Below are positions 1 through 64,000 of a stretch of DNA of 64,000 nucleotides, piece after piece. Position 1 is the stretch's first letter. The number at the start of each line of letters is the position of its first letter. Made by a program: the position numbers and the translations under genes. This stretch comes from Anisus vortex. Lineage: Eukaryota; Mollusca; Gastropoda; Planorbidae. The DNA is taken from assembly GCA_949126835.1 (NCBI GenBank), contig OX421507.1, positions 9,638,121 to 9,702,120 on the forward strand, written 5' to 3'. The notes beneath the pieces are model-generated. The model had not been told where the DNA came from, made no database searches, and was given only the letters and a program-made list of their open reading frames with translations.

Positions 1-2
1 AA

Positions 3-1383
3 AGTATTTTTGACTCGAACAAGAGTCTGAAGTCATCGAAAGATGAAACAACACCCGAAAGTCATGGTCAAGGGAAGAATAAAATTGACACAGAGACCCT
101 GTGCAGTTTTCAACCGTTCATTAGTGAAGGTTGTGTGGCCTTACAAAAGGAAGGACCACTGAAGTCCGTAAGAATATTACGAGACACAGGAGCATCATTA
201 ACACTGCTGCTTAAAGATGTATTACCATTGAATGTGAATACATTGACAGGACAGACTGTCCTATTGAGAGGTTTTGAATGGAAAGAAGAAATACCTCTAC
301 ATAGGATATACCTCTCATCTGACTTGGTGACAGGATATGTGACAGTTGGAGTAATATCAAAACTTCCTGTTGAGGGCATATCTGTTATCCTAGCAAATGA
401 TTTGGCGAAAGGGAGGGTGAGACCTGAACTGATTGTGAAGGAAAATCCAGACCCTAGTCCTATTGTGGAGACAGGAAAAGAAAAAGAACTTTATCCTGTA
501 GGTGATGTCATAAAGGGTATGACACCACAGAAAAAGAAAGAAGAAACTATCTCACAAGAAAAGAAAGAAGAAATTCTCCCACGAGAGAAGAAAGAGGAAG
601 AAGAAGTGGAATTTGATACTACTATTTTCTCCATGATTGAAGATTGTCCGAAAGGAAATGATCAATCAAAGAAGTCATCACCAAATGAATTGATTGCTGA
701 ACAGAAAGTAGACCCAGAGTTGCTACAGCTGCATGAGAAAGCTGTCGACGAGAAAGAAAATCCTACTACTGATGTCTATGAACAGATAGACCACAGCATA
801 AACAATCAACAATGCAAACCTGCAGTTGCCGGTACAGATGAAGATTTGAGGAGCATCACTGAAGAAACGAGTGCGGAGAGCTGGACCGAAACTACCAAAA
901 GCTATGGGTTACCACAATCCATACCGACAGATCGAAGGACCAACTTCGCCCCGGAACTCTTCAATCCAGTCCTAAAGAACTTATGCCTGGAGCAGGAGAT
1001 GTCAACTGAATCCCATCCGGAAAGTCGAGGAGCCTATGGACCAATCTTTGGACCCACTGTCCGAGGACCACTCAAACTACTTCCAGAGGAATGGCAGACC
1101 GAATTGGATCTCCTTGGGCTGAGCAAGTACCTAGATAAGTACATAAAATTTTTATCTGACATAATTGTGTTTGTTAGAAAAAAAATTGTACACTGCTCAC
1201 ATGCAGATGCCATTGTTGTGTGATGAAAGAAAGGCAAAAATATTATATCATTTGAAAATGATAAAGCCTTACCTTCTGAAAACAATTGGAATAAGCTTGA
1301 TGTTGTTAACATTGTTACTCTTATTTGTAAAATTTATGCCTGGAGTTCAGGATGAATTGAATGACAAATTCACTGATAGTTAG
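3..1383 (+). pseudogene. Ty3/gypsy gag-pol remnant, internally deleted
   Basis: An open frame runs from the window edge to a stop at 1221-1223. Counting residues from the Met at 135, a retropepsin core is visible: RDTGA at 16-20 with the active-site DTG, and LANDLAKG at 86-93, the usual (L)GNDLAGG motif of this family. A Lys/Glu-rich stretch follows (about 130-160). From about residue 255 the protein reads as the second half of a DDE integrase: IPTDRRTNF (second catalytic Asp at 266) and STESHPESRGA. The catalytic Glu expected near residue 302 is a Gly. Reverse transcriptase, RNase H and the front half of integrase are missing. Past the stop, another frame (1204-1290) gives RKAKILYHLKMIKPY, the usual integrase C-terminal tail, so there is also a frameshift. 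Family knowledge: retroelement polyprotein. It cannot be functional as it stands. Confidence 0.85.
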
Positions 1384-3594
1384 TTACCAAACTTACTATT
1401 TTAAAACTAAATCCCTTACTTGTGAAGAAAAAGGACTGAGTAAAAGTATTGTTAGAGTAGATATCATTATACTGTGATATTTCTAAACAAACTTGTTAGG
1501 TTGAGCATTAAAAATAATTGCTATAAGAGAAAAAGATCAGTTTTATCAGCAGAATTGGTTTCTAAATCAGAGGACATTATAAATGTGGACTGATTATAAG
1601 ATATGTTTGAGAATCTCTGGAGATGATAATTGAAACATTTGGCAGAGAGGATAATTTGATTGATAAAGATGTAAATGATTTTAAGAAAAGAGAATTTTCT
1701 ATCACTAAAGTATTGAGAAATGTTTTATGATTGTACTATGAATTTATTTTATCATGTACTGTTGTTGAAATAATTGCACTGAGTCAAGATGCAAATTTCT
1801 TCTATGTGAATTTATTCATTTGTTCTATTATCATTGAATGTATGATAATGAAGGGTAAAAATAGTTGCTGCAAGACAGAACTATGACTAACAAGAATTCC
1901 AAGAATTGTATTATATATGATTTTTCACTTTTAGGATACTGTTACATGAAAAGCAGACCAGAAGTGAAACTAATGTAAAATAAAACTTATCCTTGTTTTG
2001 TATAAATTTAGGATATGTGCCACTGACTTGACACTGTAAACCAGAATGGTTGAGAAGTTCATGGTTGAGAATTTATAATGTTGACATACCAAGGTTCAAC
2101 AAATGTATTATTAATTAAGGATTTCATGTCAAGATTGTAAAACTAATCTATTTTTTTCTGTATTAGTTAAAATAGATTGAATGAATTGTATTGACAAGCA
2201 AAAGACTGGGTAGACCTGAACACTGTGGAAGTAACAGGAACCTAGAACCTATGAATAAAACCTTTATGGAAAATGGAAAAGAGCAATGTACACCACTGAA
2301 AAGATTGGAAATGGAATGTTTTACCACAACAGTCAAACCAGCAGTTGTTTTGTACATAAATTGTTACATTGATTTCTCTCTGAAAAAAATTAATAGTAGC
2401 CTATGCTTAACTCTTTTCTACTTCAATAATATTGTATTTGAAATGTCTTTAATGTAATCTAAAGAAAATAAGTACTTACTGTGTAGTACTAAGATTGTAT
2501 GAAGATAATATAACTTGTTTTAATTGATAGTTAATTAAGTAAATTAACCAAATTTGTTTAAGTAAATCCATGATTGTCTGAATGTTTCAATTTAAACTGC
2601 TACGATGTGAACTCTTTTAAAAAAGAAAATAATGACGTCGAAAGGTCAGGGTAAAATGAAAGATTGAAATATTTTTAATGAAATTGTCTATAAACTATTT
2701 TAATTCTGGAACAGACTATGTTTAATGTTCTTAAAATAACATAAATGAATTTAATATTGAGATAATAAGTTGTTAAAGAATGCTCATTTAATACGATAAC
2801 TATTTAATCGCGTAGCAATCTTTTTACCTAGGCTGTGATGAGGTAAAAATTTGCATAGCGATGTCAATATTGTTAGAATCAATAGGGAATGAGAGAGTGA
2901 TCGCAAGGAAGAGGGAGAGAAAGAAAAAAGAATACTGACCTAGAAATCTTTTGTTTCGACACAGACAGTGTTGTCTAAAGCCTACAGGCTTGAAAAAAAA
3001 TACTGTCTACACGAGCAATAAAATTTTTGTTGTAAAGTGAAATTAGGTCAGGGCTAGTATTTTTTTTGTTTTGTAATTGAGTTAGGCCTAGCATGTGTTC
3101 TATCAGAACGTTTGGTTTTTTCTCCTTATGAAAAAAAAAATAAGTCGTGTCTGAATAGACATTAAGTGATTTTTTCTTTTGTTGTTTGATTACAAATGTA
3201 AAAGCTAAGTTTATAATTAAATGAACGAGAGAGTTTTTATTAACGTGGAATGATAATGGAATGGAAATTATTAACTTGTATTATATTATATCTATTAAGA
3301 ATGATTATGTATTTTTCTTGTATACAAGATTTAGATAAACAATTTAATTGTCCATTGTTTTGAATTAAAAATTGAATGATTGAATGACTGTAGTTAAGCC
3401 ATTTGATAAGATGAACTTAGATTGCATATATTATATGTTATTGTTATCAGTTCGATTGAATTATTGGGATAGCCAATTGAATGGTATTGTTTTCCCCGGA
3501 ATATATTCTTTTATAATTATTCCTTAAAATTAACATTTTTTTTTGTATTGTAAAATGTAAAAGAAATAATTATAAAATTTTTTAAGGGCGGTCG
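1384..3594. other. Non-coding AT-rich stretch between gag-pol remnant and LTR
   Basis: No convincing coding frame. Small open frames near 2191-2457 lack any recognisable motif. The stretch ends with a short purine-rich run (AAGGGCGG, 3584-3591) just before the probable LTR, which could be the polypurine tract. It is probably the 3' non-coding part of the same retroelement. Confidence 0.45.
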
Positions 3595-4071
3595 TGTTAC
3601 GAATCTCGGTCATAAATGAATGACGTAGTAAGGCATTGACCTCTTAACAAGTGCGTATCAGAGTCCAAAGCGACCAAGGTTTGACCTTTATGCCCTGAGG
3701 GCAGTTTAAATAAAATAATTCGTTCAAATCCCGTGGAAATTGAAGGATAATTCTGGATCGTAGTAATTATAGAGAAAGAGGTTAAAATGCGTATTAAGAC
3801 CCTGTAGAATCTTCGATGATAGTTTTCTTTGTTAAGTCCCGACCTCCTTAAAGTTAGTTCAGTTCGGAAGTTTGTAGAGTGAAGTCGCTATATTCATTTG
3901 TATATTGTATGCCATTGTATTGAAACTTATGTTGCCATCAGTTGATGAAGTTTATTGATCGTTTATATTGAGTCTACAATTTAAATAAAATTGTTTATTC
4001 AACAACTGGAGTTGTGTGATCTATCATTGTTGAGAAAGGTGTTGAAGATAATTATCACGAATATAACTACA
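3595..4071 (+). repeat. Probable long terminal repeat (Ty3/gypsy)
   Basis: The 477-bp segment starts with TGTTACGAATCT and ends with CGAATATAACTACA, so it has TG...CA ends. It contains an AATAAA-type signal (near 3985) and a purine-rich run directly upstream. It follows a gag-pol remnant in the same orientation, so it is probably the 3' LTR. The second LTR is outside the window, so identity could not be confirmed by comparison. Confidence 0.6.
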
Positions 4072-4239
4072 TTGCTGCATAGACCTGTCAGTCAAGGAAC
4101 CCCTAGCTTGGGCTACAGATTAGCAGAATCTAGAGACTTCTAATAAAGATACAACTATATTCATTGAATCCGATTTAACGAGTCGTAATAATAGTCATCA
4201 TAATAGAGGGCCATAACAATATCGTGGTTGGAATGCTGG

Positions 4240-5142
4240 TACACTTGGTCAATATGATGTTATGTGGGTGCTACTACTGGTTACCTATTTAATTTGAATT
4301 TTATACAGGTAAATCAAGGTAAATACGGAGTAGGTCATCATGTTGTTACAACACTAGGCCAACCATTACTCAACAAATGGCATCATTTTTATTAGGACAA
4401 TTTATTTACATCTATTCAAAGGGGCCCAAGATCTGCTCCAACAAAATACTAACTGGTGTGACAAAATTTGACCGAACAGGAAAAAATGGCCTCCATCTCT
4501 GAAACCTGCCAGAACAAAAGCCCTAAAAAAAGGAGATGTTCGAAACCTGCAAAGTGGTAATCTCTTGGAAAGACAAACGTGTTGTCCAAGTCTTGGGAAT
4601 GCTACCGTCAGCAGAAATACTACAATGGTTAGAACGAATGCAATTCTACCAACACCAGTCCAAAATTATAATAGGCGGAGTAGACATGTTTGATCAATTC
4701 TGCTCATATTATGATTTGGGCAAAAAATCAATATAATTGTGGAGATTTTTCAATTTTTGTTCCAGGTGTGTCTGGTAAATTCTTGGCTGCTTTACAAAAA
4801 CTCCATCCGACCACATCCGAAAAACCACCTAAGAAACTTAGTGCCGGTCTACTTCAGAATAGATGTTACGGGTTAGTTCTTGTTAATATTTCGAAACGCA
4901 AGAGTGTTCCAAGAAGTCCATCTAGTGTTGGTTCCACCTATCTGAATGAACACAAACAAATAAAGATGCATGGAAGAAATCATGCCTGCCACTATTGTTC
5001 TAAGACAAAGAATTTTGTTAGAAGGGGGAGAGCTACAGAGACTGTTTTTGGCTGCAAACTTTGTAACATAATGTTGTTCAAAGGACTTTGCTTTTCCAAT
5101 TTTCATGATCAATTAAAAAAATATATTTTTGTCATGAATTAG
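4240..5142 (+). pseudogene. piggyBac-type transposase, degenerate
   Basis: Three frames together give the order expected for a piggyBac transposase. At 4258-4400 there is TGYLFNLNFIQ, then YGVGHHVVTTLGQPLL and, after an in-frame stop, DNLFTSIQ. At 4536-4736 there is KDKRVVQVLG and GGVDMFDQFCSYYDLGKKS, the family's conserved MGGVDxxDxxxxxYxxxRKS block. At 4970-5115 the C-terminal cysteine-rich finger is seen: CHYCSK, then CKLCNIMLFKGLCFSNFH. Several frameshifts and stops mean it is dead. The N-terminal third is missing or unrecognisable and no TIRs were found. Confidence 0.8.
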
Positions 5143-5224
5143 AATTTGTAAATATGCAATTATTCTGTCTTTTGCATATTGTTATTTGTGTGTCATCGCC
5201 ATCAAACACTTGACCGTTGTTGTT

Positions 5225-6546
5225 GCTAAGGAGAGCAAATGGACACCTCAGCAGTCAACTTTCTCCATTTATGCCTATCTTTGGCGGCCGTCAATAGTTC
5301 AGTCAGCTGCAGCCTTGTCTAATCTTTTATATTGTCATACCAGCATTTACACTGACGGCCTCTCCGCTGTCCACCTTCTACGGTGCCTTGGAGGATTGTT
5401 TTTGGCAGGTTATTATGCCGCAACACATGACTGGTCACTGAACCATGTCAGCTTGCGCCGTTTCATTGTTGCCATAATGATTTCTTGAAGGCTCCAAATT
5501 GAGGAAATTATGTCCCAGACATACTGATTAGTCCTGTGTTCTAGGTAGGAGATTCGAAAGATGTTTCTCATGCATTTATTTTTGAATGCCTGCAACTTGT
5601 TTTCAGTGGCTGCTAACAGTGTCCAGGTCTCACATACATACAAAACAGCGGTTTTCACAAGGGCTCTGTAAAGCCTTAGCTTTCTTAGGAAACTAATGCT
5701 ATTGCAGGACCAAATTCTGTTTAGTCTAGTCACTGCTGATCCACTGATGGCTCGAATTCCTGCCTCACAGCTTCCGTATATGGACAGCTTGCTCCGAAAT
5801 TTTTAAAATTCTTTACTTCTTCTAGTTATTGTTGGTTTATTATAATGTTTGCACTTCTGGCAGCTGTGGTGTTGATCATTATTTTACTTTTTTCTGATCT
5901 GATTTCCATTCCTTATCCCTCTGCTCTTATCTGCAAGCTTACATTTTAGCTTTTATAGTTCTTTGTTGCTCCCGGCCAACAGGTCGATATAATCATCAAC
6001 TCTTAGGTTGCAAAGCGGTCTTCCACCAATGGGGTTGGATATGTGGTAGTCATCGAGTGTTTCTTGCATGTTTTTTTTCTATGAAGATATTGAGCAAGAT
6101 TGGCGAACTCAATCTTGACATCTTGAAGAATTCCCCGACACAAACATTGAGTTGATCTGCACTGCTTGCATGATTGTAGAGTGTTTCGATTGCCTGTATC
6201 AGTCCTTCTTCAGTGTTGTAGCTTCAAATGACTTGCCATAGTCACTAATGCGACACACGATCAAAGGCTTTCTTGAAGTTTATGAACTTATGATGGAGTT
6301 CGCGGTGGTTTTCTATCAGCAATCGACAGTAAAAAAAATCTACTCAGTTGTGTTTCTGCCTGGTCTGAAATCTGCATGTTCTTCTGCCAGTAATTCCTTA
6401 GCCACATGTTTAAGTCTGTTGTGTATAACTTTTAGTATTACCATGCTAGGGTGGCTGCTAAGACTGTTCGGTAATTGTGGCAGTGTTTTGTATTGCCTTT
6501 GTTGGAAAGTATTATTATGAGTGACTGGGTCTATTCCTTTGGCCAT
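5225..6546 (-). pseudogene. LINE reverse transcriptase fragment (minus)
   Basis: Read on the minus strand, 6546-6340 gives an RT block (SLSSHPSMVILKVIHNRLKH, then AEEHADFRPGRNTTE). About 6310-6250 gives FINFKKAFDRVSH, an RT palm motif. 5733-5413 gives the post-RT region (LYRALVKTAVLYVCETWTLL, then MKRRKLTWF). A further frame down to about 5225 gives LPKTILQGTVEGGQRRGR and KDRHKWRKLTAEV, the usual LINE ORF2 carboxyl end. The YADD region is not intact and there are several frameshifts, so this is a dead copy. Confidence 0.8.
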
Positions 6547-6564
6547 TTTTTATTTTCTCGTATA

Positions 6565-6938
6565 TTCTTGCTGTGAAACATGGGCACTTACAGCAGATCT
6601 CCAGAAAAGAATCAGAGCCGAGGAAATGAGATGCCTCCGTACAATTTTGAACATGTCCTACAAAAGTCGAGTTACAAATGAGGCTGTCCGTGAGCGAATC
6701 ACCCACGTCATCGGCCCTCACGAGGATCTACTCAGCGCCATTAAATGCAAAAAGACTCAGATGGTACGGGCATGTGGCAAGATTCGAAGGCCAGGCGAAA
6801 ACCACCCTGCATGGCACAGTGCAGGGTGGAAGAAAGAGAGGCAGGCAGAAGAGACGATGGGATGGTGACATCAAGGATTGGACCGTGTCAGTGAGTGGCT
6901 GTATTAATATGTATATAATAGAGAAAGTGCGCAGGTTA
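6565..6938 (+). pseudogene. LINE ORF2 C-terminal fragment (plus)
   Basis: This is a second, different LINE copy. The first frame gives CCETWALTADLQKRIRAEEM, MRCLRTILNMSYKSRVTNEA and VIGPHEDLL. After a +1 shift at about 6750 another frame gives KRLRWYGHVARFEGQAKTTL, GGRKRGRQKRRW and DGDIKDWT. This is the same carboxyl region seen on the opposite strand just upstream, so the two are separate insertions, not one copy with a 5' inversion. Confidence 0.75.
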
Positions 6939-6965
6939 AGATATAAGGAATAAGTGAGGTGTGCA

Positions 6966-7260
6966 TGTTATTGTATAAACTAGTTGGCACTATAGTGTGA
7001 AAGGAAATTGCGTGTGAGATTATAGATAGTAACGAAGAGAGTTTGGAATCTTGGTAGTTGGGCCTAAGATTCTACACAAGCAAGTCGTGTGTGAATCTTG
7101 GATCTTGAAGTTGAAGCTACTATCAACTCAAGACATGACCAGAGTACCTATTGTATGACTTTACTGTCCAGTGATTGAACTTATATTAAACAGTTGTATT
7201 GAAGAGAAGCCTCTGTTATATTGCCAGTTAGACATATGTTGTGGTGTTCGTCCTGTGACA
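6966..7260 (+). repeat. Possible LTR with adjacent primer-binding-like site
   Basis: The segment runs from TGTTATTG to CCTGTGACA (TGT...ACA ends), has an ATTAAA signal near 7185, and is followed directly by GAATTGGTGGCAAGATC, which resembles the spacer plus primer-binding site seen after 5' LTRs. No second LTR or gag was found. It could equally be the tail of another repeat. Confidence 0.35.
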
Positions 7261-7316
7261 GAATTGGTGGCAAGATCAAAGTCATTATAGAGAACTCAAC
7301 GGTCATAACTCAACGT

Positions 7317-7640
7317 AGAACTCTGTGGTAAAGCCTGCCGGTTAGTGGAGGATACAGAGTTAGTGATTCTACCTGATGTGGAGATCACTGATGATCCGGT
7401 CCGTGGAAGCAGCTTGAAGTTATTTGGAACTCTGATGTAACGCCTGCCTGTGAAAGGAGGGAGCAGAGTTGGAGGACCTGCCCGATTTGGAGGTCATGGA
7501 CTGATCTGGTCCGTTGGAAAGCTGTGAAACTAGTGAACTCTGATGTAACGCCTACCTGTGAGAGGAGGGAGCAGAGTTGGTGAACCTGCCTGCGGTGGAG
7601 GTTAGAATTTCGGACCGTTGATAACAGTAGTGAAACTGGA
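7317..7640 (+). repeat. Tandem repeat, ~107-bp unit, 3 copies
   Basis: Units starting near 7317, 7428 and 7534 share GAACTCTGATGTAACGCC, a GAGGGAGCAGAGTTGG block and TCTGGTCCGTTGGAA. The copies have diverged. The array sits just after the possible primer-binding site, so it may be leader sequence of a retroelement. Confidence 0.7.
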
Positions 7641-7650
7641 TGAAGTTTGC

Positions 7651-7786
7651 TGTCGTCGTGTCGCTGTAGCTGTTTGAGCTGGTATTGAAGAAACCTGTCG
7701 TCGTGTCGCTGTAGCTGTTTGAGCTGGTATTGAAGAAACCTGTCGGCGTGTCGCTGTTGCTGTTTGAGCCGGTGGTGAGAAAAGCC
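7651..7786 (+). repeat. Tandem repeat, 45-bp unit, 3 copies
   Basis: Units 7651-7695, 7696-7740 and 7741-7786 repeat TGTCGTCGTGTCGCTGTAGC followed by TGTTTGAGCTGG. The first two are identical. The length is a multiple of three, so the minus strand stays open (PAQTATATRRQVSSI repeats), but there is no other sign that it is translated. Confidence 0.85.
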
Positions 7787-7789
7787 TGT

Positions 7790-8990
7790 CGTAGTATCGG
7801 TAGCCGGTGGAACCTTTGTTGTGAAGCTGTCCCAAGTCTGATCTGGTCCTACATCCGATGAACTAATTGCCGAGGGTCAACGATACACGTTGCCACTATT
7901 CGTGTTGCCGTTACTTAACAAACAACGATTACTTGCCTATGAGTCAGATCGTAACGGTTCGCGTGAGCTGTCTGACGCAATAATCTAGGCAACTCGCATG
8001 CGCCCTGGAACAAGGGTCTAATATTGTACAGTGGGCAGCGAATGGTGCAACGATGGTAGTAGCGGTATAGGAAGACTACGGTTGAGGGTCAAGATCAGCG
8101 GAAAGGAACATACTTGTCAACGGAAATTTGAAGGACATTAAGGACAAAGGAAGGTTGAAGGACATACTAGTCAAGGCAAAGGACTTTGGACGATACTTGA
8201 AGTGTGGCAACGTCTTGGGCAACGGAAACGTGAAGGTTGGGACTATGTTTGACAACCTCAAGACAGGAGCGGCTCAACTGATTTAAGTTAAGTGTAACTT
8301 AAATATTTTTTTATAGTGTATAATAATATTGGGATAATATTATTGTTATATTGCCACTACATTTCGTGTCGTGTAGTGTTGTAGTGTAATGCAATTTGTG
8401 CACGGGAAATTAGCACTCACAGAATATTGTAGTTCATTTGTCATTGTATTTTACATTGTAGATAGATAGTGGGAGGTTGGAAGGGCTCCTTCATTACCAT
8501 CCGGTTGTTCATTGTTTGCTGGATGATAGTGTAGGATGTTAGTCTCTTTTAAGGGTAGATGTATGGCAATTGTGAAGAAGTGCTACTAATTTTGGCTTTC
8601 TTTCCTTTTGTCGTAGATCGATAAATGTTTAGATTGTTTTGTTTTGTGCGCGTCATGTAAAGTAGGATTTTTGAATTTTATAGAAAAGCAGGTCTTATCA
8701 GATTGTGCTAGGGGACTTGGTGTCTCGAGTTTCTTATAATTTTAAAATTCTTGATTCATGCTGTGGTGTTATTTGTGTATGTGCTATCGTGTGTCATCTT
8801 CTCTTTAAGTAGTATATGTAAGTTGTAATTCATCAGTGTATCATTCACACATTTGGTTATTATAGTAACTAGTGTACTATAAAAAGTGAGGGTGAGGTTA
8901 TGTGCGCAAGGGTGCGTAAAGTACATAATTGCACAATTAGTGAATAGTGTTTAAAAAAAAAAAAAGGGAAGTGCTATGTTATGAAATTAG
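7790..8990. other. Unassigned intergenic sequence
   Basis: No supported gene. A moderately GC-richer part (7800-8280) with purine-rich GAAGGACA-type repeats gives way to AT-rich sequence and a poly-A run at 8952-8965. It may belong to the retroelement-like unit upstream. Confidence 0.3.
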
Positions 8991-8994
8991 AAAG

Positions 8995-9207
8995 TAATGT
9001 CTGGTCAATAATAACTATTGATTACTTATTGAAATATTGATTGGTATAAAGATACCACTGGTGTATATTGTGCTCGACATATTATTTATTGAAATATTGA
9101 TTGGTATGAAGATATAATTTGTGTATATCTTGCTTAGCATATTACTTATTGAAAATATTGATTGGTATAAAAATACCACTGGTGGATATCTTGCTCAGCT
9201 TATTAAT
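8995..9207 (+). repeat. Satellite array, ~63-bp unit, left part
   Basis: Just over three units carry TATTGAAATATTGATTGGTA, then AAGATACCACTGGTG and TTGCTCAGCATATTA. The array stops exactly at the left end of the DNA transposon and resumes in the same orientation beyond its right end (18561). Confidence 0.8.
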
Positions 9208-9244
9208 GGGCTTTATTCACACGTACTTCCGCGTCACGTGTTGT
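9208..9244 (+). repeat. Left terminal inverted repeat
   Basis: About 20 of the first 23 bases match the right end, followed by a 12-bp perfect match (GTCACGTGTTGT). It lies 38 bp before the transposase start codon, so the end probably overlaps the transposase promoter. Confidence 0.8.
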
Positions 9245-9281
9245 GCGAACGGAAGTCGCTGCATAACTCATTGTTTACAAC

Positions 9282-12200
9282 ATGGTAAAGTACTGCTCAG
9301 CTGTTGGGTGTTCAAATTACCAAGGGAAATCTACATGTAAAGGAACGAAAATAAGTTTTCATCGGTTTCCATTGAAAGATAAAGAACTGCTCAAGACATG
9401 GTATGTCAAAATAAGACGCAACAATTTTGTGGCAAAAGAATGGGACCTATTATGCTCCGAGCACTTTGAGGAAGGAGAATTCGACTTTCAACTTTTCACG
9501 GGTAAGGACACTATGACTATTACTATGATTCAATATCAGACAATAATCAATAAGGCTAAGGGCAGGGAATTTGTCAGAGGCCCTCGCTAGGCATGCATAC
9601 ATCTTTTATGTATCGAATAGTTAGATGTGAACAGTTGATAAGCCTATTAATTTAATAAAAAAAATAATATTGGCCTAGATCTAGATTACTTTTATTAAAT
9701 GAATAAATGGTAGGCCTACTAATTTGTCAATTCTTAGGCCTATTTATAATTTATAAGCTTTAACTTTTGCACTGAGCATGCTAATTAAATAGCTATGAGA
9801 AATGCTCATTATTACCTTAAAGGGTTTACATAATAAATGTACATATTCCGTGGATAGGAAAATGATTTATTTTTATATAGGCCTACATAATATGCATAAT
9901 ATAAATCTCCCAAAATAATAGGCCTACACTACTTCATATAATGCCATTAGCCTAATTATTAACCTAATATTTAATATATATAATAGCCATAGCTGACATA
10001 ACTAATGGCTATGCCCTATGATAATTCATTCAGTCAGATTTGTACATGTATCAGGCTTAGGCTATGCCTATATATATATTATATAAAATATAATGTATTA
10101 ATATTAAATTTATACACACTCTCAAAATACCTTATATTAATTTTTTAATTACGGTATAGTAATAATTTAATCTTAGGCTACCAATGCTTAGATATTAAAC
10201 CTGACCTCTTGTTTTTTATTCAATGTTTAAGTATATAATATTATACTTCAAATATCAAACTATATATTAATTATATTAACTTTATTTTTATTTAAATAAT
10301 GCATCAAAAATCTATATCAATCTGTATTCAGCATCTTTTAATACAAATTGATTAATTATGTTTATTAATAGTAAATACAAAATTTCAGGTAGGCGTCAGC
10401 TAAAAAAAGGAGCAGTACCCACAATCTTTTCTCACACACCAGTTACCAGTAAGCGCAAAAGAACATCTTATGAATTTGGGTAAGTGTTTCATTCAATTTA
10501 TACATTAAATATTAATATGCATGATATTTTATTATCTCATCTTATAATTTTAATAAACAATGACATACATGGTTTTATGCTAGTTATTTATATATACATG
10601 TATATAAATGTTCAAATGATGTTAAATCAGTAGTTTTCTTGTTTTGTTAATACAACCCATTGCATGTTCCAATTCCGATGCTCTGTATAAAGCAATGTGT
10701 AATTCAGTCCCGATAATTAGAGCATGTTTGCATTGATATACTCATGATCCCCCATCTGGCTTGCTTTTGACATGAACACATTATGTATAAACTTCCTGTG
10801 TGGAATAGTAATTATTTATAATATATAGGGAATATACTTTTAAATTTTTATTATAAGTTTTTATTTTTGTAAAGAGTCAAATGTGTTTATATAAAACTAT
10901 ATAATTTTATTTCAATGTGTGTTGATTTCATAATTTAAAAATGCAGTTTTACAATTAATTGTCAAGTGTTTATGTTATTAGCTATTAAATTAATGTGATT
11001 ATTGGATTCACTTTAGTAAATATAGTGTCAGTTCCACTACCACCAGCCATCATTCAACATATTCTAATTTCCATTGCTGACAACTATTTCAAGCAATAAT
11101 ATTCCTTATCATCCATCTCATAAAACACTAATAATTATGACACTACCAAAGGATGATTTTTAATATTAAACAAAGAACCATCATCATCATCTTTATAATT
11201 AAATTTATGTTTATTAACTGACAAGGATCATATCAATTATTCTCTTTAGACTTAATGATTCAAATAAAGAAAATGAGACCCCTGTAGAACTTCATGAGAA
11301 GAAGGATGTGGGCTGCCAAACGGAAGAAACAGACTTATCAAAACTATTGGAAGTACTTAAAGAAAAGGATGAATCAATACGTCAATTAACAATTCAAAAA
11401 ATAAAGTTGGAATTTTCATTTTCTTCAATTTCGGGAAAAGGAGACAATATTTTTCATTCCATTACAGGATATTCCATTAAATATTTTTCTGTTATATTTA
11501 ATTTTTTCAAACTTGATGAAGCTCTCAAATCCAATAATAGTACCCCTAAAGCTTTGTGTCCAATTGATCAATTTTTGCTAACTATTGTGAGACTTCGGCA
11601 TGCTCTTAGTGAAAATTTTTTATCAGTTTTATTTCAAATTAGTCAGTCAACAGTTTCTAGAACATTTAACAATTGTTTAGAAATTTTGTATCAAAAAAGC
11701 ATAAATGTAGACATATGGCCTCACAAACATCAAGTGAAAGCTTTTATGCCACCCACATTTTTTCAACATTTCCCTTCATGCAGGGTGATAATAGATTGCA
11801 CGGAATTTTTCATTCATCAACCATCTAATCCAACAGAACAACAAAGTAGTTTTAGTTATTATAAAAACCACAATACTGTAAAATCATTAATTGGAATTGC
11901 GCCAAGCGGAGCTATAACATTTATTTCTGATCTTTACAATGGCGCTATATCTGATAAAGAATTAACTTTGAGGAGTAAAATTATTGATAAGTTAGATCCT
12001 GGTGATTGTATTTTGGCTGATAGAGGTTTTACAAGTTTAACTGAGATTTTAGAAGCCAAAGGTTGTACTCTTTTCACTCCAAATTTTTTGAAAGATAAAG
12101 TTCAATTTCCTTTAAGTGAAAGATGTGAAAATAAAAATATTTCTTCACATAGATGTCATATAGAAAGAGCCATTAGTAGGATAAAAAATTTTCAAATTCT

Positions 12201-12309
12201 AAATTGTGAAATTTCTTACAATTTACTCCCAATCATTAATGAGATTCATTATGTATGTGCTTTTCTTTGCAACTTTTCTGATAAACCACTCATAAATGTT
12301 TTAAAATAA
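9282..12309 (+). CDS. THAP domain DDE transposase (3 exons)
   Basis: Exons 9282-9501, 10389-10479 and 11250-12309 join to 1371 nt, giving 456 aa. Donors are GGTAAGG and GGTAAGTG; acceptors are TTTCAG and CTTTAG; phases fit at both joins. The THAP zinc finger occupies residues 1-90: C5, C10, W40, C58-x2-H61 and the closing AVPTIF box, which is restored only by splicing exon 1 to exon 2. Residues ~125-150 look like a short coiled coil. A helix-turn-helix (FLSVLFQISQSTVSRTF) lies near 227-243. The IS5/DDE_4-type catalytic core has IIDCTE (D286), ILADRG (D361) and HIERAISRIKNF (E409), so all three acidic residues are present. Expected role: binds the element's ends through THAP and performs cut-and-paste transposition in the nucleus. 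No stop or frameshift was seen. Introns are 887 and 770 bp. Confidence 0.88.
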
Positions 12310-13870
12310 TTTTCAATTACTATTTTTTTATTAAAATGTTTCAATAATGACATTTTATTCATTACAATGTTTAAGGCAGGAAAGTGCATTTTTCTGCTTT
12401 GGACCGCATATGAAATGTTATATAACAAGAATGGCCACACATTCTGAACATTTATTTGCATTATCAATGCAACCAATTTAAAAAAAATGGTAAGAAGCTC
12501 TTTGGGGGCCACGCTACAAGACTTGGTGGACCTTTTTGTGGCCCTCTTGCCGCTTGTTGCACAACCCTGTATTAAGGTATAATAGTTGAAATGGATGACA
12601 CTAAAAACATACAAGGCTAAATAAAAAAAATTAAATATTTTATTTATTATTATTTTTAACATATTATTATTACCTAATGTATATAGTCATGATTGGCAGG
12701 TATTTCTTGGTCTTTCTATTTACCTCTTGCTTTGGAAGCTACACATAAATGCTTGTCTCCAGAGTTTTGTTGCAGGATTTGTTATGTTTGTATTTTCCAA
12801 CTCCATTGTCTCATTGTTTTATTTTATTCTATTGTAAATTAAATTATTATTTGCCACATGAATATATTTTTCATGGTCACAGGTCAGCATATCTCTAGTA
12901 TATTGTTTAAGCAGCTGTTGTTGAAAACTTTTAATTTAAAGTAGGTGGTTTTTGTCATTCTCACATTATCTGCATACAATTTTGATTATTATTTCTTTAT
13001 TATTGCAATGTCTACATTTTTCTTCTATCTTTATAAATTCAATGTTTTCCTTCCACATATGCTTATAAATTATTGTAATGGTGGTTTAGGTCGTCCGGTC
13101 CCTTACTTAATTATATAGTTAGTGAGTTAGTGTTAAAAGTTAATAAATATCTAATGCTATGTTCCTGGAAAACATGTATTGTTTCCTTGTAAATAGTTTT
13201 CCACATAATTTAAAACAATGATTGAGATCAAATTTTATTATATTTATTTTTGTATCATTACATTTATTTGTTATTAGTTCACAATTTTAACATTCACCTG
13301 TATAATTGTACATTTCATAATGTCTGACTTATATTTTTAATAACATATGTTAAATTTATTGCATTGACAAATGTAGACGTGTCATATTAACACATATTGC
13401 AATAACAAATTTTTCATTTCTATTGAAACAAATTTTATATTTATTCAAGACACATTAAATATGAACTTTATGTACAATAACATGATGTCAACCGTATTAT
13501 AAAGAAGGCCATCAAATTTTAATGTGTCATCAACAAATGGATGTACATGTTATTAATTATGTTTTTTACAAATATAAATAAGTATTGCATTTGGATGTAA
13601 TAAATTATGTGATTAATTGTTTTATATCATGGTTATTAATTGTCTTAAAAATAATATGTCAGTAATGTTATTGAATTCAGTAATATTCATTGAAATAAAT
13701 ATAATATAAGAATGAATATTTTGTTATTGAATACTGTACTATTTATTTACCAAAAAATAGACATGGAATCAATTTTTTATATTTATTATTCTAAATTATT
13801 TTTAATAATAAATTGTAATAATAATAAATTCAGATATTAGTGGGTTTTAATCATTGTGCAGGGTAGAAGT
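12310..13870. other. Non-coding interior of the transposon (left half)
   Basis: Very AT-rich spacer after the transposase stop, with an ATTAAA signal near 12330. No open frame with recognisable content was found on either strand; a minus-strand frame at 12249-12662 overlaps the transposase end and looks like chance. Confidence 0.6.
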
Positions 13871-13874
13871 TTTT

Positions 13875-14010
13875 GCTCCAGGTCTGCAGTATGTCGATGA
13901 GTCTACCCATCTCTGAAAAGTAACTGAAATTTAATGGGGTAAAGTAAATGCGGCTGTGCATAGTGCTTGCTACAAAATTATCCAATATTATGCCATAGCC
14001 GGTTAAAGTG
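13875..14010 (+). repeat. Old SINE fragment inside the transposon
   Basis: GAGTCTACCCATCTCTG, GGGGTAAAGTAAATGCGGC and GTGCATAGTGCTTGCTAC match, with divergence, the body of the tRNA-derived SINE found elsewhere in this window (for example at 50437-50690), in the sense orientation. It lacks the tRNA-like head. Confidence 0.6.
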
Positions 14011-15777
14011 TTGCATGCTGCCTAAACCTCCCTATATATAATTTGTCAATGGATACTTTACTTTAATATTATAATAGCAATAATTATATAAATGTATATA
14101 TAATAGAAAGAATTCAATTAATTCAATTCAAGACAATTATATCTCATAAAATAATGATTTTATTATAATAAAATGTCAAACAAATTTAGTGATATTTATC
14201 ACATATTACATTGAAATGTTGAGTTTTGCATATGACAAAATATCATTAAGAAAGAAATAATGGAGAAGTATACAAATAAAGTTAATACATTCTACAATGA
14301 GTCAAAACTAAAGTAGCAATGATGAAGTGAAAATATCACTTACATAATTTAAAAAACAAACCCAAATGGCCACTGATTAAAGAATCTATGTGTCTTTTCA
14401 ATTACTAATTTCAATTTGACACTTAATACTATGTTGATTACTAATAAAAAAAAGTGTCTATAGTAATATAAGTAATATATTAATTATTGTAATGATATGA
14501 TAACAACAAAATCAAAAATCATAAATATATTAATAAGTTTTAACATACAGTACTTGTTGAAAATAATATGAAATACTGTATAAGAAATATAATTATGATA
14601 AAGAAATGTATGGAAATATTTTATAAGATCATTATTTGTATATTTTCATGCAATATAATTTAATCATGAATGATAATTTTTTACTTACCAAACATTTCAT
14701 AGAATACTATTTGGGGACTAAATTTATAATATGTCCCCAAGATCCAGGGGTAGCATGTTTTACTATGAATAACAAGTGTAATCTAGACAAGGCTTAGTGT
14801 TAGAATCATTGTGAATTCTTTTTTTGTTCCCATGACGTGAAGTTATCTTTATCTCTAAACATCTGTGATGTTTAAAGATGTTTGATCTGTCCTATGATCA
14901 GTCTTACAGTAGTCTCCAGTTAGTTTATGGCAGTGGATGAAAATGATTACATACATTATAAATAGTTATAATGATAAGATGAATAATATTTACATCATTT
15001 AAAAACTAAAACATAGTCAACTAATAGCAAGAATCCACAATTAAAAACCATGATTAAATAGATGGTTAAATTTGTATGTAATGTATAAAATGTACAAATT
15101 TAATTCTATCTCATGAAAACATAAATTCATACAATATTTATTTCATGGACTACAGGAGCAAATGTGTTGAGAGTGGGAGTATAATATTCTCACTTTTACA
15201 AATTATGATAAAAATATTCTTAACTAATATCCTTCATGCACTTACCAATTATTGATTTAAAAAAATGGAATGTATTAAAAAAAATTATATATATATTGTT
15301 TTTATATTGAACTGAAAAAAAAAAAACATACCTCAAATAATATAGAACAAAAAATGAACTCCAAATGTAAACACCAATGTAACCTAAAAAAAAAAAAGAA
15401 ATACATGATTAATTTAAGATACTAGCATAATATAGGTATTATGAAGTCAAATAACTGCAAAAAGATTTAATAATATTATTGAACTAATGCAGTAAAATAT
15501 AATTTCAATTACATATATACCAAAATAAAATTATTATAATAGATATGTATTGAATGAAGAAAATTATTATAATGTAAAAAAAACAATGCAAATCTACAAT
15601 GCAATCAATTATTTACAAATGTGTAAAAGTAAAACAATAGTGCTATCACTTAATATAAACAAAAGATATTAATTATAAACTCTCTCTATTTAATATTCAG
15701 TGTATTTAGTGTATTCTGTGTATTCAAATATTATGATATAAAGATAATTATATTCAATTTGTATGAATAGATCATAA
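14011..15777. other. Non-coding interior of the transposon (right half)
   Basis: AT-rich spacer between the two convergent genes. No gene, tandem array or structured element stands out. Confidence 0.5.
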
Positions 15778-18494
15778 TTAATTGATATTTTTTGATGACA
15801 ACATAGGTAAATAATGTTGAAAGTAAAACTTGGACAAATTTGATAGATTTTTTTCACAAAATTGAGCTTCAGCATGAATAACTTCTAAATGAAGTGGCTT
15901 TCTAAAATAGTAAAAGAGAGCCAATAAACATTTGTTTATATTACTGCAAAACATCTGAAACTGAATTTGCGTGTAATAACTGTGATTATGTTTCAGTTTC
16001 CATGTCACTTCAGCAGTATTAAACATTAAACAAAAATCTTTTCTCTCTCTTGAAAGACATTCTAAAGTTTTTTTGGAGGGATTAAATAAACATTTAATCT
16101 CCACTAACATGCTGTCCATATCATTATAAAGAAAGCCATCAGGTGATGCACCAAGAAATGGGTATAATGGATGCACCACAAGACCAGTATTTCTAAATAT
16201 ATGATTTGGAAATTTATTTCTAATAATATTTTTTACCATTTCCTCACGGTCCTTACCTAAACAGATTGGAAGAATGGAACTTAAATTGTTGGAAGGTTTA
16301 AATAAAGTTAAGGCCAGATCATCTATATCTTTTTTACTATGTAAAACTATATGTACATTAGATGCTGTTAATCTTTTTTGTCTTTCAATTCTCCAGCAGT
16401 CATTATCTTGAGACATGGTGTTCTTTTCTAACTCAACAAGTTCTACAATATTTTTTCTAACATTTTCATGATAAAATAAAATTTCATTTAGTTTAAGCCG
16501 TTCAGGAATATCATTCCCAAAACCTGAGGTAATAAATGCAGGTAAGGGTAATGTATAATCATAAAAAATGATATCAGTACAAATTTTCGGACCAATATTT
16601 AAAGCTGAAAAAATTGGACATGACTGATTTAATTGAGATAGTGTTGAGTAGTCCACACTTGTGTCAATGATTTTTTTATGCGCTGATCTCTTACCAAATA
16701 TTGAATTGGTTAGTTTTGGTGAAACAGGTTTGGTAGTAGGTTGATGCCATTTTTGCAGGTTCTCAGTCGGCGAAGCATACAATTCTTTTCTGCTGTAGTC
16801 TTCTACTGCAGATAGGAGACCAAACAGATGTTTGCAACATGCAGGTTTAATACCGCCAGGACATTGGCATTCTCCTTCAAGTACCTGTTGAAAAAATAAA
16901 TGAAATAATAATTAGGGTATTTTCATTTAATAAATAATAAATTATCACATTATAAAACATTAATATCATACACAGTTTATACATAGTACATCATTAAAAA
17001 CATAACTATGAGGCCAAAGCCTCAAGTCCACTTGTGTGCACATCAAATATAATGCCCAGCAATATTATTATACTTATCCAAAACTACTTTCTAATTCTGG
17101 TATACAAGAGATCTAGTTCTACTAAGCTGCACCATTACAAACAATGAAAAAAAAAAAATTCTCCAATATGAATGTAACACATAACCATCATACAACAAGT
17201 GAGTGTACCTACTCTAGTTCAACGAACCAACATTTAATGAAATATATGCACTAATTAATCATTAGTACTATCTATAACCTTTACAACTCATATATATATA
17301 CATTTTTATTTTTTAATAGGCCTATATATTTATATTATCATACAGACATTTAAAAGAATGTATTTATTTTTAATTAAATTAATCTTATGCACTCCAGCAT
17401 ATATAGTAGGCATATTTGCTATATTTATATCTTAGGCCTATCAAATACCTATTTATCTGCTACATGACATAATATATGTTATATTTTTATTTTTTACTAA
17501 TACATTTTATCAATAATATCATATAGGTCAATAACTTTCTAATTATAACTTAGTATAGGGAAGATGTTAGATAACTATATAATTCTCATATTAGATATAT
17601 TATATATACATATGCCTAATAACCTAATAGTTACTATAAGTTATAGGCCTATATGCATTTTACCTTATAAGCCTTATAACTCATAAATTCAATACGACAA
17701 TAGCATGGTCATAGTCTAAACTGTATGACTGTAGGCTATAATTTTCTAATTATGAGTAGCCTAGACCTATAGTATAATTATAGGCATAGGGAATATGTTA
17801 TATGAATATGACTATATAATTATCACAAATACTACTACAACATAGGCTACTACTTACTACAATTTATAGACATTATACTCATTATACCTTATAAATTAAT
17901 GACTTAAAAACGATAAATTCAATGCGCCAATAGCATATGACAGCATATCCATAGACAGTCATAGTCTAATCATTTCATACATTGTAGGCCTATATTTATA
18001 TTTTTTTGCCTCCTATAGCCGATCCTATCCAATAGGCTATAGACTATAGTTAGTCAATTATAGTTATAGAGTTATAGGCATTATGCTCCTATAAATTAAA
18101 TAAATTTGACTAAGTATAAAAAAACAATATAAAAGAAACTAAAATAGAGTCTATATCAATATGAAGCATTTGTAGTTTTTAAACTATTAGTAGTAAAAAT
18201 TACACCTACTGATCCTGATGGTTCTATTAAGACGGTAACAGTGTAAGCTGATCTTTTTTTCATTTCAGCTTTCACTCGAGCTTGGATAGTATACCGTCCA
18301 ATGTCATCAACTTTAAACATAATGTCAGTAATAAAATGCTCCTTAAACAAGGATTGACCTTTAATAATAATGTGTCGATAGTCGTTGCAACAAGAATGTG
18401 CATCATTCAATACATCACAATATTGTAAAATATGTGTAAAATTAAAATGTTTCAACAACATAGGTGTAGATAAAATAGAATCGAAAGACGCCAT
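15778..18494 (-). CDS. SWIM zinc finger plus YqaJ-type nuclease (2 exons)
   Basis: Exon 1 is 18494-18210 and exon 2 is 16884-15778, joining in phase 0 to a 463-aa protein. The donor is GTAGGT and the acceptor TTTTTCAACAG; the intron is 1325 bp. The Met at 18494 was chosen because the frame's earlier Met (18590) lies outside the transposon's right end. Residues 101-114 form a SWIM finger (C101-x-C103, C112-x-H114), split from its leading strand by the intron. Residues ~255-430 match the YqaJ/lambda-exonuclease fold: RLTASNVHIVL, GKDREEM (Glu near 309), GASPDGF (D344), VEIK (E357, K359) and YTQIQFQ. The metal-binding D...ExK set is complete. YqaJ proteins are phage-type 5'-3' exonuclease/recombinases; a role in processing transposon or donor DNA is inference. 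It faces the transposase gene tail to tail. Confidence 0.85.
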
Positions 18495-18512
18495 TATTGA
18501 TGTGATATCAGT

Positions 18513-18560
18513 ACAACACGTGACCAAAATGCTATCGCTAAGGACTTGTGAATAATGCCC
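18513..18560 (-). repeat. Right terminal inverted repeat
   Basis: Mirrors the left end: GCCC at 18557-18560 is the terminus, and ACAACACGTGAC at 18513-18524 is the inner perfect block. It carries 11 more bases than the left copy between the two matching parts. Confidence 0.8.
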
Positions 18561-18905
18561 ATTGTTGGAATATTGTTTGGAGAATATCACTGATGCAACT
18601 CAATAGGTATAAAATATGTGCCTATTGAAATAGTAATTGGTACAGAGACTAGGACTTTTGCAATTCAATAGGTATAAAATATGTGCCTATTGAAATATAA
18701 ATTGGTACAGAGACTAGGACTTATGCAACTCAATAGGTATAAAATATGTGCCTATTGAAATAGTGATTGATATAAAGAATATGACTTATGCAACTCAATG
18801 GGTATAAAATGTGTGCCTATTGAAATAGTAATTTGTACAGTAATTTGTAAATTTCTTGCTCAGCATATTTCTTGTTGAGATTTTGAGTGGTAGACAAAGT
18901 GTTGA
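18561..18905 (+). repeat. Satellite array, ~61-63-bp unit, right part
   Basis: The first, partial unit (TTGGAATATTGTTTGGAGAA) continues the unit interrupted at 9207. About four more copies follow with CAATAGGTATAAAATATGTG and CCTATTGAAATAGTAATTGG, ending with CTTGCTCAGCATATTTC, which matches the left array. Confidence 0.8.
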
Positions 18906-19059
18906 TTTTGTATTTGGATTTTGTCAAATATTGATCATAAATAGTCGTGTAGAAATTATAGGTTCAACGTCCAATTACTGCTGTGCTTGTGTGTGTTACA
19001 TTTTTTAACCTATTTATCTCACCCTTCATTTTTTTATTTACTGCTACTTCTTTTTCTGA

Positions 19060-19425
19060 TTTATTCAGACAACCCATTCCATTTTCCTTGTTGCCACTCT
19101 GGACGAAGGACTACAGATATGCATTTGTTCTTGCATATATGATAAAAAAGTTTTTGCCTTTATGTTTGTCTGAGCATTGTAACATATTGTTATTGTGTTG
19201 TATTTCAAATTCCAAGTTGTGTATTATTACTACTTTACTCTTTACCCTTCTATCCTCTAGTGTTTCTCAGTTTAGTGATTTAACTATTGTTGTCAGTTGG
19301 GAATATTCATTAGTAATGAACCTTACCGCTCTTTTTTAATTTGTTCTAAATGTAATTTGTAAAGTTTTTTAAGTTGGTGGCTTCCATACAGAAGATGCAT
19401 ACTCCATGTACAGTGTATGTTTTCA
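19060..19425 (-). repeat. LINE 3'-region fragment
   Basis: Read on minus, it carries a diverged AATGGGTTG stretch and CAATGCTCAGACAAACATAA, the same order as in the copies at 34600-35190. Divergence is high; plus-strand open frames here are chance. Confidence 0.45.
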
Positions 19426-20029
19426 TGCATATGAAAAAAAAAAGTGTTTTTATCCTTATATTTGTCTGAACGTTGTATTATATTAGATTTTCGTTGTATG
19501 TATGTTTATTGGTCAAGTATTTTAATAACTTGTGTTTATGTTTTATTTGAGCCTTCTAAAATTTATTGATCGAACATTGGAATATTTTGTTTTTTAATTT
19601 TCTTGCAAATTAGAATGCGTCGAATAACAACATTTACTACTAATGTTTGGTTTTATTATTATGTTTTTTTTCAAAATGTTTTTGTACATATAACCTTTTT
19701 ATTTTATTGGTTATTATCTTCCTCATTAAAATACAACATTTTTATCGGCACAAAAAAACAATATTTTAAAGTTTATCCATCTGTGTATGGGTATATGTGT
19801 ACAAATAATGTAAAAATGTCATTCTTTTTAAGTTTTATGTGTTATCGCTTCATACTATGTCAAAATTATTTATATCTTTGTGTTCAGCATCCATTTTTCT
19901 ATTTAATAATAAATTATTATTAATTTTGGTCAATTATTTAATTTGTTATGAATTTTTTTCTAACATATATTGTGTTTTGGTGAGGAGTTACGCCCCTTTG
20001 CTTAAGTTTTCAGCGCTACACATAGAAAA
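19426..20029. other. Unassigned AT-rich sequence
   Basis: T-rich sequence with several open frames full of Phe, Tyr and Leu that reflect base composition only. Nothing recognisable. Confidence 0.4.
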
Positions 20030-20400
20030 TTAGGTTAAGTGCTAAGGGTTTAAACTGTTATGCTTGCTCACTACCAAGAAGTGGAAGAGATACGTAGTAA
20101 TCATACAAACTGGGTAGAAATTGTAATGTTTAAAAATGTACATATACATTCTTTAGTCATAAAATATTTATATAATTTTCAACTATCTTTTGTAATTTAA
20201 TCATGTTAGAGTTATAAATTTTAAGCCATTAATTTCGTTAAAAGGAAACAAAAAAGAAACATGCTAGAAATATTAACGCAAAGAAAAAGGGTTAATTATC
20301 TCCCTTCAATTAAATTCTCCAATAAATTTGATGCTAGTGATGACAAACGAGTTAATTGTTTTAATCTAGCTATTAAATAGTATTATACTTCTGAAAATGA
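20030..20400 (+). repeat. Fragment of the hAT-like element family of 47.8-49.7 kb
   Basis: ACGTAGTAATCATACAAACT, TTCTTTAGTCAT, AAAGGGTTAATTATCTCCCT and their order match the interiors of the two nested elements at 47779-49651. Neither TIR is preserved. Confidence 0.65.
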
Positions 20401-20837
20401 GCATCTATCTTAATTTGCCTTAAATTAGGGAAAGAGGTAAATGTTTTTAAATTGATTTCAGAGCAAGATATGTCCAGTTTCAATGCAAATCCATTCCAGT
20501 GGCACAACACTTCAAGTGCTTTTGGACCCAGTCTTGTAAATGGAAGTTTAACTCACTGAAACGTGTCGCCATGTCATTGAGAAGCATCGGCTTCAACTGT
20601 CAGTTCTCCTTATTCAATACCGGAAAGGTTTTTGTTTTTATCAAGATACACCTTAATTGCTTCCAGGCAAGAAACAAATCTATCCAAGACTTAACCTCTA
20701 CTCCGTATTACTTTCTTCTAGAAAAGAAAGAAACTATAAAATTAACTATCTTAACAATAGATTCAATCGCAGATCGCAACCAAATGATGAGAGCTTTGTA
20801 TACAAACATGAACTAAAACTGTCGACGTCCGTGTGAT

Positions 20838-20985
20838 TCCCAATTCCCATGTAGTTCGCCATGCAGCCCCCACTAATTATGCTGACATACGTTGTTTTCA
20901 CTTGCGTGCCACTGAAAACCGTTCTGCGCGCCAAGTCTGGCACGCTTACCTTAGGTTGCCGATCCCTGCACTAGAGGACAGAAGG
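20838..20985 (-). repeat. hAT-type element end
   Basis: Read on minus it begins AGTGCAGGGATCGGCAACC followed by repeated TGGCACGC-type words. The same start occurs on plus at 27286. CAGGGxTCGGCAA is a common hAT terminal motif. Confidence 0.5.
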
Positions 20986-20989
20986 ACAA

Positions 20990-21268
20990 AGAGTAATGTA
21001 TCCCGTCGGACCAATGTGATCCAAATGGGCTGGTGCAGCCGCGTTCACCAATTTCTGTGGTCACGGCATACTAAGGGGATTGTGTAGCCGGCACAACGCC
21101 CAGCCCCCTTTACTTTACCCCAACTAAGCCACTAAGGTCAGGTGCCCATCAGAGCTGGGTACTCTTAGGGACTACCCTCCAGACCCGAGAACAAATTCTA
21201 GCCTTCAATAGAATTCGAACTCAGGACCTTTGGTAAGCCTACCCTGTCGCTCGTCAACCGGGGGCCAG
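20990..21268 (-). repeat. tRNA-derived SINE (antisense to plus)
   Basis: Shows, in plus order, GTATCCCGTCGGACCAA, TTTCTGTGGTCACGGCATAC, TTTACCCCAACTAAG, CATCAGAGCTGGGTACTC and GAATTCGAACTCAGGACC. The last part is the reverse of a pol III B-box, so the SINE is transcribed from minus. Confidence 0.8.
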
Positions 21269-21296
21269 ATTGTTTATTGTATGGACAGTTAATTAA

Positions 21297-21369
21297 CCCT
21301 TCCCGTACCGACCTACTTCTATCTATGCTGCCTTCAGTTCCGCTATATACGAGCCTGGGACTGTAAGGG
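21297..21369. mobile_element. 73-bp MITE, copy 1, TTAA-flanked
   Basis: CCCTTCCCGTACCGACC at one end and GGGACTGTAAGGG at the other, with imperfect inverted ends CCCTT/AAGGG. TTAA lies on both sides (21293-21296 and 21370-21373), the signature of piggyBac-type insertion. Confidence 0.8.
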
Positions 21370-21399
21370 TTAAAAATTAGTTCGTCTACTGACCCTTCG

Positions 21400-21812
21400 T
21401 CCACCGCGACAAGTTCGTCTGCCGACGCTTGGGCTACCGCGACAGTTCGTCTACCGTGACTGTTCGTCCACCGCGACAGTTCGTCTACCGCAAAAGCTCG
21501 TCTGCCGCGACAGCTCGTAAACTAACGCTTCGTCTACAGCGACAGTTCGGCTGCTAACACTTTGTCTACCGCGACAGTTCGTCTACCGACACTTCGTCTA
21601 ACGCGACAGTTCGTCTACCAACAGTTCGTCTACCACGACAGTTCATCTGCCAACACTTCGGCTACCACGACAGTTCGTCTACCGACACTTCGTCTACCAC
21701 GACAGTTCGTCTACCGCGACAGTTCGTCTACCGCGACAGTTCGTCTACCGCGACAGTTCGTCTCACGATACTTCGTCAACACCGACAGTTCGTCTACTGA
21801 CAATTCGTCTAT
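21400..21812 (+). repeat. Minisatellite of GTTCGTCTACCGCGACA units
   Basis: About 24 copies of a 16-17-bp unit (CGACAGTTCGTCTACC) alternate with shorter CACTTCGTCTACC units. This gives a long open plus frame of Arg/Ser/Thr/Val that is not a gene. Confidence 0.85.
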
Positions 21813-21814
21813 CT

Positions 21815-21875
21815 CGACGAACGTAGGATTCAATAATCTTCTTTATAGAATGAGCGTCTGTAATATATAAGATAA
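21815..21875 (+). repeat. LINE 3' tail fragment
   Basis: GTAGGATTCAATAATCTTCT, TTTATAGAATGAGCGTCTGT and ATATATAAGATAAG match the terminal segment seen at 35130-35190 and 58540-58580. Confidence 0.6.
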
Positions 21876-22395
21876 GATCAGGCCAACCCGAAAATGTCTG
21901 TAGACGTAAAGTTAGTAAACATTTTGTCTTCATACCGCCCAAAAGTAAGACTTCAATATTTTCGTCAACTTTTAGGCTTAACTGCTATAATGATAGGAGA
22001 CTGTGTGCATTTAAAAAAAAGTGTATCTAAGCGTACTCTTTTTTTTTCGGAGCTCCTTCGAAATCTTTTTACTCTTGTGGGCCTTCTAGACATGCTTGTA
22101 AATGTTGCATGGTATCGGCATCATCACTTATCGCGTTCTCACTTCCCGCCCCGGAAGGCGGGGCCATCAGTCGTGGTTCCGCCCACTGCACAATCATTTT
22201 TACGTCAAGCATGAGAGCCGAGTGCAGACCAGCTGTAGTCCAGGCAGATCATGAATGTGAAAGAGAGCTGATGCGAGAAAACTGAACAAGCTTCTAGTCT
22301 CGCAACGCTCGGACAACATACCGCTACCGGGTGTATTGTTGCAACCTTTCCCTCCAGGCAAGAGCCGACTTGACCGCCGTCCGAGATCACATATA
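21876..22395. other. Unassigned sequence
   Basis: Mixed composition; a short CCCGCCCCGGAAGGCGGGGC stem at 22146-22165 stands out. No gene or known repeat was recognised. Confidence 0.35.
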
Positions 22396-22399
22396 TCTA

Positions 22400-22475
22400 T
22401 CCAGTGCCGTTGCTAGGGATTTGGGGGCCCGGGAGGCTTGGCCTCTTTGGGGGCCCCCGCATTTTGACATTCGAC
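22400..22475 (+). repeat. hAT-like element end
   Basis: CAGTGCCGTTGCTAGGGATT followed by GGGGGCCCGG resembles the CAGTGGCGTAACTAGGG termini common in hAT elements. A related end, on the other strand, is at 62870-62930. Confidence 0.45.
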
Positions 22476-22522
22476 ATATATATATATATAGATATGCTTA
22501 TTGACTTAGTGGCCGAGTTGTG

Positions 22523-22526
<4 letters not shown>

Positions 22527-22590
<64 letters not shown>
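22527..22590. repeat. (TA)n microsatellite
   Basis: An uninterrupted run of TA of roughly 60 bp lies directly at the 3' end of the adjoining minus-strand LINE copy. Confidence 0.95.
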
Positions 22591-22591
<1 letters not shown>

Positions 22592-22592
<1 letters not shown>

Positions 22593-23210
22593 TAGTCTTT
22601 ATCGCTCCCCGTGGAGCATAAGGCAGCAACAAAGTTCCGCCAGGCCTCCCTATCCTGGGCGAGCCATCGGATTTCGTGCCATGTTTTATTTGTGGCCTTT
22701 GCTTCCTCGTCCATTGTCCTCCTCCACGTTCCCATTGGCCTTCCCCTTCGTCTTTTTCCTGGTGGTGTCCATTTCAATGCGCTGCTTGGGAGCCTCATTT
22801 TGTCCATGCGGAGGATGTGACCCAGCCATCTCCATCTTCTTTTCATTATTTCATCGATAATGAAGCTTATTCCAGTTCTTTGGTGGACTTCGATGTTGGA
22901 GATGTGGTCCTCCCAGCCGATCCTTAGTATACGTCGGAGACATCTACCTTCAAACCCTCTAAGGCGGCCTTCAATTTTGGTATTGGTCTTCCAGGTCTCT
23001 GCAGCATAGAGAAGGACTGAGCGTACATTTGACTTGTATAGTTTCAGTTTTGTTCTTAGTTGCAGAGAGGATGACTTCCATATTTTCCCCAGTTTGTTGA
23101 AGGCCTGAGCTGCCATAGCTAGTCTGGTGGAGATTTCCATGTCTATGCTTCCATTAGCAGAGATGTAGCTGCCAAGGTATTTGAAGTTTTCAATCTCTTC
23201 CACCCAAATA
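22592..23210 (-). mobile_element. 5'-truncated LINE copy with open ORF2 carboxyl end
   Basis: From about 23207 downward the minus strand is open to a stop at 22592. It reads VEEIENFKYLGSYISANGS, LYKSNVRSVLLYAAETWKT, RGFEGRCLRRILRIGWEDHI, MKRRWRWLGHILRM, GKRRRGRPMGTWRRTMDEEA and AQDREAWRNFVAALCSTG. This is the standard post-RT carboxyl region of RTE/CR1-like LINEs. The palm domain is absent through 5' truncation; the frame's first ~40 residues are flanking sequence. The 3' end runs into (TA)n. The lack of stops suggests a relatively recent insertion. Confidence 0.85.
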
Positions 23211-23439
23211 TATATATTTTTTATAGAAAAATCATGATTTTTAAACTTATTTATACATGTATATATATTTTCAAAATATGATATTTGTACACAAAAAAAG
23301 TTATATGCATACAAAGGATGCACGGGGGCTGTTTGGTTGATATCTTCTCTCTTCTTACTTCTGGTGCTGGATCCTCTTCCTGATGATACTTATAGAAATT
23401 GTGTTTGGTTTTCAATGATAGTTTTTATCTTTCTCCGTA

Positions 23440-24330
23440 ATTCTATTTTAAGGTTTTCTTGTGTAATTGATTTTTTTTTTTGCGTTTATCCAGTTTCTCT
23501 ATACGGTTTGTCTGTATGTACCTAGTATCTGCAATTTGGCATTGTATTGTGTTGTTGTTTGTGGGTAGTTTGTTTAAAGTAATGCTTTGTTCTATGTTAA
23601 TCTCCTTGTCTATGTCGACCTGTATGAGTCTTTGTAGTGTTGTCTTAGACAATTGTATTGTATTGCAGTCTAGGTATATGTGCCGTTCTGTGTTTCTTGC
23701 CCATCTGTCGTTGCAAAGTGGACATCCTGGTGAGTGTCTCATGCCGCTGGTTTTCATGTTGTATATAAGTCTGTAAGTGATTTTTTTTGGCGTTGTTAAG
23801 TATGGGGTTATGTAGATTTTTGAATGTGTCTGTGAAGTCTGTAATATTATGTTCACGTCCCCATTTTTTTTTTTCTGCTAGTGGTTGTGCTTTTTGAAGT
23901 GCCAAATGTTTGTACAGAGCCTTTACAAGCTTATGTAGCGCCCCAGGGCAAAAGTTTCAGTGCCACCCCCTTGCATACTGTAACTGCTTGCTTAGTGCTA
24001 TATCTGCTATATTTAGATTACATTTGCCGCCCCCCCCCCTGGAAGTGTCGCCCCCGGACATATGCCCCCCTCTGCCTCCCCCTATGTGAGGGCACTGTAA
24101 TTGTAGATGTCTTTAGTTTTCTTTTGCATTATAGATTCGTTGTTTTTGCACGCTTGTAAGAGATGTTTGTAGAAGGATGGGAGACAAGTGCCTGAGTAGT
24201 CTGGTGCGTTGTTGTTTGTTTTATAGGAGAGAGACTGGTGTAGTATTCTACAAAGGGATATTCTTGTATTTTTTGTTGTGATATAGGCCTACATAAGAAG
24301 CGGAGTGGAAGTGCTTGTATTTTGGTGGTT
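23440..24330 (-). pseudogene. LINE ORF2 end with CCHC knuckle, interrupted
   Basis: Minus-strand frames give KKWGREHNITDFTD, LTTPKKITYRLIYNMKTSG, then CPLCNDR and ERHIYLDC, the zinc-knuckle motif found after RT or RNase H in several LINE clades. Frames shift several times. A GC-rich insert (about 23925-24095) with CCCCC runs breaks it, and LINE-like sequence resumes to about 24330. Confidence 0.6.
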
Positions 24331-24337
24331 ATGTCAT

Positions 24338-24633
24338 AGACTATAATAAGATGGACCGCTTGCTCTATTTTTAGAGCTTATATCTACTTTTTTTCCCCGT
24401 GCGCAACAAATAAGACTGTCTTAAATTACTTCTACGCACCTCCTTGTTTCTTAAATGTTTCCGCTGTATAGAACTTTCGATTTTAATTTTTCATTAAGAA
24501 AATCAGAGCGATTCAATAAAACGGAAGTGCAAAGTATTATACGTATTGGGAATTCCGAAATGCAGTCTTTCGAGTCATCATATAGCAGAAATACTAAAGC
24601 AAGCGGACGATGTGTATTATAATTATAGTCTAC
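24338..24633. mobile_element. MITE with ~27-34-bp inverted ends
   Basis: GACTATAATAAGATGGACCG at the left mirrors GCGGACGATGTGTATTATAA...TAGTC at the right (24599-24631). TA lies on both sides, which would fit a Tc1/mariner-type target duplication. No coding capacity. Confidence 0.6.
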
Positions 24634-24636
24634 TAG

Positions 24637-25960
24637 TGGTTATGCCCGTCAAAATGACGGAGAAACGAACGACTACAATGTGTTTTGTTAAGAGATAAAG
24701 AAAAGAGACTATATTACAATAAAGACAATGAACGTTTCTTTTCGGTATTTAGTATTTGTTCTTTTCAATTGTTTCTGGTCGCCCTGACCCTGGCATATGC
24801 ATAATAATTGTTACTGTCAAGCTTCTGGTATTAAAACCTATCAAGCAGTTGTGTTGACTTGTCTTGTTATTAATAATAGCCTATTAAATTAACAATAATA
24901 TACTATCTAAAAGAAAAAAAAACCACAATACCAAAGAATAAAAAGGTAAATAATAAAAAAAAGCGTAGAAAATAATATTTCAATACCATAAAAACTAAAG
25001 TGAGAACGATTTTTTTCGGTATTTAATTTTTGTTCTTGCTTATTGTATTAATAAAACAGTGTTGAAAATGTTTCTTTCGGTATTTAGTTTTTTTTATTTT
25101 TAATTGTTTCTGGTCGACCTGACCCTGGCATATGCATAATAATTGTGGCCTCAAGGACTGGCGTAGTGTGTAAACCGCCGATACATTTCCATTAAGAATA
25201 CACTGGCGGGCGAACGCACGGGGCACAGTCCCCGCAGCGGGTCCGAGGTCCATTACACTGCCGAGAGGCCCTGGTCTCGGTGGAGAGGAAGCAATGGACG
25301 CTGCAATCCCGTCTCAAAAACCACCCGGTGCCTGGATGCATGTACCTATAGTAGGCCTTTAGGATTTATGCTACCGGGTGACAGTGCAGCTATACTGGCG
25401 AGCCACCGCGATAATGATCCTTTGGAGAACCGCAGTGACCGATCGCTGGGCTGTGCAAACCTTCCCCGTTACACGGCACGCCACGCCTTTGGCGTGTCGT
25501 TGGGTGGCTGGAGCCTGGACAGAGATTGCTCAATCCTAAGCGTTACGCCCTGGACACAAGAGCCGAAAGAGACTTAAGAAAGAGACTTTTAAATTCGATA
25601 TTAAAATGTAGCGAACAGTTGTGTTGACTTGCCTTGTTATTAATAATATTAAATTAACAATAATATAAGAAGAAGAAGAATGGGCATTTTTATAGTAGTA
25701 TAGCTCTTCTATCCATGCTATTAAATTAGCATGCTCATATACTATCTAAAAGAAAAAAAATATATAAATACAAAACAATAAAAAAGGTAAATAATTAAAA
25801 AAAAAAATAGAAAATAATATTTCAAGGCAATAAAAACTAAATTGAGAAAGATTTTTTCTGTATTTAATTTTTGTTCTTGCTTATTGTATCAATAAAACAG
25901 TACTGAGAATGTTTCTTTCGGTATTTAGTTTTTATTTTACATTGTTGCTGTCAAGCTTAT
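24637..25960 (+). repeat. ~335-bp tandem module, about 2.5 copies
   Basis: TTTCGGTATTTAGT, CCTGACCCTGGCATATGCAT and GTTGTGTTGACTTG recur 335 bp apart (24791 versus 25126), and the module starts again near 25909. The second copy is expanded by a GC-rich insertion (25147-25596). A related segment lies on minus at 61680-61835. Confidence 0.75.
25147..25596 (+). mobile_element. GC-rich ~430-bp dispersed repeat, copy 1
   Basis: Begins GGCCTCAAGG, GCGTAGTGTGTAAACCGCC, then CATTACACTGCCGAGAGGCC, GAGGAAGCAATGGACGCTGC and CACGCCACGCCTTTGGCGTG. It interrupts the second 335-bp module, so it arrived after the duplication. Family unknown; no protein was recognised. Confidence 0.75.
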
Positions 25961-26999
25961 GGTACCCGGTATTAGAAAGCAATCATTTATAGGCCTAACT
26001 TGTTTTTTTTTATCATTCGTATCATTTAATTTATAGAGTGTGTACAGTTGCCTATTAAAGGATATTCTCAATAGTGACGTAAATCCATTAAATAATTAAA
26101 ACATTTGGTTACTTTTTACTTAAAAGGATAATGCAAACATCAATAATGAAAAAATAAATAATTTGATAGACATTACGTCATACGCTAGTATTTTTTAAAG
26201 TAAACAATTGAAACTCTCCAAGCCAAATTGCGGTGCGTAACTTATAAAAAAGGTCTCGCCACATTAAAAAAAAACAACAGCATAATTGGGGAAACCCGAA
26301 AAGACCCTCGCGTTCAACATACAAAATATCGCGTTCAACATAGTAATGAACGGAAATGGCCATTTGCTATGTACGGCTATATTTAATTTGCATGGCTGGA
26401 TGTAACATTTTGAATGTTTTAAATGAACACATTCATGATTATAAGTCATAAAATAAAATTATCTTTCGGAGTACGTTTCCGATTTATACATTTAATTTTT
26501 GTCCCGATTAGTCAAACGGCTTAGGAGCCTATAGCGAACAAACATATATATAAATATATATATATATATATAAACAAACATATCAACAAACTCACGGTAA
26601 TTATATATGTTGATGATGATGATGATGATTGTTAGGGCATTTTGTTTTGTATAAAATTCATGGTTTAAAATAATTCCTGACACAATGACAGAATTAACGA
26701 ATCTTAAGAAAAACGCACGAGTATTTAAATAGCTGTTTATAAAAAAAAAACGTAAAATTTTTATTAATGAAATATTTGTAATCTTAATGAAAATATTTCA
26801 TTTGTAAAGTAATGAGCTTTAAAGTTTTGCACTTTATAAATGTATAAATAAAAAACAACAACACACTAATAAACAAATAAATAAAACATATATAGTACAA
26901 ACATTTTAACACAAGGAAAACACTTATTATCCCCCTTGAAGAAAAAAAAATGTTTTAAAAAATAAGATAGAGATGTCCATTGATAGAAATATTTATAAC
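25961..26999. other. Unassigned AT-rich sequence with short simple repeats
   Basis: Contains (TA)n near 26545-26572 and a short (GAT)n at 26611-26629. No coding or transposon signature. Confidence 0.5.
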
Positions 27000-27003
27000 T
27001 TAA

Positions 27004-27076
27004 CCCTTCCTGTACCGACCTACGTCTATCTATGCTGCCTTCAGTTCCGCTATATACGTGCCCGGGACTGTAAGGG
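27004..27076. mobile_element. 73-bp MITE, copy 2, TTAA-flanked
   Basis: Same ends as copy 1 (CCCTTCCTGTACCGACC and GGGACTGTAAGGG), with TTAA at 27000-27003 and 27077-27080. Confidence 0.85.
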
Positions 27077-27285
27077 TTAACTACATGGCTGTAGTATAGT
27101 CCTCAACCTCGCCAAGAACTCCCCCCTCCCCCATTCGATACAATTAGTTTCCCCGAAACTATGGATTTTATATTTTTCTTTCATTTAAAAAAAACAACAA
27201 CAGAAATTGTATTCTTCATACTTTCTTAATAAAAAAAAAATATACACCAAAAGCAGAGATTGCACAAATGTGTAGATCAGGGATC

Positions 27286-27440
27286 GGCAACGTCAGGCAC
27301 GCGTGACAGACGTGGCACGCTGGGCGATTTTCAAGAGACCACTAAGAAGGATATTTTTTTGTCATGCCAGTCGAAACTACGTACTTCAGCATAATAAATG
27401 GCTGCTGTCATTAATAAAATGTCAAAAAATGTTTTACAAA
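27286..27440 (+). repeat. hAT-type element end
   Basis: CAGGGATCGGCAACGTCAGG is followed by TGGCACGC-type words, matching the reverse of 20838-20985. Confidence 0.5.
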
Positions 27441-27709
27441 AGTATTTAAACAAAACTTATAATGGAAACAAATGTTTTGTTTTTGGTGTTATTGTTTTAC
27501 TTACATTCTTCTATTTTTACATTTGACATTTTTTCTCCAAACTTTTTCAAACTGATTTTGGTTTCTTTTTAATTTGATGTGGGCCTTTTTGTTGTGTGGA
27601 GAAGGAGGGGCTATCCAGGTTGAGCCGCACCATTTATAGTATTGCACCAAGAACCGTTGTAAATTACTACTGTGGAAATTCTCTGAGGTGCATCTCATTC
27701 CCGGATTTT

Positions 27710-27905
27710 GTTCTTATCTTATATATTACCGACCCTCATTCTATAAAGAAGATTATTGCGTCCAATGCTTATCCCTGGTCAGAGTCTAGTCTTGCATTTT
27801 TTTTATTCATGTTTTAAATGATGTTAAGTTATTGGTTTTCCTGGTTTGTTCAGGTAATCCATTCCAGGCCCGAATGCCACTCGGAAAGAAAGAATACTTA
27901 TATGG
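27710..27905 (-). repeat. LINE 3' tail copy
   Basis: On minus it carries GAGTGGCATTCGGGCCTGGA, CTGAACAAACCAGGAAAACC, GCAAGACTAGACTCTGACC and CTTCTTTATAGAATGAG. These are in the same order as in the copies at 34900-35190 and 58405-58585. Confidence 0.75.
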
Positions 27906-28435
27906 ATACCCCAAAATCGGGTACTTTTTTTTTGCTTCGTGGCTAATCCAGCACCCACTCAAGGAAATTATCCATGTTGATGTGAACAGTATATTATAAT
28001 GACTTATCGGTTTCGTACAACATATTTTTTGGAAAATAATTATTTTAACTTCTTCACTTTTTATTTCTTTGTTATACTAGTCAGGAGGCCGAATAATCTT
28101 AATACTTCTTTGCTAATGATTGTCAAATCTGTATTACTTCCAAGTTCTCCGACACCTTTTAAAATGTTGCCAGTAGAGTCCCACAAGTCTGCAGAAGCAT
28201 AGTAAGGCATATCTCTACTACTGGTGAGACTAGTTCTCCAGTCAAGTGCAGGCAACATAAATTCAAAGTATAACGCATCCGTTTATTTCTTCTCTAAAGC
28301 AGTTGAGTTTCTTCAGTTGTTATCGTGTTGTTGTCTTTTTTTACCAGAGCATTTAACGGAGATTCTAGGACAACAAAATGACAGGTAAAAAAAGAAAAAT
28401 GTCTGCTATCCATTCAGAGTTAGATTTGCCTATAT
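27906..28435. other. Unassigned sequence
   Basis: No gene or repeat was recognised apart from short A/T runs. Confidence 0.4.
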
Positions 28436-28437
28436 AT

Positions 28438-28556
28438 AAGATTACACATTCGCTTTTATAGGATTACACGTTCGCTTATATAGGATTACACGTTAGCTTA
28501 TAAAGGATTACACGCTCGCTTATATTGGATTACACATTCGCCTATATAGGATTAAT
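28438..28556 (+). repeat. Tandem repeat, 22-bp unit, ~6 copies
   Basis: AGGATTACACGTTCGCTTAT-type units with small differences (CGTT, CGCT, CATT). Confidence 0.85.
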
Positions 28557-28839
28557 TTACACTCAAAAGCATGTCGTTCTATCTTGGATTTGAGCCTCTG
28601 AACCATCGTGTATGCATTGCATCGCCTAATTGAATTTTGTTACAATTTATTTTCCATTAGATAATTGGCCTAATTGACAAAGACATTGGCCACGTTTAAT
28701 GATTATCTTAACGTCTGGTGGATTGTATTAAACATTACCGTAACCCTGTTTTGATCATTAACTAAAGTGATGTAAAGGTTTTTATCTTCGATCATGCGAA
28801 CATTTTGCTAAGTTACAAGTGAAAAAAAAACCCTTGACG

Positions 28840-28990
28840 CAGAGATGTGGAAGCAGATACCAAGGAATTCGGCCTTACTTGGGGGAAGCTGGAGAAACTG
28901 GCCCGGGATAGAGATGAATGGAGGACCCTTGTTGGCGGCCTATGTCCCCAAGGACAAAAAGGCAGCAGAAAGAAAGATATTGATGTAGAG
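28840..28990 (+). pseudogene. LINE ORF2 extreme C-terminus fragment
   Basis: One plus frame reads LTWGKLEKLARDRDEWRTLV then GGLCPQG, the usual closing words of LINE ORF2 in this clade (compare AQDREAWRNFVAALCSTG at 22592). Only about 45 residues remain. Confidence 0.7.
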
Positions 28991-29024
28991 GTCTTTATCC
29001 TTTAACCATGGGACCAAGTAAAGA

Positions 29025-29212
29025 AGTAAAAGTATCCCCATCCGATCAATTTGATCTGTGACATAGCGGTCACGTCCCCGTGTCTACAACATACTTGTGA
29101 CTTGTTTGGTCAGTAGACTTCAAGGTCACCCTCCAGACCCGAAATAACAGATTCTAATACTTAACCAGGCTTCGGACCTTGGCGTGTGTGCCCATCAGTT
29201 ACAAATACGTGT
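29025..29212 (-). repeat. Degenerate tRNA-derived SINE
   Basis: In plus order it shows AAAAGTATCCCCATCCGATC, AATTTGATC, CACCCTCCAGACCCGAAATA and TTCGGACCTTGG, a heavily mutated version of the SINE at 45720-46015. Confidence 0.55.
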
Positions 29213-29640
29213 TTAAGTCATTGCTGCCACAATTGTATCATTTTAAAGGATAATGAATGGTAAAATGGTATAACCGCATCTCTATTTCCCCCCCCCTCCA
29301 CACACACACTCCCTGTCATGGACCCAGTACAATACTTTACACCAGGACAGTTTTATAAAACATTGCAACATCAAACACAATAATATACAGTCTTTAAAAT
29401 AACACAACAAAAAAAAAAAAACTTCATAACAAAATTGGATAACATTTGGAAGTAATTTTAATGATTAAACAAATTAATGAGACAACGTAATTAATTTAAA
29501 AGTACAATATGTAAAACAAACCCAAAACATCAAAAAGTAAATGTAAGCAAGAAAAGAAAAAAACATAGAAAAAACACATATCTACTGAAAGATTGACATA
29601 AAAATAGAGAAGAAAAAAAAAGGGCAAGTGAAATTTAGAA
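29213..29640. other. Unassigned AT-rich sequence
   Basis: A short C-rich/CA stretch at 29287-29310, then A-rich sequence. No gene was recognised. Confidence 0.4.
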
Positions 29641-29652
29641 CCAACAAAACAA

Positions 29653-29716
29653 TGTTAATGATCTTTGTTGTATGATCTAATCTGTTAATGATCTTTGTTG
29701 TATGATCTAATCTGTC
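29653..29716 (+). repeat. 32-bp direct duplication
   Basis: GTTAATGATCTTTGTTGTAT followed by GATCTAATCTGT occurs twice back to back. Confidence 0.9.
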
Positions 29717-29826
29717 AACAACCTGCCCCACCTACACGCACCCACCATTAGATGTTAAACAATTTTCCCAGCCATGGGACACAAGATGTTTTTTTAAAAA
29801 TATAAATTTGATCACAGTGTATGCAA

Positions 29827-30212
29827 GGCGTCTTATAGTGCACTCCCAATGTCTTATAATGCACTCCCAATGTCTTATAATGCACTCCCAATGTCTTATA
29901 GTGCACTCCCAATGTCTTATAGTGCACTCCCAATGTCTTATAATGCACTCCCAATGTCTTATAATGCACTCCCAATGTCTTATAGTGCACTCCCAATGTC
30001 TTATAGTGCACTCCCAATGTCTTATAATGCACTCCCAATGTCTTATAATGCACTCCCAATGTCTTATAATGCACTCCCAATGTCTTATAATGCACTCCCA
30101 ATGTCTTATAGTGCACTCCCAATGTCTTATAATGCACTCCCAATGTCTTATAGTGCACTCCCAATGTCTTATAATGCACTCCCAATGTCTTATAGTGCAC
30201 TCCCAATGGTTA
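29827..30212 (+). repeat. Minisatellite, 21-bp unit, 18 copies
   Basis: The unit is TGCACTCCCAATGTCTTATA plus one base. Units differ almost only at the base before TGCACTCC (G or A). Because 21 is a multiple of three, both strands stay open for more than 120 codons (GVHYKTL repeats on minus). These are not genes. Confidence 0.95.
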
Positions 30213-33200
30213 ATTTTTTGATGTTAGTTGATATATAAAGCCCAAACAGATCATTTGCATAAGCTTACAGTATTGATAAATCAGCAAGCTTAAATAAAGC
30301 ATACTAGATTAAAAAAAAGTTTGTGAACAAAAAATAAATTTGAATTAAGGAAAAGGATTTTAAAAAAAAATAAGCTTTGAGATAACTGCCACCAAGATTT
30401 ATCTTATCTTAAAGATGATAAGAATATTTTTGTTTTTCAAATTTACAGAAAAAAAACATCACAACATACAACAGCGAATGCAAAAGAAAATTTTAAAAGG
30501 ACAAAAAAGCCAATAGAAAAATGTTTAAGTGCATTTTTAACACAATCATTAAAAGAAAAGAAAGAGATTAAAAAAAAAAGAAAAGAGAAAAACTAAACAT
30601 CAAATAGAAGCTAAATGCAAAGAGAACTTTAGAAAATGGCCCAAGGTGTTTACATTTGAACAAAAAATTTGACTTTTTTGGTTTGTTTGTTGTTGTTTTT
30701 TATAAAAAGACAAAAGAGAAATTTTTAAATATAAACTTGTAATAATAATGTTTAATTTAAAACAAAAAAATAGAGAATTCTTGGATTGGCCTGAAAAAAA
30801 AAAGTCAAAGGAAAAGAAAATACAAATGTTACTTTGTTTCAAGTAGGGAATTATGTTTATATAACAATAACCAATAAATAACAATAATTATGCCCTACTT
30901 TAAAATATAAAAAAGATATATTAATAACCCATTAAAAAAAACTCAAAACAATTGAAGGCATCATAGTGTGAATAGTGAATATATTAATATTTGAAATTTG
31001 ATTTAATGTTTAGTTTAAAAAAAAAAAATTTACAAGTCAGATAACCCATACAAAAAAAAAATAAAGCGAAGAAAAACAAATCCAAAGGTCTATTTTAAGT
31101 CTAATGAGCTGACAGAATGTTGGCGCGAGATAATTGCCGAAAAATATTTCTAACATCATTAGTGCTGTTGTTTAAAAAAGGAAAGGAAAAAAAAATGCTA
31201 AACTAAAGATAGATACAATTAACTCAACTAGCTTTTTAAATAGAACAGTATAGCATTCAATAGCAACAGTGTAATAAATATATAATACAATAAGTTTTAA
31301 ATGTACAAATAGAATTTATTCTGGAGACAGCATGATAGACTTTTTTTGTTGTGTTTGATAAGCTGTTGATGTCAATAATATGACTGATGACACTTGTGAG
31401 GATTGGCATTCATTACAGATCGGCACCGTTCAGTTAAATTACCAAAAATCAAATTCTCACTAAGGCTAAGACAATCGTTCAATCAAGGAATATCATTTTT
31501 TTACAACATGTAGTTTGACTATTATAAAAGTGACAGTGTTGCAGACGTTAAACAATGTGCCAACTTTGAGTGTTAATAAAAAAATTAAATTTTCAGAAAT
31601 ATATAAAGTTTTAAGGCACTCTCAACCAGAATTGTACAAAATATCTAAAGTAACTTTTACAATTTAAACTAGTAAAATAAAACGTTTTGTACAATGCTTT
31701 GTCTAAAGGCACTGTTATTAACTAGCATAATAATATACTGTATTAAAGACCAAAACTGTCTAAAGGCACATTTTTTATTTTAACTAACACAATATAATGT
31801 ATTAAAGATAAATACTGAGTCTCTAAGCACATTGCAGCCTAAGGCACTGCAGCGTGTTAGGAAATTTATTTACAAACGTTTCAATTATCTTATCGCAGAT
31901 ATAGTGGGCTTGTATCATATAATATTTAGTTTCAACTAAACCATTCAGAAAATAAAAGATAAATAGAAAATTACAGCAAATAAATATATATTTTAATACA
32001 TGTTTAAATATAAATATGATTACACTATTTGTTATAAATAAGCTTATAGCGTGACCATTTTATTTTTGTTGTTACTTTTATTTAGCGTACAGTATCACGA
32101 AACATTTTGATGAGCATTTAAAATGACAGAAAGTTTGCAATCAAAATATATAACAACACACATAGTACAATGCATTGCTCAAGTACACAAAGCAAAGATC
32201 AAATTTGATAAAACAATTAAAATGGAAAAAACAATTAAACTTGAACAAATAATTATTATTAAAAAAAAAAGAGTTTTATATTGACATAATCTCATGAACA
32301 AGTTGCGGTCAACTATTAAACTGAAGCCTATTGAAATTTGAACACAAACTGTGGTCCCTATGGTTGTAATAAAAAAAATATAATGAAAGATCTCAAACAC
32401 ATGGAATGAAAAGAATCTACAAGTTTTAGTCTCAGTATAAACTATCGTTTGTGTTTTCAATTTTCATTTCAAAATTTAAAGTGAATGTGTTGTTAGAATA
32501 TGTTAGTAATTAAAAACAGATTTACAAAAATATCTTTAATATTAAGTTGACGATCTAATATAATAAGCAGGTTCACTTAAATTATTTATTTTTTTACAAC
32601 TTTCATGTAGGCAGTATAAAATGAATAATATTTTTTTGTGTATAAGGCACAAATGGCAGCCACAGTTTCATATCACTGGACAAAGGGAAGACTAATTCAT
32701 TAGAACAACACCCCCAGAAATATTCAGAAATACTTTTAAATACAATAGCAATGTAAAATACAGAATGTAAATCTTCACAAATCAAACGTATTAGCTGTAC
32801 GTGTAAATATGTTTTTATAATAATAATAGTGTTATGTACATTTCTCAAATTAAAGTGGAAAAAATAAAGACATGTGCAACCCACATTGCCCTCCCTTTTT
32901 TGAATTTGTGTTCAAAAAGGTCAGACAAAGATGGCAGCATACAAATTATTTATTTATGTAGAGAGATAGAAAAAAATGAGCAAAAAGTCCAGAAAAAAAC
33001 TTTCAAATAAAACAAATACAGGCACTTAAGCTGGAAAAAAAGAAAGCATAAAATAATATTTGGATTTATTTACAAGAAACAGATATAGAAAAAAACAACA
33101 ACCAGAGATTTTAGCTGTTGTTTAAATTTTAGCTGTTGTTTAAAAAAAGATTGGCTCTCGATAATGAAGTCAATAAGGTCAAAATTTCATGTCAGATATT

Positions 33201-34059
33201 TTTATTTATTCAGTTTTGTTTGAACTTAAAATTTGTTTACATTTTATTTTAAACAATATTACTGAAGGGATATTTAAATTATATCAGTAAGTTGGCTATA
33301 GCGTGCCAATCCATTTAAGTTTGTTTGGGATTTTTTTTTAAATGTTAGTTGGCATGATTATCAAAGTAAAGAAATATTAGGAGATATTTGAATTGGTAAG
33401 CTGTTGGATTATATTTGGATATATCGAGACAGCCTTATATAATGTTAAATATATTTATTTTTTTTATTAGGAAAGAAAGTTAATGCTTGTGATGTAGTGG
33501 GGTCACATCACTGACATAGATATTTACTAAATGACAGATAATAAATGAGTGTACAGCTTTACCCAGAGCTTTGCATTCCAGATTTTTTCCACACTGCAGC
33601 CATTTATGAAATCACAAAAGTAATCATAACAAAATACTGATTAGTTTTTTTTTATTTATGGTATTTATATAGGCATTAATACGCATTACCGAATTCTATG
33701 ATGTGAGAAAATAATGTTTGCAGATCAACCTCTTAAAAATTTGACAAAAAAGTCCATTGGATATAGCAAGAATTGATTGTCACGTGACCATTCAGTATTT
33801 CCTGAATTATTCAGAATATATTTGTATATTATGTTTAAGTTTAGATTACTTTAAATCTAAAATATAAAAAAAATACAATCGTATTAATACACATTTTTTT
33901 CAACATTAAAGCCTTATTTTGGCTTTCATGCACTTTTGGGTTTTAAAAAAAGTAATGTATGCCATATTCGTCCAACTTTTGACCAAAGGTCGTTTCAGCT
34001 TAGTTAGCCTGTGACAAGGTCATTCAAAATTAAGTTAACCTTGAAGGGATTTGAGTACT
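30213..34059. other. AT-rich stretch downstream of the 3CxxC gene
   Basis: No coding frame and, unlike the rest of the window, few recognisable mobile elements. It lies directly 3' of the minus-strand gene's stop codon, so part of it may be a long 3' untranslated region. Several TTTATT words (AATAAA on minus) are present but none can be singled out as the polyadenylation site. Confidence 0.35.
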
Positions 34060-34224
34060 TCACGAGAAGGACCATTCCTCTTTACACAGTCCCTCCTTGC
34101 ATGCCTGGCAGAGCTCAGCGTTGTGCTGGTTCCTGGGCTTGCCCTGGCGTCTGTCTATGCGCAGTGGAGGGCGAACGAAGCCGTAGAAGATTTGCCCGAC
34201 ACGGTTGTAGACGTTGCCGATTAC
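34060..34224 (-). CDS. Exon 4 (last) of the 3CxxC gene
   Basis: 54 codons plus TGA, from VIGNVYNRVGQIFYGFV to EEWSFS, carrying the third CxxC and a final Cys. Confidence 0.88.
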   Translation of the reverse strand, partial: VIGNVYNRVGQIFYGFVRPPLRIDRRQGKPRNQHNAELCQACKEGLCKEEWSFS

Positions 34225-37200
34225 CTGTTCCGCGAAAATACAATCAATAGATAAATAAATCGATAAATAAATCGATTGTACAGTTTTGTACAAATCTCAC
34301 AGATGCACACAAGAGACGTTCAGATAGATTCTATATGTAGTAAGTAAAGTATCCCGTCGGACCAGGGGATGTGTGGCCAACACAAATCCTAGCCACCCTT
34401 AACTTTACCACAGGATTCACCAGGATTGGAACCCATGACCTTCGGTACGACAGCCGAACGCGCTGCTACTCGGCCACCATTCCCCCTACACGCACTGTGT
34501 ACTAGGTTTAAAAGAACAGGTACGTGGGACTTCTATGGTGTATTTTACAGAATTTGTGTAGGGGGCCGTGACACAAGTATTCACGTTTGGTCTAAGCTAG
34601 CATCACTTTGGACACTTTGACCACTTTTAAAATTGTAAGTACTTTTGAACATTGCCATGGTGGAACTGAAAACCCACAAACAAGAAACAACAGTTAAACG
34701 ATTCATAAAAACAAAAGTTTTTCGTACAAATCCTTGATTTGCATTTTCCTTATGCATTAGCATTCCGAAGGCAATAAAACTCCCATTTAGAAATACAACA
34801 CAGTAACAAACTGTGCAATGCTCAGATAAACATAAGGACAATAACACTTTCCTTATCCCATATGCAATGCTCAGATAAACATAAGGACAATAACACTTTC
34901 CTTATCCCATATGCGAAAACAAATGCATAATATAAGTACTCTTTCTTCACTAGTGGCATCAAAGCATGGAATGGGTTGCCTGAACAAATAAGGAAAACCA
35001 TTAACTTAACAATAATTAACCCTTCCCGTACCGACCTACTTCTATCTATGCTGCCTTCAATTCCGCTATATACGCGCCCGGGACTGTAAGGGTTAAAAAA
35101 TGCTAGACTAGACTCAGACCACGGATAACCGTAGGACGCAATAATCTTCTTTATAGAAGGAGCTTCTGTGGTATAAAAGATAAGATACGATGATTTTGCC
35201 AGCCACAAAGAAAACCCACATAATCACTGTTTATCATATGCGTTCAATAGGGATATACCAATCCGCACCAAAAAGTGGGGGTGTGTGGCTGAAAATTTGA
35301 GAAAATGTGTTGTAGGCTATAAGGCTGAAAAGTCCATGTGCCAAGTCTTAACTCGATAGGTTGATGGGAAGTGGGCAAATTAGCCACCAGAAGGTTGAGT
35401 CGCCCTGCCATTCAACCAGAAACATACTTATATACATACAAAAGCGAAGCTAATATGAAGTTGCTGTTGTTTTTTTAAACGCAATTTGAATAGTGCAAGA
35501 CTAGACTCTGACCACGTAGAACGCAATAATCATCTTTTTATAAGAAGCGTCTGTCAGATATAAGATAAGAACATTGACTGTCACGTGACTCACTTTGACC
35601 ACTTCCTCTGGGTACCACATGGCATGCTCGTAACTTCCGTTCTTGCATTTCTGGCACTGTTGACCGTAGAGTTTGAACATGACGTAGCCAGAGTTGGTTG
35701 TGTAGTTGAGGTGAAACCAGAAGATGACCCGTCCTTTCATGGAGGTCCAGCCATGACCGCACTCCTTCAAAGCACAAACAAAGAAAAAAACCTTCAATAT
35801 ACAACATCACCGTTTATTATAATTGAATCCACGTCTAAGGCTGCACTATTTCTTAGATTCTTGCTGTGTCCGCTTCCTCTTTTTTAAGTAATACCCAACT
35901 AAATGACATTAAAGGACATACTAACCCTTCCCGTACCGACCTACTTCTATCTATGCTGCCTTCAGTTCCGCTATATACTCGGGACTGTAAGGGCTAAATA
36001 GCATTAGTAGAATGGCTAAAGATATTTGCAGACTTACTAAATGACATTAGAGGACTATCAAAGTGGTACTAAACGACAATAAAAAAATGAGCTAAATGAC
36101 ATTAAAACACTAGCTTAATGACATTAATAAACTAGCTAAATGAAATTAAAGGATTAGTTGAATAATTAGATATTAGCTAAATGTCATTAAAAGTTTAGCT
36201 AAATGAAATATAAAGAATACTTGATGATATTAAAAGACTAGCTATATGACATTAAAAGACTAGCTATATGACATTAAAAGACTAGCTATATGACATTAAA
36301 AGACTAGCTAGTCTTAGCTACACGTCATTAAAAGACTAGCTAAAAGACATTAAAGGAATAACAGACACTAAAAAATTAACTCAATGACATTATTCAATTG
36401 TCTTTGTTTGTTTTCATACTAAAGGTAAACTGAAAAAACAAAGAGCACTCACCTGACAAGAGAATCTGACCTTGGCACTGTCCTTGAATACTCTCCATCG
36501 GTCACTTGGCGGGAAGAAGGTGGGCACAAGGTACCACGTGTGAGGGAAATACTGGGCAAACAACCGATCGAATTCTCCGTGCCAGACCAGTTCCATCCTG
36601 GAGAAATAGAAGAAAGATAAACACGCCTTTAGCTATATGCAGTCTATAGATACATTAATACAATTGGTGGGCTTATAGAAAGTTATGGCGACCTACGTAT
36701 TCATGTTCACATATTAGAAGAAATGTGACAATAAAAAACGTGCGAATATACGATATTTGAGTGATTCAATTTGTGTGATATTTTATTTTTATTTCAAGTG
36801 TGTATTTTGCATTGATAAAGATTAATTTTCGTTATCTATTCTAAAGAAAACTGTCATTAGCCATACACTACTGTACCCATGGGCCTCAAAGCGGCGTAGT
36901 GTGTAAACCGCCAGTAATTTCTTTGAAACACCGGCGGGCTAACGCATGGGGGACAGCCCCCGCAGCATGTCCGAGATCCATTGCACTGCCGAGAGGCCAC
37001 CGGGTCTCGGTGGGGAGGAAGCAATGGATGCTGCAACCCCGTCTCACGACCCACCCGGTGCCTGGATGCCTGTGCCTATAGTACAGGATTTGTGCTACCG
37101 GGTGACAATGCAGATATACGGGAGAGCCACCACGATAATGATCCTTAGGGGAACCGCAGTGAACGGTCGCTGGCCTGCGGAATCCTTCCATTTTACATGG

Positions 37201-40200
37201 CACGCCACGCCTTGAGCGTGCCGTGGGGTGGCTGGATCCCGGACAGGGTTTTAAATAACCCACTTCTAAAGCGTTACGCCCCGGCTTAAGAGCTTCGGCT
37301 CGTCCGGGTTTTGAGACACTTTACAAGGTCATTAGCCATAATTCCAAAGTAACTTCTTTTTTAATGGGGGGGGGGGGGACAAATAAAATAGAATGAACAG
37401 ATTGTGACTGGAAAATATATACTGTTAAGCAACGTTTTTCGTATAATGTCTTGATATCCATTTTTTTTTTTTTTGTTATTGCGTTTATTTATGTTACGCC
37501 GTATATTTTGCTTTTCGCCCCTAAAAAAATAATAAACACACAAATAAGCCAAGTTAATAGATCTACAAATGATTTTAAAAAAGGGTAAATCACTCAGCTA
37601 TTAATATATAAGCTTATATAAGGGATATAATACATGCATGTCTGTCCCGGCGTTAAAACTTTTTAAATGCATTAAATAAGGATTTTAAAGTGCACACCAT
37701 AATGAAATATGGAATATAAAAATAAAATATAAACAACAGTTTAACAGTGAGGTGAGAGAAGGGGATACACATTTGAAAGAATGGGCTTAACGTCTATGTG
37801 TGAAATTTCAGCTCAATAGCATGGCGGAAAGTGGGTCAATTAGCCTTCCAAATATAAAATACAAAGAAAGTTGGTCGTGATAATACAAATGTCAAGGTGC
37901 GAGGATACAAATGTCAGTGCTTGATATAAACGCTAATCAACTAAAAATAATTTTAAAACACTCTTTTGGAAGTCACTGAAATGATGTTATAATCCAAAAA
38001 AATGATTTGAAATGTAGAAAAAAAAAAAAAAGATGTACTCAACATTAACATGTAAACAGAATTTGTTGGAGTAATCGGTGAGGGCGACCTCTGCAGGGCG
38101 TCAATGGCGGCCACCACTCGCGGGTGCATCGGTTTAGACACGACTAGCATTTTCGTAATAGCCAGCAAAAATATATAAAACAAACTTGAGATTTAGAAAA
38201 TACAAGACTTTAATATTAATTTGTAAAGAAAACGAGAATTAAGAAAAGGCCGAAGATAAAATTTCGTTCATCCGAATCTAGATTTGGCAAGGTTCTAGCA
38301 GACGTGAATCAATTCGGTCGAAAAATAACAGGTTATGCGTTTCAACACGTGATATTAGAATATAATCCCAATAACATATCCATACACAAATCTCGACTAA
38401 TAAATTGTATATCGTTTCACTGTTTTCATTGACCGTTAAATTGATGTTGACACACGCAAAAAAAAAAAAAAACCAACAATTTGCAGGTAATCGGACAAAT
38501 TTTGACGTATTCGATACCCAAATGGATGTTTAAATGTTATGTGATAAACGTATTCGATTATATATATGTTTATAAACTATAAAGTCTGCAAAAGAGATAA
38601 CATAGAGAGGTGTGTAATTAGAATGCATAATCGCACGTGAATGTGTGGGCGGGGTAAAGGGGAAATGAAGGCGAAGACCCAAATCCAAAGGAATAAAAAG
38701 CCGCCTCGGCCCTCGGCTCCTCCCCCCCCCCCCCCACCCAATCTAGAATATTGTACTACATCATTCTTCCAACTTTCTTGAATTGAAATCATTCTTTCCA
38801 TTGAATTATGTCCCTTTCTCCAGTCGCTTTGCCCCATTTATGAAAACTGTTTATAATATAATGAATTTCTATATTTAAAAAGAAAATCAACTACACCCCC
38901 GTTACAACAAACAGCTTAATTGAAATTCAACATAGACAGTTTAAACATTTATATATTTATATATATAGGCCTATATTTAATTATAAGGACTTTTAAAAAC
39001 ATGGGTATGATTTGTTCTATTGAACATGTAACCACGTCACTGAATAGATGATGCAATCGTGTGTCACTGATATGTATAGATAGATATATTGTGTATACAT
39101 TTGATTGAGTCCACTGATCCAGTGCCAAGTAAGCACAATGTCAAGGTCATTGACGAAAAGGAATTTTGGGCGATTCTCTTTGTAATTTTTTTTTTTAAAT
39201 ACAGAGGTCAAACTGCACATAACATCCACACACTTACACAGAAGAACACATAGACTCTATACATTGTGTAGCCTACACATTGTGTTTGTATTGCAGAGCG
39301 TAAATAACACACTAATAAGTTTTAAACTGTGCCCATTAGATCTACAAAATGTGCGAACACACAAAAAACGTGTAATTGTGTACTTAAAGACTATAGGCCT
39401 GTACATATTATGATAATTAGCTTAGATATCAGAATGTGTACACCAGACAAAGTGCGAGATGGACAATTAGACAAACATGTACGCCACAGCTGTTAATGTA
39501 AGTGTGTACATAAAAAGTCATTGATATCAGGTCAAACTATGCGTACATAATATACTGAAAACCTAGATATCAGGTCATCCTATATGTACATGTCATTTCA
39601 TGGCATTTAAAGTCAATAACATCAGGTTTATCTATAATGTACATGTAAGAAGTCAAAGATATAAGGTCAATGTTATTGTTTGGTATTTCGTCAATGTAAC
39701 TGACTGATTTATTATAGAAGTTATTACAGCGTGGGAAAATAGAAGTGAGAGAGAGTCAGAGAGAGTCAGAGAGAGAGACATAGAGAGAGTGAAAGAGAAA
39801 GAGAGAAAGGCCAAATGTAATTAACGAGAACATTAATAAAGAGTCTCTCATCATTGTGATTCGGATGCTTCAGACTCGTACACAAACAAATCATGTCCTG
39901 GATTGCTAATACCGCTTATAACAACCCAGATTTGGCTTTAAAAAAATAACATCTTTTTAGACTTAATTGAATAATTCGCTACTTGATGTCGTGTTCTGAC
40001 GATTACAATATTTAAATACAATAGGCTTAGGAAGGGATGGGATTTGTCTTAGTTTCAGCCATAAATAGGTATCGAAACAGATAAACGGAATGATCCCACA
40101 ATGCATCACGAAGAGAGGCAGTTCGCAGACGTCAAAGCGTTTGGTTACTTTCTTTTTTTTTTAATGAAAATAATTAAACTGACTGTGTTGCTAAAGTCAC

Positions 40201-43200
40201 TAGAATTAATTAGTTTTTTTGTGTAGGCTAAGCCAGGAGAGAGGCACTATAAATTATAATATTTGGGGGTAGGCTAAAGCTTAAAATTAGAATTGAAACA
40301 CACTTCGGTATTTTGGCTTAGTTTAGAATCGTTGTTTGGCTTTTTAAAAACTGTGTTTTGAAATATACAGTTTTTGTCACATTCGTGATACTAAAAGTTC
40401 CTATTGACAGATTGCTCGCCCCCGGGACACCACCAACGCACGGTTACCTTGTCAAATCACAACATAAACCAATAAAATCAACAGCAAATAATTTTGGGGC
40501 TAAAATCCTACCCAACAACAATATGTTCCGTTTAGGCTTAGCGCATACATTTTAAGTTCACAATGTTTTTATAAATCTAAATTAAAGTCTAAAGCAAAAC
40601 CATAATTAAAAACAACAACAAAAAGTCTAAACAGAAATATGTGTATAGATATTTTTTGATGTAGAACTCACCTATGACAGATATTTAATTTGATTGGTTT
40701 GGTCATGACATTGGCCTGTGTAAGCCATAAGTAGCCCATTGCCTAATAATTGTTCCTTGCGAAACCTTTGCCTACTGTTATTCAATAAAGTTATTCTCGT
40801 CTGTTTCTATAAACCCCTAAAAACACAATCTACTTTTAGAATCCGACAATTGGTTCAAACTTCGGAGCTATTGACAAAATGGAATTGTGTAAATTTGGAA
40901 AAAAAGTACGTGTTTTATTTATTTATTTTTTTTGCGTAAAATCGAATTATTTTCCATCAGAACTTCTAACACGATTATTTACAAGATAAAGAAAGATAAA
41001 AAGTAGGGAAAGATAAAAAGTAGGGAAAGATAGAAAGTAGGGAAAGATAGAAAGTAGGGAAAGATAGAAAGTAGGGAAAGATAGAAAGTAGGGAAAGATA
41101 GAAAGTAGGGAAAGATAGAAAGTAGGGAAAGATAGAAAGTAGGGAAAGATAGAAAGTATGGAAAGATAGAAAGTAGGGAAAGATAGAAAGTAGGGAAAGA
41201 TAGAAAGTAGGGAAAGATAGAAAGTAGGGAAAGATAGAAAGTAGGGAAAGATAGAAAGTAGGCAAAGATAGAAAGTAGGGAAAGATAGAAAGTAGGGAAA
41301 GATAGAACGTAGGGAAAGATAGAAAGTAGGCAAAGATAGAAAGTAGGCAAAGATAGAAAGTAGGGAAAGATAGAAAGTAGGGAAAGATAGAAAGTAGGGA
41401 AAGATAGAAAGTAGGGAAATATAGAAAGTAGGGAAATATAGAAAGTAGGGAAAGATAGAAAGTAGGGAAAGATAGAAAGTATGGAAAGATAGAAAGTAGG
41501 GAAAGATAGAAAGTAGGGAAAGATAGAAAGTAGGGAAAGATAGAAAGTAGGGAAAGATAGAAAGTATGGAAAGATAGAAAGTATGGAAAGATAGAAAGTA
41601 GGGAAAGATAGAAAGTAGGGAAAGATAGAAAGTATGGAAAGATAGAAAGTATGGAAAGATAAAAAGTAGGGAAAGATAGAAAGTATGGAAAGATAGAAAG
41701 TAGGGAAAGATAGAAAGTAGGGAAATATAGAAAGTAGGGAAAGATAGAAAGTAGGCAAAGATAGAAAGTAGGGAAAGATAGAAAGTATGGAAAGATAGAA
41801 AGTATGGAAAGATAGAAAGTAGGGAAAGATAGAAAGTAGGGAAAGATAGAAAGTAGGGAAAGATAGAAAGTATGGAAAGATAGAAAGTAGGGAAAGATAG
41901 AAAGTAGGGAAAGATAGAAAGTAGGCAAAGATAGAAAGTAGGGAAAGATAGAAAGTATGGAAAGATAGAAAGTATGGAAAGATAGAAAGTAGGGAAAGAT
42001 AGAAAGTAGGGAAAGATAGAAAGTAGGGAAAGATAGAAAGTAGGGAAAGATAGAAAGTAGGGAAAGATAGAAAGTAGGGAAAGATAGAAAGTAGGGAAAG
42101 ATAGAAAGTAGGGAGAGATAGAAAGTAGGGAAAGATAGAAAGTAGGGTAAGATAGAAAGTAGGGAAAGATAGAAAATAGGGTGAAATGAAACAATGGGAG
42201 ATAAAAAGAATATAAAAGAAATTGAAGCCGAGATCATTAACCAAGACCAGGAAAACTTAAATCCAATGAATAATGTTTAATTTAGTATTGTTGATTTGAA
42301 ACAGACCGATTTACATGTTTTCATATTCGCATTTTCTATCATTTAATATAACAGAAACGTTGTTTTTTTTTACATAACCTAGACGTGACACAGAAGTTGA
42401 TATATATATATATAATAAACGCCTACCACAATTTTCCTTTTAAAACGAAATAAGTTAACAAGGAACATACATTTCGAAGATATAAGTAATAACGCCCTGA
42501 AAATTGTTCGACTAACTCACAAACTAATGTCAAGTAAACTTTAAAAAGTTGTAAAACTAGAGCGTTTAAAAAATGAACACTTTGTACACTATACAGGCCG
42601 AAATGAAACGTAAAAAAACTTTAAACACTGATGAAACTTTAAAAACCAAAAGTTGAAAGAACAAAAATTATAAGAACTCCTGGTTAATTGTGAACATATA
42701 CTCTGTGTGAATAGTGTGTATACTCTGTGTGTGAATAGTGTGTATACTCAGTGGGGGCTTAATTTGCCTTTCTGTTAGAATGTTGCCCTAGATGGTCAGG
42801 GAGTTAAGCTGATCATATCAGATAAGATAAAGGCATTATCCCTTATGACAATCTCTAGCAATACCAACACACCGACATGCGTTTAGACTTCAAGCTCATA
42901 AATGTATTTAACGATTTAGTTTTAAATAGAAAGATGGACTCATTGACTAATTTATTAGTGTAAAATACATGGATAAAATGTTTCATATTTTTAGAATTTC
43001 ACTTCATATTTGCAAAATTTTAAGTTCACATTTCAGAAATATTTGAGGTCATATTTAAGAAAGGAGAAAAAATTTGAGAAATATTAGACTAGATCTAGAT
43101 TTCATATTTGAGAAATATTAGATTTCATATGAGAAATATTGGATTTCATTTTTTAGAAATATTACATTTCATATGAGAAATATGGGATTTCATTTTTTAG

Positions 43201-46200
43201 AAATATTAGATTTCATAATTTAGAAATATCTGTGTACATATTTGAGAAATATTTCAAACAGTTTATAAAAGCGTATTTAAAGAAAAATACTGTCTTAGAC
43301 CTATATAGATTTCAGAATGTGACAGAAGTGTGTTTCAATTGTAACCTTCAATGATATGTTAGGCCTATACATTAGTATACATTAACTTTATCTATGAAAG
43401 CAATGAAAGCGAAAATGTCTAGGTCATATTGACTTTGTCCAAGTTTTAATGACTTAGTGAGGATAAAGTTTATCCATTTAAATGAATGTAGCCCACACAC
43501 TCAAACAGAATTTTAAAAAAACAACAATGTACTGGAATGATCATTGATTGTGTTTTTTTTTTATTACTTGTTTTAAAAAGTCTGCACACGCAGAGAGGTA
43601 TGCGTGTATGAGTGTCTGTGCGTATGTGTGTGTAGTTGTGCCAGTGTGTGACTATGTGACTATCTTGTCAAAGTCACTGATAACTGTGTGAATAAAAAAA
43701 ATTTTTTGTCTAGTTAGGTCTTTCAATCTCACTTCTCTCTCTCTCTCTTTCTCTCTTTCTCTCTTTTTTTCTTTCTCACTATTTTTCTCAAATAAATAGA
43801 AAGAGAAAACGAGATTAAAAAAGAGAAGAGAGACAGGAAAAGAAAGAAAATTGAGAAAACGGGCGAGAAAGAATACGAGAAAAAGAGAGTAAAAGAGAGA
43901 AGGAGAAAGAGAGAGCACGTGAGAGAGAAAGAAAAAAGAATAGTGAGAGAGTGAGAAAGCAAAAAAAATAATTATTAAAATATCAAGAAGGAGGTAAAAG
44001 ACCGCATCAGCAATACTTGATTTTATTTCTGCATTTATAAAAGGGGGCTAATCCTTGTGTCTTAAAGTGGGTTTTAATTTTTCGGGTTATCTTTCTTTGG
44101 TTAAAAAATAACGCTATTTATAACCTACATTATAACAATTAAATATAAAGACTAAAACAAAATTGTAACACATCCTATTTTATTTATTTTAACATATTGA
44201 AATTGTAATAATATTGATCAGAAATGTCAAAGAAGAACAGCTGTTAGAGAAATGATATATCCTATTCACATATTTTTTTAACATTTTGAATGTAAATGTG
44301 TAATTAAATATAAAGAGGGATACAGCAGTCAACAGTGTCCAGCCTGTCATAGTCATAGTTAATAAACTTTATAGATCCTACGTTATTGTTTTGGTCTAGT
44401 TAGGCTACTTGTTATGGTGATTTATGCTGCCGGATATACAGAGAACACAACACTGCCTTTTCTCTGTAAACCTAGACTAGATGTGGTCCCTGTCGTTCTA
44501 GTGCCACGTGTGTAGCTATTTACCTATGTCACCATATTAGACTTGATCACCACAATAGCCTATCTCACCACATTAGACTTGGTCACCACAATAGCCCATG
44601 TCACCATATTATACTAGGTCACAGAATAGCATATGTCACCAAATTAGACATGGTCACACAATAGCCTATGTCACCATATTAGACTTGATCACCACAATAG
44701 CCTATCTCACCACATTAGACTTGGTCACCACAATAGCCCATGTCACCATATTATACTAGGTCACAGAATAGCCTATGTAACCAAATTAGACTTGGTCACC
44801 ACAATAGCCTATGTCACCATACAAGTTACAAAATATGCCTCTGTAATAGACCCTGTCACTCTAATAGCCCATGCCACTCGAATCACCCATGTCACCATAA
44901 TAAGCTATATCACCATTGTAGTATATGTCACTCTAATAGTTCCTGTCACTAAGCTAGCACATCTCAATTAAATAGCCCCTATCACAATTGTAGCATCTGT
45001 CATTCTAATTGACAGACTGTCACTATTTGAGCTCCTGTCACTTTAATAGGCTCTCTCTCTCTCTGTCATACCTTCACCCCACCCTGTCCCCTTCCCACAA
45101 TCCCGCAAACAGCTTTAACTGACCAGTTTGACTTTGAAATGAAAACGTCCGTCAAATTTATCAACCATGATAAACCATCCTTCTGATTGGTTGACAAAGA
45201 TTGCGCGTGAACATTTGACCCGACTCTTCTTCATGTCGTCTGCTCGGCTATCAGTTCATCCCCCCCCCCTTTTTTTTCCAATCCACCCTCACACCCCCTC
45301 TAAGTCTATTCTTGACCTTTACCGATTTTCATCACTCGTATATTTTCCCAGAACACGCCGGAAACCACACACATGCACACACACATACACACATACACAC
45401 CACAAACATAACACACTACACACACGCAGCATCTGGTATAAACCGGTTAATTTAATCCAAGAACATTGTGTCCTACATCAAGGCGATGACGTCAATAGAA
45501 GAACTCTCTGTGTACATTAGAGAGTTTAAAAAAAAAAAACTTTAAATGGTTGACTGCATCCACTGGACCGTGAGATTCTCTCGCCCTACAATAACATTAC
45601 ATGCTTAGGTTTCTTTATTTTTTCTTTCTACTTGCAAAATAGAGGGTGAAGGGAGAGAAAGAGGGAAGGGTTGATTGTTGGTGCAGGAAGATGCGACATG
45701 CAATGTTTGTGTCAACAGAAGTAAAGAAAGTATCCCGTCGTACCATATTGATCCATGGGGGGGGGGGGGGGGCGGTGAAGAAGCGTTTACCAGTTTCTGT
45801 GGCCACGGCATACTAGGGGATCGTGTCGCCCAATGCAAAATGCCCAGCCGCTTTTACTTTACCCCAACTAAAGTCAAGTACCCGTCAGAGCTGGGTAGAC
45901 TCAGGGACACCCTCAGACCCGAGAAACAAATTCTAGCCTTCACCAGGATTCGAACCCAATACCTTCGGTGCGCCAGCGGAACGTGCTGTCGCTCATACCA
46001 CCGTGCCTCCCTGTGCCAACAAAGGAGAGTCCATTTTTACATGCTACACAATAATAATATGCGGTTAGAAATTATTTTTTTTAAAATAAATTATATAGTA
46101 CAGTTAATGGTCTGCGATTTATCATCTTATATATATATATATCACCGAATAAACGTTTTTTTCTTATATAGCACATGTACAGATATACACAAGAGTTTGA

Positions 46201-49200
46201 TTTCGGACACAATTTAACTATTTAATAATGTAACATTACACTGTCAAGAAAAAAACACAATAATAGAAAGTGTAGGCTATTTCATGAATTTTGGTATAAG
46301 AATCGTATCTTGATTGAAGATACATTAATTAATTATACTGAACAATTGAACGGATATTCGGTTTTATCATCTAGTTTGACCGCTAAATTATTGCTTAACT
46401 GTGTACGTTTTTAATATGTGAAATAGGCCTACATTTTGGTAAATAGGATACGAACAAAAACAATATTTTCTTATCTAGAATCAGTAACGGTTAAACACTA
46501 CGGTTTTGAAAAAACAAGTGGACAAAATTTGGGCCTAGGCCTATCGCCTGCTTTGTTGTAATCTATGTTTAGCTTGTAGCTAATTAATAGGCCCTATCAC
46601 AGAATAGGTATACCTATACCTATTCTGTGGGCCCTATATTTGTTCAATCCTGTTTTTAAAGATATGAAATAACCTTTCATAGTTTAGGAAAGGTATTATT
46701 TTTATATATTTATTTGGCCATCAGTGCAAACATGAGGTCAATTTGATTAATAGAGGCGGTGGCTTTAGAAGTACACATGAGGCTTTGGGCGGTTGTCATT
46801 AAAAAATTGCGGTGCCGACAACCGTAATAGTAAAGTACCCGTCGGACCAAATTGATCATATGGCCGGTGAAGCATCGTCCAACAGTTCCAGTCCCCATTC
46901 ACTCTAAAACTCCTGCAAGGCGGGCATTCTGCAAGCACGTGATCGACCGTCTCTACCGCCTCCCTGCAGTTTCTGCTCCACGAATCCACTTTGGGTCGGA
47001 GCCTGCTGCTGAAGTAGGCCCCTATCGGACAATGCCCAGTACGGAACTGGGCAGTCACCAACCCCGAAGGCCTATATCCGGGGATGACTTTACACATTCA
47101 TTCAATTTCTTCGTGTCAACACCCAGTCAATCAACCGGATGTTACTACTACAGGTGAAATGGGCAAAACAATGGTAAAAGGAACACACATTTATCAACCG
47201 AGATAACACCACAGCTGTATGTTACATTATTTTAACACATTATTACAGAATATCAATGGCTTTTACCGACCTTTACATTTGCTGTAACCATAGACCAAAA
47301 CTAAGCTTGTAAGTTTTTTTAAAACAAGAAACTTCTTCTAAGAAATAAGTAAATTAATGAGACAGTTAACGGCATCTGTTTACACTACAACATCTGGGCA
47401 CATCATGTTAATGGTTTTCAAGGGGAACTTTATCTACAGTTGTTTCGTAGTTTTTTCGCTGTTCAGGCAAAAGTAAAACATAGGATTATTTCCGCGTGAT
47501 CTATTTTAATCTCTCTTTAGTTGCATACATCTCATAAACAAGAAAATATGAATAACCAATGAACTGTGCGTGGGACCATTTTGCATGTGTTTTTTTTTGT
47601 TTGGCTGACCTAATTAGTATGTGTTTTAACAAATGGTCCTTATTATCATATGTAAAAGGTCGCATTAGAAATAGACGGGAAAAAAACGAAGAAACCACGT
47701 GGGAGGCTATTTTGGAGTTAGAATCAAGGGCGGTTAGGTTAGGAGACACAATGAGACAAGAAAGAGATGGATGTAGAGCATAGGTTCTCAACGGGGGCGA
47801 TATCGCCCCCCGGAGGGCGGTGAGAAACTTTAGGGGGGGGGGCGCTGACATTCCCGGGGGCGATTGGGGGGGCGGTGAAGAGAAAGAGGGCGGTTCAAAC
47901 GTACCGGATATATTTTAACACCTCAGCTATTTGAATCGATTATTTTTTTGGATGATGAAATGTGATGTAAACGCAAGTGCCGCTAAATATGTGATACCCC
48001 CCAACAGTATGCCTACATATTATTATATTAATAAGAAATAGGAATCGCAGTGACTTTTCGATGAAGTTGGGGTCAGTATTTGGCAAATATAGTGTGCGTC
48101 CGGCTGGTCCTGTGGTTGGTTCACCGGACTGTCAACCCTGTCGCCTAACATATGCTAATATTAATGATGTTTTGATCTCAGTTTTACCAAGATGTCCTTA
48201 ATGTGTTTTAAATAGTATAATACTGATGGCACAATATCGTTAAGCGGTATAGATAAGTAGTAATCATACAAACTGGGTAGTTATTGTAATGCTTGAAAAA
48301 ATACATATAAATTATTTAGTCATATTATATTTATATAATTTTCAAAAATTTATTACAGTTTGATCATTTCAAAGTTATAAATTGTAAGCCATTTATTTTT
48401 TATAAAAGAAAAAAAAAAACAGAAATATTAGCTCAAATAAAACTGGCTAATTTTCTCCCTTTAACAAAAAATGTTTCTACATTTGATTCAATAGTGATGC
48501 CAAAAAAGTTCTGTTTTGTAATATAATAAATATTACTGATTATTAGACCAACAGCTTTTGCAACCAAAATTGAAACGAAAATGGACAATTTGCTAGCAAC
48601 ACAACAGGCAGACGATTCGCATTAATATTGATTTATTTAAACCATAGGTTCTCAACGGGGGCGATATCGCCCCCTAGGGGGGGATGAGCGGCTTTAGGGG
48701 GGCGATAACATTCCCGGGGGCGATTGGGGGGCGATGAAGGGCAAATGGGCGGTACAAACGTACCTGCTATAATTTCAACACCTCAGCTATTTGAATCGAT
48801 TAGTTTTTGGATGAAATATGATGTAAACGCAAGTGCTGCTAAATATCTGATATCCCCCAACAGTAGGCATACATATTATTGAACAAATAAGAATCGCAAT
48901 GACTTTTCGATGAAATAGGGTTAGTATTTGGCAAATATGGTATGCGCCGTCTCGTCTAATGGTTGATTCACCGGACTGTCGCCTTAACATCTGCTAATAT
49001 TACTCTTTTGATCTGTTTTACCGAGATGTCCTTTAATGCGTTTAAATCCTTCGTAAAGAGGTAACCACAATGGCTGTGCGGTATAGATACGTAGTAATCA
49101 TACAAACTGGGTAGTTATTGTAATGCTTCAAAATATTCATATAAATTCTTTAGTCATACAATACTTATAAAATTTTCAAGTAATTTTTTTACAGTTCTAT

Positions 49201-52200
49201 CATATCATTTCAAAGTTATAAATGCAAGCCATTTAATTTTTTATAAAAGAAAAAAAAATTGAAATATTACCTCAAATGAAACGGGTTAATTACCTCCCTT
49301 TAATTAACAAATGTTTTCGCTAAAATTAAGTTGGGGGGGGGGGGGGCGGTGAGCGGAAAAAAAATGTAAAAGGGGGCGGTGAGCCGAAAAAGGTTGAGAA
49401 CCTATGATTTAAACCTTTTGTTAAGTCAATTTTTTGATCTATTAATTCTTACAATATGTTTCCTTTTCAGTTTCTTTAAAGATAATTAATCACACCAAAA
49501 GTTTAGTCGGCTAAAAAAATTGTAGAAACAATGGTCCAGATGGGCGGAAGGGGGGGGGGGAGTGGGTGCTAAAAAAAAGTTGGGGGGGGGGAGTGAGCGG
49601 AAAAAAAATTGAAAAAGGGGGCGGTGAGCCGAAAAAGGTTGAGAACCTATGATGTAGAGAATCGTTTGATAGCTGGGGCGTCTAGAAAGCTGGATTCAAA
49701 TAGGAGTTTTCTCCTAGCGTTTAGTTAACAGACCAAAATAATAGACCCTAAAACTGCAAATATAATCCAAATAGTTGTTGTTATTTTGTGCTCTTGTTTT
49801 TTTTAATTTATTTGTTTGGTAACGAGGCTTATTATAAATTGTAGAAAGAATTGCAAAAAAAGCGAACATAGAACTCTAAACCCGGACAGATAAGACCGTT
49901 AACAGCCACCTAGGAGAGAAAACTTCAATACCAAAAAATCAACTGCTGCCTTGGTTGATCAAAGGCTATGGAAGCACATCCAGAAAGAAAAGCAGGACGA
50001 TTGTAGGAGAGAACGGGCCGGAAAACATGTGGGCGGCACGCAAGCCTCAAAATGAGAGAGGAAACAGACAATACACAAAAATTAACTTGAGACCTCGGGC
50101 GATGTCATGTGGTTTATCAGAAAGCTTTGGCTAAATCGACTTTTAAAAAGTGTTCTATATGGAAAAGGGGGCGGGGATAATCGTGGCTAAACAAGCTTTA
50201 AACTCCTCCCCACCCCACCTCATCCCCCACTTTACTAACGACCTCATATTCCAGGGCACAGTCGGGGGGTACTTCTTTTAGCTTTTGCTGATCAGCTTCG
50301 GGTTATACTACTGTTCAATCCTGTAAAGCCATGGCGCGAAACTGCACCTGCTACTTCACAGCACCGGTGCCACACACGATGGCACCTGCTTCTGTTCACA
50401 AATCTTCTTCTGGTTTAAATCCTTATTTGAAGTCACGATGGCCAAGCCACAGTTCGTTCGGCTGGCGTATCGAAGATTACGGGTTCGAATCCTGGTGAAG
50501 GCTAGGATTTGTTCCCCCGGGAATTGAGGGTATCCCTGAGTCTACCCAGCTCTGATGGGTACCTGACATTTGTTGGTCATTGGGCATCGTACTGGCCACA
50601 CATCCCCTAGTAAGTCGTGGCCACAGAAACTGATCAATTGCTGCTTCACTGACCCTAAGATAAGTTTGGTCCGACGGGAAACTTTATTTATACTTTAAAC
50701 TATTTTTGAAGCCCGAATTAGAAAAATTAAAAATTGTTTTTACTCCAAACTGGAGACTTAGCAGTGGGTCGGTGGATGATTGTGTGTGTTGGAAGAGTGA
50801 GCGAGGGGGGGGGGGTATTGACAAATGATCCAACTTTTAATTCCTTTGACCCAGGACAAGTTCCCTCCCTAAAAAAAAGTCCGTTAAAACATGGGATTAG
50901 CATCTCAGCGTATGACCGTTGACCCAGTGGGTGATCAGCGAAAGCCCTCGTGCCCAGCATGACCAGGTGATGTTATTGTCTTAATCTGCGTGATTGCAGA
51001 CTCTGTGTGTGTGTGTGTGCGTGTGTGTGTGTGTGTGTTTTAAAATGTGTCGAATCAAGCTAATATGATAAACTGTACTAAGAAAGATAGTTGGTTTCTG
51101 ATTCATATATATGCTGCTTGCTGGATTAACCAGAGTACATGCATACTATCTATATTTATCTATCTCATGCATACTATCTATATTTATCTATCTCATGCAT
51201 ACTATCTATATTTATCTGTCTGTACAGAAGTGCGAATGTCATTTTTAGGTAATTTTGGTAATTTTATATTTACCATTATTCAAAAATATATGTATGCATG
51301 TAGCTTCCTACCTATCTACCTACCTATCTACCTACCTATCTACCTACCTACCTACCTATCTACCTACCTATCTACCTACCTATCTACCTACCTACCTACC
51401 TATCTACCTACCTATCTATCTACCTATCTATCTAGGCTACCTATCTATCTACCTATCTACCTACCTATCTACCTACCTATCTACCTACCTATCTACCTAC
51501 CTATCTATCTACCTATCTACCTACCTATCTATCTACCTATCTATCTACCTATCTACCTACCTATCTACCTATCTACCTACCTATCTACCTACCTATCTAT
51601 CTACCTATCTACCTATCTACCTACCTATCTACATATTGGTTTATTCTTTACCTATGAGAAACTCGGCAACTCGGAAATTCTTTACTTTTACTTTATTTAT
51701 AATTTTAACAAATATTCATTTAACAAAATAATTGCAAAGTTGCTAATGACACACCAACAAAACAAGCAGTTTTAAAATGCACATTTTCAGAAACCGGATT
51801 TTTTTTTTTTTTCAATTATTCCGACTTGGAATTTCCGAGTTTCCCAGCGCCCAAGAATATACTACAGGTCACTTGAAATGTATTTACAGGTCAGTGTTTA
51901 CGAAGTATAATTTTATAGATAAGTGAAAGTCACATTAAAGCCTATTAATTTTGTCTTCTAGACTATAGTTTCATGGCCCAATCCATTGTATGGTTCAGTG
52001 GATCCACTCAATGAAACTTTTAGGGTGCTATACAAGGGTCAATATATACTACAATGGTCTGTGACCTTTAATGCCTACTTCAACTGTTAGATAACTAAAT
52101 AGCTAAAACCTACTGTATTGATATATATATATATATATATATATAAATTGATAAATTATATATTGATATATTTTGTGTATGTCAAGACATTTGGCCTTCC

Positions 52201-54147
52201 TAATCTATTATATTATTCCTAGATTGACACAAGTCCATAAACATTTTATTTATTTGCACACACATTGTACCTTATGAGACAATGTGGGGTTGGGGGAAGC
52301 GGGTTTGAAGGAGGTGGGGGGCAGGGGTACGGTTGCCGTATTTCTGATATCTTTAAGTTACTTCGTCAAGGGGCCGCTTCGCCGTCTTAAAGACTTTTAT
52401 CTACGAGTACGGTACGTAAGTGTGATAAAAACCCTGTTGATAACGCATGTGGGCCTTGGAGAAATACGCTCGCATCAACTGGTGTGTGTATTAGTTAATA
52501 TAATACATCTGTTGTTTGCCCAATAGTTCAGTACTGCCGTTTTGTATTTTATATTTGCCTCTAGTAGTAATGACTTCCACTTATCAGTAAAATAACTACA
52601 TATGTCGAGATCTTTCTACATTACCTTTTTTTATTCATTTACCGGTATTTCTTTGTCTCTAGCCACCACCCTACACTATTCACAATTGACAATTACATTT
52701 AAACGTTTGATTGTAAAGTTAAAAGTAAAGTACCCGTCGGTACGAATTGGTCATAGGGCCGGTGAAGCACCGTTCATACTAGGGGAATGTGTGGCCAGCA
52801 CAAATGCCCAGCCGAATTTACTTACACCCCCAACTCATGTCAGGTACCCATCGGAGCTGGACACCCTCGAGTCCAGGGAGAAAAAAACAACAGGATTTGA
52901 ACTTTGGGTGCGGCAGTGGAACGCGCTGCCGTTAGGCCACCGTGTCTCATTGATTGAAATCTTGGATGATTTTATATTTATTATTATTCGAAATATACAT
53001 AAATTCAACATATTGATTGTAAAATGTAATAACAAGTCCTGAAGTGCCAATGATCTACATGTCCATTGTATTATTTTAAATTCTTATTAACAAAAACGGA
53101 GCATAATTTTTTACTAAGAGATCGTTAGAATAATTTCTCCTAATGAAATAAAGCTGTACCAGCAATAAACATTATGACATTTATTATGACATTTATTATG
53201 ACACCCGAAGTGGCATGCAAAGTGGCATACAAGGTGTCCGAAACGACGCAAAGTGTAACGCAAAGTGTAACACAAAACGTCTAAAAGCAAAACAAAAGTT
53301 AAACAAAACATGACAAATCGACACATAAAAGTGCCAGATATGACACATGAATTGGCAAAGTGGCACTAAAAGTGACAGAAGTGAGACGTACATTGACAAA
53401 GTGACATATAAAATGACAAATACAATTAAACAAAGGATACAATGAATTAATTCCAAATGAAACATAAAATTAAACAAATCGACACATATAATGACAACGT
53501 GGCGTACAGTTTAAAGAGGCAAACGGTGATAACGTGACACATACAGTAACAAAACTACACAGAAAGTGACACACTAAATTCAAAGTAACCCACAACGAGA
53601 CAAGACAACGCGACAGACACAATGTGCACAGACAAAAAATGCCACATGTCATGCACACCAGACAAAAATGTCACATGTCATGCACACCAGACAAAAATGT
53701 CACACGTCATGCACACCAGACAAAAATGTCACATGTCATGCACACCAGACATAAATACCACACGTCATGCACACCAGACAAAAATGCCACATGTCATGCA
53801 CACCAGACAATAAATGCCACATGTCATGCACACCAGACAATAAATGCCACATGTCATTTACACCAGACATAAATGCCACATGTCATGCACATCAGACAAA
53901 GAATGCCACACGTCATGCACACCAGACAAAGAATGCCACACGTCATGAACACCAGACAAAAAATGCGACATGTCATGCACACCAGACATAAATGCCACAT
54001 GTCATGCACACCAACGTTGACTTACCTCTGAGACAGAAATAGCCCTAACTCCGACTCGCTACATTTCGACAGGTCGATGGGGCTGATGGACAGAGAAGGC
54101 GAGACAGGAGAGATTGGAATCGCGGCCAAAGTGTTGGTCATAATCAT
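34060..54147 (-). CDS. 3CxxC zinc-finger protein, RTP-like, 4 coding exons
   Basis: Exons 54147-54026, 36597-36453, 35764-35594 and 34224-34060 join to 603 nt, encoding 200 aa with no stop. Every boundary is AG/GT: donors GTAAGT, GTGAGT and GTGAGT; acceptors TTTCTCCAG, GCTTTGAAG and CGGAACAG. Residues 1-41 are a Ser/Pro/Ile-rich leader. Residues 42-200 fit zf-3CxxC: WHGEFDRLF near the start, C88-x2-C91 (FSCQECGHGW, made across a splice), C126-x2-C129 (QQCQKC), and C185-x2-C188 with C193 (ELCQACKEGLC). In vertebrates this fold occurs in receptor-transporting proteins, which help odorant and other receptors reach the membrane, and in related RNA or innate-immunity factors; the snail role is unknown. 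No C-terminal membrane segment follows, unlike RTP1/2. Intron 1 is 17,428 bp and full of repeats, intron 2 688 bp, intron 3 1369 bp. An in-frame stop precedes the chosen Met. Confidence 0.85.
34345..34486 (-). repeat. tRNA-derived SINE, internally deleted
   Basis: Plus order shows AAGTATCCCGTCGGACCA, GGGATGTGTGGCCAACACAA, then directly CACCAGGATTGGAACCCATG and GCCGAACGCGCTGCTACTCG. The central body is missing. It lies in intron 3 of the 3CxxC gene. Confidence 0.75.
34815..34912 (+). repeat. 49-bp tandem duplication
   Basis: GCAATGCTCAGATAAACATA and the rest of the unit, ending TTCCTTATCCCATAT, occur twice, exactly adjacent and identical. Confidence 0.95.
35020..35092. mobile_element. 73-bp MITE, copy 3, TTAA-flanked
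   Basis: CCCTTCCCGTACCGACC to GGGACTGTAAGGG, with TTAA at 35016-35019 and 35093-35096. It lies inside a LINE tail in intron 3. Confidence 0.88.
35493..35572 (+). repeat. LINE 3' tail fragment
   Basis: GCAAGACTAGACTCTGACCA, then GAACGCAATAATCATC and AGCGTCTGTCAGATATAAGA. It ends close to the splice donor of exon 3. Confidence 0.65.
35594..35764 (-). CDS. Exon 3 of the 3CxxC gene
   Basis: 57 codons in phase 0, from ECGHGWTSMKGRV to YPEEVVK, carrying the second Cys of pair one and both of pair two. The donor is GTGAGT. A LINE tail fragment ends about 20 bp past the donor. Confidence 0.88.
35925..35993. mobile_element. MITE copy 4 (69 bp), CTAA-flanked
   Basis: Same family, but 4 bp shorter (ATATACTCGGG) and with CTAA on both sides (35921-35924 and 35994-35997) in place of TTAA. 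It lies in intron 2 of the 3CxxC gene. Confidence 0.8.
36035..36400 (+). repeat. Degenerate tandem repeat, ~22-bp unit, intron 2
   Basis: About 16 units of AAAAGACTAGCTATATGACA type, best preserved at 36230-36345. Confidence 0.85.
36453..36597 (-). CDS. Exon 2 of the 3CxxC gene
   Basis: The first base completes the Arg codon from exon 1, then 48 codons follow from MELVWHGEFDRLF to RFSCQ. A strong pyrimidine tract (TCTTTCTTCTATTTCTCCAG) precedes it and GTGAGTGC follows. Confidence 0.88.
36882..37316 (+). mobile_element. GC-rich ~430-bp dispersed repeat, copy 2
   Basis: Same order as copy 1: GGCCTCAAAG, GGCGTAGTGTGTAAACCGCC, CATTGCACTGCCGAGAGGCC, GAGGAAGCAATGGATGCTGC, CACGCCACGCCTTGAGCGTG. 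It lies in intron 1 of the 3CxxC gene. Family unknown. Confidence 0.75.
37320..40975. other. Intron 1, left part: no gene recognised
   Basis: AT-rich, with poly-G (37366-37378), poly-C (38722-38736) and GAGA runs (39745-39808). At 39510-39680 a degenerate ~57-bp repeat (GATATCAGGTCA, TATGTACATGT) is visible. No supported coding exon was found. Confidence 0.5.
40981..42180 (+). repeat. Minisatellite, 17-bp unit, ~70 copies
   Basis: The unit is GGGAAAGATAGAAAGTA. Variants change GGGAAA to TGGAAA, GGCAAA or, in the next word, GATAG to TATAG. The unit has no stop in any minus frame and 17 is not a multiple of three, so all three minus frames stay open for more than 400 codons. They are artefacts of the repeat. 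Confidence 0.97.
42190..44500. other. Intron 1, middle part
   Basis: No gene. A degenerate repeat (TTTCATATTTGAGAAATATT, about 25-bp period) lies at 43015-43260, a GT-rich run at 43600-43650, and a CT-rich then GA-rich inverted pair at 43735-43960. Confidence 0.5.
44515..44960 (+). repeat. Tandem repeat, ~36-bp unit with ~143-bp higher order
   Basis: Units of CACCACAATAGCCTATGTCA and CCATATTAGACTTG type. A block of four units starting near 44528 recurs near 44671 with the same variants, then decays towards 44960. Confidence 0.85.
44961..45715. other. Intron 1 sequence with simple repeats
   Basis: Decayed GTCACT-type repeats, (CT)n at 45046-45063, poly-C/poly-T near 45258-45278 and a CA-rich run at 45366-45425. 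No gene. Confidence 0.5.
45720..46015 (-). repeat. tRNA-derived SINE, near full length
   Basis: In plus order: GTATCCCGTCGTACCATATT, TTTCTGTGGCCACGGCATAC, TTTACTTTACCCCAACTAAA, CAGAGCTGGGTAGACTCAGG, CACCAGGATTCGAACCC and GGAACGTGCTGTCGCTCATA. The B-box and tRNA-like head are at the right, so it is read from minus. Confidence 0.88.
46020..46589. other. Intron 1 sequence, unassigned
   Basis: AT-rich with a short (TA)n at 46128-46142. Nothing else recognised. Confidence 0.4.
46598..46629. mobile_element. 32-bp perfect palindrome with 8-bp direct flanks
   Basis: Arms of 15 bp (CACAGAATAGGTATA and its exact complement) are separated by CC. GGCCCTAT lies directly outside both ends (46590-46597 and 46630-46637). 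This looks like two TIRs joined back to back with an 8-bp, hAT-type target duplication. Confidence 0.65.
46828..47100 (-). mobile_element. LINE 3' end copy sharing its tail with the SINE
   Basis: On minus it reads FRTGHCPIGAYF, CREAVETVDHVLAECPPCRS then WTMLHRPYDQFGPTGT, the cysteine/His-containing end of a Jockey-like ORF2. Its last ~60 bp (ATGATCAATTTGGTCCGACG) match the 3' end of the tRNA-derived SINE. Confidence 0.7.
47101..47770. other. Intron 1 sequence, unassigned
   Basis: No repeat or gene recognised. Confidence 0.4.
47779..49651 (+). mobile_element. hAT-like element, outer copy (1873 bp with nested insert)
   Basis: Ends are CATAGGTTCTCAAC and GTTGAGAACCTATG (14-bp perfect TIRs). 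The 8-bp ATGTAGAG lies on both sides (47771-47778 and 49652-49659). G-rich subterminal blocks (GGGGGCGATATCGCCCCC) are present. Removing the nested copy leaves about 1.1 kb. No transposase frame was found, so it is non-autonomous. Confidence 0.9.
48643..49406 (+). mobile_element. hAT-like element, inner copy (764 bp), nested
   Basis: Same 14-bp TIRs, flanked by a perfect ATTTAAAC on both sides (48635-48642 and 49407-49414). It is a shorter relative of the element it sits in, with matching interior order (GTAATCATACAAACTGGGTA, CAAAGTTATAAAT). Confidence 0.92.
49660..50430. other. Intron 1 sequence, unassigned
   Basis: Mixed sequence, no gene. Short C-rich run at 50207-50229. Confidence 0.4.
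50437..50695 (+). repeat. tRNA-derived SINE, sense orientation
   Basis: The head shows a pol III A-box-like TGGCCAAGCCA (50439-50449) and a perfect B-box GGTTCGAATCC (50482-50492). The body runs through TGAGTCTACCCAGCTCTGAT and GTCGTGGCCACAGAAACTGA to GGTCCGACGGGAAACTTTAT. This copy fixes the direction of the family. Confidence 0.9.
50696..51115. other. Intron 1 sequence with (GT)n
   Basis: Poly-G at 50805-50815 and (GT)n at 51004-51038. No gene. Confidence 0.5.
51135..51225 (+). repeat. 30-bp tandem repeat, 3 copies
   Basis: CATGCATACTATCTATATTT plus ATCTATCT occurs three times. Confidence 0.9.
51308..51632 (+). repeat. (CTAC/CTAT)n compound microsatellite
   Basis: About 325 bp of alternating CTAC and CTAT, giving open plus frames of Leu/Pro/Tyr/Ser/Thr that are not genes. 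Confidence 0.97.
51640..52720. other. Intron 1 sequence, unassigned
   Basis: AT-rich with a (TA)n at 52124-52145 and a G-rich patch at 52285-52330. A plus frame at 52284-52526 has no recognisable content. Confidence 0.4.
52725..52955 (-). repeat. tRNA-derived SINE
   Basis: In plus order: AAAGTACCCGTCGGTACGAA, GGCCGGTGAAGCACCG, GGGGAATGTGTGGCCAGCAC, CAGGTACCCATCGGAGCTGG and GTGGAACGCGCTGCCGTTAG. The B-box is mutated. Confidence 0.8.
53160..53620 (+). repeat. Decayed GTGACACATA-type repeats
   Basis: Irregular words such as GTGACACATA, AAAATGACAAA and GTGGCATACA recur without a fixed period. It may be an older part of the neighbouring minisatellite. Confidence 0.5.
53622..54012 (+). repeat. 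Minisatellite, ~29-bp unit, ~13 copies
   Basis: The unit is CACCAGACAAAAATGCCACA followed by TGTCATGCA, with small variants. It ends 13 bp before the intron-side edge of exon 1's splice donor (54025). Confidence 0.95.
54026..54147 (-). CDS. Exon 1 of the 3CxxC gene
   Basis: Encodes MIMTNTLAAIPISPVSPSLS and on to FLSQ, ending two bases into an Arg codon at CAGAG/GTAAGT. A second in-frame Met (54141) is also possible. A 29-bp minisatellite starts 13 bp beyond the donor. Confidence 0.75.
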
Positions 54148-55370
54148 GATGTCCAGTTTTCTGATGGTCACTCCACACACAAAAAATAAATAAAAACCAC
54201 TAAGTGGTCAAATTTGTTTTTTTGTATGGTTCGTCTTTCAAATGAACACCAGGAAGTCTTCTTGATTCAAAAGACACTAGTGACAAATGTCCGACTGGTC
54301 AATAGAATGGCGAAGTGAAAAGATTTTTTTTTAGAATCAACAACAGTAACTAGGAAAAATGTAGAATTTTAAATCAATGTCCACCGGAACCAGTCCAGGA
54401 ATAGTTCCGAAAACAGGAACATCCAGGTGTGCTTGATAATGGCCTTCGCACGTTTTTATTTATGTATATCAGTGTTGTCCACTATACGCGTACAATCTAA
54501 GAAATATATATATTATATATAAACCTATTATTAATTAGATAAATTATTGCTTTCCTCGCCAAGAAAACTATGTATAATGTTCACTGACTGAATTAGGATG
54601 TATATATCAAACTACGGTTGATGCAAATATCTCCACAAATGAAAGCACTTTCACTTTAAGCAGCACCAATATTAACTAACACACACATAAATAAGCAACA
54701 ATTCTATTAAGGCCGTTAAGAGAATAAACGAGGAAAGTTTTCTGAGAATGCAACACTGTGTCCTTTGCAGCTCTGAACAGATCGACACAAACCTCACACA
54801 CGAGAGAGGTTTTTATATATAATAGAACAAGATCCTACACGTTATTCTTCAATACAACAATCTCAAATTGAGGACCCTTTATCACATCCTGATGGGCTCT
54901 CCACTAAAAAAAAAAAACAATAACAAAAAAAAACAAACAATACAACAGAACTAGGTTCAACCTGAATACGATAAAATGTTTCCGTGAATGACCACCAACT
55001 GGACTGTCTCAAGACCAATACTAAATGTCATTGAAATGTTCAGACACTCACACACAATTGGTAGAGTTGTTTGTGTTGAGATTATTCAAGTTTAAAAAAA
55101 AATAGTACAAGCACGCAGTACAAAATGAACGATGACTATTCTTGTCTTATTTGAAGACAACTCTTCACTGAAGATTACTAGAGATAATACACAGTTCTCT
55201 GCCCCTAGTTCGTGTTTAGACAAAACTATGTGGACAGATAGTAGTATTTTTTGTATTGTTTCATAATAGTTTACCAGTAGACAGAACATCAACAGCTTCT
55301 TTTACCTACGGTGAACGTGGGGATTGTGTGTCAAAAACAATTCACGGACGCATTAAATTATTTCCCCTTA
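54148..55370. other. Presumed 5' region of the 3CxxC gene
   Basis: No coding frame. An upstream in-frame stop (54212 area) confirms that the coding part of exon 1 starts after it. TATA-like words are present but too common to choose a promoter. Confidence 0.4.
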
Positions 55371-55374
55371 TAAT

Positions 55375-55425
55375 ATGTCACGTGTCGTATATCCGTCAGA
55401 GGCTGGTAGACTCAATGACACACAC
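55375..55425 (-). repeat. Short SINE body fragment
   Basis: GTCACGTGTCGTATATCCGT and CAGAGGCTGGTAGACTCAAT resemble the middle of the SINE. Only about 50 bp. Confidence 0.4.
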
Positions 55426-55514
55426 TACCCAGAACATTGGAAAACAAAACGGAAGTTACCTAGGACTGGAAGCCTCAGAGATTGGAATGACAACCTTGGC
55501 GCTAGGCTCATAGA

Positions 55515-55660
55515 AATCAACAGGGAGAGAGATATAGAAGCAGAGAGAGAGAGAGAACAACAGAAGGAGGGAGAGAAAGAGAGAGAGAAACATAGAGACA
55601 CAGAGAGAGACAGAGAGAGAAACAGAGAGCGAGATAAGGAAACCGAGAGAGAGAGAGAGA
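55515..55660 (+). repeat. GAGA-rich purine tract
   Basis: Imperfect GAGAGA and ACAGAGAGA repeats on plus. Confidence 0.95.
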
Positions 55661-56099
55661 TCCTAAAGGTACCATGATACGCCAAAAACTAAAGCATCTG
55701 CGAAGAGTCGCAAACAACATTTTCTCAATTGAAACTTGTCTGTAGGTTCTAACTTATACCATATGATGTAAGAACAGCCAGCACTTCTATTATTTATTGT
55801 TACCATTATATATATATATATTATATATATATTTATGTACGTTACTTGAAGTGTTTTGTTGGGTTCACAGGATTATGTAGAGCATTTCTGTTCAGAAGGG
55901 TAAAGGCAATTGTTCAGATTGTGTTTATTGTAATGTAAACATTAGAATAGCCTCATTGAATTAAATAGAGAACAGACTAGTGTGAATTAGTGTTTGTATA
56001 AAGTTTATCTTCTGGACCTGGTTGGTTTGTTGTGTTTTTTTGTATTTAATGGAAGAAAGAGTTGTTTATAAAAACCATAGATGCTGTTTAGGGCAAACG

Positions 56100-56219
56100 C
56101 AGCGAGAGAGAGAGAGAGCGAGAGAGAGAGGGTGAGAGAGGGGCGATGAAGAGAAACACGACACACCCAAAGATATATATATATATATATAGAGAGAGAG
56201 ATAGATAGATAGATAGATC

Positions 56220-56266
<47 letters not shown>

Positions 56267-56268
56267 GG
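56100..56268 (+). repeat. Compound (GA)n, (TA)n, (GATA)n microsatellite
   Basis: GAGAGA to 56137, TA at 56174-56191, then ATAG/GATA repeats to about 56265. Confidence 0.95.
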
Positions 56269-56519
56269 AGGCGGAGATGGGATTGAGAGAAGGGTTGTGC
56301 CCATTTTCAGTCATTTGGACGTACAAAGAATTCGATATAACTAGACTGGCTAAACACTTTGAACATGTAATAATTCAGTGAATAAAAAACATTCTATTGT
56401 TACAAGCTCTGTGCGGACTACGGTACAAGATGCAGCCTGTTGCAAATCCCTGTATTAGAGATACGTAAGCGAAGAAGGAGGAGGCCAAAATTAATAAGAA
56501 AGGGATACATAGGCTTATA

Positions 56520-56745
56520 TATATGAGAGAGAGAAAGAAAAACAGAGAGACAGAGAGAGCGAGAGAGAACTGTGAGAGACGGCGGCAGATAGAACGTGAT
56601 TGAAAAATGTAATAGACAGACAGATAAATAGACAGGCTAGATACAGATAGACATAGATATATAGATAAAGCCATAGATAGAAATACATAATGTAGAAACA
56701 TGGATAGATCGAGAGAAAGAGAGGGAGAGAGAGAGGGAGAGATGA
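56520..56745 (+). repeat. GAGA and GATA-like simple sequence
   Basis: Imperfect GAGAGA and ATAGATA runs. Minus frames here are Ser/Leu/Tyr-rich by composition only. Confidence 0.85.
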
Positions 56746-58080
56746 TGGGATAACACCGGTGATAACAACGGTTAAATAACACATTCAAAAAGGGAGGGAA
56801 GGGACGAGAAAAGCCAGCGTAGCCCAAAAATAAAATATGGGTCACTGATTCTAGTCGTGCGATCTTCGCTGTATACCTTGACCGAGTATACTATTGGTTC
56901 AAAACCGTCTCGGTGACCACGTCGATGTTCGATGCATAGCAACGTGACTGTGCATAGTAAGAGGCGAACAGGCAGACACGACACACAATAGCGTGTAAGA
57001 AAGGGAACAAGGACAGACAGACAATCAAGGAACACCACGAGGGAACCAGGAAAGGACAGACACAAGATCGCAACAACATGAAAAGAAACGGAGAGGTCTT
57101 GTGTGTGTGTTTTTTCTACCCCAAATTGGCCCAAATGCCAAAGTTATGCACTCAGACAGACATTTGATAAAGTAAAAGAACCCAGTGCAAATGGAAAACG
57201 GAGGGTATAGGGAAGGGTGGGGGTGGGTAGGGTGGCAGGGGTCTGGACCAGAAGCAGATAGTTCGCACCGAGAATACCAAGGGTCAAACTGATTATGTCG
57301 CCCCCCCCCCTCTTTGTTTTCAGAAGGAAACAAAAAGGTTGATTCAAACTTCAAACCAAGGATGTATTTCTAGACACAGCACAACTTTGGTAATAATATG
57401 TGTTGATTCTTGAGGCATGCGTTTACTTATAATAAATAGCAATAATTATAAACTAAGAAGACGAAGTATCCATAGTCTAGAATGCACGATCAAGGTTTGG
57501 TATAAATATTCAGGAAATTCCCGAATTGTTAATAATATACAACATATTATGACAGTGACAGGTTTCAAATACATTTACTAATTATTTATTGTTAGGCCTA
57601 TATACATTATTTCAAATGTTTACGTGTGTGAAAATAATCAGCTAAATACATCGTGTTATTTGAATTATATAGAAAATGTATCCAAATCGATTGCAAGAAA
57701 CTTTCTTTTTATTCGACTAGCTTTAGGCCTAATTTTGTTTTGTTGGAAGATTTAAATAGCGCCTTTCGAGAGATATCACGTGATTTTAGATACAAAAGAA
57801 ACAATTGAGGATGCCAACTTTGCATCGTGAACTTTTAAAAAAACTATTCGGTCAGCTGACGTAACGTTGTGATTTATGTGTGTTACATTGGTGGTTGGGA
57901 GGGAGGGGGTGTGTGGGGGTACTTTGTGAATGTACACATGTAAACAACGTTCACGCGCTCTCACGTGGCCGTGTGTCACGTGGCTGTGAGTCTCGAATAC
58001 AGTTTTGGTTTTTAGAACTAGAAATAGGCCAACGGCACAATAATCTATTAGAGTATTCCGAAAGACGTGAACATAGAAAA
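56746..58080. other. Unassigned intergenic sequence
   Basis: No supported gene. C-rich run at 57301-57311 and G-rich patch at 57895-57918. Confidence 0.4.
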
Positions 58081-58104
58081 AAAACACCAACACACTTTGC
58101 TTGT

Positions 58105-58590
58105 TTCATAAGCAAGGACGAATTCTTCCTAGTGGCATCCGAGTAAGGAATGGGTTATCTGAACATACCACATGATACCAGGATCATCCAATGGCTTAAA
58201 AACCTTATTTAAAATGTGTATTAAAATAGACGAAAGTAGAATGAAACACGTATAAGCGCAAGATGCAACACTATTCTGTATAGGAGCATATAACGTAGGC
58301 AACAATGTAAGCTACACGACAAATTCAGTAAAGAATTTCTATACTTAACACATTGTATTGAAGGTATCAAGTCCAAGTAGAAGACAAATAAACCAAACAC
58401 AACAGCTTCACTAAGGTTCCCGAGTGGCATCCGGGCATGGAATGGGTTGCCTGAACAAACCAGAAAAACCAGTAACTGAACATCATTTAAAACGTTAATA
58501 AAGATGCAAGACTAGACTCGGACCACGGGTGAGCGTAGAAAGCAATAAGCTACTTTATAAAAGGAGCGTCTGTAATATATCAGAAACATC
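58105..58590 (+). repeat. Two LINE 3' tail fragments
   Basis: AGTGGCATCCGAGTAAGGAA and GGGTTATCTGAACATAC (58130-58170), then AGTGGCATCCGGGCATGGAA, GCAAGACTAGACTCGGACCA and AAAGGAGCGTCTGTAATATA (58430-58580). Confidence 0.75.
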
Positions 58591-59450
58591 CAAATATTCA
58601 CAGGGAAGAATGAACAACTTTTGAATAAAATCATAGTATAAATATTAATTTAAAAATATAAATACCACAAAAGCTGAATTTAAAAAAAAGAATTTTTTTT
58701 AAAATCAAAGTATGTTTCCTCTATTATCTATTAAACGAAAAAAAAATTTAAGTAACCGAGTCTTCTAGACACACAGTAATTTTTATTCAAGAAGATATGT
58801 ATGTGTACAATAGTATGACGGCCTGTTTACAATATTCCAAGACTGACTCCGTATATTATTAAATCCCGTATCTATCACGCGTGCTACCTATTGGAACTGA
58901 CACACACACACACGAAAACTCTTCAGAATTAGTCACTTCTGGAAACCCTGACCATTAAACCTAGGCACCACCGTCCACACTGACCAATGATCACTCTGTC
59001 CCGCGCGTGTCTCAACTGCCAACTGACGATTTTTATTTTTTCTTCATGCCGGTCTCTGGTGCTGTGGACGCTGTGCAATGTAGTGGGGGGGGGGGAGAGG
59101 CGGGGGGAGAGGGGGGGGTCAGAACTTCTGTGGCCCGTGTCACGTGATCAACGCAACGGCTTTAGTTTCCATGGTAGTGCGTTGAATGCAGATGGCCGAA
59201 TTAGCACTCAGGAGACTCTAACATTGTAATGAGCCTAGATACACTCTATGTAGATCTTCGGCTTACATATATTTAGAATATTAAGGTTTGAAAAAAAAAC
59301 AACAACAAAAAAAAACCCCGTTCATTTTCATGCAAATGATGTTAGCAATACAATGCTTAATTTATGCCTAATTAACTTTACTAATATATTGGATAAAATT
59401 AAGTCAGCGAAGTATAGTGTAATGAAGAAGACATGGGCTATTAAACTGAA
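58591..59450. other. Unassigned intergenic sequence
   Basis: A G-rich patch (59083-59118) and poly-A runs near 59290-59316. No gene. Confidence 0.4.
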
Positions 59451-59451
59451 T

Positions 59452-59460
59452 AATATATAT

Positions 59461-59552
<92 letters not shown>
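59452..59552. repeat. (TA)n microsatellite, ~100 bp
   Basis: Near-pure TA with one AAATA interruption. Confidence 0.97.
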
Positions 59553-59554
<2 letters not shown>

Positions 59555-59799
59555 ACAATTAAAGAGAGAGAGGCAGAGAGAATATAATAAGATAGATAAA
59601 CAAATAGATAGATAGATTATCAGACCTATCTGAAATAAATAGATACATGAGAAAGTAGTAAACTGATAGATAGGAAGAAGCAAAGATAGAAAATCAAGTC
59701 TATAGATATAGATAAGCAGTAGTTAGAAAGAGATAGAAAACAGACAGATAGATAAATAGATAGATAGAAGAGTAGGTAAATAGAATGATAGAAAGAAAG

Positions 59800-60105
59800 G
59801 TAGATAGTTAAACAATTCTATAGATAGATAAACAATTCTATAGATAGATAAACAATTCTATAGATAGTTAAACAATTCTATAGATAGATAAACAATTCTA
59901 TAGATAGATAAACAATTCTATAGATAGTTAAACAATTCTATAGATAGATAAACAATTCTATAGATGGATAAACAATTCTATAGATAGATAAACAATTCTA
60001 TAGATAGATAAACAATTCTATAGATAGATAAACAATTCTATAGATAGATAAACAATTCTATAGATAGATAAACAATTCTATAGATAGATAAACAGTAGAT
60101 AGATA
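59800..60105 (+). repeat. Minisatellite, 20-bp unit, ~15 copies
   Basis: TAGATAGATAAACAATTCTA repeats in exact 20-bp steps; some units have AGTTAAAC in place of AGATAAAC. It is embedded in wider GATA-rich sequence (59570-60160). Confidence 0.97.
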
Positions 60106-60300
60106 AAGATAAACAGAAAGATAGAGATAGATTAACAGACATATAGAGAGGTAGGTATTTTATTACACGGGTCTCGAATTATGGTAAATTCCCACTATTG
60201 GCATCATTGGCCATCCCATTCTCTAGATGCACAAAGAAACGTACACATAATACACATTTCACTTAATGGGTAATCCAACAGTGATAGTTTGATTTCTAAA

Positions 60301-60567
60301 TTAAAAAAAACAACTTAGATTTGTGGGGAAAAAACAATCAAAGTAGCTGCCATCTTGAAGGTTATCAATTATTTGACCAGAACAAATGTAGGCAGTGAAG
60401 TAACCATTCACGCGACACGAGACGAGAGCATTAACAGCATACACCAAAGTTGTTCCACGGAAACAGCATTCATCAAAGCTGTTCCATGGACTGGGAATTT
60501 TTAGAGGACATTTTGAAGTCTCATTACCACTTCCCCATGTAGTCCGACCTAATTCTGCGTAAATTGT
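60301..60567 (-). CDS. Possible terminal exon, unknown Cys-rich protein
   Basis: Not recognised. On minus, a pyrimidine-rich acceptor (TTTATGTTTTTCAG) precedes 88 open codons from TIYAELGRTTWGSGNETSKC to NLSCFF and a stop. It holds seven Cys and two N-x-S/T sites, and the composition looks more protein-like than other open frames here, so it could be a secreted-protein exon or a decayed one. No upstream partner exon was found in the window. Chance remains possible. Confidence 0.3.
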   Translation of the reverse strand, partial: TIYAELGRTTWGSGNETSKCPLKIPSPWNSFDECCFRGTTLVYAVNALVSCRVNGYFTAYICSGQIIDNLQDGSYFDCFFPTNLSCFF

Positions 60568-60604
60568 CTGAAAAACATAAACTGGAGATCGTTCTAAGGA
60601 CAAC

Positions 60605-61670
60605 TTCTCGGTCCCGCTTTACTGCATCTCTAGTCTTGCGTGGCGATAGGAAAGATGGGGGACAATAACGACTTACAAAATGTTCAAACACTCAATGATG
60701 TTGTTCATGGACGCCCCCCCCCCCCCCCTAAAGCGATCCATTTATTTCACGTGACCTGAAATTACTGCACTCCAGCAGCCAACACACACAGACACATACA
60801 CACACACATATACACACATATACAAAACAGAACTAGAATAAGAAAATGTGCACACATGTCCTTAAGAAAATAAAATATGTAGGCCTAACCCCCTCCCACC
60901 CTTATCGTGGCTTAAGTGCAATGTTATCAACCTAAACAAATATATTATGTGAATGTCTATTGTTATTTAGCGTGGTGATAACAGCTTGAGCTAATTATCA
61001 CGCATGAGGGAGGGGGAAATAAGAAATAAAATAATAAAACATAGCAGTCCTTTTTTTGTAATGTAACTTTGGAGGGTAAGAAATTGAGGAGAATGGGTTT
61101 CGGAATAAAATGAACAATAAAATTTGTTGTATTTTTTTTTAATCAAATTATCGCTCCTTATCTTACTTGTTGATACAATTGTATGGTGTGTGGCGTTACT
61201 GCTGGTTTTGGTTATTCCCCGACCCTCCCCACCTCCTCACCTTCGCCCTCCCCCCTCCCCACCTACGCCCCCCCCCCCATACTCACGTCCAATCACAGAC
61301 CGTAGACCGCATGGTCACGTGATTAGATAGTAACATACAGAGGGTGGGCCTGCTTGACGTCCAGTTAATGACCATTTCATTGGACTTTTGTGTTGTTTCT
61401 TTATATTAAGTTAAACTCACTTCACTGTCACACCAAACAGAACACAATATCGGCCCAATAACGGCCCAACATTTGAGCAAGATTTAAAATTGGCAGAATA
61501 TTGGCCTAATCAAAGGCCAATAAAGAGAGGGCCGTTACGGACGTAGATTATTTACTTTAACTTGAGAAACCATAACTTTTTTTTGTTTTGTTTAAAGGGG
61601 GCAATGAATGAGCAGGGGAGATAAGATAGTTTATAATTTGCTAGAATGGGGTTATTAAACAATAGAAAAA
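60605..61670. other. Unassigned sequence with C-rich runs
   Basis: Poly-C at 60713-60728 and a C-rich stretch at 61218-61281. GGCCCAATAACGGCCCAA and AAAGGCCAATAAAGAG (61450-61530) form loose inverted words. No gene. Confidence 0.4.
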
Positions 61671-61679
61671 AAAGAAGAA

Positions 61680-61735
61680 CACAAACTAAATACCGAAACA
61701 AACGTTCTCACTAGAGTTTTTTTATTGTAATAGTG

Positions 61736-61770
<35 letters not shown>

Positions 61771-61835
61771 ACACATTGTAATCATTCATTTCGCTGTCGT
61801 TTTGACGGGCATAACTCCTAGTTATATAATAAAAA
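61680..61835 (-). repeat. Copy of the 24.6-kb repeat module, minus
   Basis: On minus it shows TTATGCCCGTCAAAACGACA, TACAATGTGTTTTGTTAAA, GAACGTTTGTTTCGGTATTT, the same order as 24645-24770. It contains a poly-T run of about 30 (61735-61764). Confidence 0.65.
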
Positions 61836-62065
61836 AACAAAAGGCTTTGAAGAAAAGTGAGTGCTTTGGAAAGACTAAATTTTAAACAAATTGACTAGAA
61901 TTAGAATGACCCTTTTTCTATAACTCATTTTTTTCTATTCGTTCGTCAGTTACAGCGGGATATGGGGGGCATCTCTTTTCAATAACAGCGCCACTCTCTG
62001 GGGATTATATTCATTTAAGGGTTACCAATGAGAAAGTAAAAAATTAAATTCTGCGTATGTTTATC

Positions 62066-62150
62066 TTATCTTATCAGGCGCTCCTTCTATAAAGAAGATC
62101 ATTGCGTCCTAACGCTCATCCGTGGTCTGAGTCTAGTCTTGCATGTTTCG
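62066..62150 (-). repeat. LINE 3' tail copy
   Basis: On minus: GCAAGACTAGACTCAGACCA, CTTCTTTATAGAAGGAGCGC and a TAAGATAAGATAA tail. Confidence 0.75.
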
Positions 62151-62417
62151 TGAGTAATTCGGTCAAAAACTTAAAAAGTAATCGAAAAGGTGGTCGTAAG
62201 CCTATCGTTTACTCCCCCGCGAAATTCACAAACGAAAACTTTTTTTTTATATTGATTACGATTTCTTTTTATATGGATTGTATGATAAATTTAAATTTTC
62301 AAACTCAATTATGCCAAAGTGGCTGTTTTCAGACTTTAAGTTGGCATCATCTTAGCTCTAGGGTGTTACATTGTCATTTTTCGTCAATTTTCGTCAGTAT
62401 TTATTTAACGAATACTA

Positions 62418-62448
<31 letters not shown>

Positions 62449-62865
62449 GCTCCAAAATGTCTTAAACTATGACACGGATCTATGAGGCACGTGGCTGCAT
62501 GTAATTAACATAGATAATGAGCTGGAAAGAGAAAGAAGTCTCATTGGAAGAGTCAGACCTCCCTTTCCCCCTCCACCGTGCACAAAATTTTTTTTTTTAT
62601 ATTAAAGTGTCAATGGTAATTTAAACATGAGTGGCATTCATTGAACATGTATGAAATACAATAGATCAACAACCATTAAAATATCAAGTCGCCTGGGCTG
62701 AACAACATAATAAGCCGAAGCCTGCGCGGATGAATATATGCTAATTATTGGGCAGACTGGGCTTAAGACGCATTATAGTCATATTGACGTTTTAGTTAGA
62801 CGTGTACCAGTAGAGCAACCCCCGCCTTGAAATAAGTTCCCGAACACATTGTATTGTAGGTTATA
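62151..62865. other. Unassigned sequence
   Basis: (CT)n at 62423-62448; otherwise nothing recognised. Confidence 0.4.
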
Positions 62866-62869
62866 ACTT

Positions 62870-62932
62870 TGCAAAGCCCCGCACCGGGCGCCCCCAGGTA
62901 TGATGTCCCTTAGTTACGCCACTTACAACAAC
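62870..62932 (-). repeat. hAT-like element end
   Basis: On minus it reads GTGGCGTAACTAAGGGACAT then CCTGGGGGCGCCCGGTGCGG, resembling the end at 22400. Confidence 0.45.
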
Positions 62933-63014
62933 CCATTGGTTACGTTATAATGTTTTATCGTTTTTTTACATGCTTTAAAAAAAAACAACTTCCTTTGTCA
63001 CTTTGTCTAAGTCT

Positions 63015-63865
63015 TATTATATACAGACGTATCCTATTTGCAGACTTACTTATCTTAAATAAAAGGGTTTGTTTTATATGTCAAGCCTTATCTTATTTAC
63101 AAGCGTATTTTATGTCAAGCCTTATCTTATTTACATCTTTTTTTTTTATATGTTACAGACTTATATTATTTACAGGCCTATCTTATATGTTATAGACATA
63201 TCTTATTTACATGCTTATCATATACGTTACAGACTTATATTATTTACAGGCTTATCTTATATATTACAGACCAATCTTATTTACAATTTTATCTTGTATG
63301 TTACAGACCTATCCTATTTACAGACGTATCTTAACATGTTACAGACTTATCTTATTTACAATCTTATCTTGTATGTTACAGACCTATCTTATTTACAGGC
63401 TTATCTTATATATTACAGACCAATCTTATTTACAATCTTATCTTGTATGTTACAGACCTATCTTATTTACAGACGTATCTTAACATGTTACAGACTTATC
63501 TTATTTACAATCTTATCTTGTATGTTACAGACCTATCTTATTTACAGGCTTATCTTGTATGTTACAGACCTATCTTATTTACAGGCTTATCTTATATGTT
63601 ACAGACCTATCTTATTTACAGGCGTATCTTGTATGTTACAGACCTATCTTATTTACAGGCTTATCTTATATGTTACAGACCTATCTTATTTACAGACGTA
63701 TCATAAATGTTACAGACCTATCTTATTTACAGGCGTATCTTAAATGTTACAGACCTATCTTATTTACAGACGTATCTTAAATGTTTCAGACCTATCTTAT
63801 TTACAAGCTTATCTTTTACGTTACAGGCTTATCTTACATGTTACAGACATATCTTACACGTTGCA
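63015..63865 (+). repeat. Minisatellite, 37-bp unit, ~22 copies
   Basis: The unit is TTACAGACCTATCTTATTTA plus CAGGCTTATCTTATATG, with many point variants and a less regular start. 37 is not a multiple of three, so overlapping plus frames are all open; none is a gene. Confidence 0.95.
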
Positions 63866-63889
63866 CACGCTACTGCAACGCATATTATT

Positions 63890-63945
63890 AATTGCACCGT
63901 GCACGCTTATCCACGGTTTGAATTGGGAGTCTAGTCTTGCATTTT
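63890..63945 (-). repeat. Short LINE tail fragment
   Basis: CGCTTATCCACGGTTTG and GAGTCTAGTCTTGCATTTT match the reverse of the GCAAGACTAGACTC tail segment. Confidence 0.5.
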
Positions 63946-64000
63946 GATTTGAGTTTTTAATTAACATAATGTTAATTTCGAGTTGTTGTATTTTTTTATC

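Follow-up and report, generated by a model that had tools for sequence, protein, structure and literature searches.

According to the available text of Han et al. (2015, PMC4482050), ISL2EU elements insert into A|AT|T with duplication of AT, carry terminal inverted repeats (TIRs) of 6 to 259 bp that start with GG, and have a mean length of ~4.84 kb. They encode a transposase with THAP, HTH, and DDE domains, and their second gene carries a YqaJ exonuclease domain. The same text gives PIF/Harbinger elements a TWA target site duplication (TSD) and a Myb/SANT partner gene, and it calls the role of the additional open reading frames in PHIS elements unknown. In the P element, the part of PMC7776569 available to us places internal binding sites 9 and 21 bp from the inverted ends and likens them to 12/23 signals. 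The corresponding part of PMC9587614 describes the nuclease of KolobokE as lambda-exonuclease-like and that of KolobokP as a His-Me finger, encoded on the complementary strand.

Here we analyze an element in a 64,000-nucleotide stretch of DNA from Anisus vortex; this whole stretch is called the window, and all positions refer to it.

Results

The element is bounded by TIRs that are identical at 18 of 21 positions (Table 1) and that, in both their length and their GGGC start, fit the ISL2EU range. Within their first 20 positions they agree at 17, a level reached by 7.5e-6 of random pairs of window positions. A degenerate TIR with at most three mismatches occurred at just two places in the window, the ends of the element, against 0.02 expected. 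With no further TIR at that threshold, and with profile matches outside the element at chance level, the window yielded no other copy of the family, and an Rfam search gave nothing at the gathering threshold. At both ends the AT duplication sits in an A|AT|T target. The same target was seen at genomic copies C12, C1, and C18b, at a nested insertion, at one 4.5-kb element, and at an empty site in the flanking array. There were three exceptions: the right flank of C9 reads AATT instead of AT and so contains one A too many; in one C18 copy, for which no right end was found, ATT precedes the left end; and the right flank of C3 is AT followed by A.

Table 1. Features of the element and its flanks, in window positions
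Feature	Position	Strand	Remarks
ISL2EU transposon	9208..18560	+	9,353 bp
AT target site duplication, left	9206..9207		A precedes
AT target site duplication, right	18561..18562		T next
Left TIR	9208..9228	+	21 bp
Right TIR	18540..18560	-	21 bp
60-bp tandem array, left of insertion	9021..9205		
65-bp tandem array, right of insertion	18589..18840		
Inner box TCACGTG, left end	9234..9240	+	First base at nt 27; spacer from GGGCWTTATTCACA, 12 nt
Inner box TCACGTG, right end	18517..18523	-	First base at nt 38; spacer from GGGCWTTATTCACA, 23 nt
Predicted transposase exon 1	9282..9501	+	Most of THAP domain
Left TAGGC-rich tract	9588..10178		15 sites; intron 1 of transposase gene
Predicted transposase exon 2	10389..10479	+	AVPTIF end of THAP
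Predicted transposase exon 3	11250..12309	+	HTH_Tnp_4 and DDE_Tnp_4
Passenger, ~185-bp repeat	12387..12574		Dispersed in genome at 82-86% identity (11 of 63 rows)
AT target of nested ISL2EU-type element of C14	13208..13209		Empty site in window copy
Probable decayed YqaJ fragment	13394..13513	-	Has a stop
Passenger, second dispersed repeat	13841..14065		Part recurs at 45840-45961
Predicted SWIM-YqaJ exon 2	15778..16884	-	CxC...CxH and lambda-exonuclease-like domain
Right TAGGC-rich tract	17317..18079		16 sites; intron of YqaJ gene
Predicted SWIM-YqaJ exon 1	18210..18494	-

Two convergent genes are predicted within the element, and their 919 codons contain neither a stop nor a frameshift; at the three predicted introns, homologous proteins continue across the junctions. 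The three transposase exons join to 456 amino acids. Pfam matched THAP (2.6e-18), HTH_Tnp_4 (3.8e-14), and DDE_Tnp_4 (1.6e-41), all above cut-offs, and beyond these gave a weak DDE_Tnp_1 match and nothing else. THAP residues C5, C10, C58, and H61 are present, as is AVPTIF (residues 82 to 87), and an alignment of 16 proteins shows no variation at D286 and D361, with E409 nearly invariant. A structure model of exon 3 (pLDDT 90) weakly matched the catalytic folds of integrase and piggyBac (best E value, 5.5e-4).

The two exons of the second gene join, again without stops, to a predicted protein of 463 amino acids that matched Pfam YqaJ with an E value of 4e-10 (40.6 bits, against a cut-off of 22). 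An alignment of 17 proteins shows no variation at E309, D344, K359, and Q401, with E357 nearly invariant, and a model of exon 2 (mean pLDDT 86) best matched the exonucleases of solved structure LHK-Exo (E value, 3.7e-9) and lambda exonuclease. We call the protein SWIM-YqaJ because of an aligned CxC...CxH motif. A probable decayed YqaJ fragment in the spacer was recognized at 42% amino acid identity over 40 residues (tblastn E value, 3e-4) and 70% DNA identity over 108 bp, with a profile search E value of 1.2.

The original prediction had placed an ISL2EU-like element with matching inverted ends and AT flanks at these very coordinates. This was borne out by the AT duplication, GG-starting TIRs, THAP-HTH-DDE gene, and YqaJ gene, and the Pfam search that it had proposed for the predicted proteins returned THAP, HTH_Tnp_4, DDE_Tnp_4, and YqaJ. 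Its transposase gene likewise stood as described, with stop-free exon joins and the THAP C2CH, AVPTIF, and D/D/E residues. For its SWIM-YqaJ gene the joined frame, the YqaJ key residues, and the aligned CxC...CxH held, but Pfam SWIM did not reach an E value of 0.1 in this protein; among four YqaJ relatives scanned, it was below cut-off in one and absent in three.

The top-scoring named protein matches of the element came from spiders and gastropods. Among viral contigs, 14 stretches matched the transposase pattern and none was confirmed as a relative. Viral contigs also held 24 distant YqaJ loci. The single match among prokaryote genome contigs was rejected as a eukaryote-like contaminant.

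The 863-Mb genome of the window holds at least three siblings of the element at 0.3 to 0.6% divergence. The original prediction had suggested looking for near-identical copies and for empty sites, and both were found. Besides the window copy there are one full-length copy (C9, with 0.49% mismatches over aligned bases) and two split copies (C14, 0.27%; C12, 0.55%) at 99% identity. One empty site came from the flanking tandem array, where the join scored 32 against the left array and 23 against the right, 1,000 random left-array joins scoring at most 19. The other came from C14, which carries a nested ISL2EU-type insertion at CACATAAT|...|ATTTAAAA, where the window holds unoccupied sequence. Since the flanking repeats and the nested insertion both give empty sites, the group has moved recently.

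In each of the three siblings a gene is interrupted. Among the best candidates of the genome search, 2 of 78 rows contained a near-identical transposase exon 3 without interruption (window and C9), and 2 of 70 contained a YqaJ exon 2 that was near-identical, full-length, and likewise uninterrupted (window and C14). Among the copies found, only that in the window has both predicted frames uninterrupted, and it may on this basis be autonomous. Further copies may exist because the searches scored the best candidates only (the best 40 of 3,111, 111 of 127, and 115 of 138). The original prediction had called an autonomous copy rare in such a decayed neighborhood, a claim to be softened: a convergent transposase/YqaJ pair occurs at no fewer than 28 loci in the genome, the window family's own copies included, and some of these belong to other families with open frames. 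Five loci on C1, C5, C6, C7, and C17 are examples of gene pairs from other families. The order was convergent at 28 of 28 loci with both genes within 8 kb; this count included 47 of the 78 rows for the transposase and every one of the 70 for YqaJ.

The frames might be open only through youth, in an element that is already dead, whether stopped by silencing, by faulty splicing, or by some critical change. Replacement and silent codon changes against C9, C14, and C12 numbered 6:2, 3:0, and 4:2 in the YqaJ gene and 2:3, 1:0 (over 332 of 1,371 bases), and 5:4 in the transposase gene, counts near the neutral expectation; in comparisons with two diverged relatives, dN/dS was 0.11 each time. The near-neutral changes among siblings favor a dead element, as do the interruption of all three siblings found and YqaJ residue 421, at which the window copy differs from all three. 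Against it stand the intact frames of both predicted proteins and the presence of every catalytic residue, zinc-binding residue, and splice signal sought, and we regard it as rather unlikely that the copy is dead.

The two ends share an identical 12-bp inner box, GTCACGTGTTGT, which at the right end is set 11 bp further inward than at the left. Between the two 40-bp subterminal stretches 12 bases are identical, a figure attained by 12 out of 20,000 pairs drawn at random. All 7 left ends compared have the box starting at nt 27; its start is nt 38 in 10 of the 11 right ends compared and in 3 of 4 additional ones. The spacers of 12 and 23 nt depend on taking the 14-bp GGGCWTTATTCACA as the outer block, the 11-bp difference alone being independent of that choice. 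Genome-wide there were 288 matches to end plus box, against 0 in the control, and spacers of 13 to 22 nt were absent. Among the 100 of these 288 matches that were listed, the spacer was 23 nt in 65, 12 nt in 34, and 11 nt in 1; 34 were unpaired ends, and 31 of the 33 inward-facing pairs joined a 12 to a 23, the others being one 23/23 and one 11/23. Such pairs are not independent events, because all of the ends compared belong to a single genome and are related by descent. At two other gene-pair loci no ends were found in the stretches examined; the sole candidate there was judged spurious because one side lies within apparent YqaJ coding sequence.

CACGTG is an E-box, and the inner boxes precede the start codons of the transposase and YqaJ genes by 41 and 22 bp, respectively. 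The box could accordingly be a transcription element whose unequal distances reflect two promoters rather than end recognition. Yet one 4.5-kb element that we read, which has only a THAP relic and no stop-to-stop frame of 100 codons, retains both boxes, with spacers of 12 and 23 nt, and among the 33 pairs in the matches listed 27 are of about that length. Moreover, the box is invariant in six divergent left ends (one of which had been found via its box) whose mean pairwise identity is 0.72 in the outer 14 bp and 0.33 in the 30 bp further in. A transcriptional reading thus seems doubtful. We found no paper on ISL2EU subterminal features, and the available text of PMC4482050 makes no mention of an asymmetric inner box; from a search of papers alone, we do not claim that the end asymmetry is unpublished.

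The TAGGC-rich tracts in the two outer introns take the top two places in the window for site density per 700 bp, with 15 and 16 sites against 2 elsewhere in the element. The next densest region (45.9 to 47.1 kb) was rejected as a decayed relative, with no TIR or domain match. Over the first 1.6 kb, middle, and last 1.6 kb, a U-shaped spread recurs in the 4.5-kb element (32, 3, and 29 sites) and in a decayed 5.85-kb relative (26, 8, and 21), which favors arrays of transposase (THAP) binding sites. Tracts also occur apart from ISL2EU ends, however: of 10 arbitrarily chosen 4-kb stretches, 1 contains such a tract, which reaches 21 sites per 700 bp and has no ISL2EU end within the 5.2 kb examined, and an unrelated 14.9-kb insertion is TAGGC-rich too. 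The nested 10.4-kb element has a dense tract at its left end and none at its right. These controls rule out the tracts as a mark specific to ISL2EU-type elements, and we consider it improbable that they are binding arrays.

Discussion

The element is ordinary in kind; the unequal spacing of its inner boxes is the interesting, testable part. HTH_Tnp_4 and DDE_Tnp_4 occur in PIF/Harbinger too, but a PIF/Harbinger or other PHIS identity is very unlikely, given a TSD of AT and not TWA, a YqaJ partner and not Myb/SANT, and the presence of THAP. The P element was excluded by the AT duplication in place of one of 8 bp and by a Pfam profile limited to THAP, HTH_Tnp_4, DDE_Tnp_4, and weak DDE_Tnp_1. 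P elements are not known to carry a nuclease gene.

By the sequence features listed in the available text of PMC4482050, this is an animal-type ISL2EU element of the PHIS superfamily. It shares with the elements described there the AT duplication in A|AT|T, the GG ends, the THAP-HTH-DDE transposase, and the YqaJ second gene, and differs in its 9.35 kb, which include a 3.47-kb spacer with passengers and long introns. In the available part of PMC7776569, the P element and THAP9 offer a THAP zinc finger transposase and unequal internal-site distances as common ground; there the distances differ by 12, here by 11, and the P element has an 8-bp TSD and a GTP-binding transposase. V(D)J signals, described in the same source, are likewise paired with 12- or 23-bp spacing; their blocks and enzyme are others, and the likeness here comes from related copies in one genome. 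KolobokE and KolobokP are DDE transposons that also encode a nuclease but belong to another superfamily, and in KolobokE it lies downstream of the transposase domain, whereas ours is a separate convergent gene (PMC9587614, available part).

What the sequence itself shows is the ends with their AT duplications, the empty sites, a convergent pair of genes without interruption, siblings that are nearly identical, and the same inner box at both ends, 11 bp out of register. We are fairly confident that this is a complete ISL2EU element, which its predicted transposase would likely move by cut-and-paste into A|AT|T, likely pairing the short-spaced left end with the long-spaced right end, perhaps helped by the predicted YqaJ nuclease. 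The THAP finger and HTH would bind the end and inner box, hetero-end pairing would enforce a correct synapse with one end of each type before cutting, the DDE domain would cut, and a two-base stagger would yield the AT duplication. Most speculatively, the lambda-exonuclease-like protein might chew the 5' strand at the donor break, whereupon repair would recopy the element and raise copy number. More tentatively, ISL2EU might obey a 12/23-like rule in which a short- and a long-spaced end, one helical turn apart, are paired; this would be hetero-end synapsis in a transposase lineage distinct from those of P elements and RAG, and the large family of 4.2- to 4.9-kb relatives in this genome would be mobilized under that rule too.

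The role of YqaJ in transposition becomes directly testable with a young copy in which both genes are unbroken and which comes with near-identical siblings, exact empty sites, and many partner elements whose ends match. If the unequal spacing of the boxes governs how ends are paired, another lineage of THAP transposases would join P elements and V(D)J recombination in following a 12/23-type logic.

Boundaries, genes and family assignment

The element (window positions 9208 to 18560) starts with GGGCTTTATTCACACGTACTT on the left and ends in the inverted GGGCATTATTCACAAGTCCTT on the right, the two matching at 18 of 21 positions. AT flanks it on each side, preceded by A on the left and followed by T on the right. 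A degenerate end with ≤3 mismatches occurs only at these two places in the window, versus 0.02 expected. The convergent genes comprise a plus-strand gene of three exons (456 aa) and a minus-strand gene of two (463 aa), both free of stops, and homologous proteins are continuous across the predicted exon joins of both. The inverted ends, AT flanks and convergent stop-free genes of the original prediction were seen. Pfam, proposed as a check on the spliced proteins, found THAP, HTH_Tnp_4 and DDE_Tnp_4 in the plus-strand protein and YqaJ in the other. The key residues were said to be complete: transposase D286, D361 and E409 (aligned with 15 relatives) and nuclease E309, D344, E357, K359 and Q401 (16 relatives) were invariant or nearly so, and the SWIM finger of the window YqaJ protein was visible as an aligned motif but fell below the Pfam cut-off.

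According to the excerpted text of PMC4482050, ISL2EU elements duplicate AT in A|AT|T targets, start with GG at their ends and encode, besides a THAP-HTH-DDE transposase, a second gene with YqaJ; the role of this additional reading frame is called unknown there. The target site duplication, GG ends, transposase domains and YqaJ gene of the window element all agree with that description, upholding the predicted identity. Predicted structures of both large exons also agree with it: the nuclease model matched LHK-Exo (E 3.7e-9) and lambda exonuclease (E 1.5e-8), and the transposase model matched, weakly, the integrase catalytic fold. The top-scoring named protein relatives came from spiders and gastropods. 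A predicted single chain from Elysia chlorotica (EGW08_018732, P0135) is annotated with a DDE_Tnp_4 as well as a YqaJ domain and is perhaps a gene-model fusion of adjacent genes.

The element's length is accounted for by a 3.47-kb spacer between the genes, which holds two dispersed repeats and a probable decayed YqaJ fragment. TAGGC sites number 15 and 16 in the two outer introns, the densest stretches of the window, with a like pattern in one gene-less and one decayed relative. We give these tracts little weight as an element feature, because 1 of 10 arbitrary 4-kb genome stretches was equally dense and an unrelated insertion was also TAGGC-rich; the 10,444-bp element nested in the sibling copy on contig C14 has a tract on the left only.

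Features of the spacer and of the remaining window
Feature	Position	Strand	Remarks
Dispersed repeat, about 185 bp	12387-12574		in 3.47-kb spacer
Probable decayed YqaJ fragment	13394-13513		tblastn E 3e-4; profile only E 1.2
Second dispersed repeat	13841-14065		in 3.47-kb spacer
265-codon open frame	22592-23389	-	resembles decayed LINE reverse-transcriptase end (judged by eye)
17-bp tandem array	40991-42181		70 copies, 96% matches; one strand keeps three overlapping open frames of 425-433 codons

Insertion site, sibling copies and constraint

The element was inserted within an array of 60- to 65-bp tandem repeats. Joining its flanks through a single AT restored the repeat unit, scoring 32 against the left array (1,000 random joins: mean, 10; maximum, 19) and 23 against the right; when the cut was shifted from −6 to +6, the score peaked at exactly the observed position. 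In the 863-Mb genome, C9 carries another full-length copy (0.49% mismatches), and C14 (0.27%) and C12 (0.55%) each carry a split one; the search scored the best candidates only, and these sibling numbers are lower bounds. In the C9 copy, a local tandem duplication has inserted 53 bp into the YqaJ frame; the C12 copy is broken at two points; and the search did not find the beginning of the transposase gene in the C14 copy. In protein searches of the genome, 2 of 70 rows (window and C14) had a YqaJ exon 2 that was near-identical, full-length and without interruption, and 2 of 78 (window and C9) had a transposase exon 3 that was near-identical and uninterrupted, so among the copies found only that in the window has both.

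The nested element, of ISL2EU type, lies in the C14 copy between CACATAAT and ATTTAAAA, and its unoccupied counterpart is window 13208-13209, a junction that points to recent movement with AT duplication. The proposed search for near-identical copies and empty sites thus yielded both, the tandem-array join giving a second empty site. In the C12 sibling, the transposase is split by a 14.9-kb insertion (C12:14737939-14752878; L056+L057) whose 12-bp inverted ends, CCCCTTAAACAT, match perfectly; the flanks overlap by 2 bp, AC.

Transposase exon 3 gave a dN/dS of 0.11 against two relatives at 75 to 80% protein identity. With closer copies the ratio was 0.37 (transposase, C3), 0.80 (YqaJ, C18) and 0.66 (YqaJ, C7), and replacement changes show no depletion among the near-identical siblings. 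This is the usual picture of long-term constraint followed by decay after insertion.

Convergent order was found at all 28 genome loci with a transposase match ≤8 kb from a YqaJ match, a count that drew on 47 of 78 transposase rows and 70 of 70 YqaJ rows and includes four copies of the window element's family. Because open frames also persist in some other families, the genome has candidates besides the window copy. Another ISL2EU-type pair, apparently recent, has five copies (C1, C5, C6, C7 and C17) with a 540-bp gap and identical match scores; its transposase match (41%) has a 397-aa open frame and its YqaJ match one stop. QNXQ01000076.1 (L025), filed as Aquifex sp. MAG, carries an HTH-DDE transposase (351-1358, +) and, convergent with it, a YqaJ gene spread over two overlapping frames (2866-3805, −), and is very likely animal DNA contaminating a bacterial genome bin.

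An inner box at unequal distances from the two ends

Past the terminal repeat, GTCACGTGTTGT is present inside both ends, its first base being nt 26 of the left end and nt 37 of the right; only 12 of 20,000 random pairs reach a common word of this length. Among copies chosen by similarity, TCACGTG (the inner box), part of this shared sequence, began at nt 27 in all 7 left ends; of 11 right ends, 10 had it at nt 38 and the other had TCACGTT instead. Three of four further right ends fit nt 38; the other has 4 extra bases in the terminal repeat. Pairwise identity among six divergent left ends was 1.00 for the box, 0.72 for the outer 14 bp, 0.84 for the spacer and 0.33 for the next 30 bp inward; the values for twelve right ends were 1.00, 0.97, 0.90 and 0.60. 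One of the six and three of the twelve were found by a box-containing motif, which favors the box, and near-identical copies and the ends of C18b (one of the C18 copies) and C15 were left out.

Genome-wide, GGGCNTTATTCACA followed after 5 to 35 bases by TCACGTG gave 288 matches, versus 0 for a reversed control, and spacers of 13 to 22 were absent from the whole genome. Among the 100 matches listed, 65 spacers were 23 bases, 34 were 12 and one was 11. These included 33 inward-facing neighbor pairs within 20 kb: 31 were 12/23, one 11/23 and one 23/23. Element length was 4.2 to 4.9 kb in 27 of the 33; the single such element read holds a THAP exon relic, without a stop-to-stop frame of 100 codons. 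Elements of mostly this size, with near-identical ends, form a numerous ISL2EU-type family (L076, L054+L055 and the pattern matches), to which the nested 10.4-kb element belongs (98 to 99% over shared parts, about 5.6 kb inserted). The 34 unpaired ends comprised 31 of the 23 type and 3 of the 12 type. Three of the 31 (L079 to L081) have a common outer flank, so one ISL2EU end probably travels inside another dispersed repeat.

Since the box sits 41 and 22 bp ahead of the two start codons, it is possibly a promoter element; however, a gene-less element retains both boxes, which favors a role in movement. In such a role, the transposase would read the outer and inner blocks of each end and pair unlike ends, 12-type with 23-type, as we infer from ends that are all related and from one genome. 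In the excerpted text of PMC7776569, the 9- and 21-bp spacing of P elements is likened to the 12 and 23 of V(D)J signals; the spacing of the window element, unequal by one helical turn, recalls both, though its values of 12 and 23 hinge on where the outer block is taken to end. Judged by its sequence, the window element is an ordinary member of ISL2EU, though an unusually complete one, and the structure of its ends merits a test.
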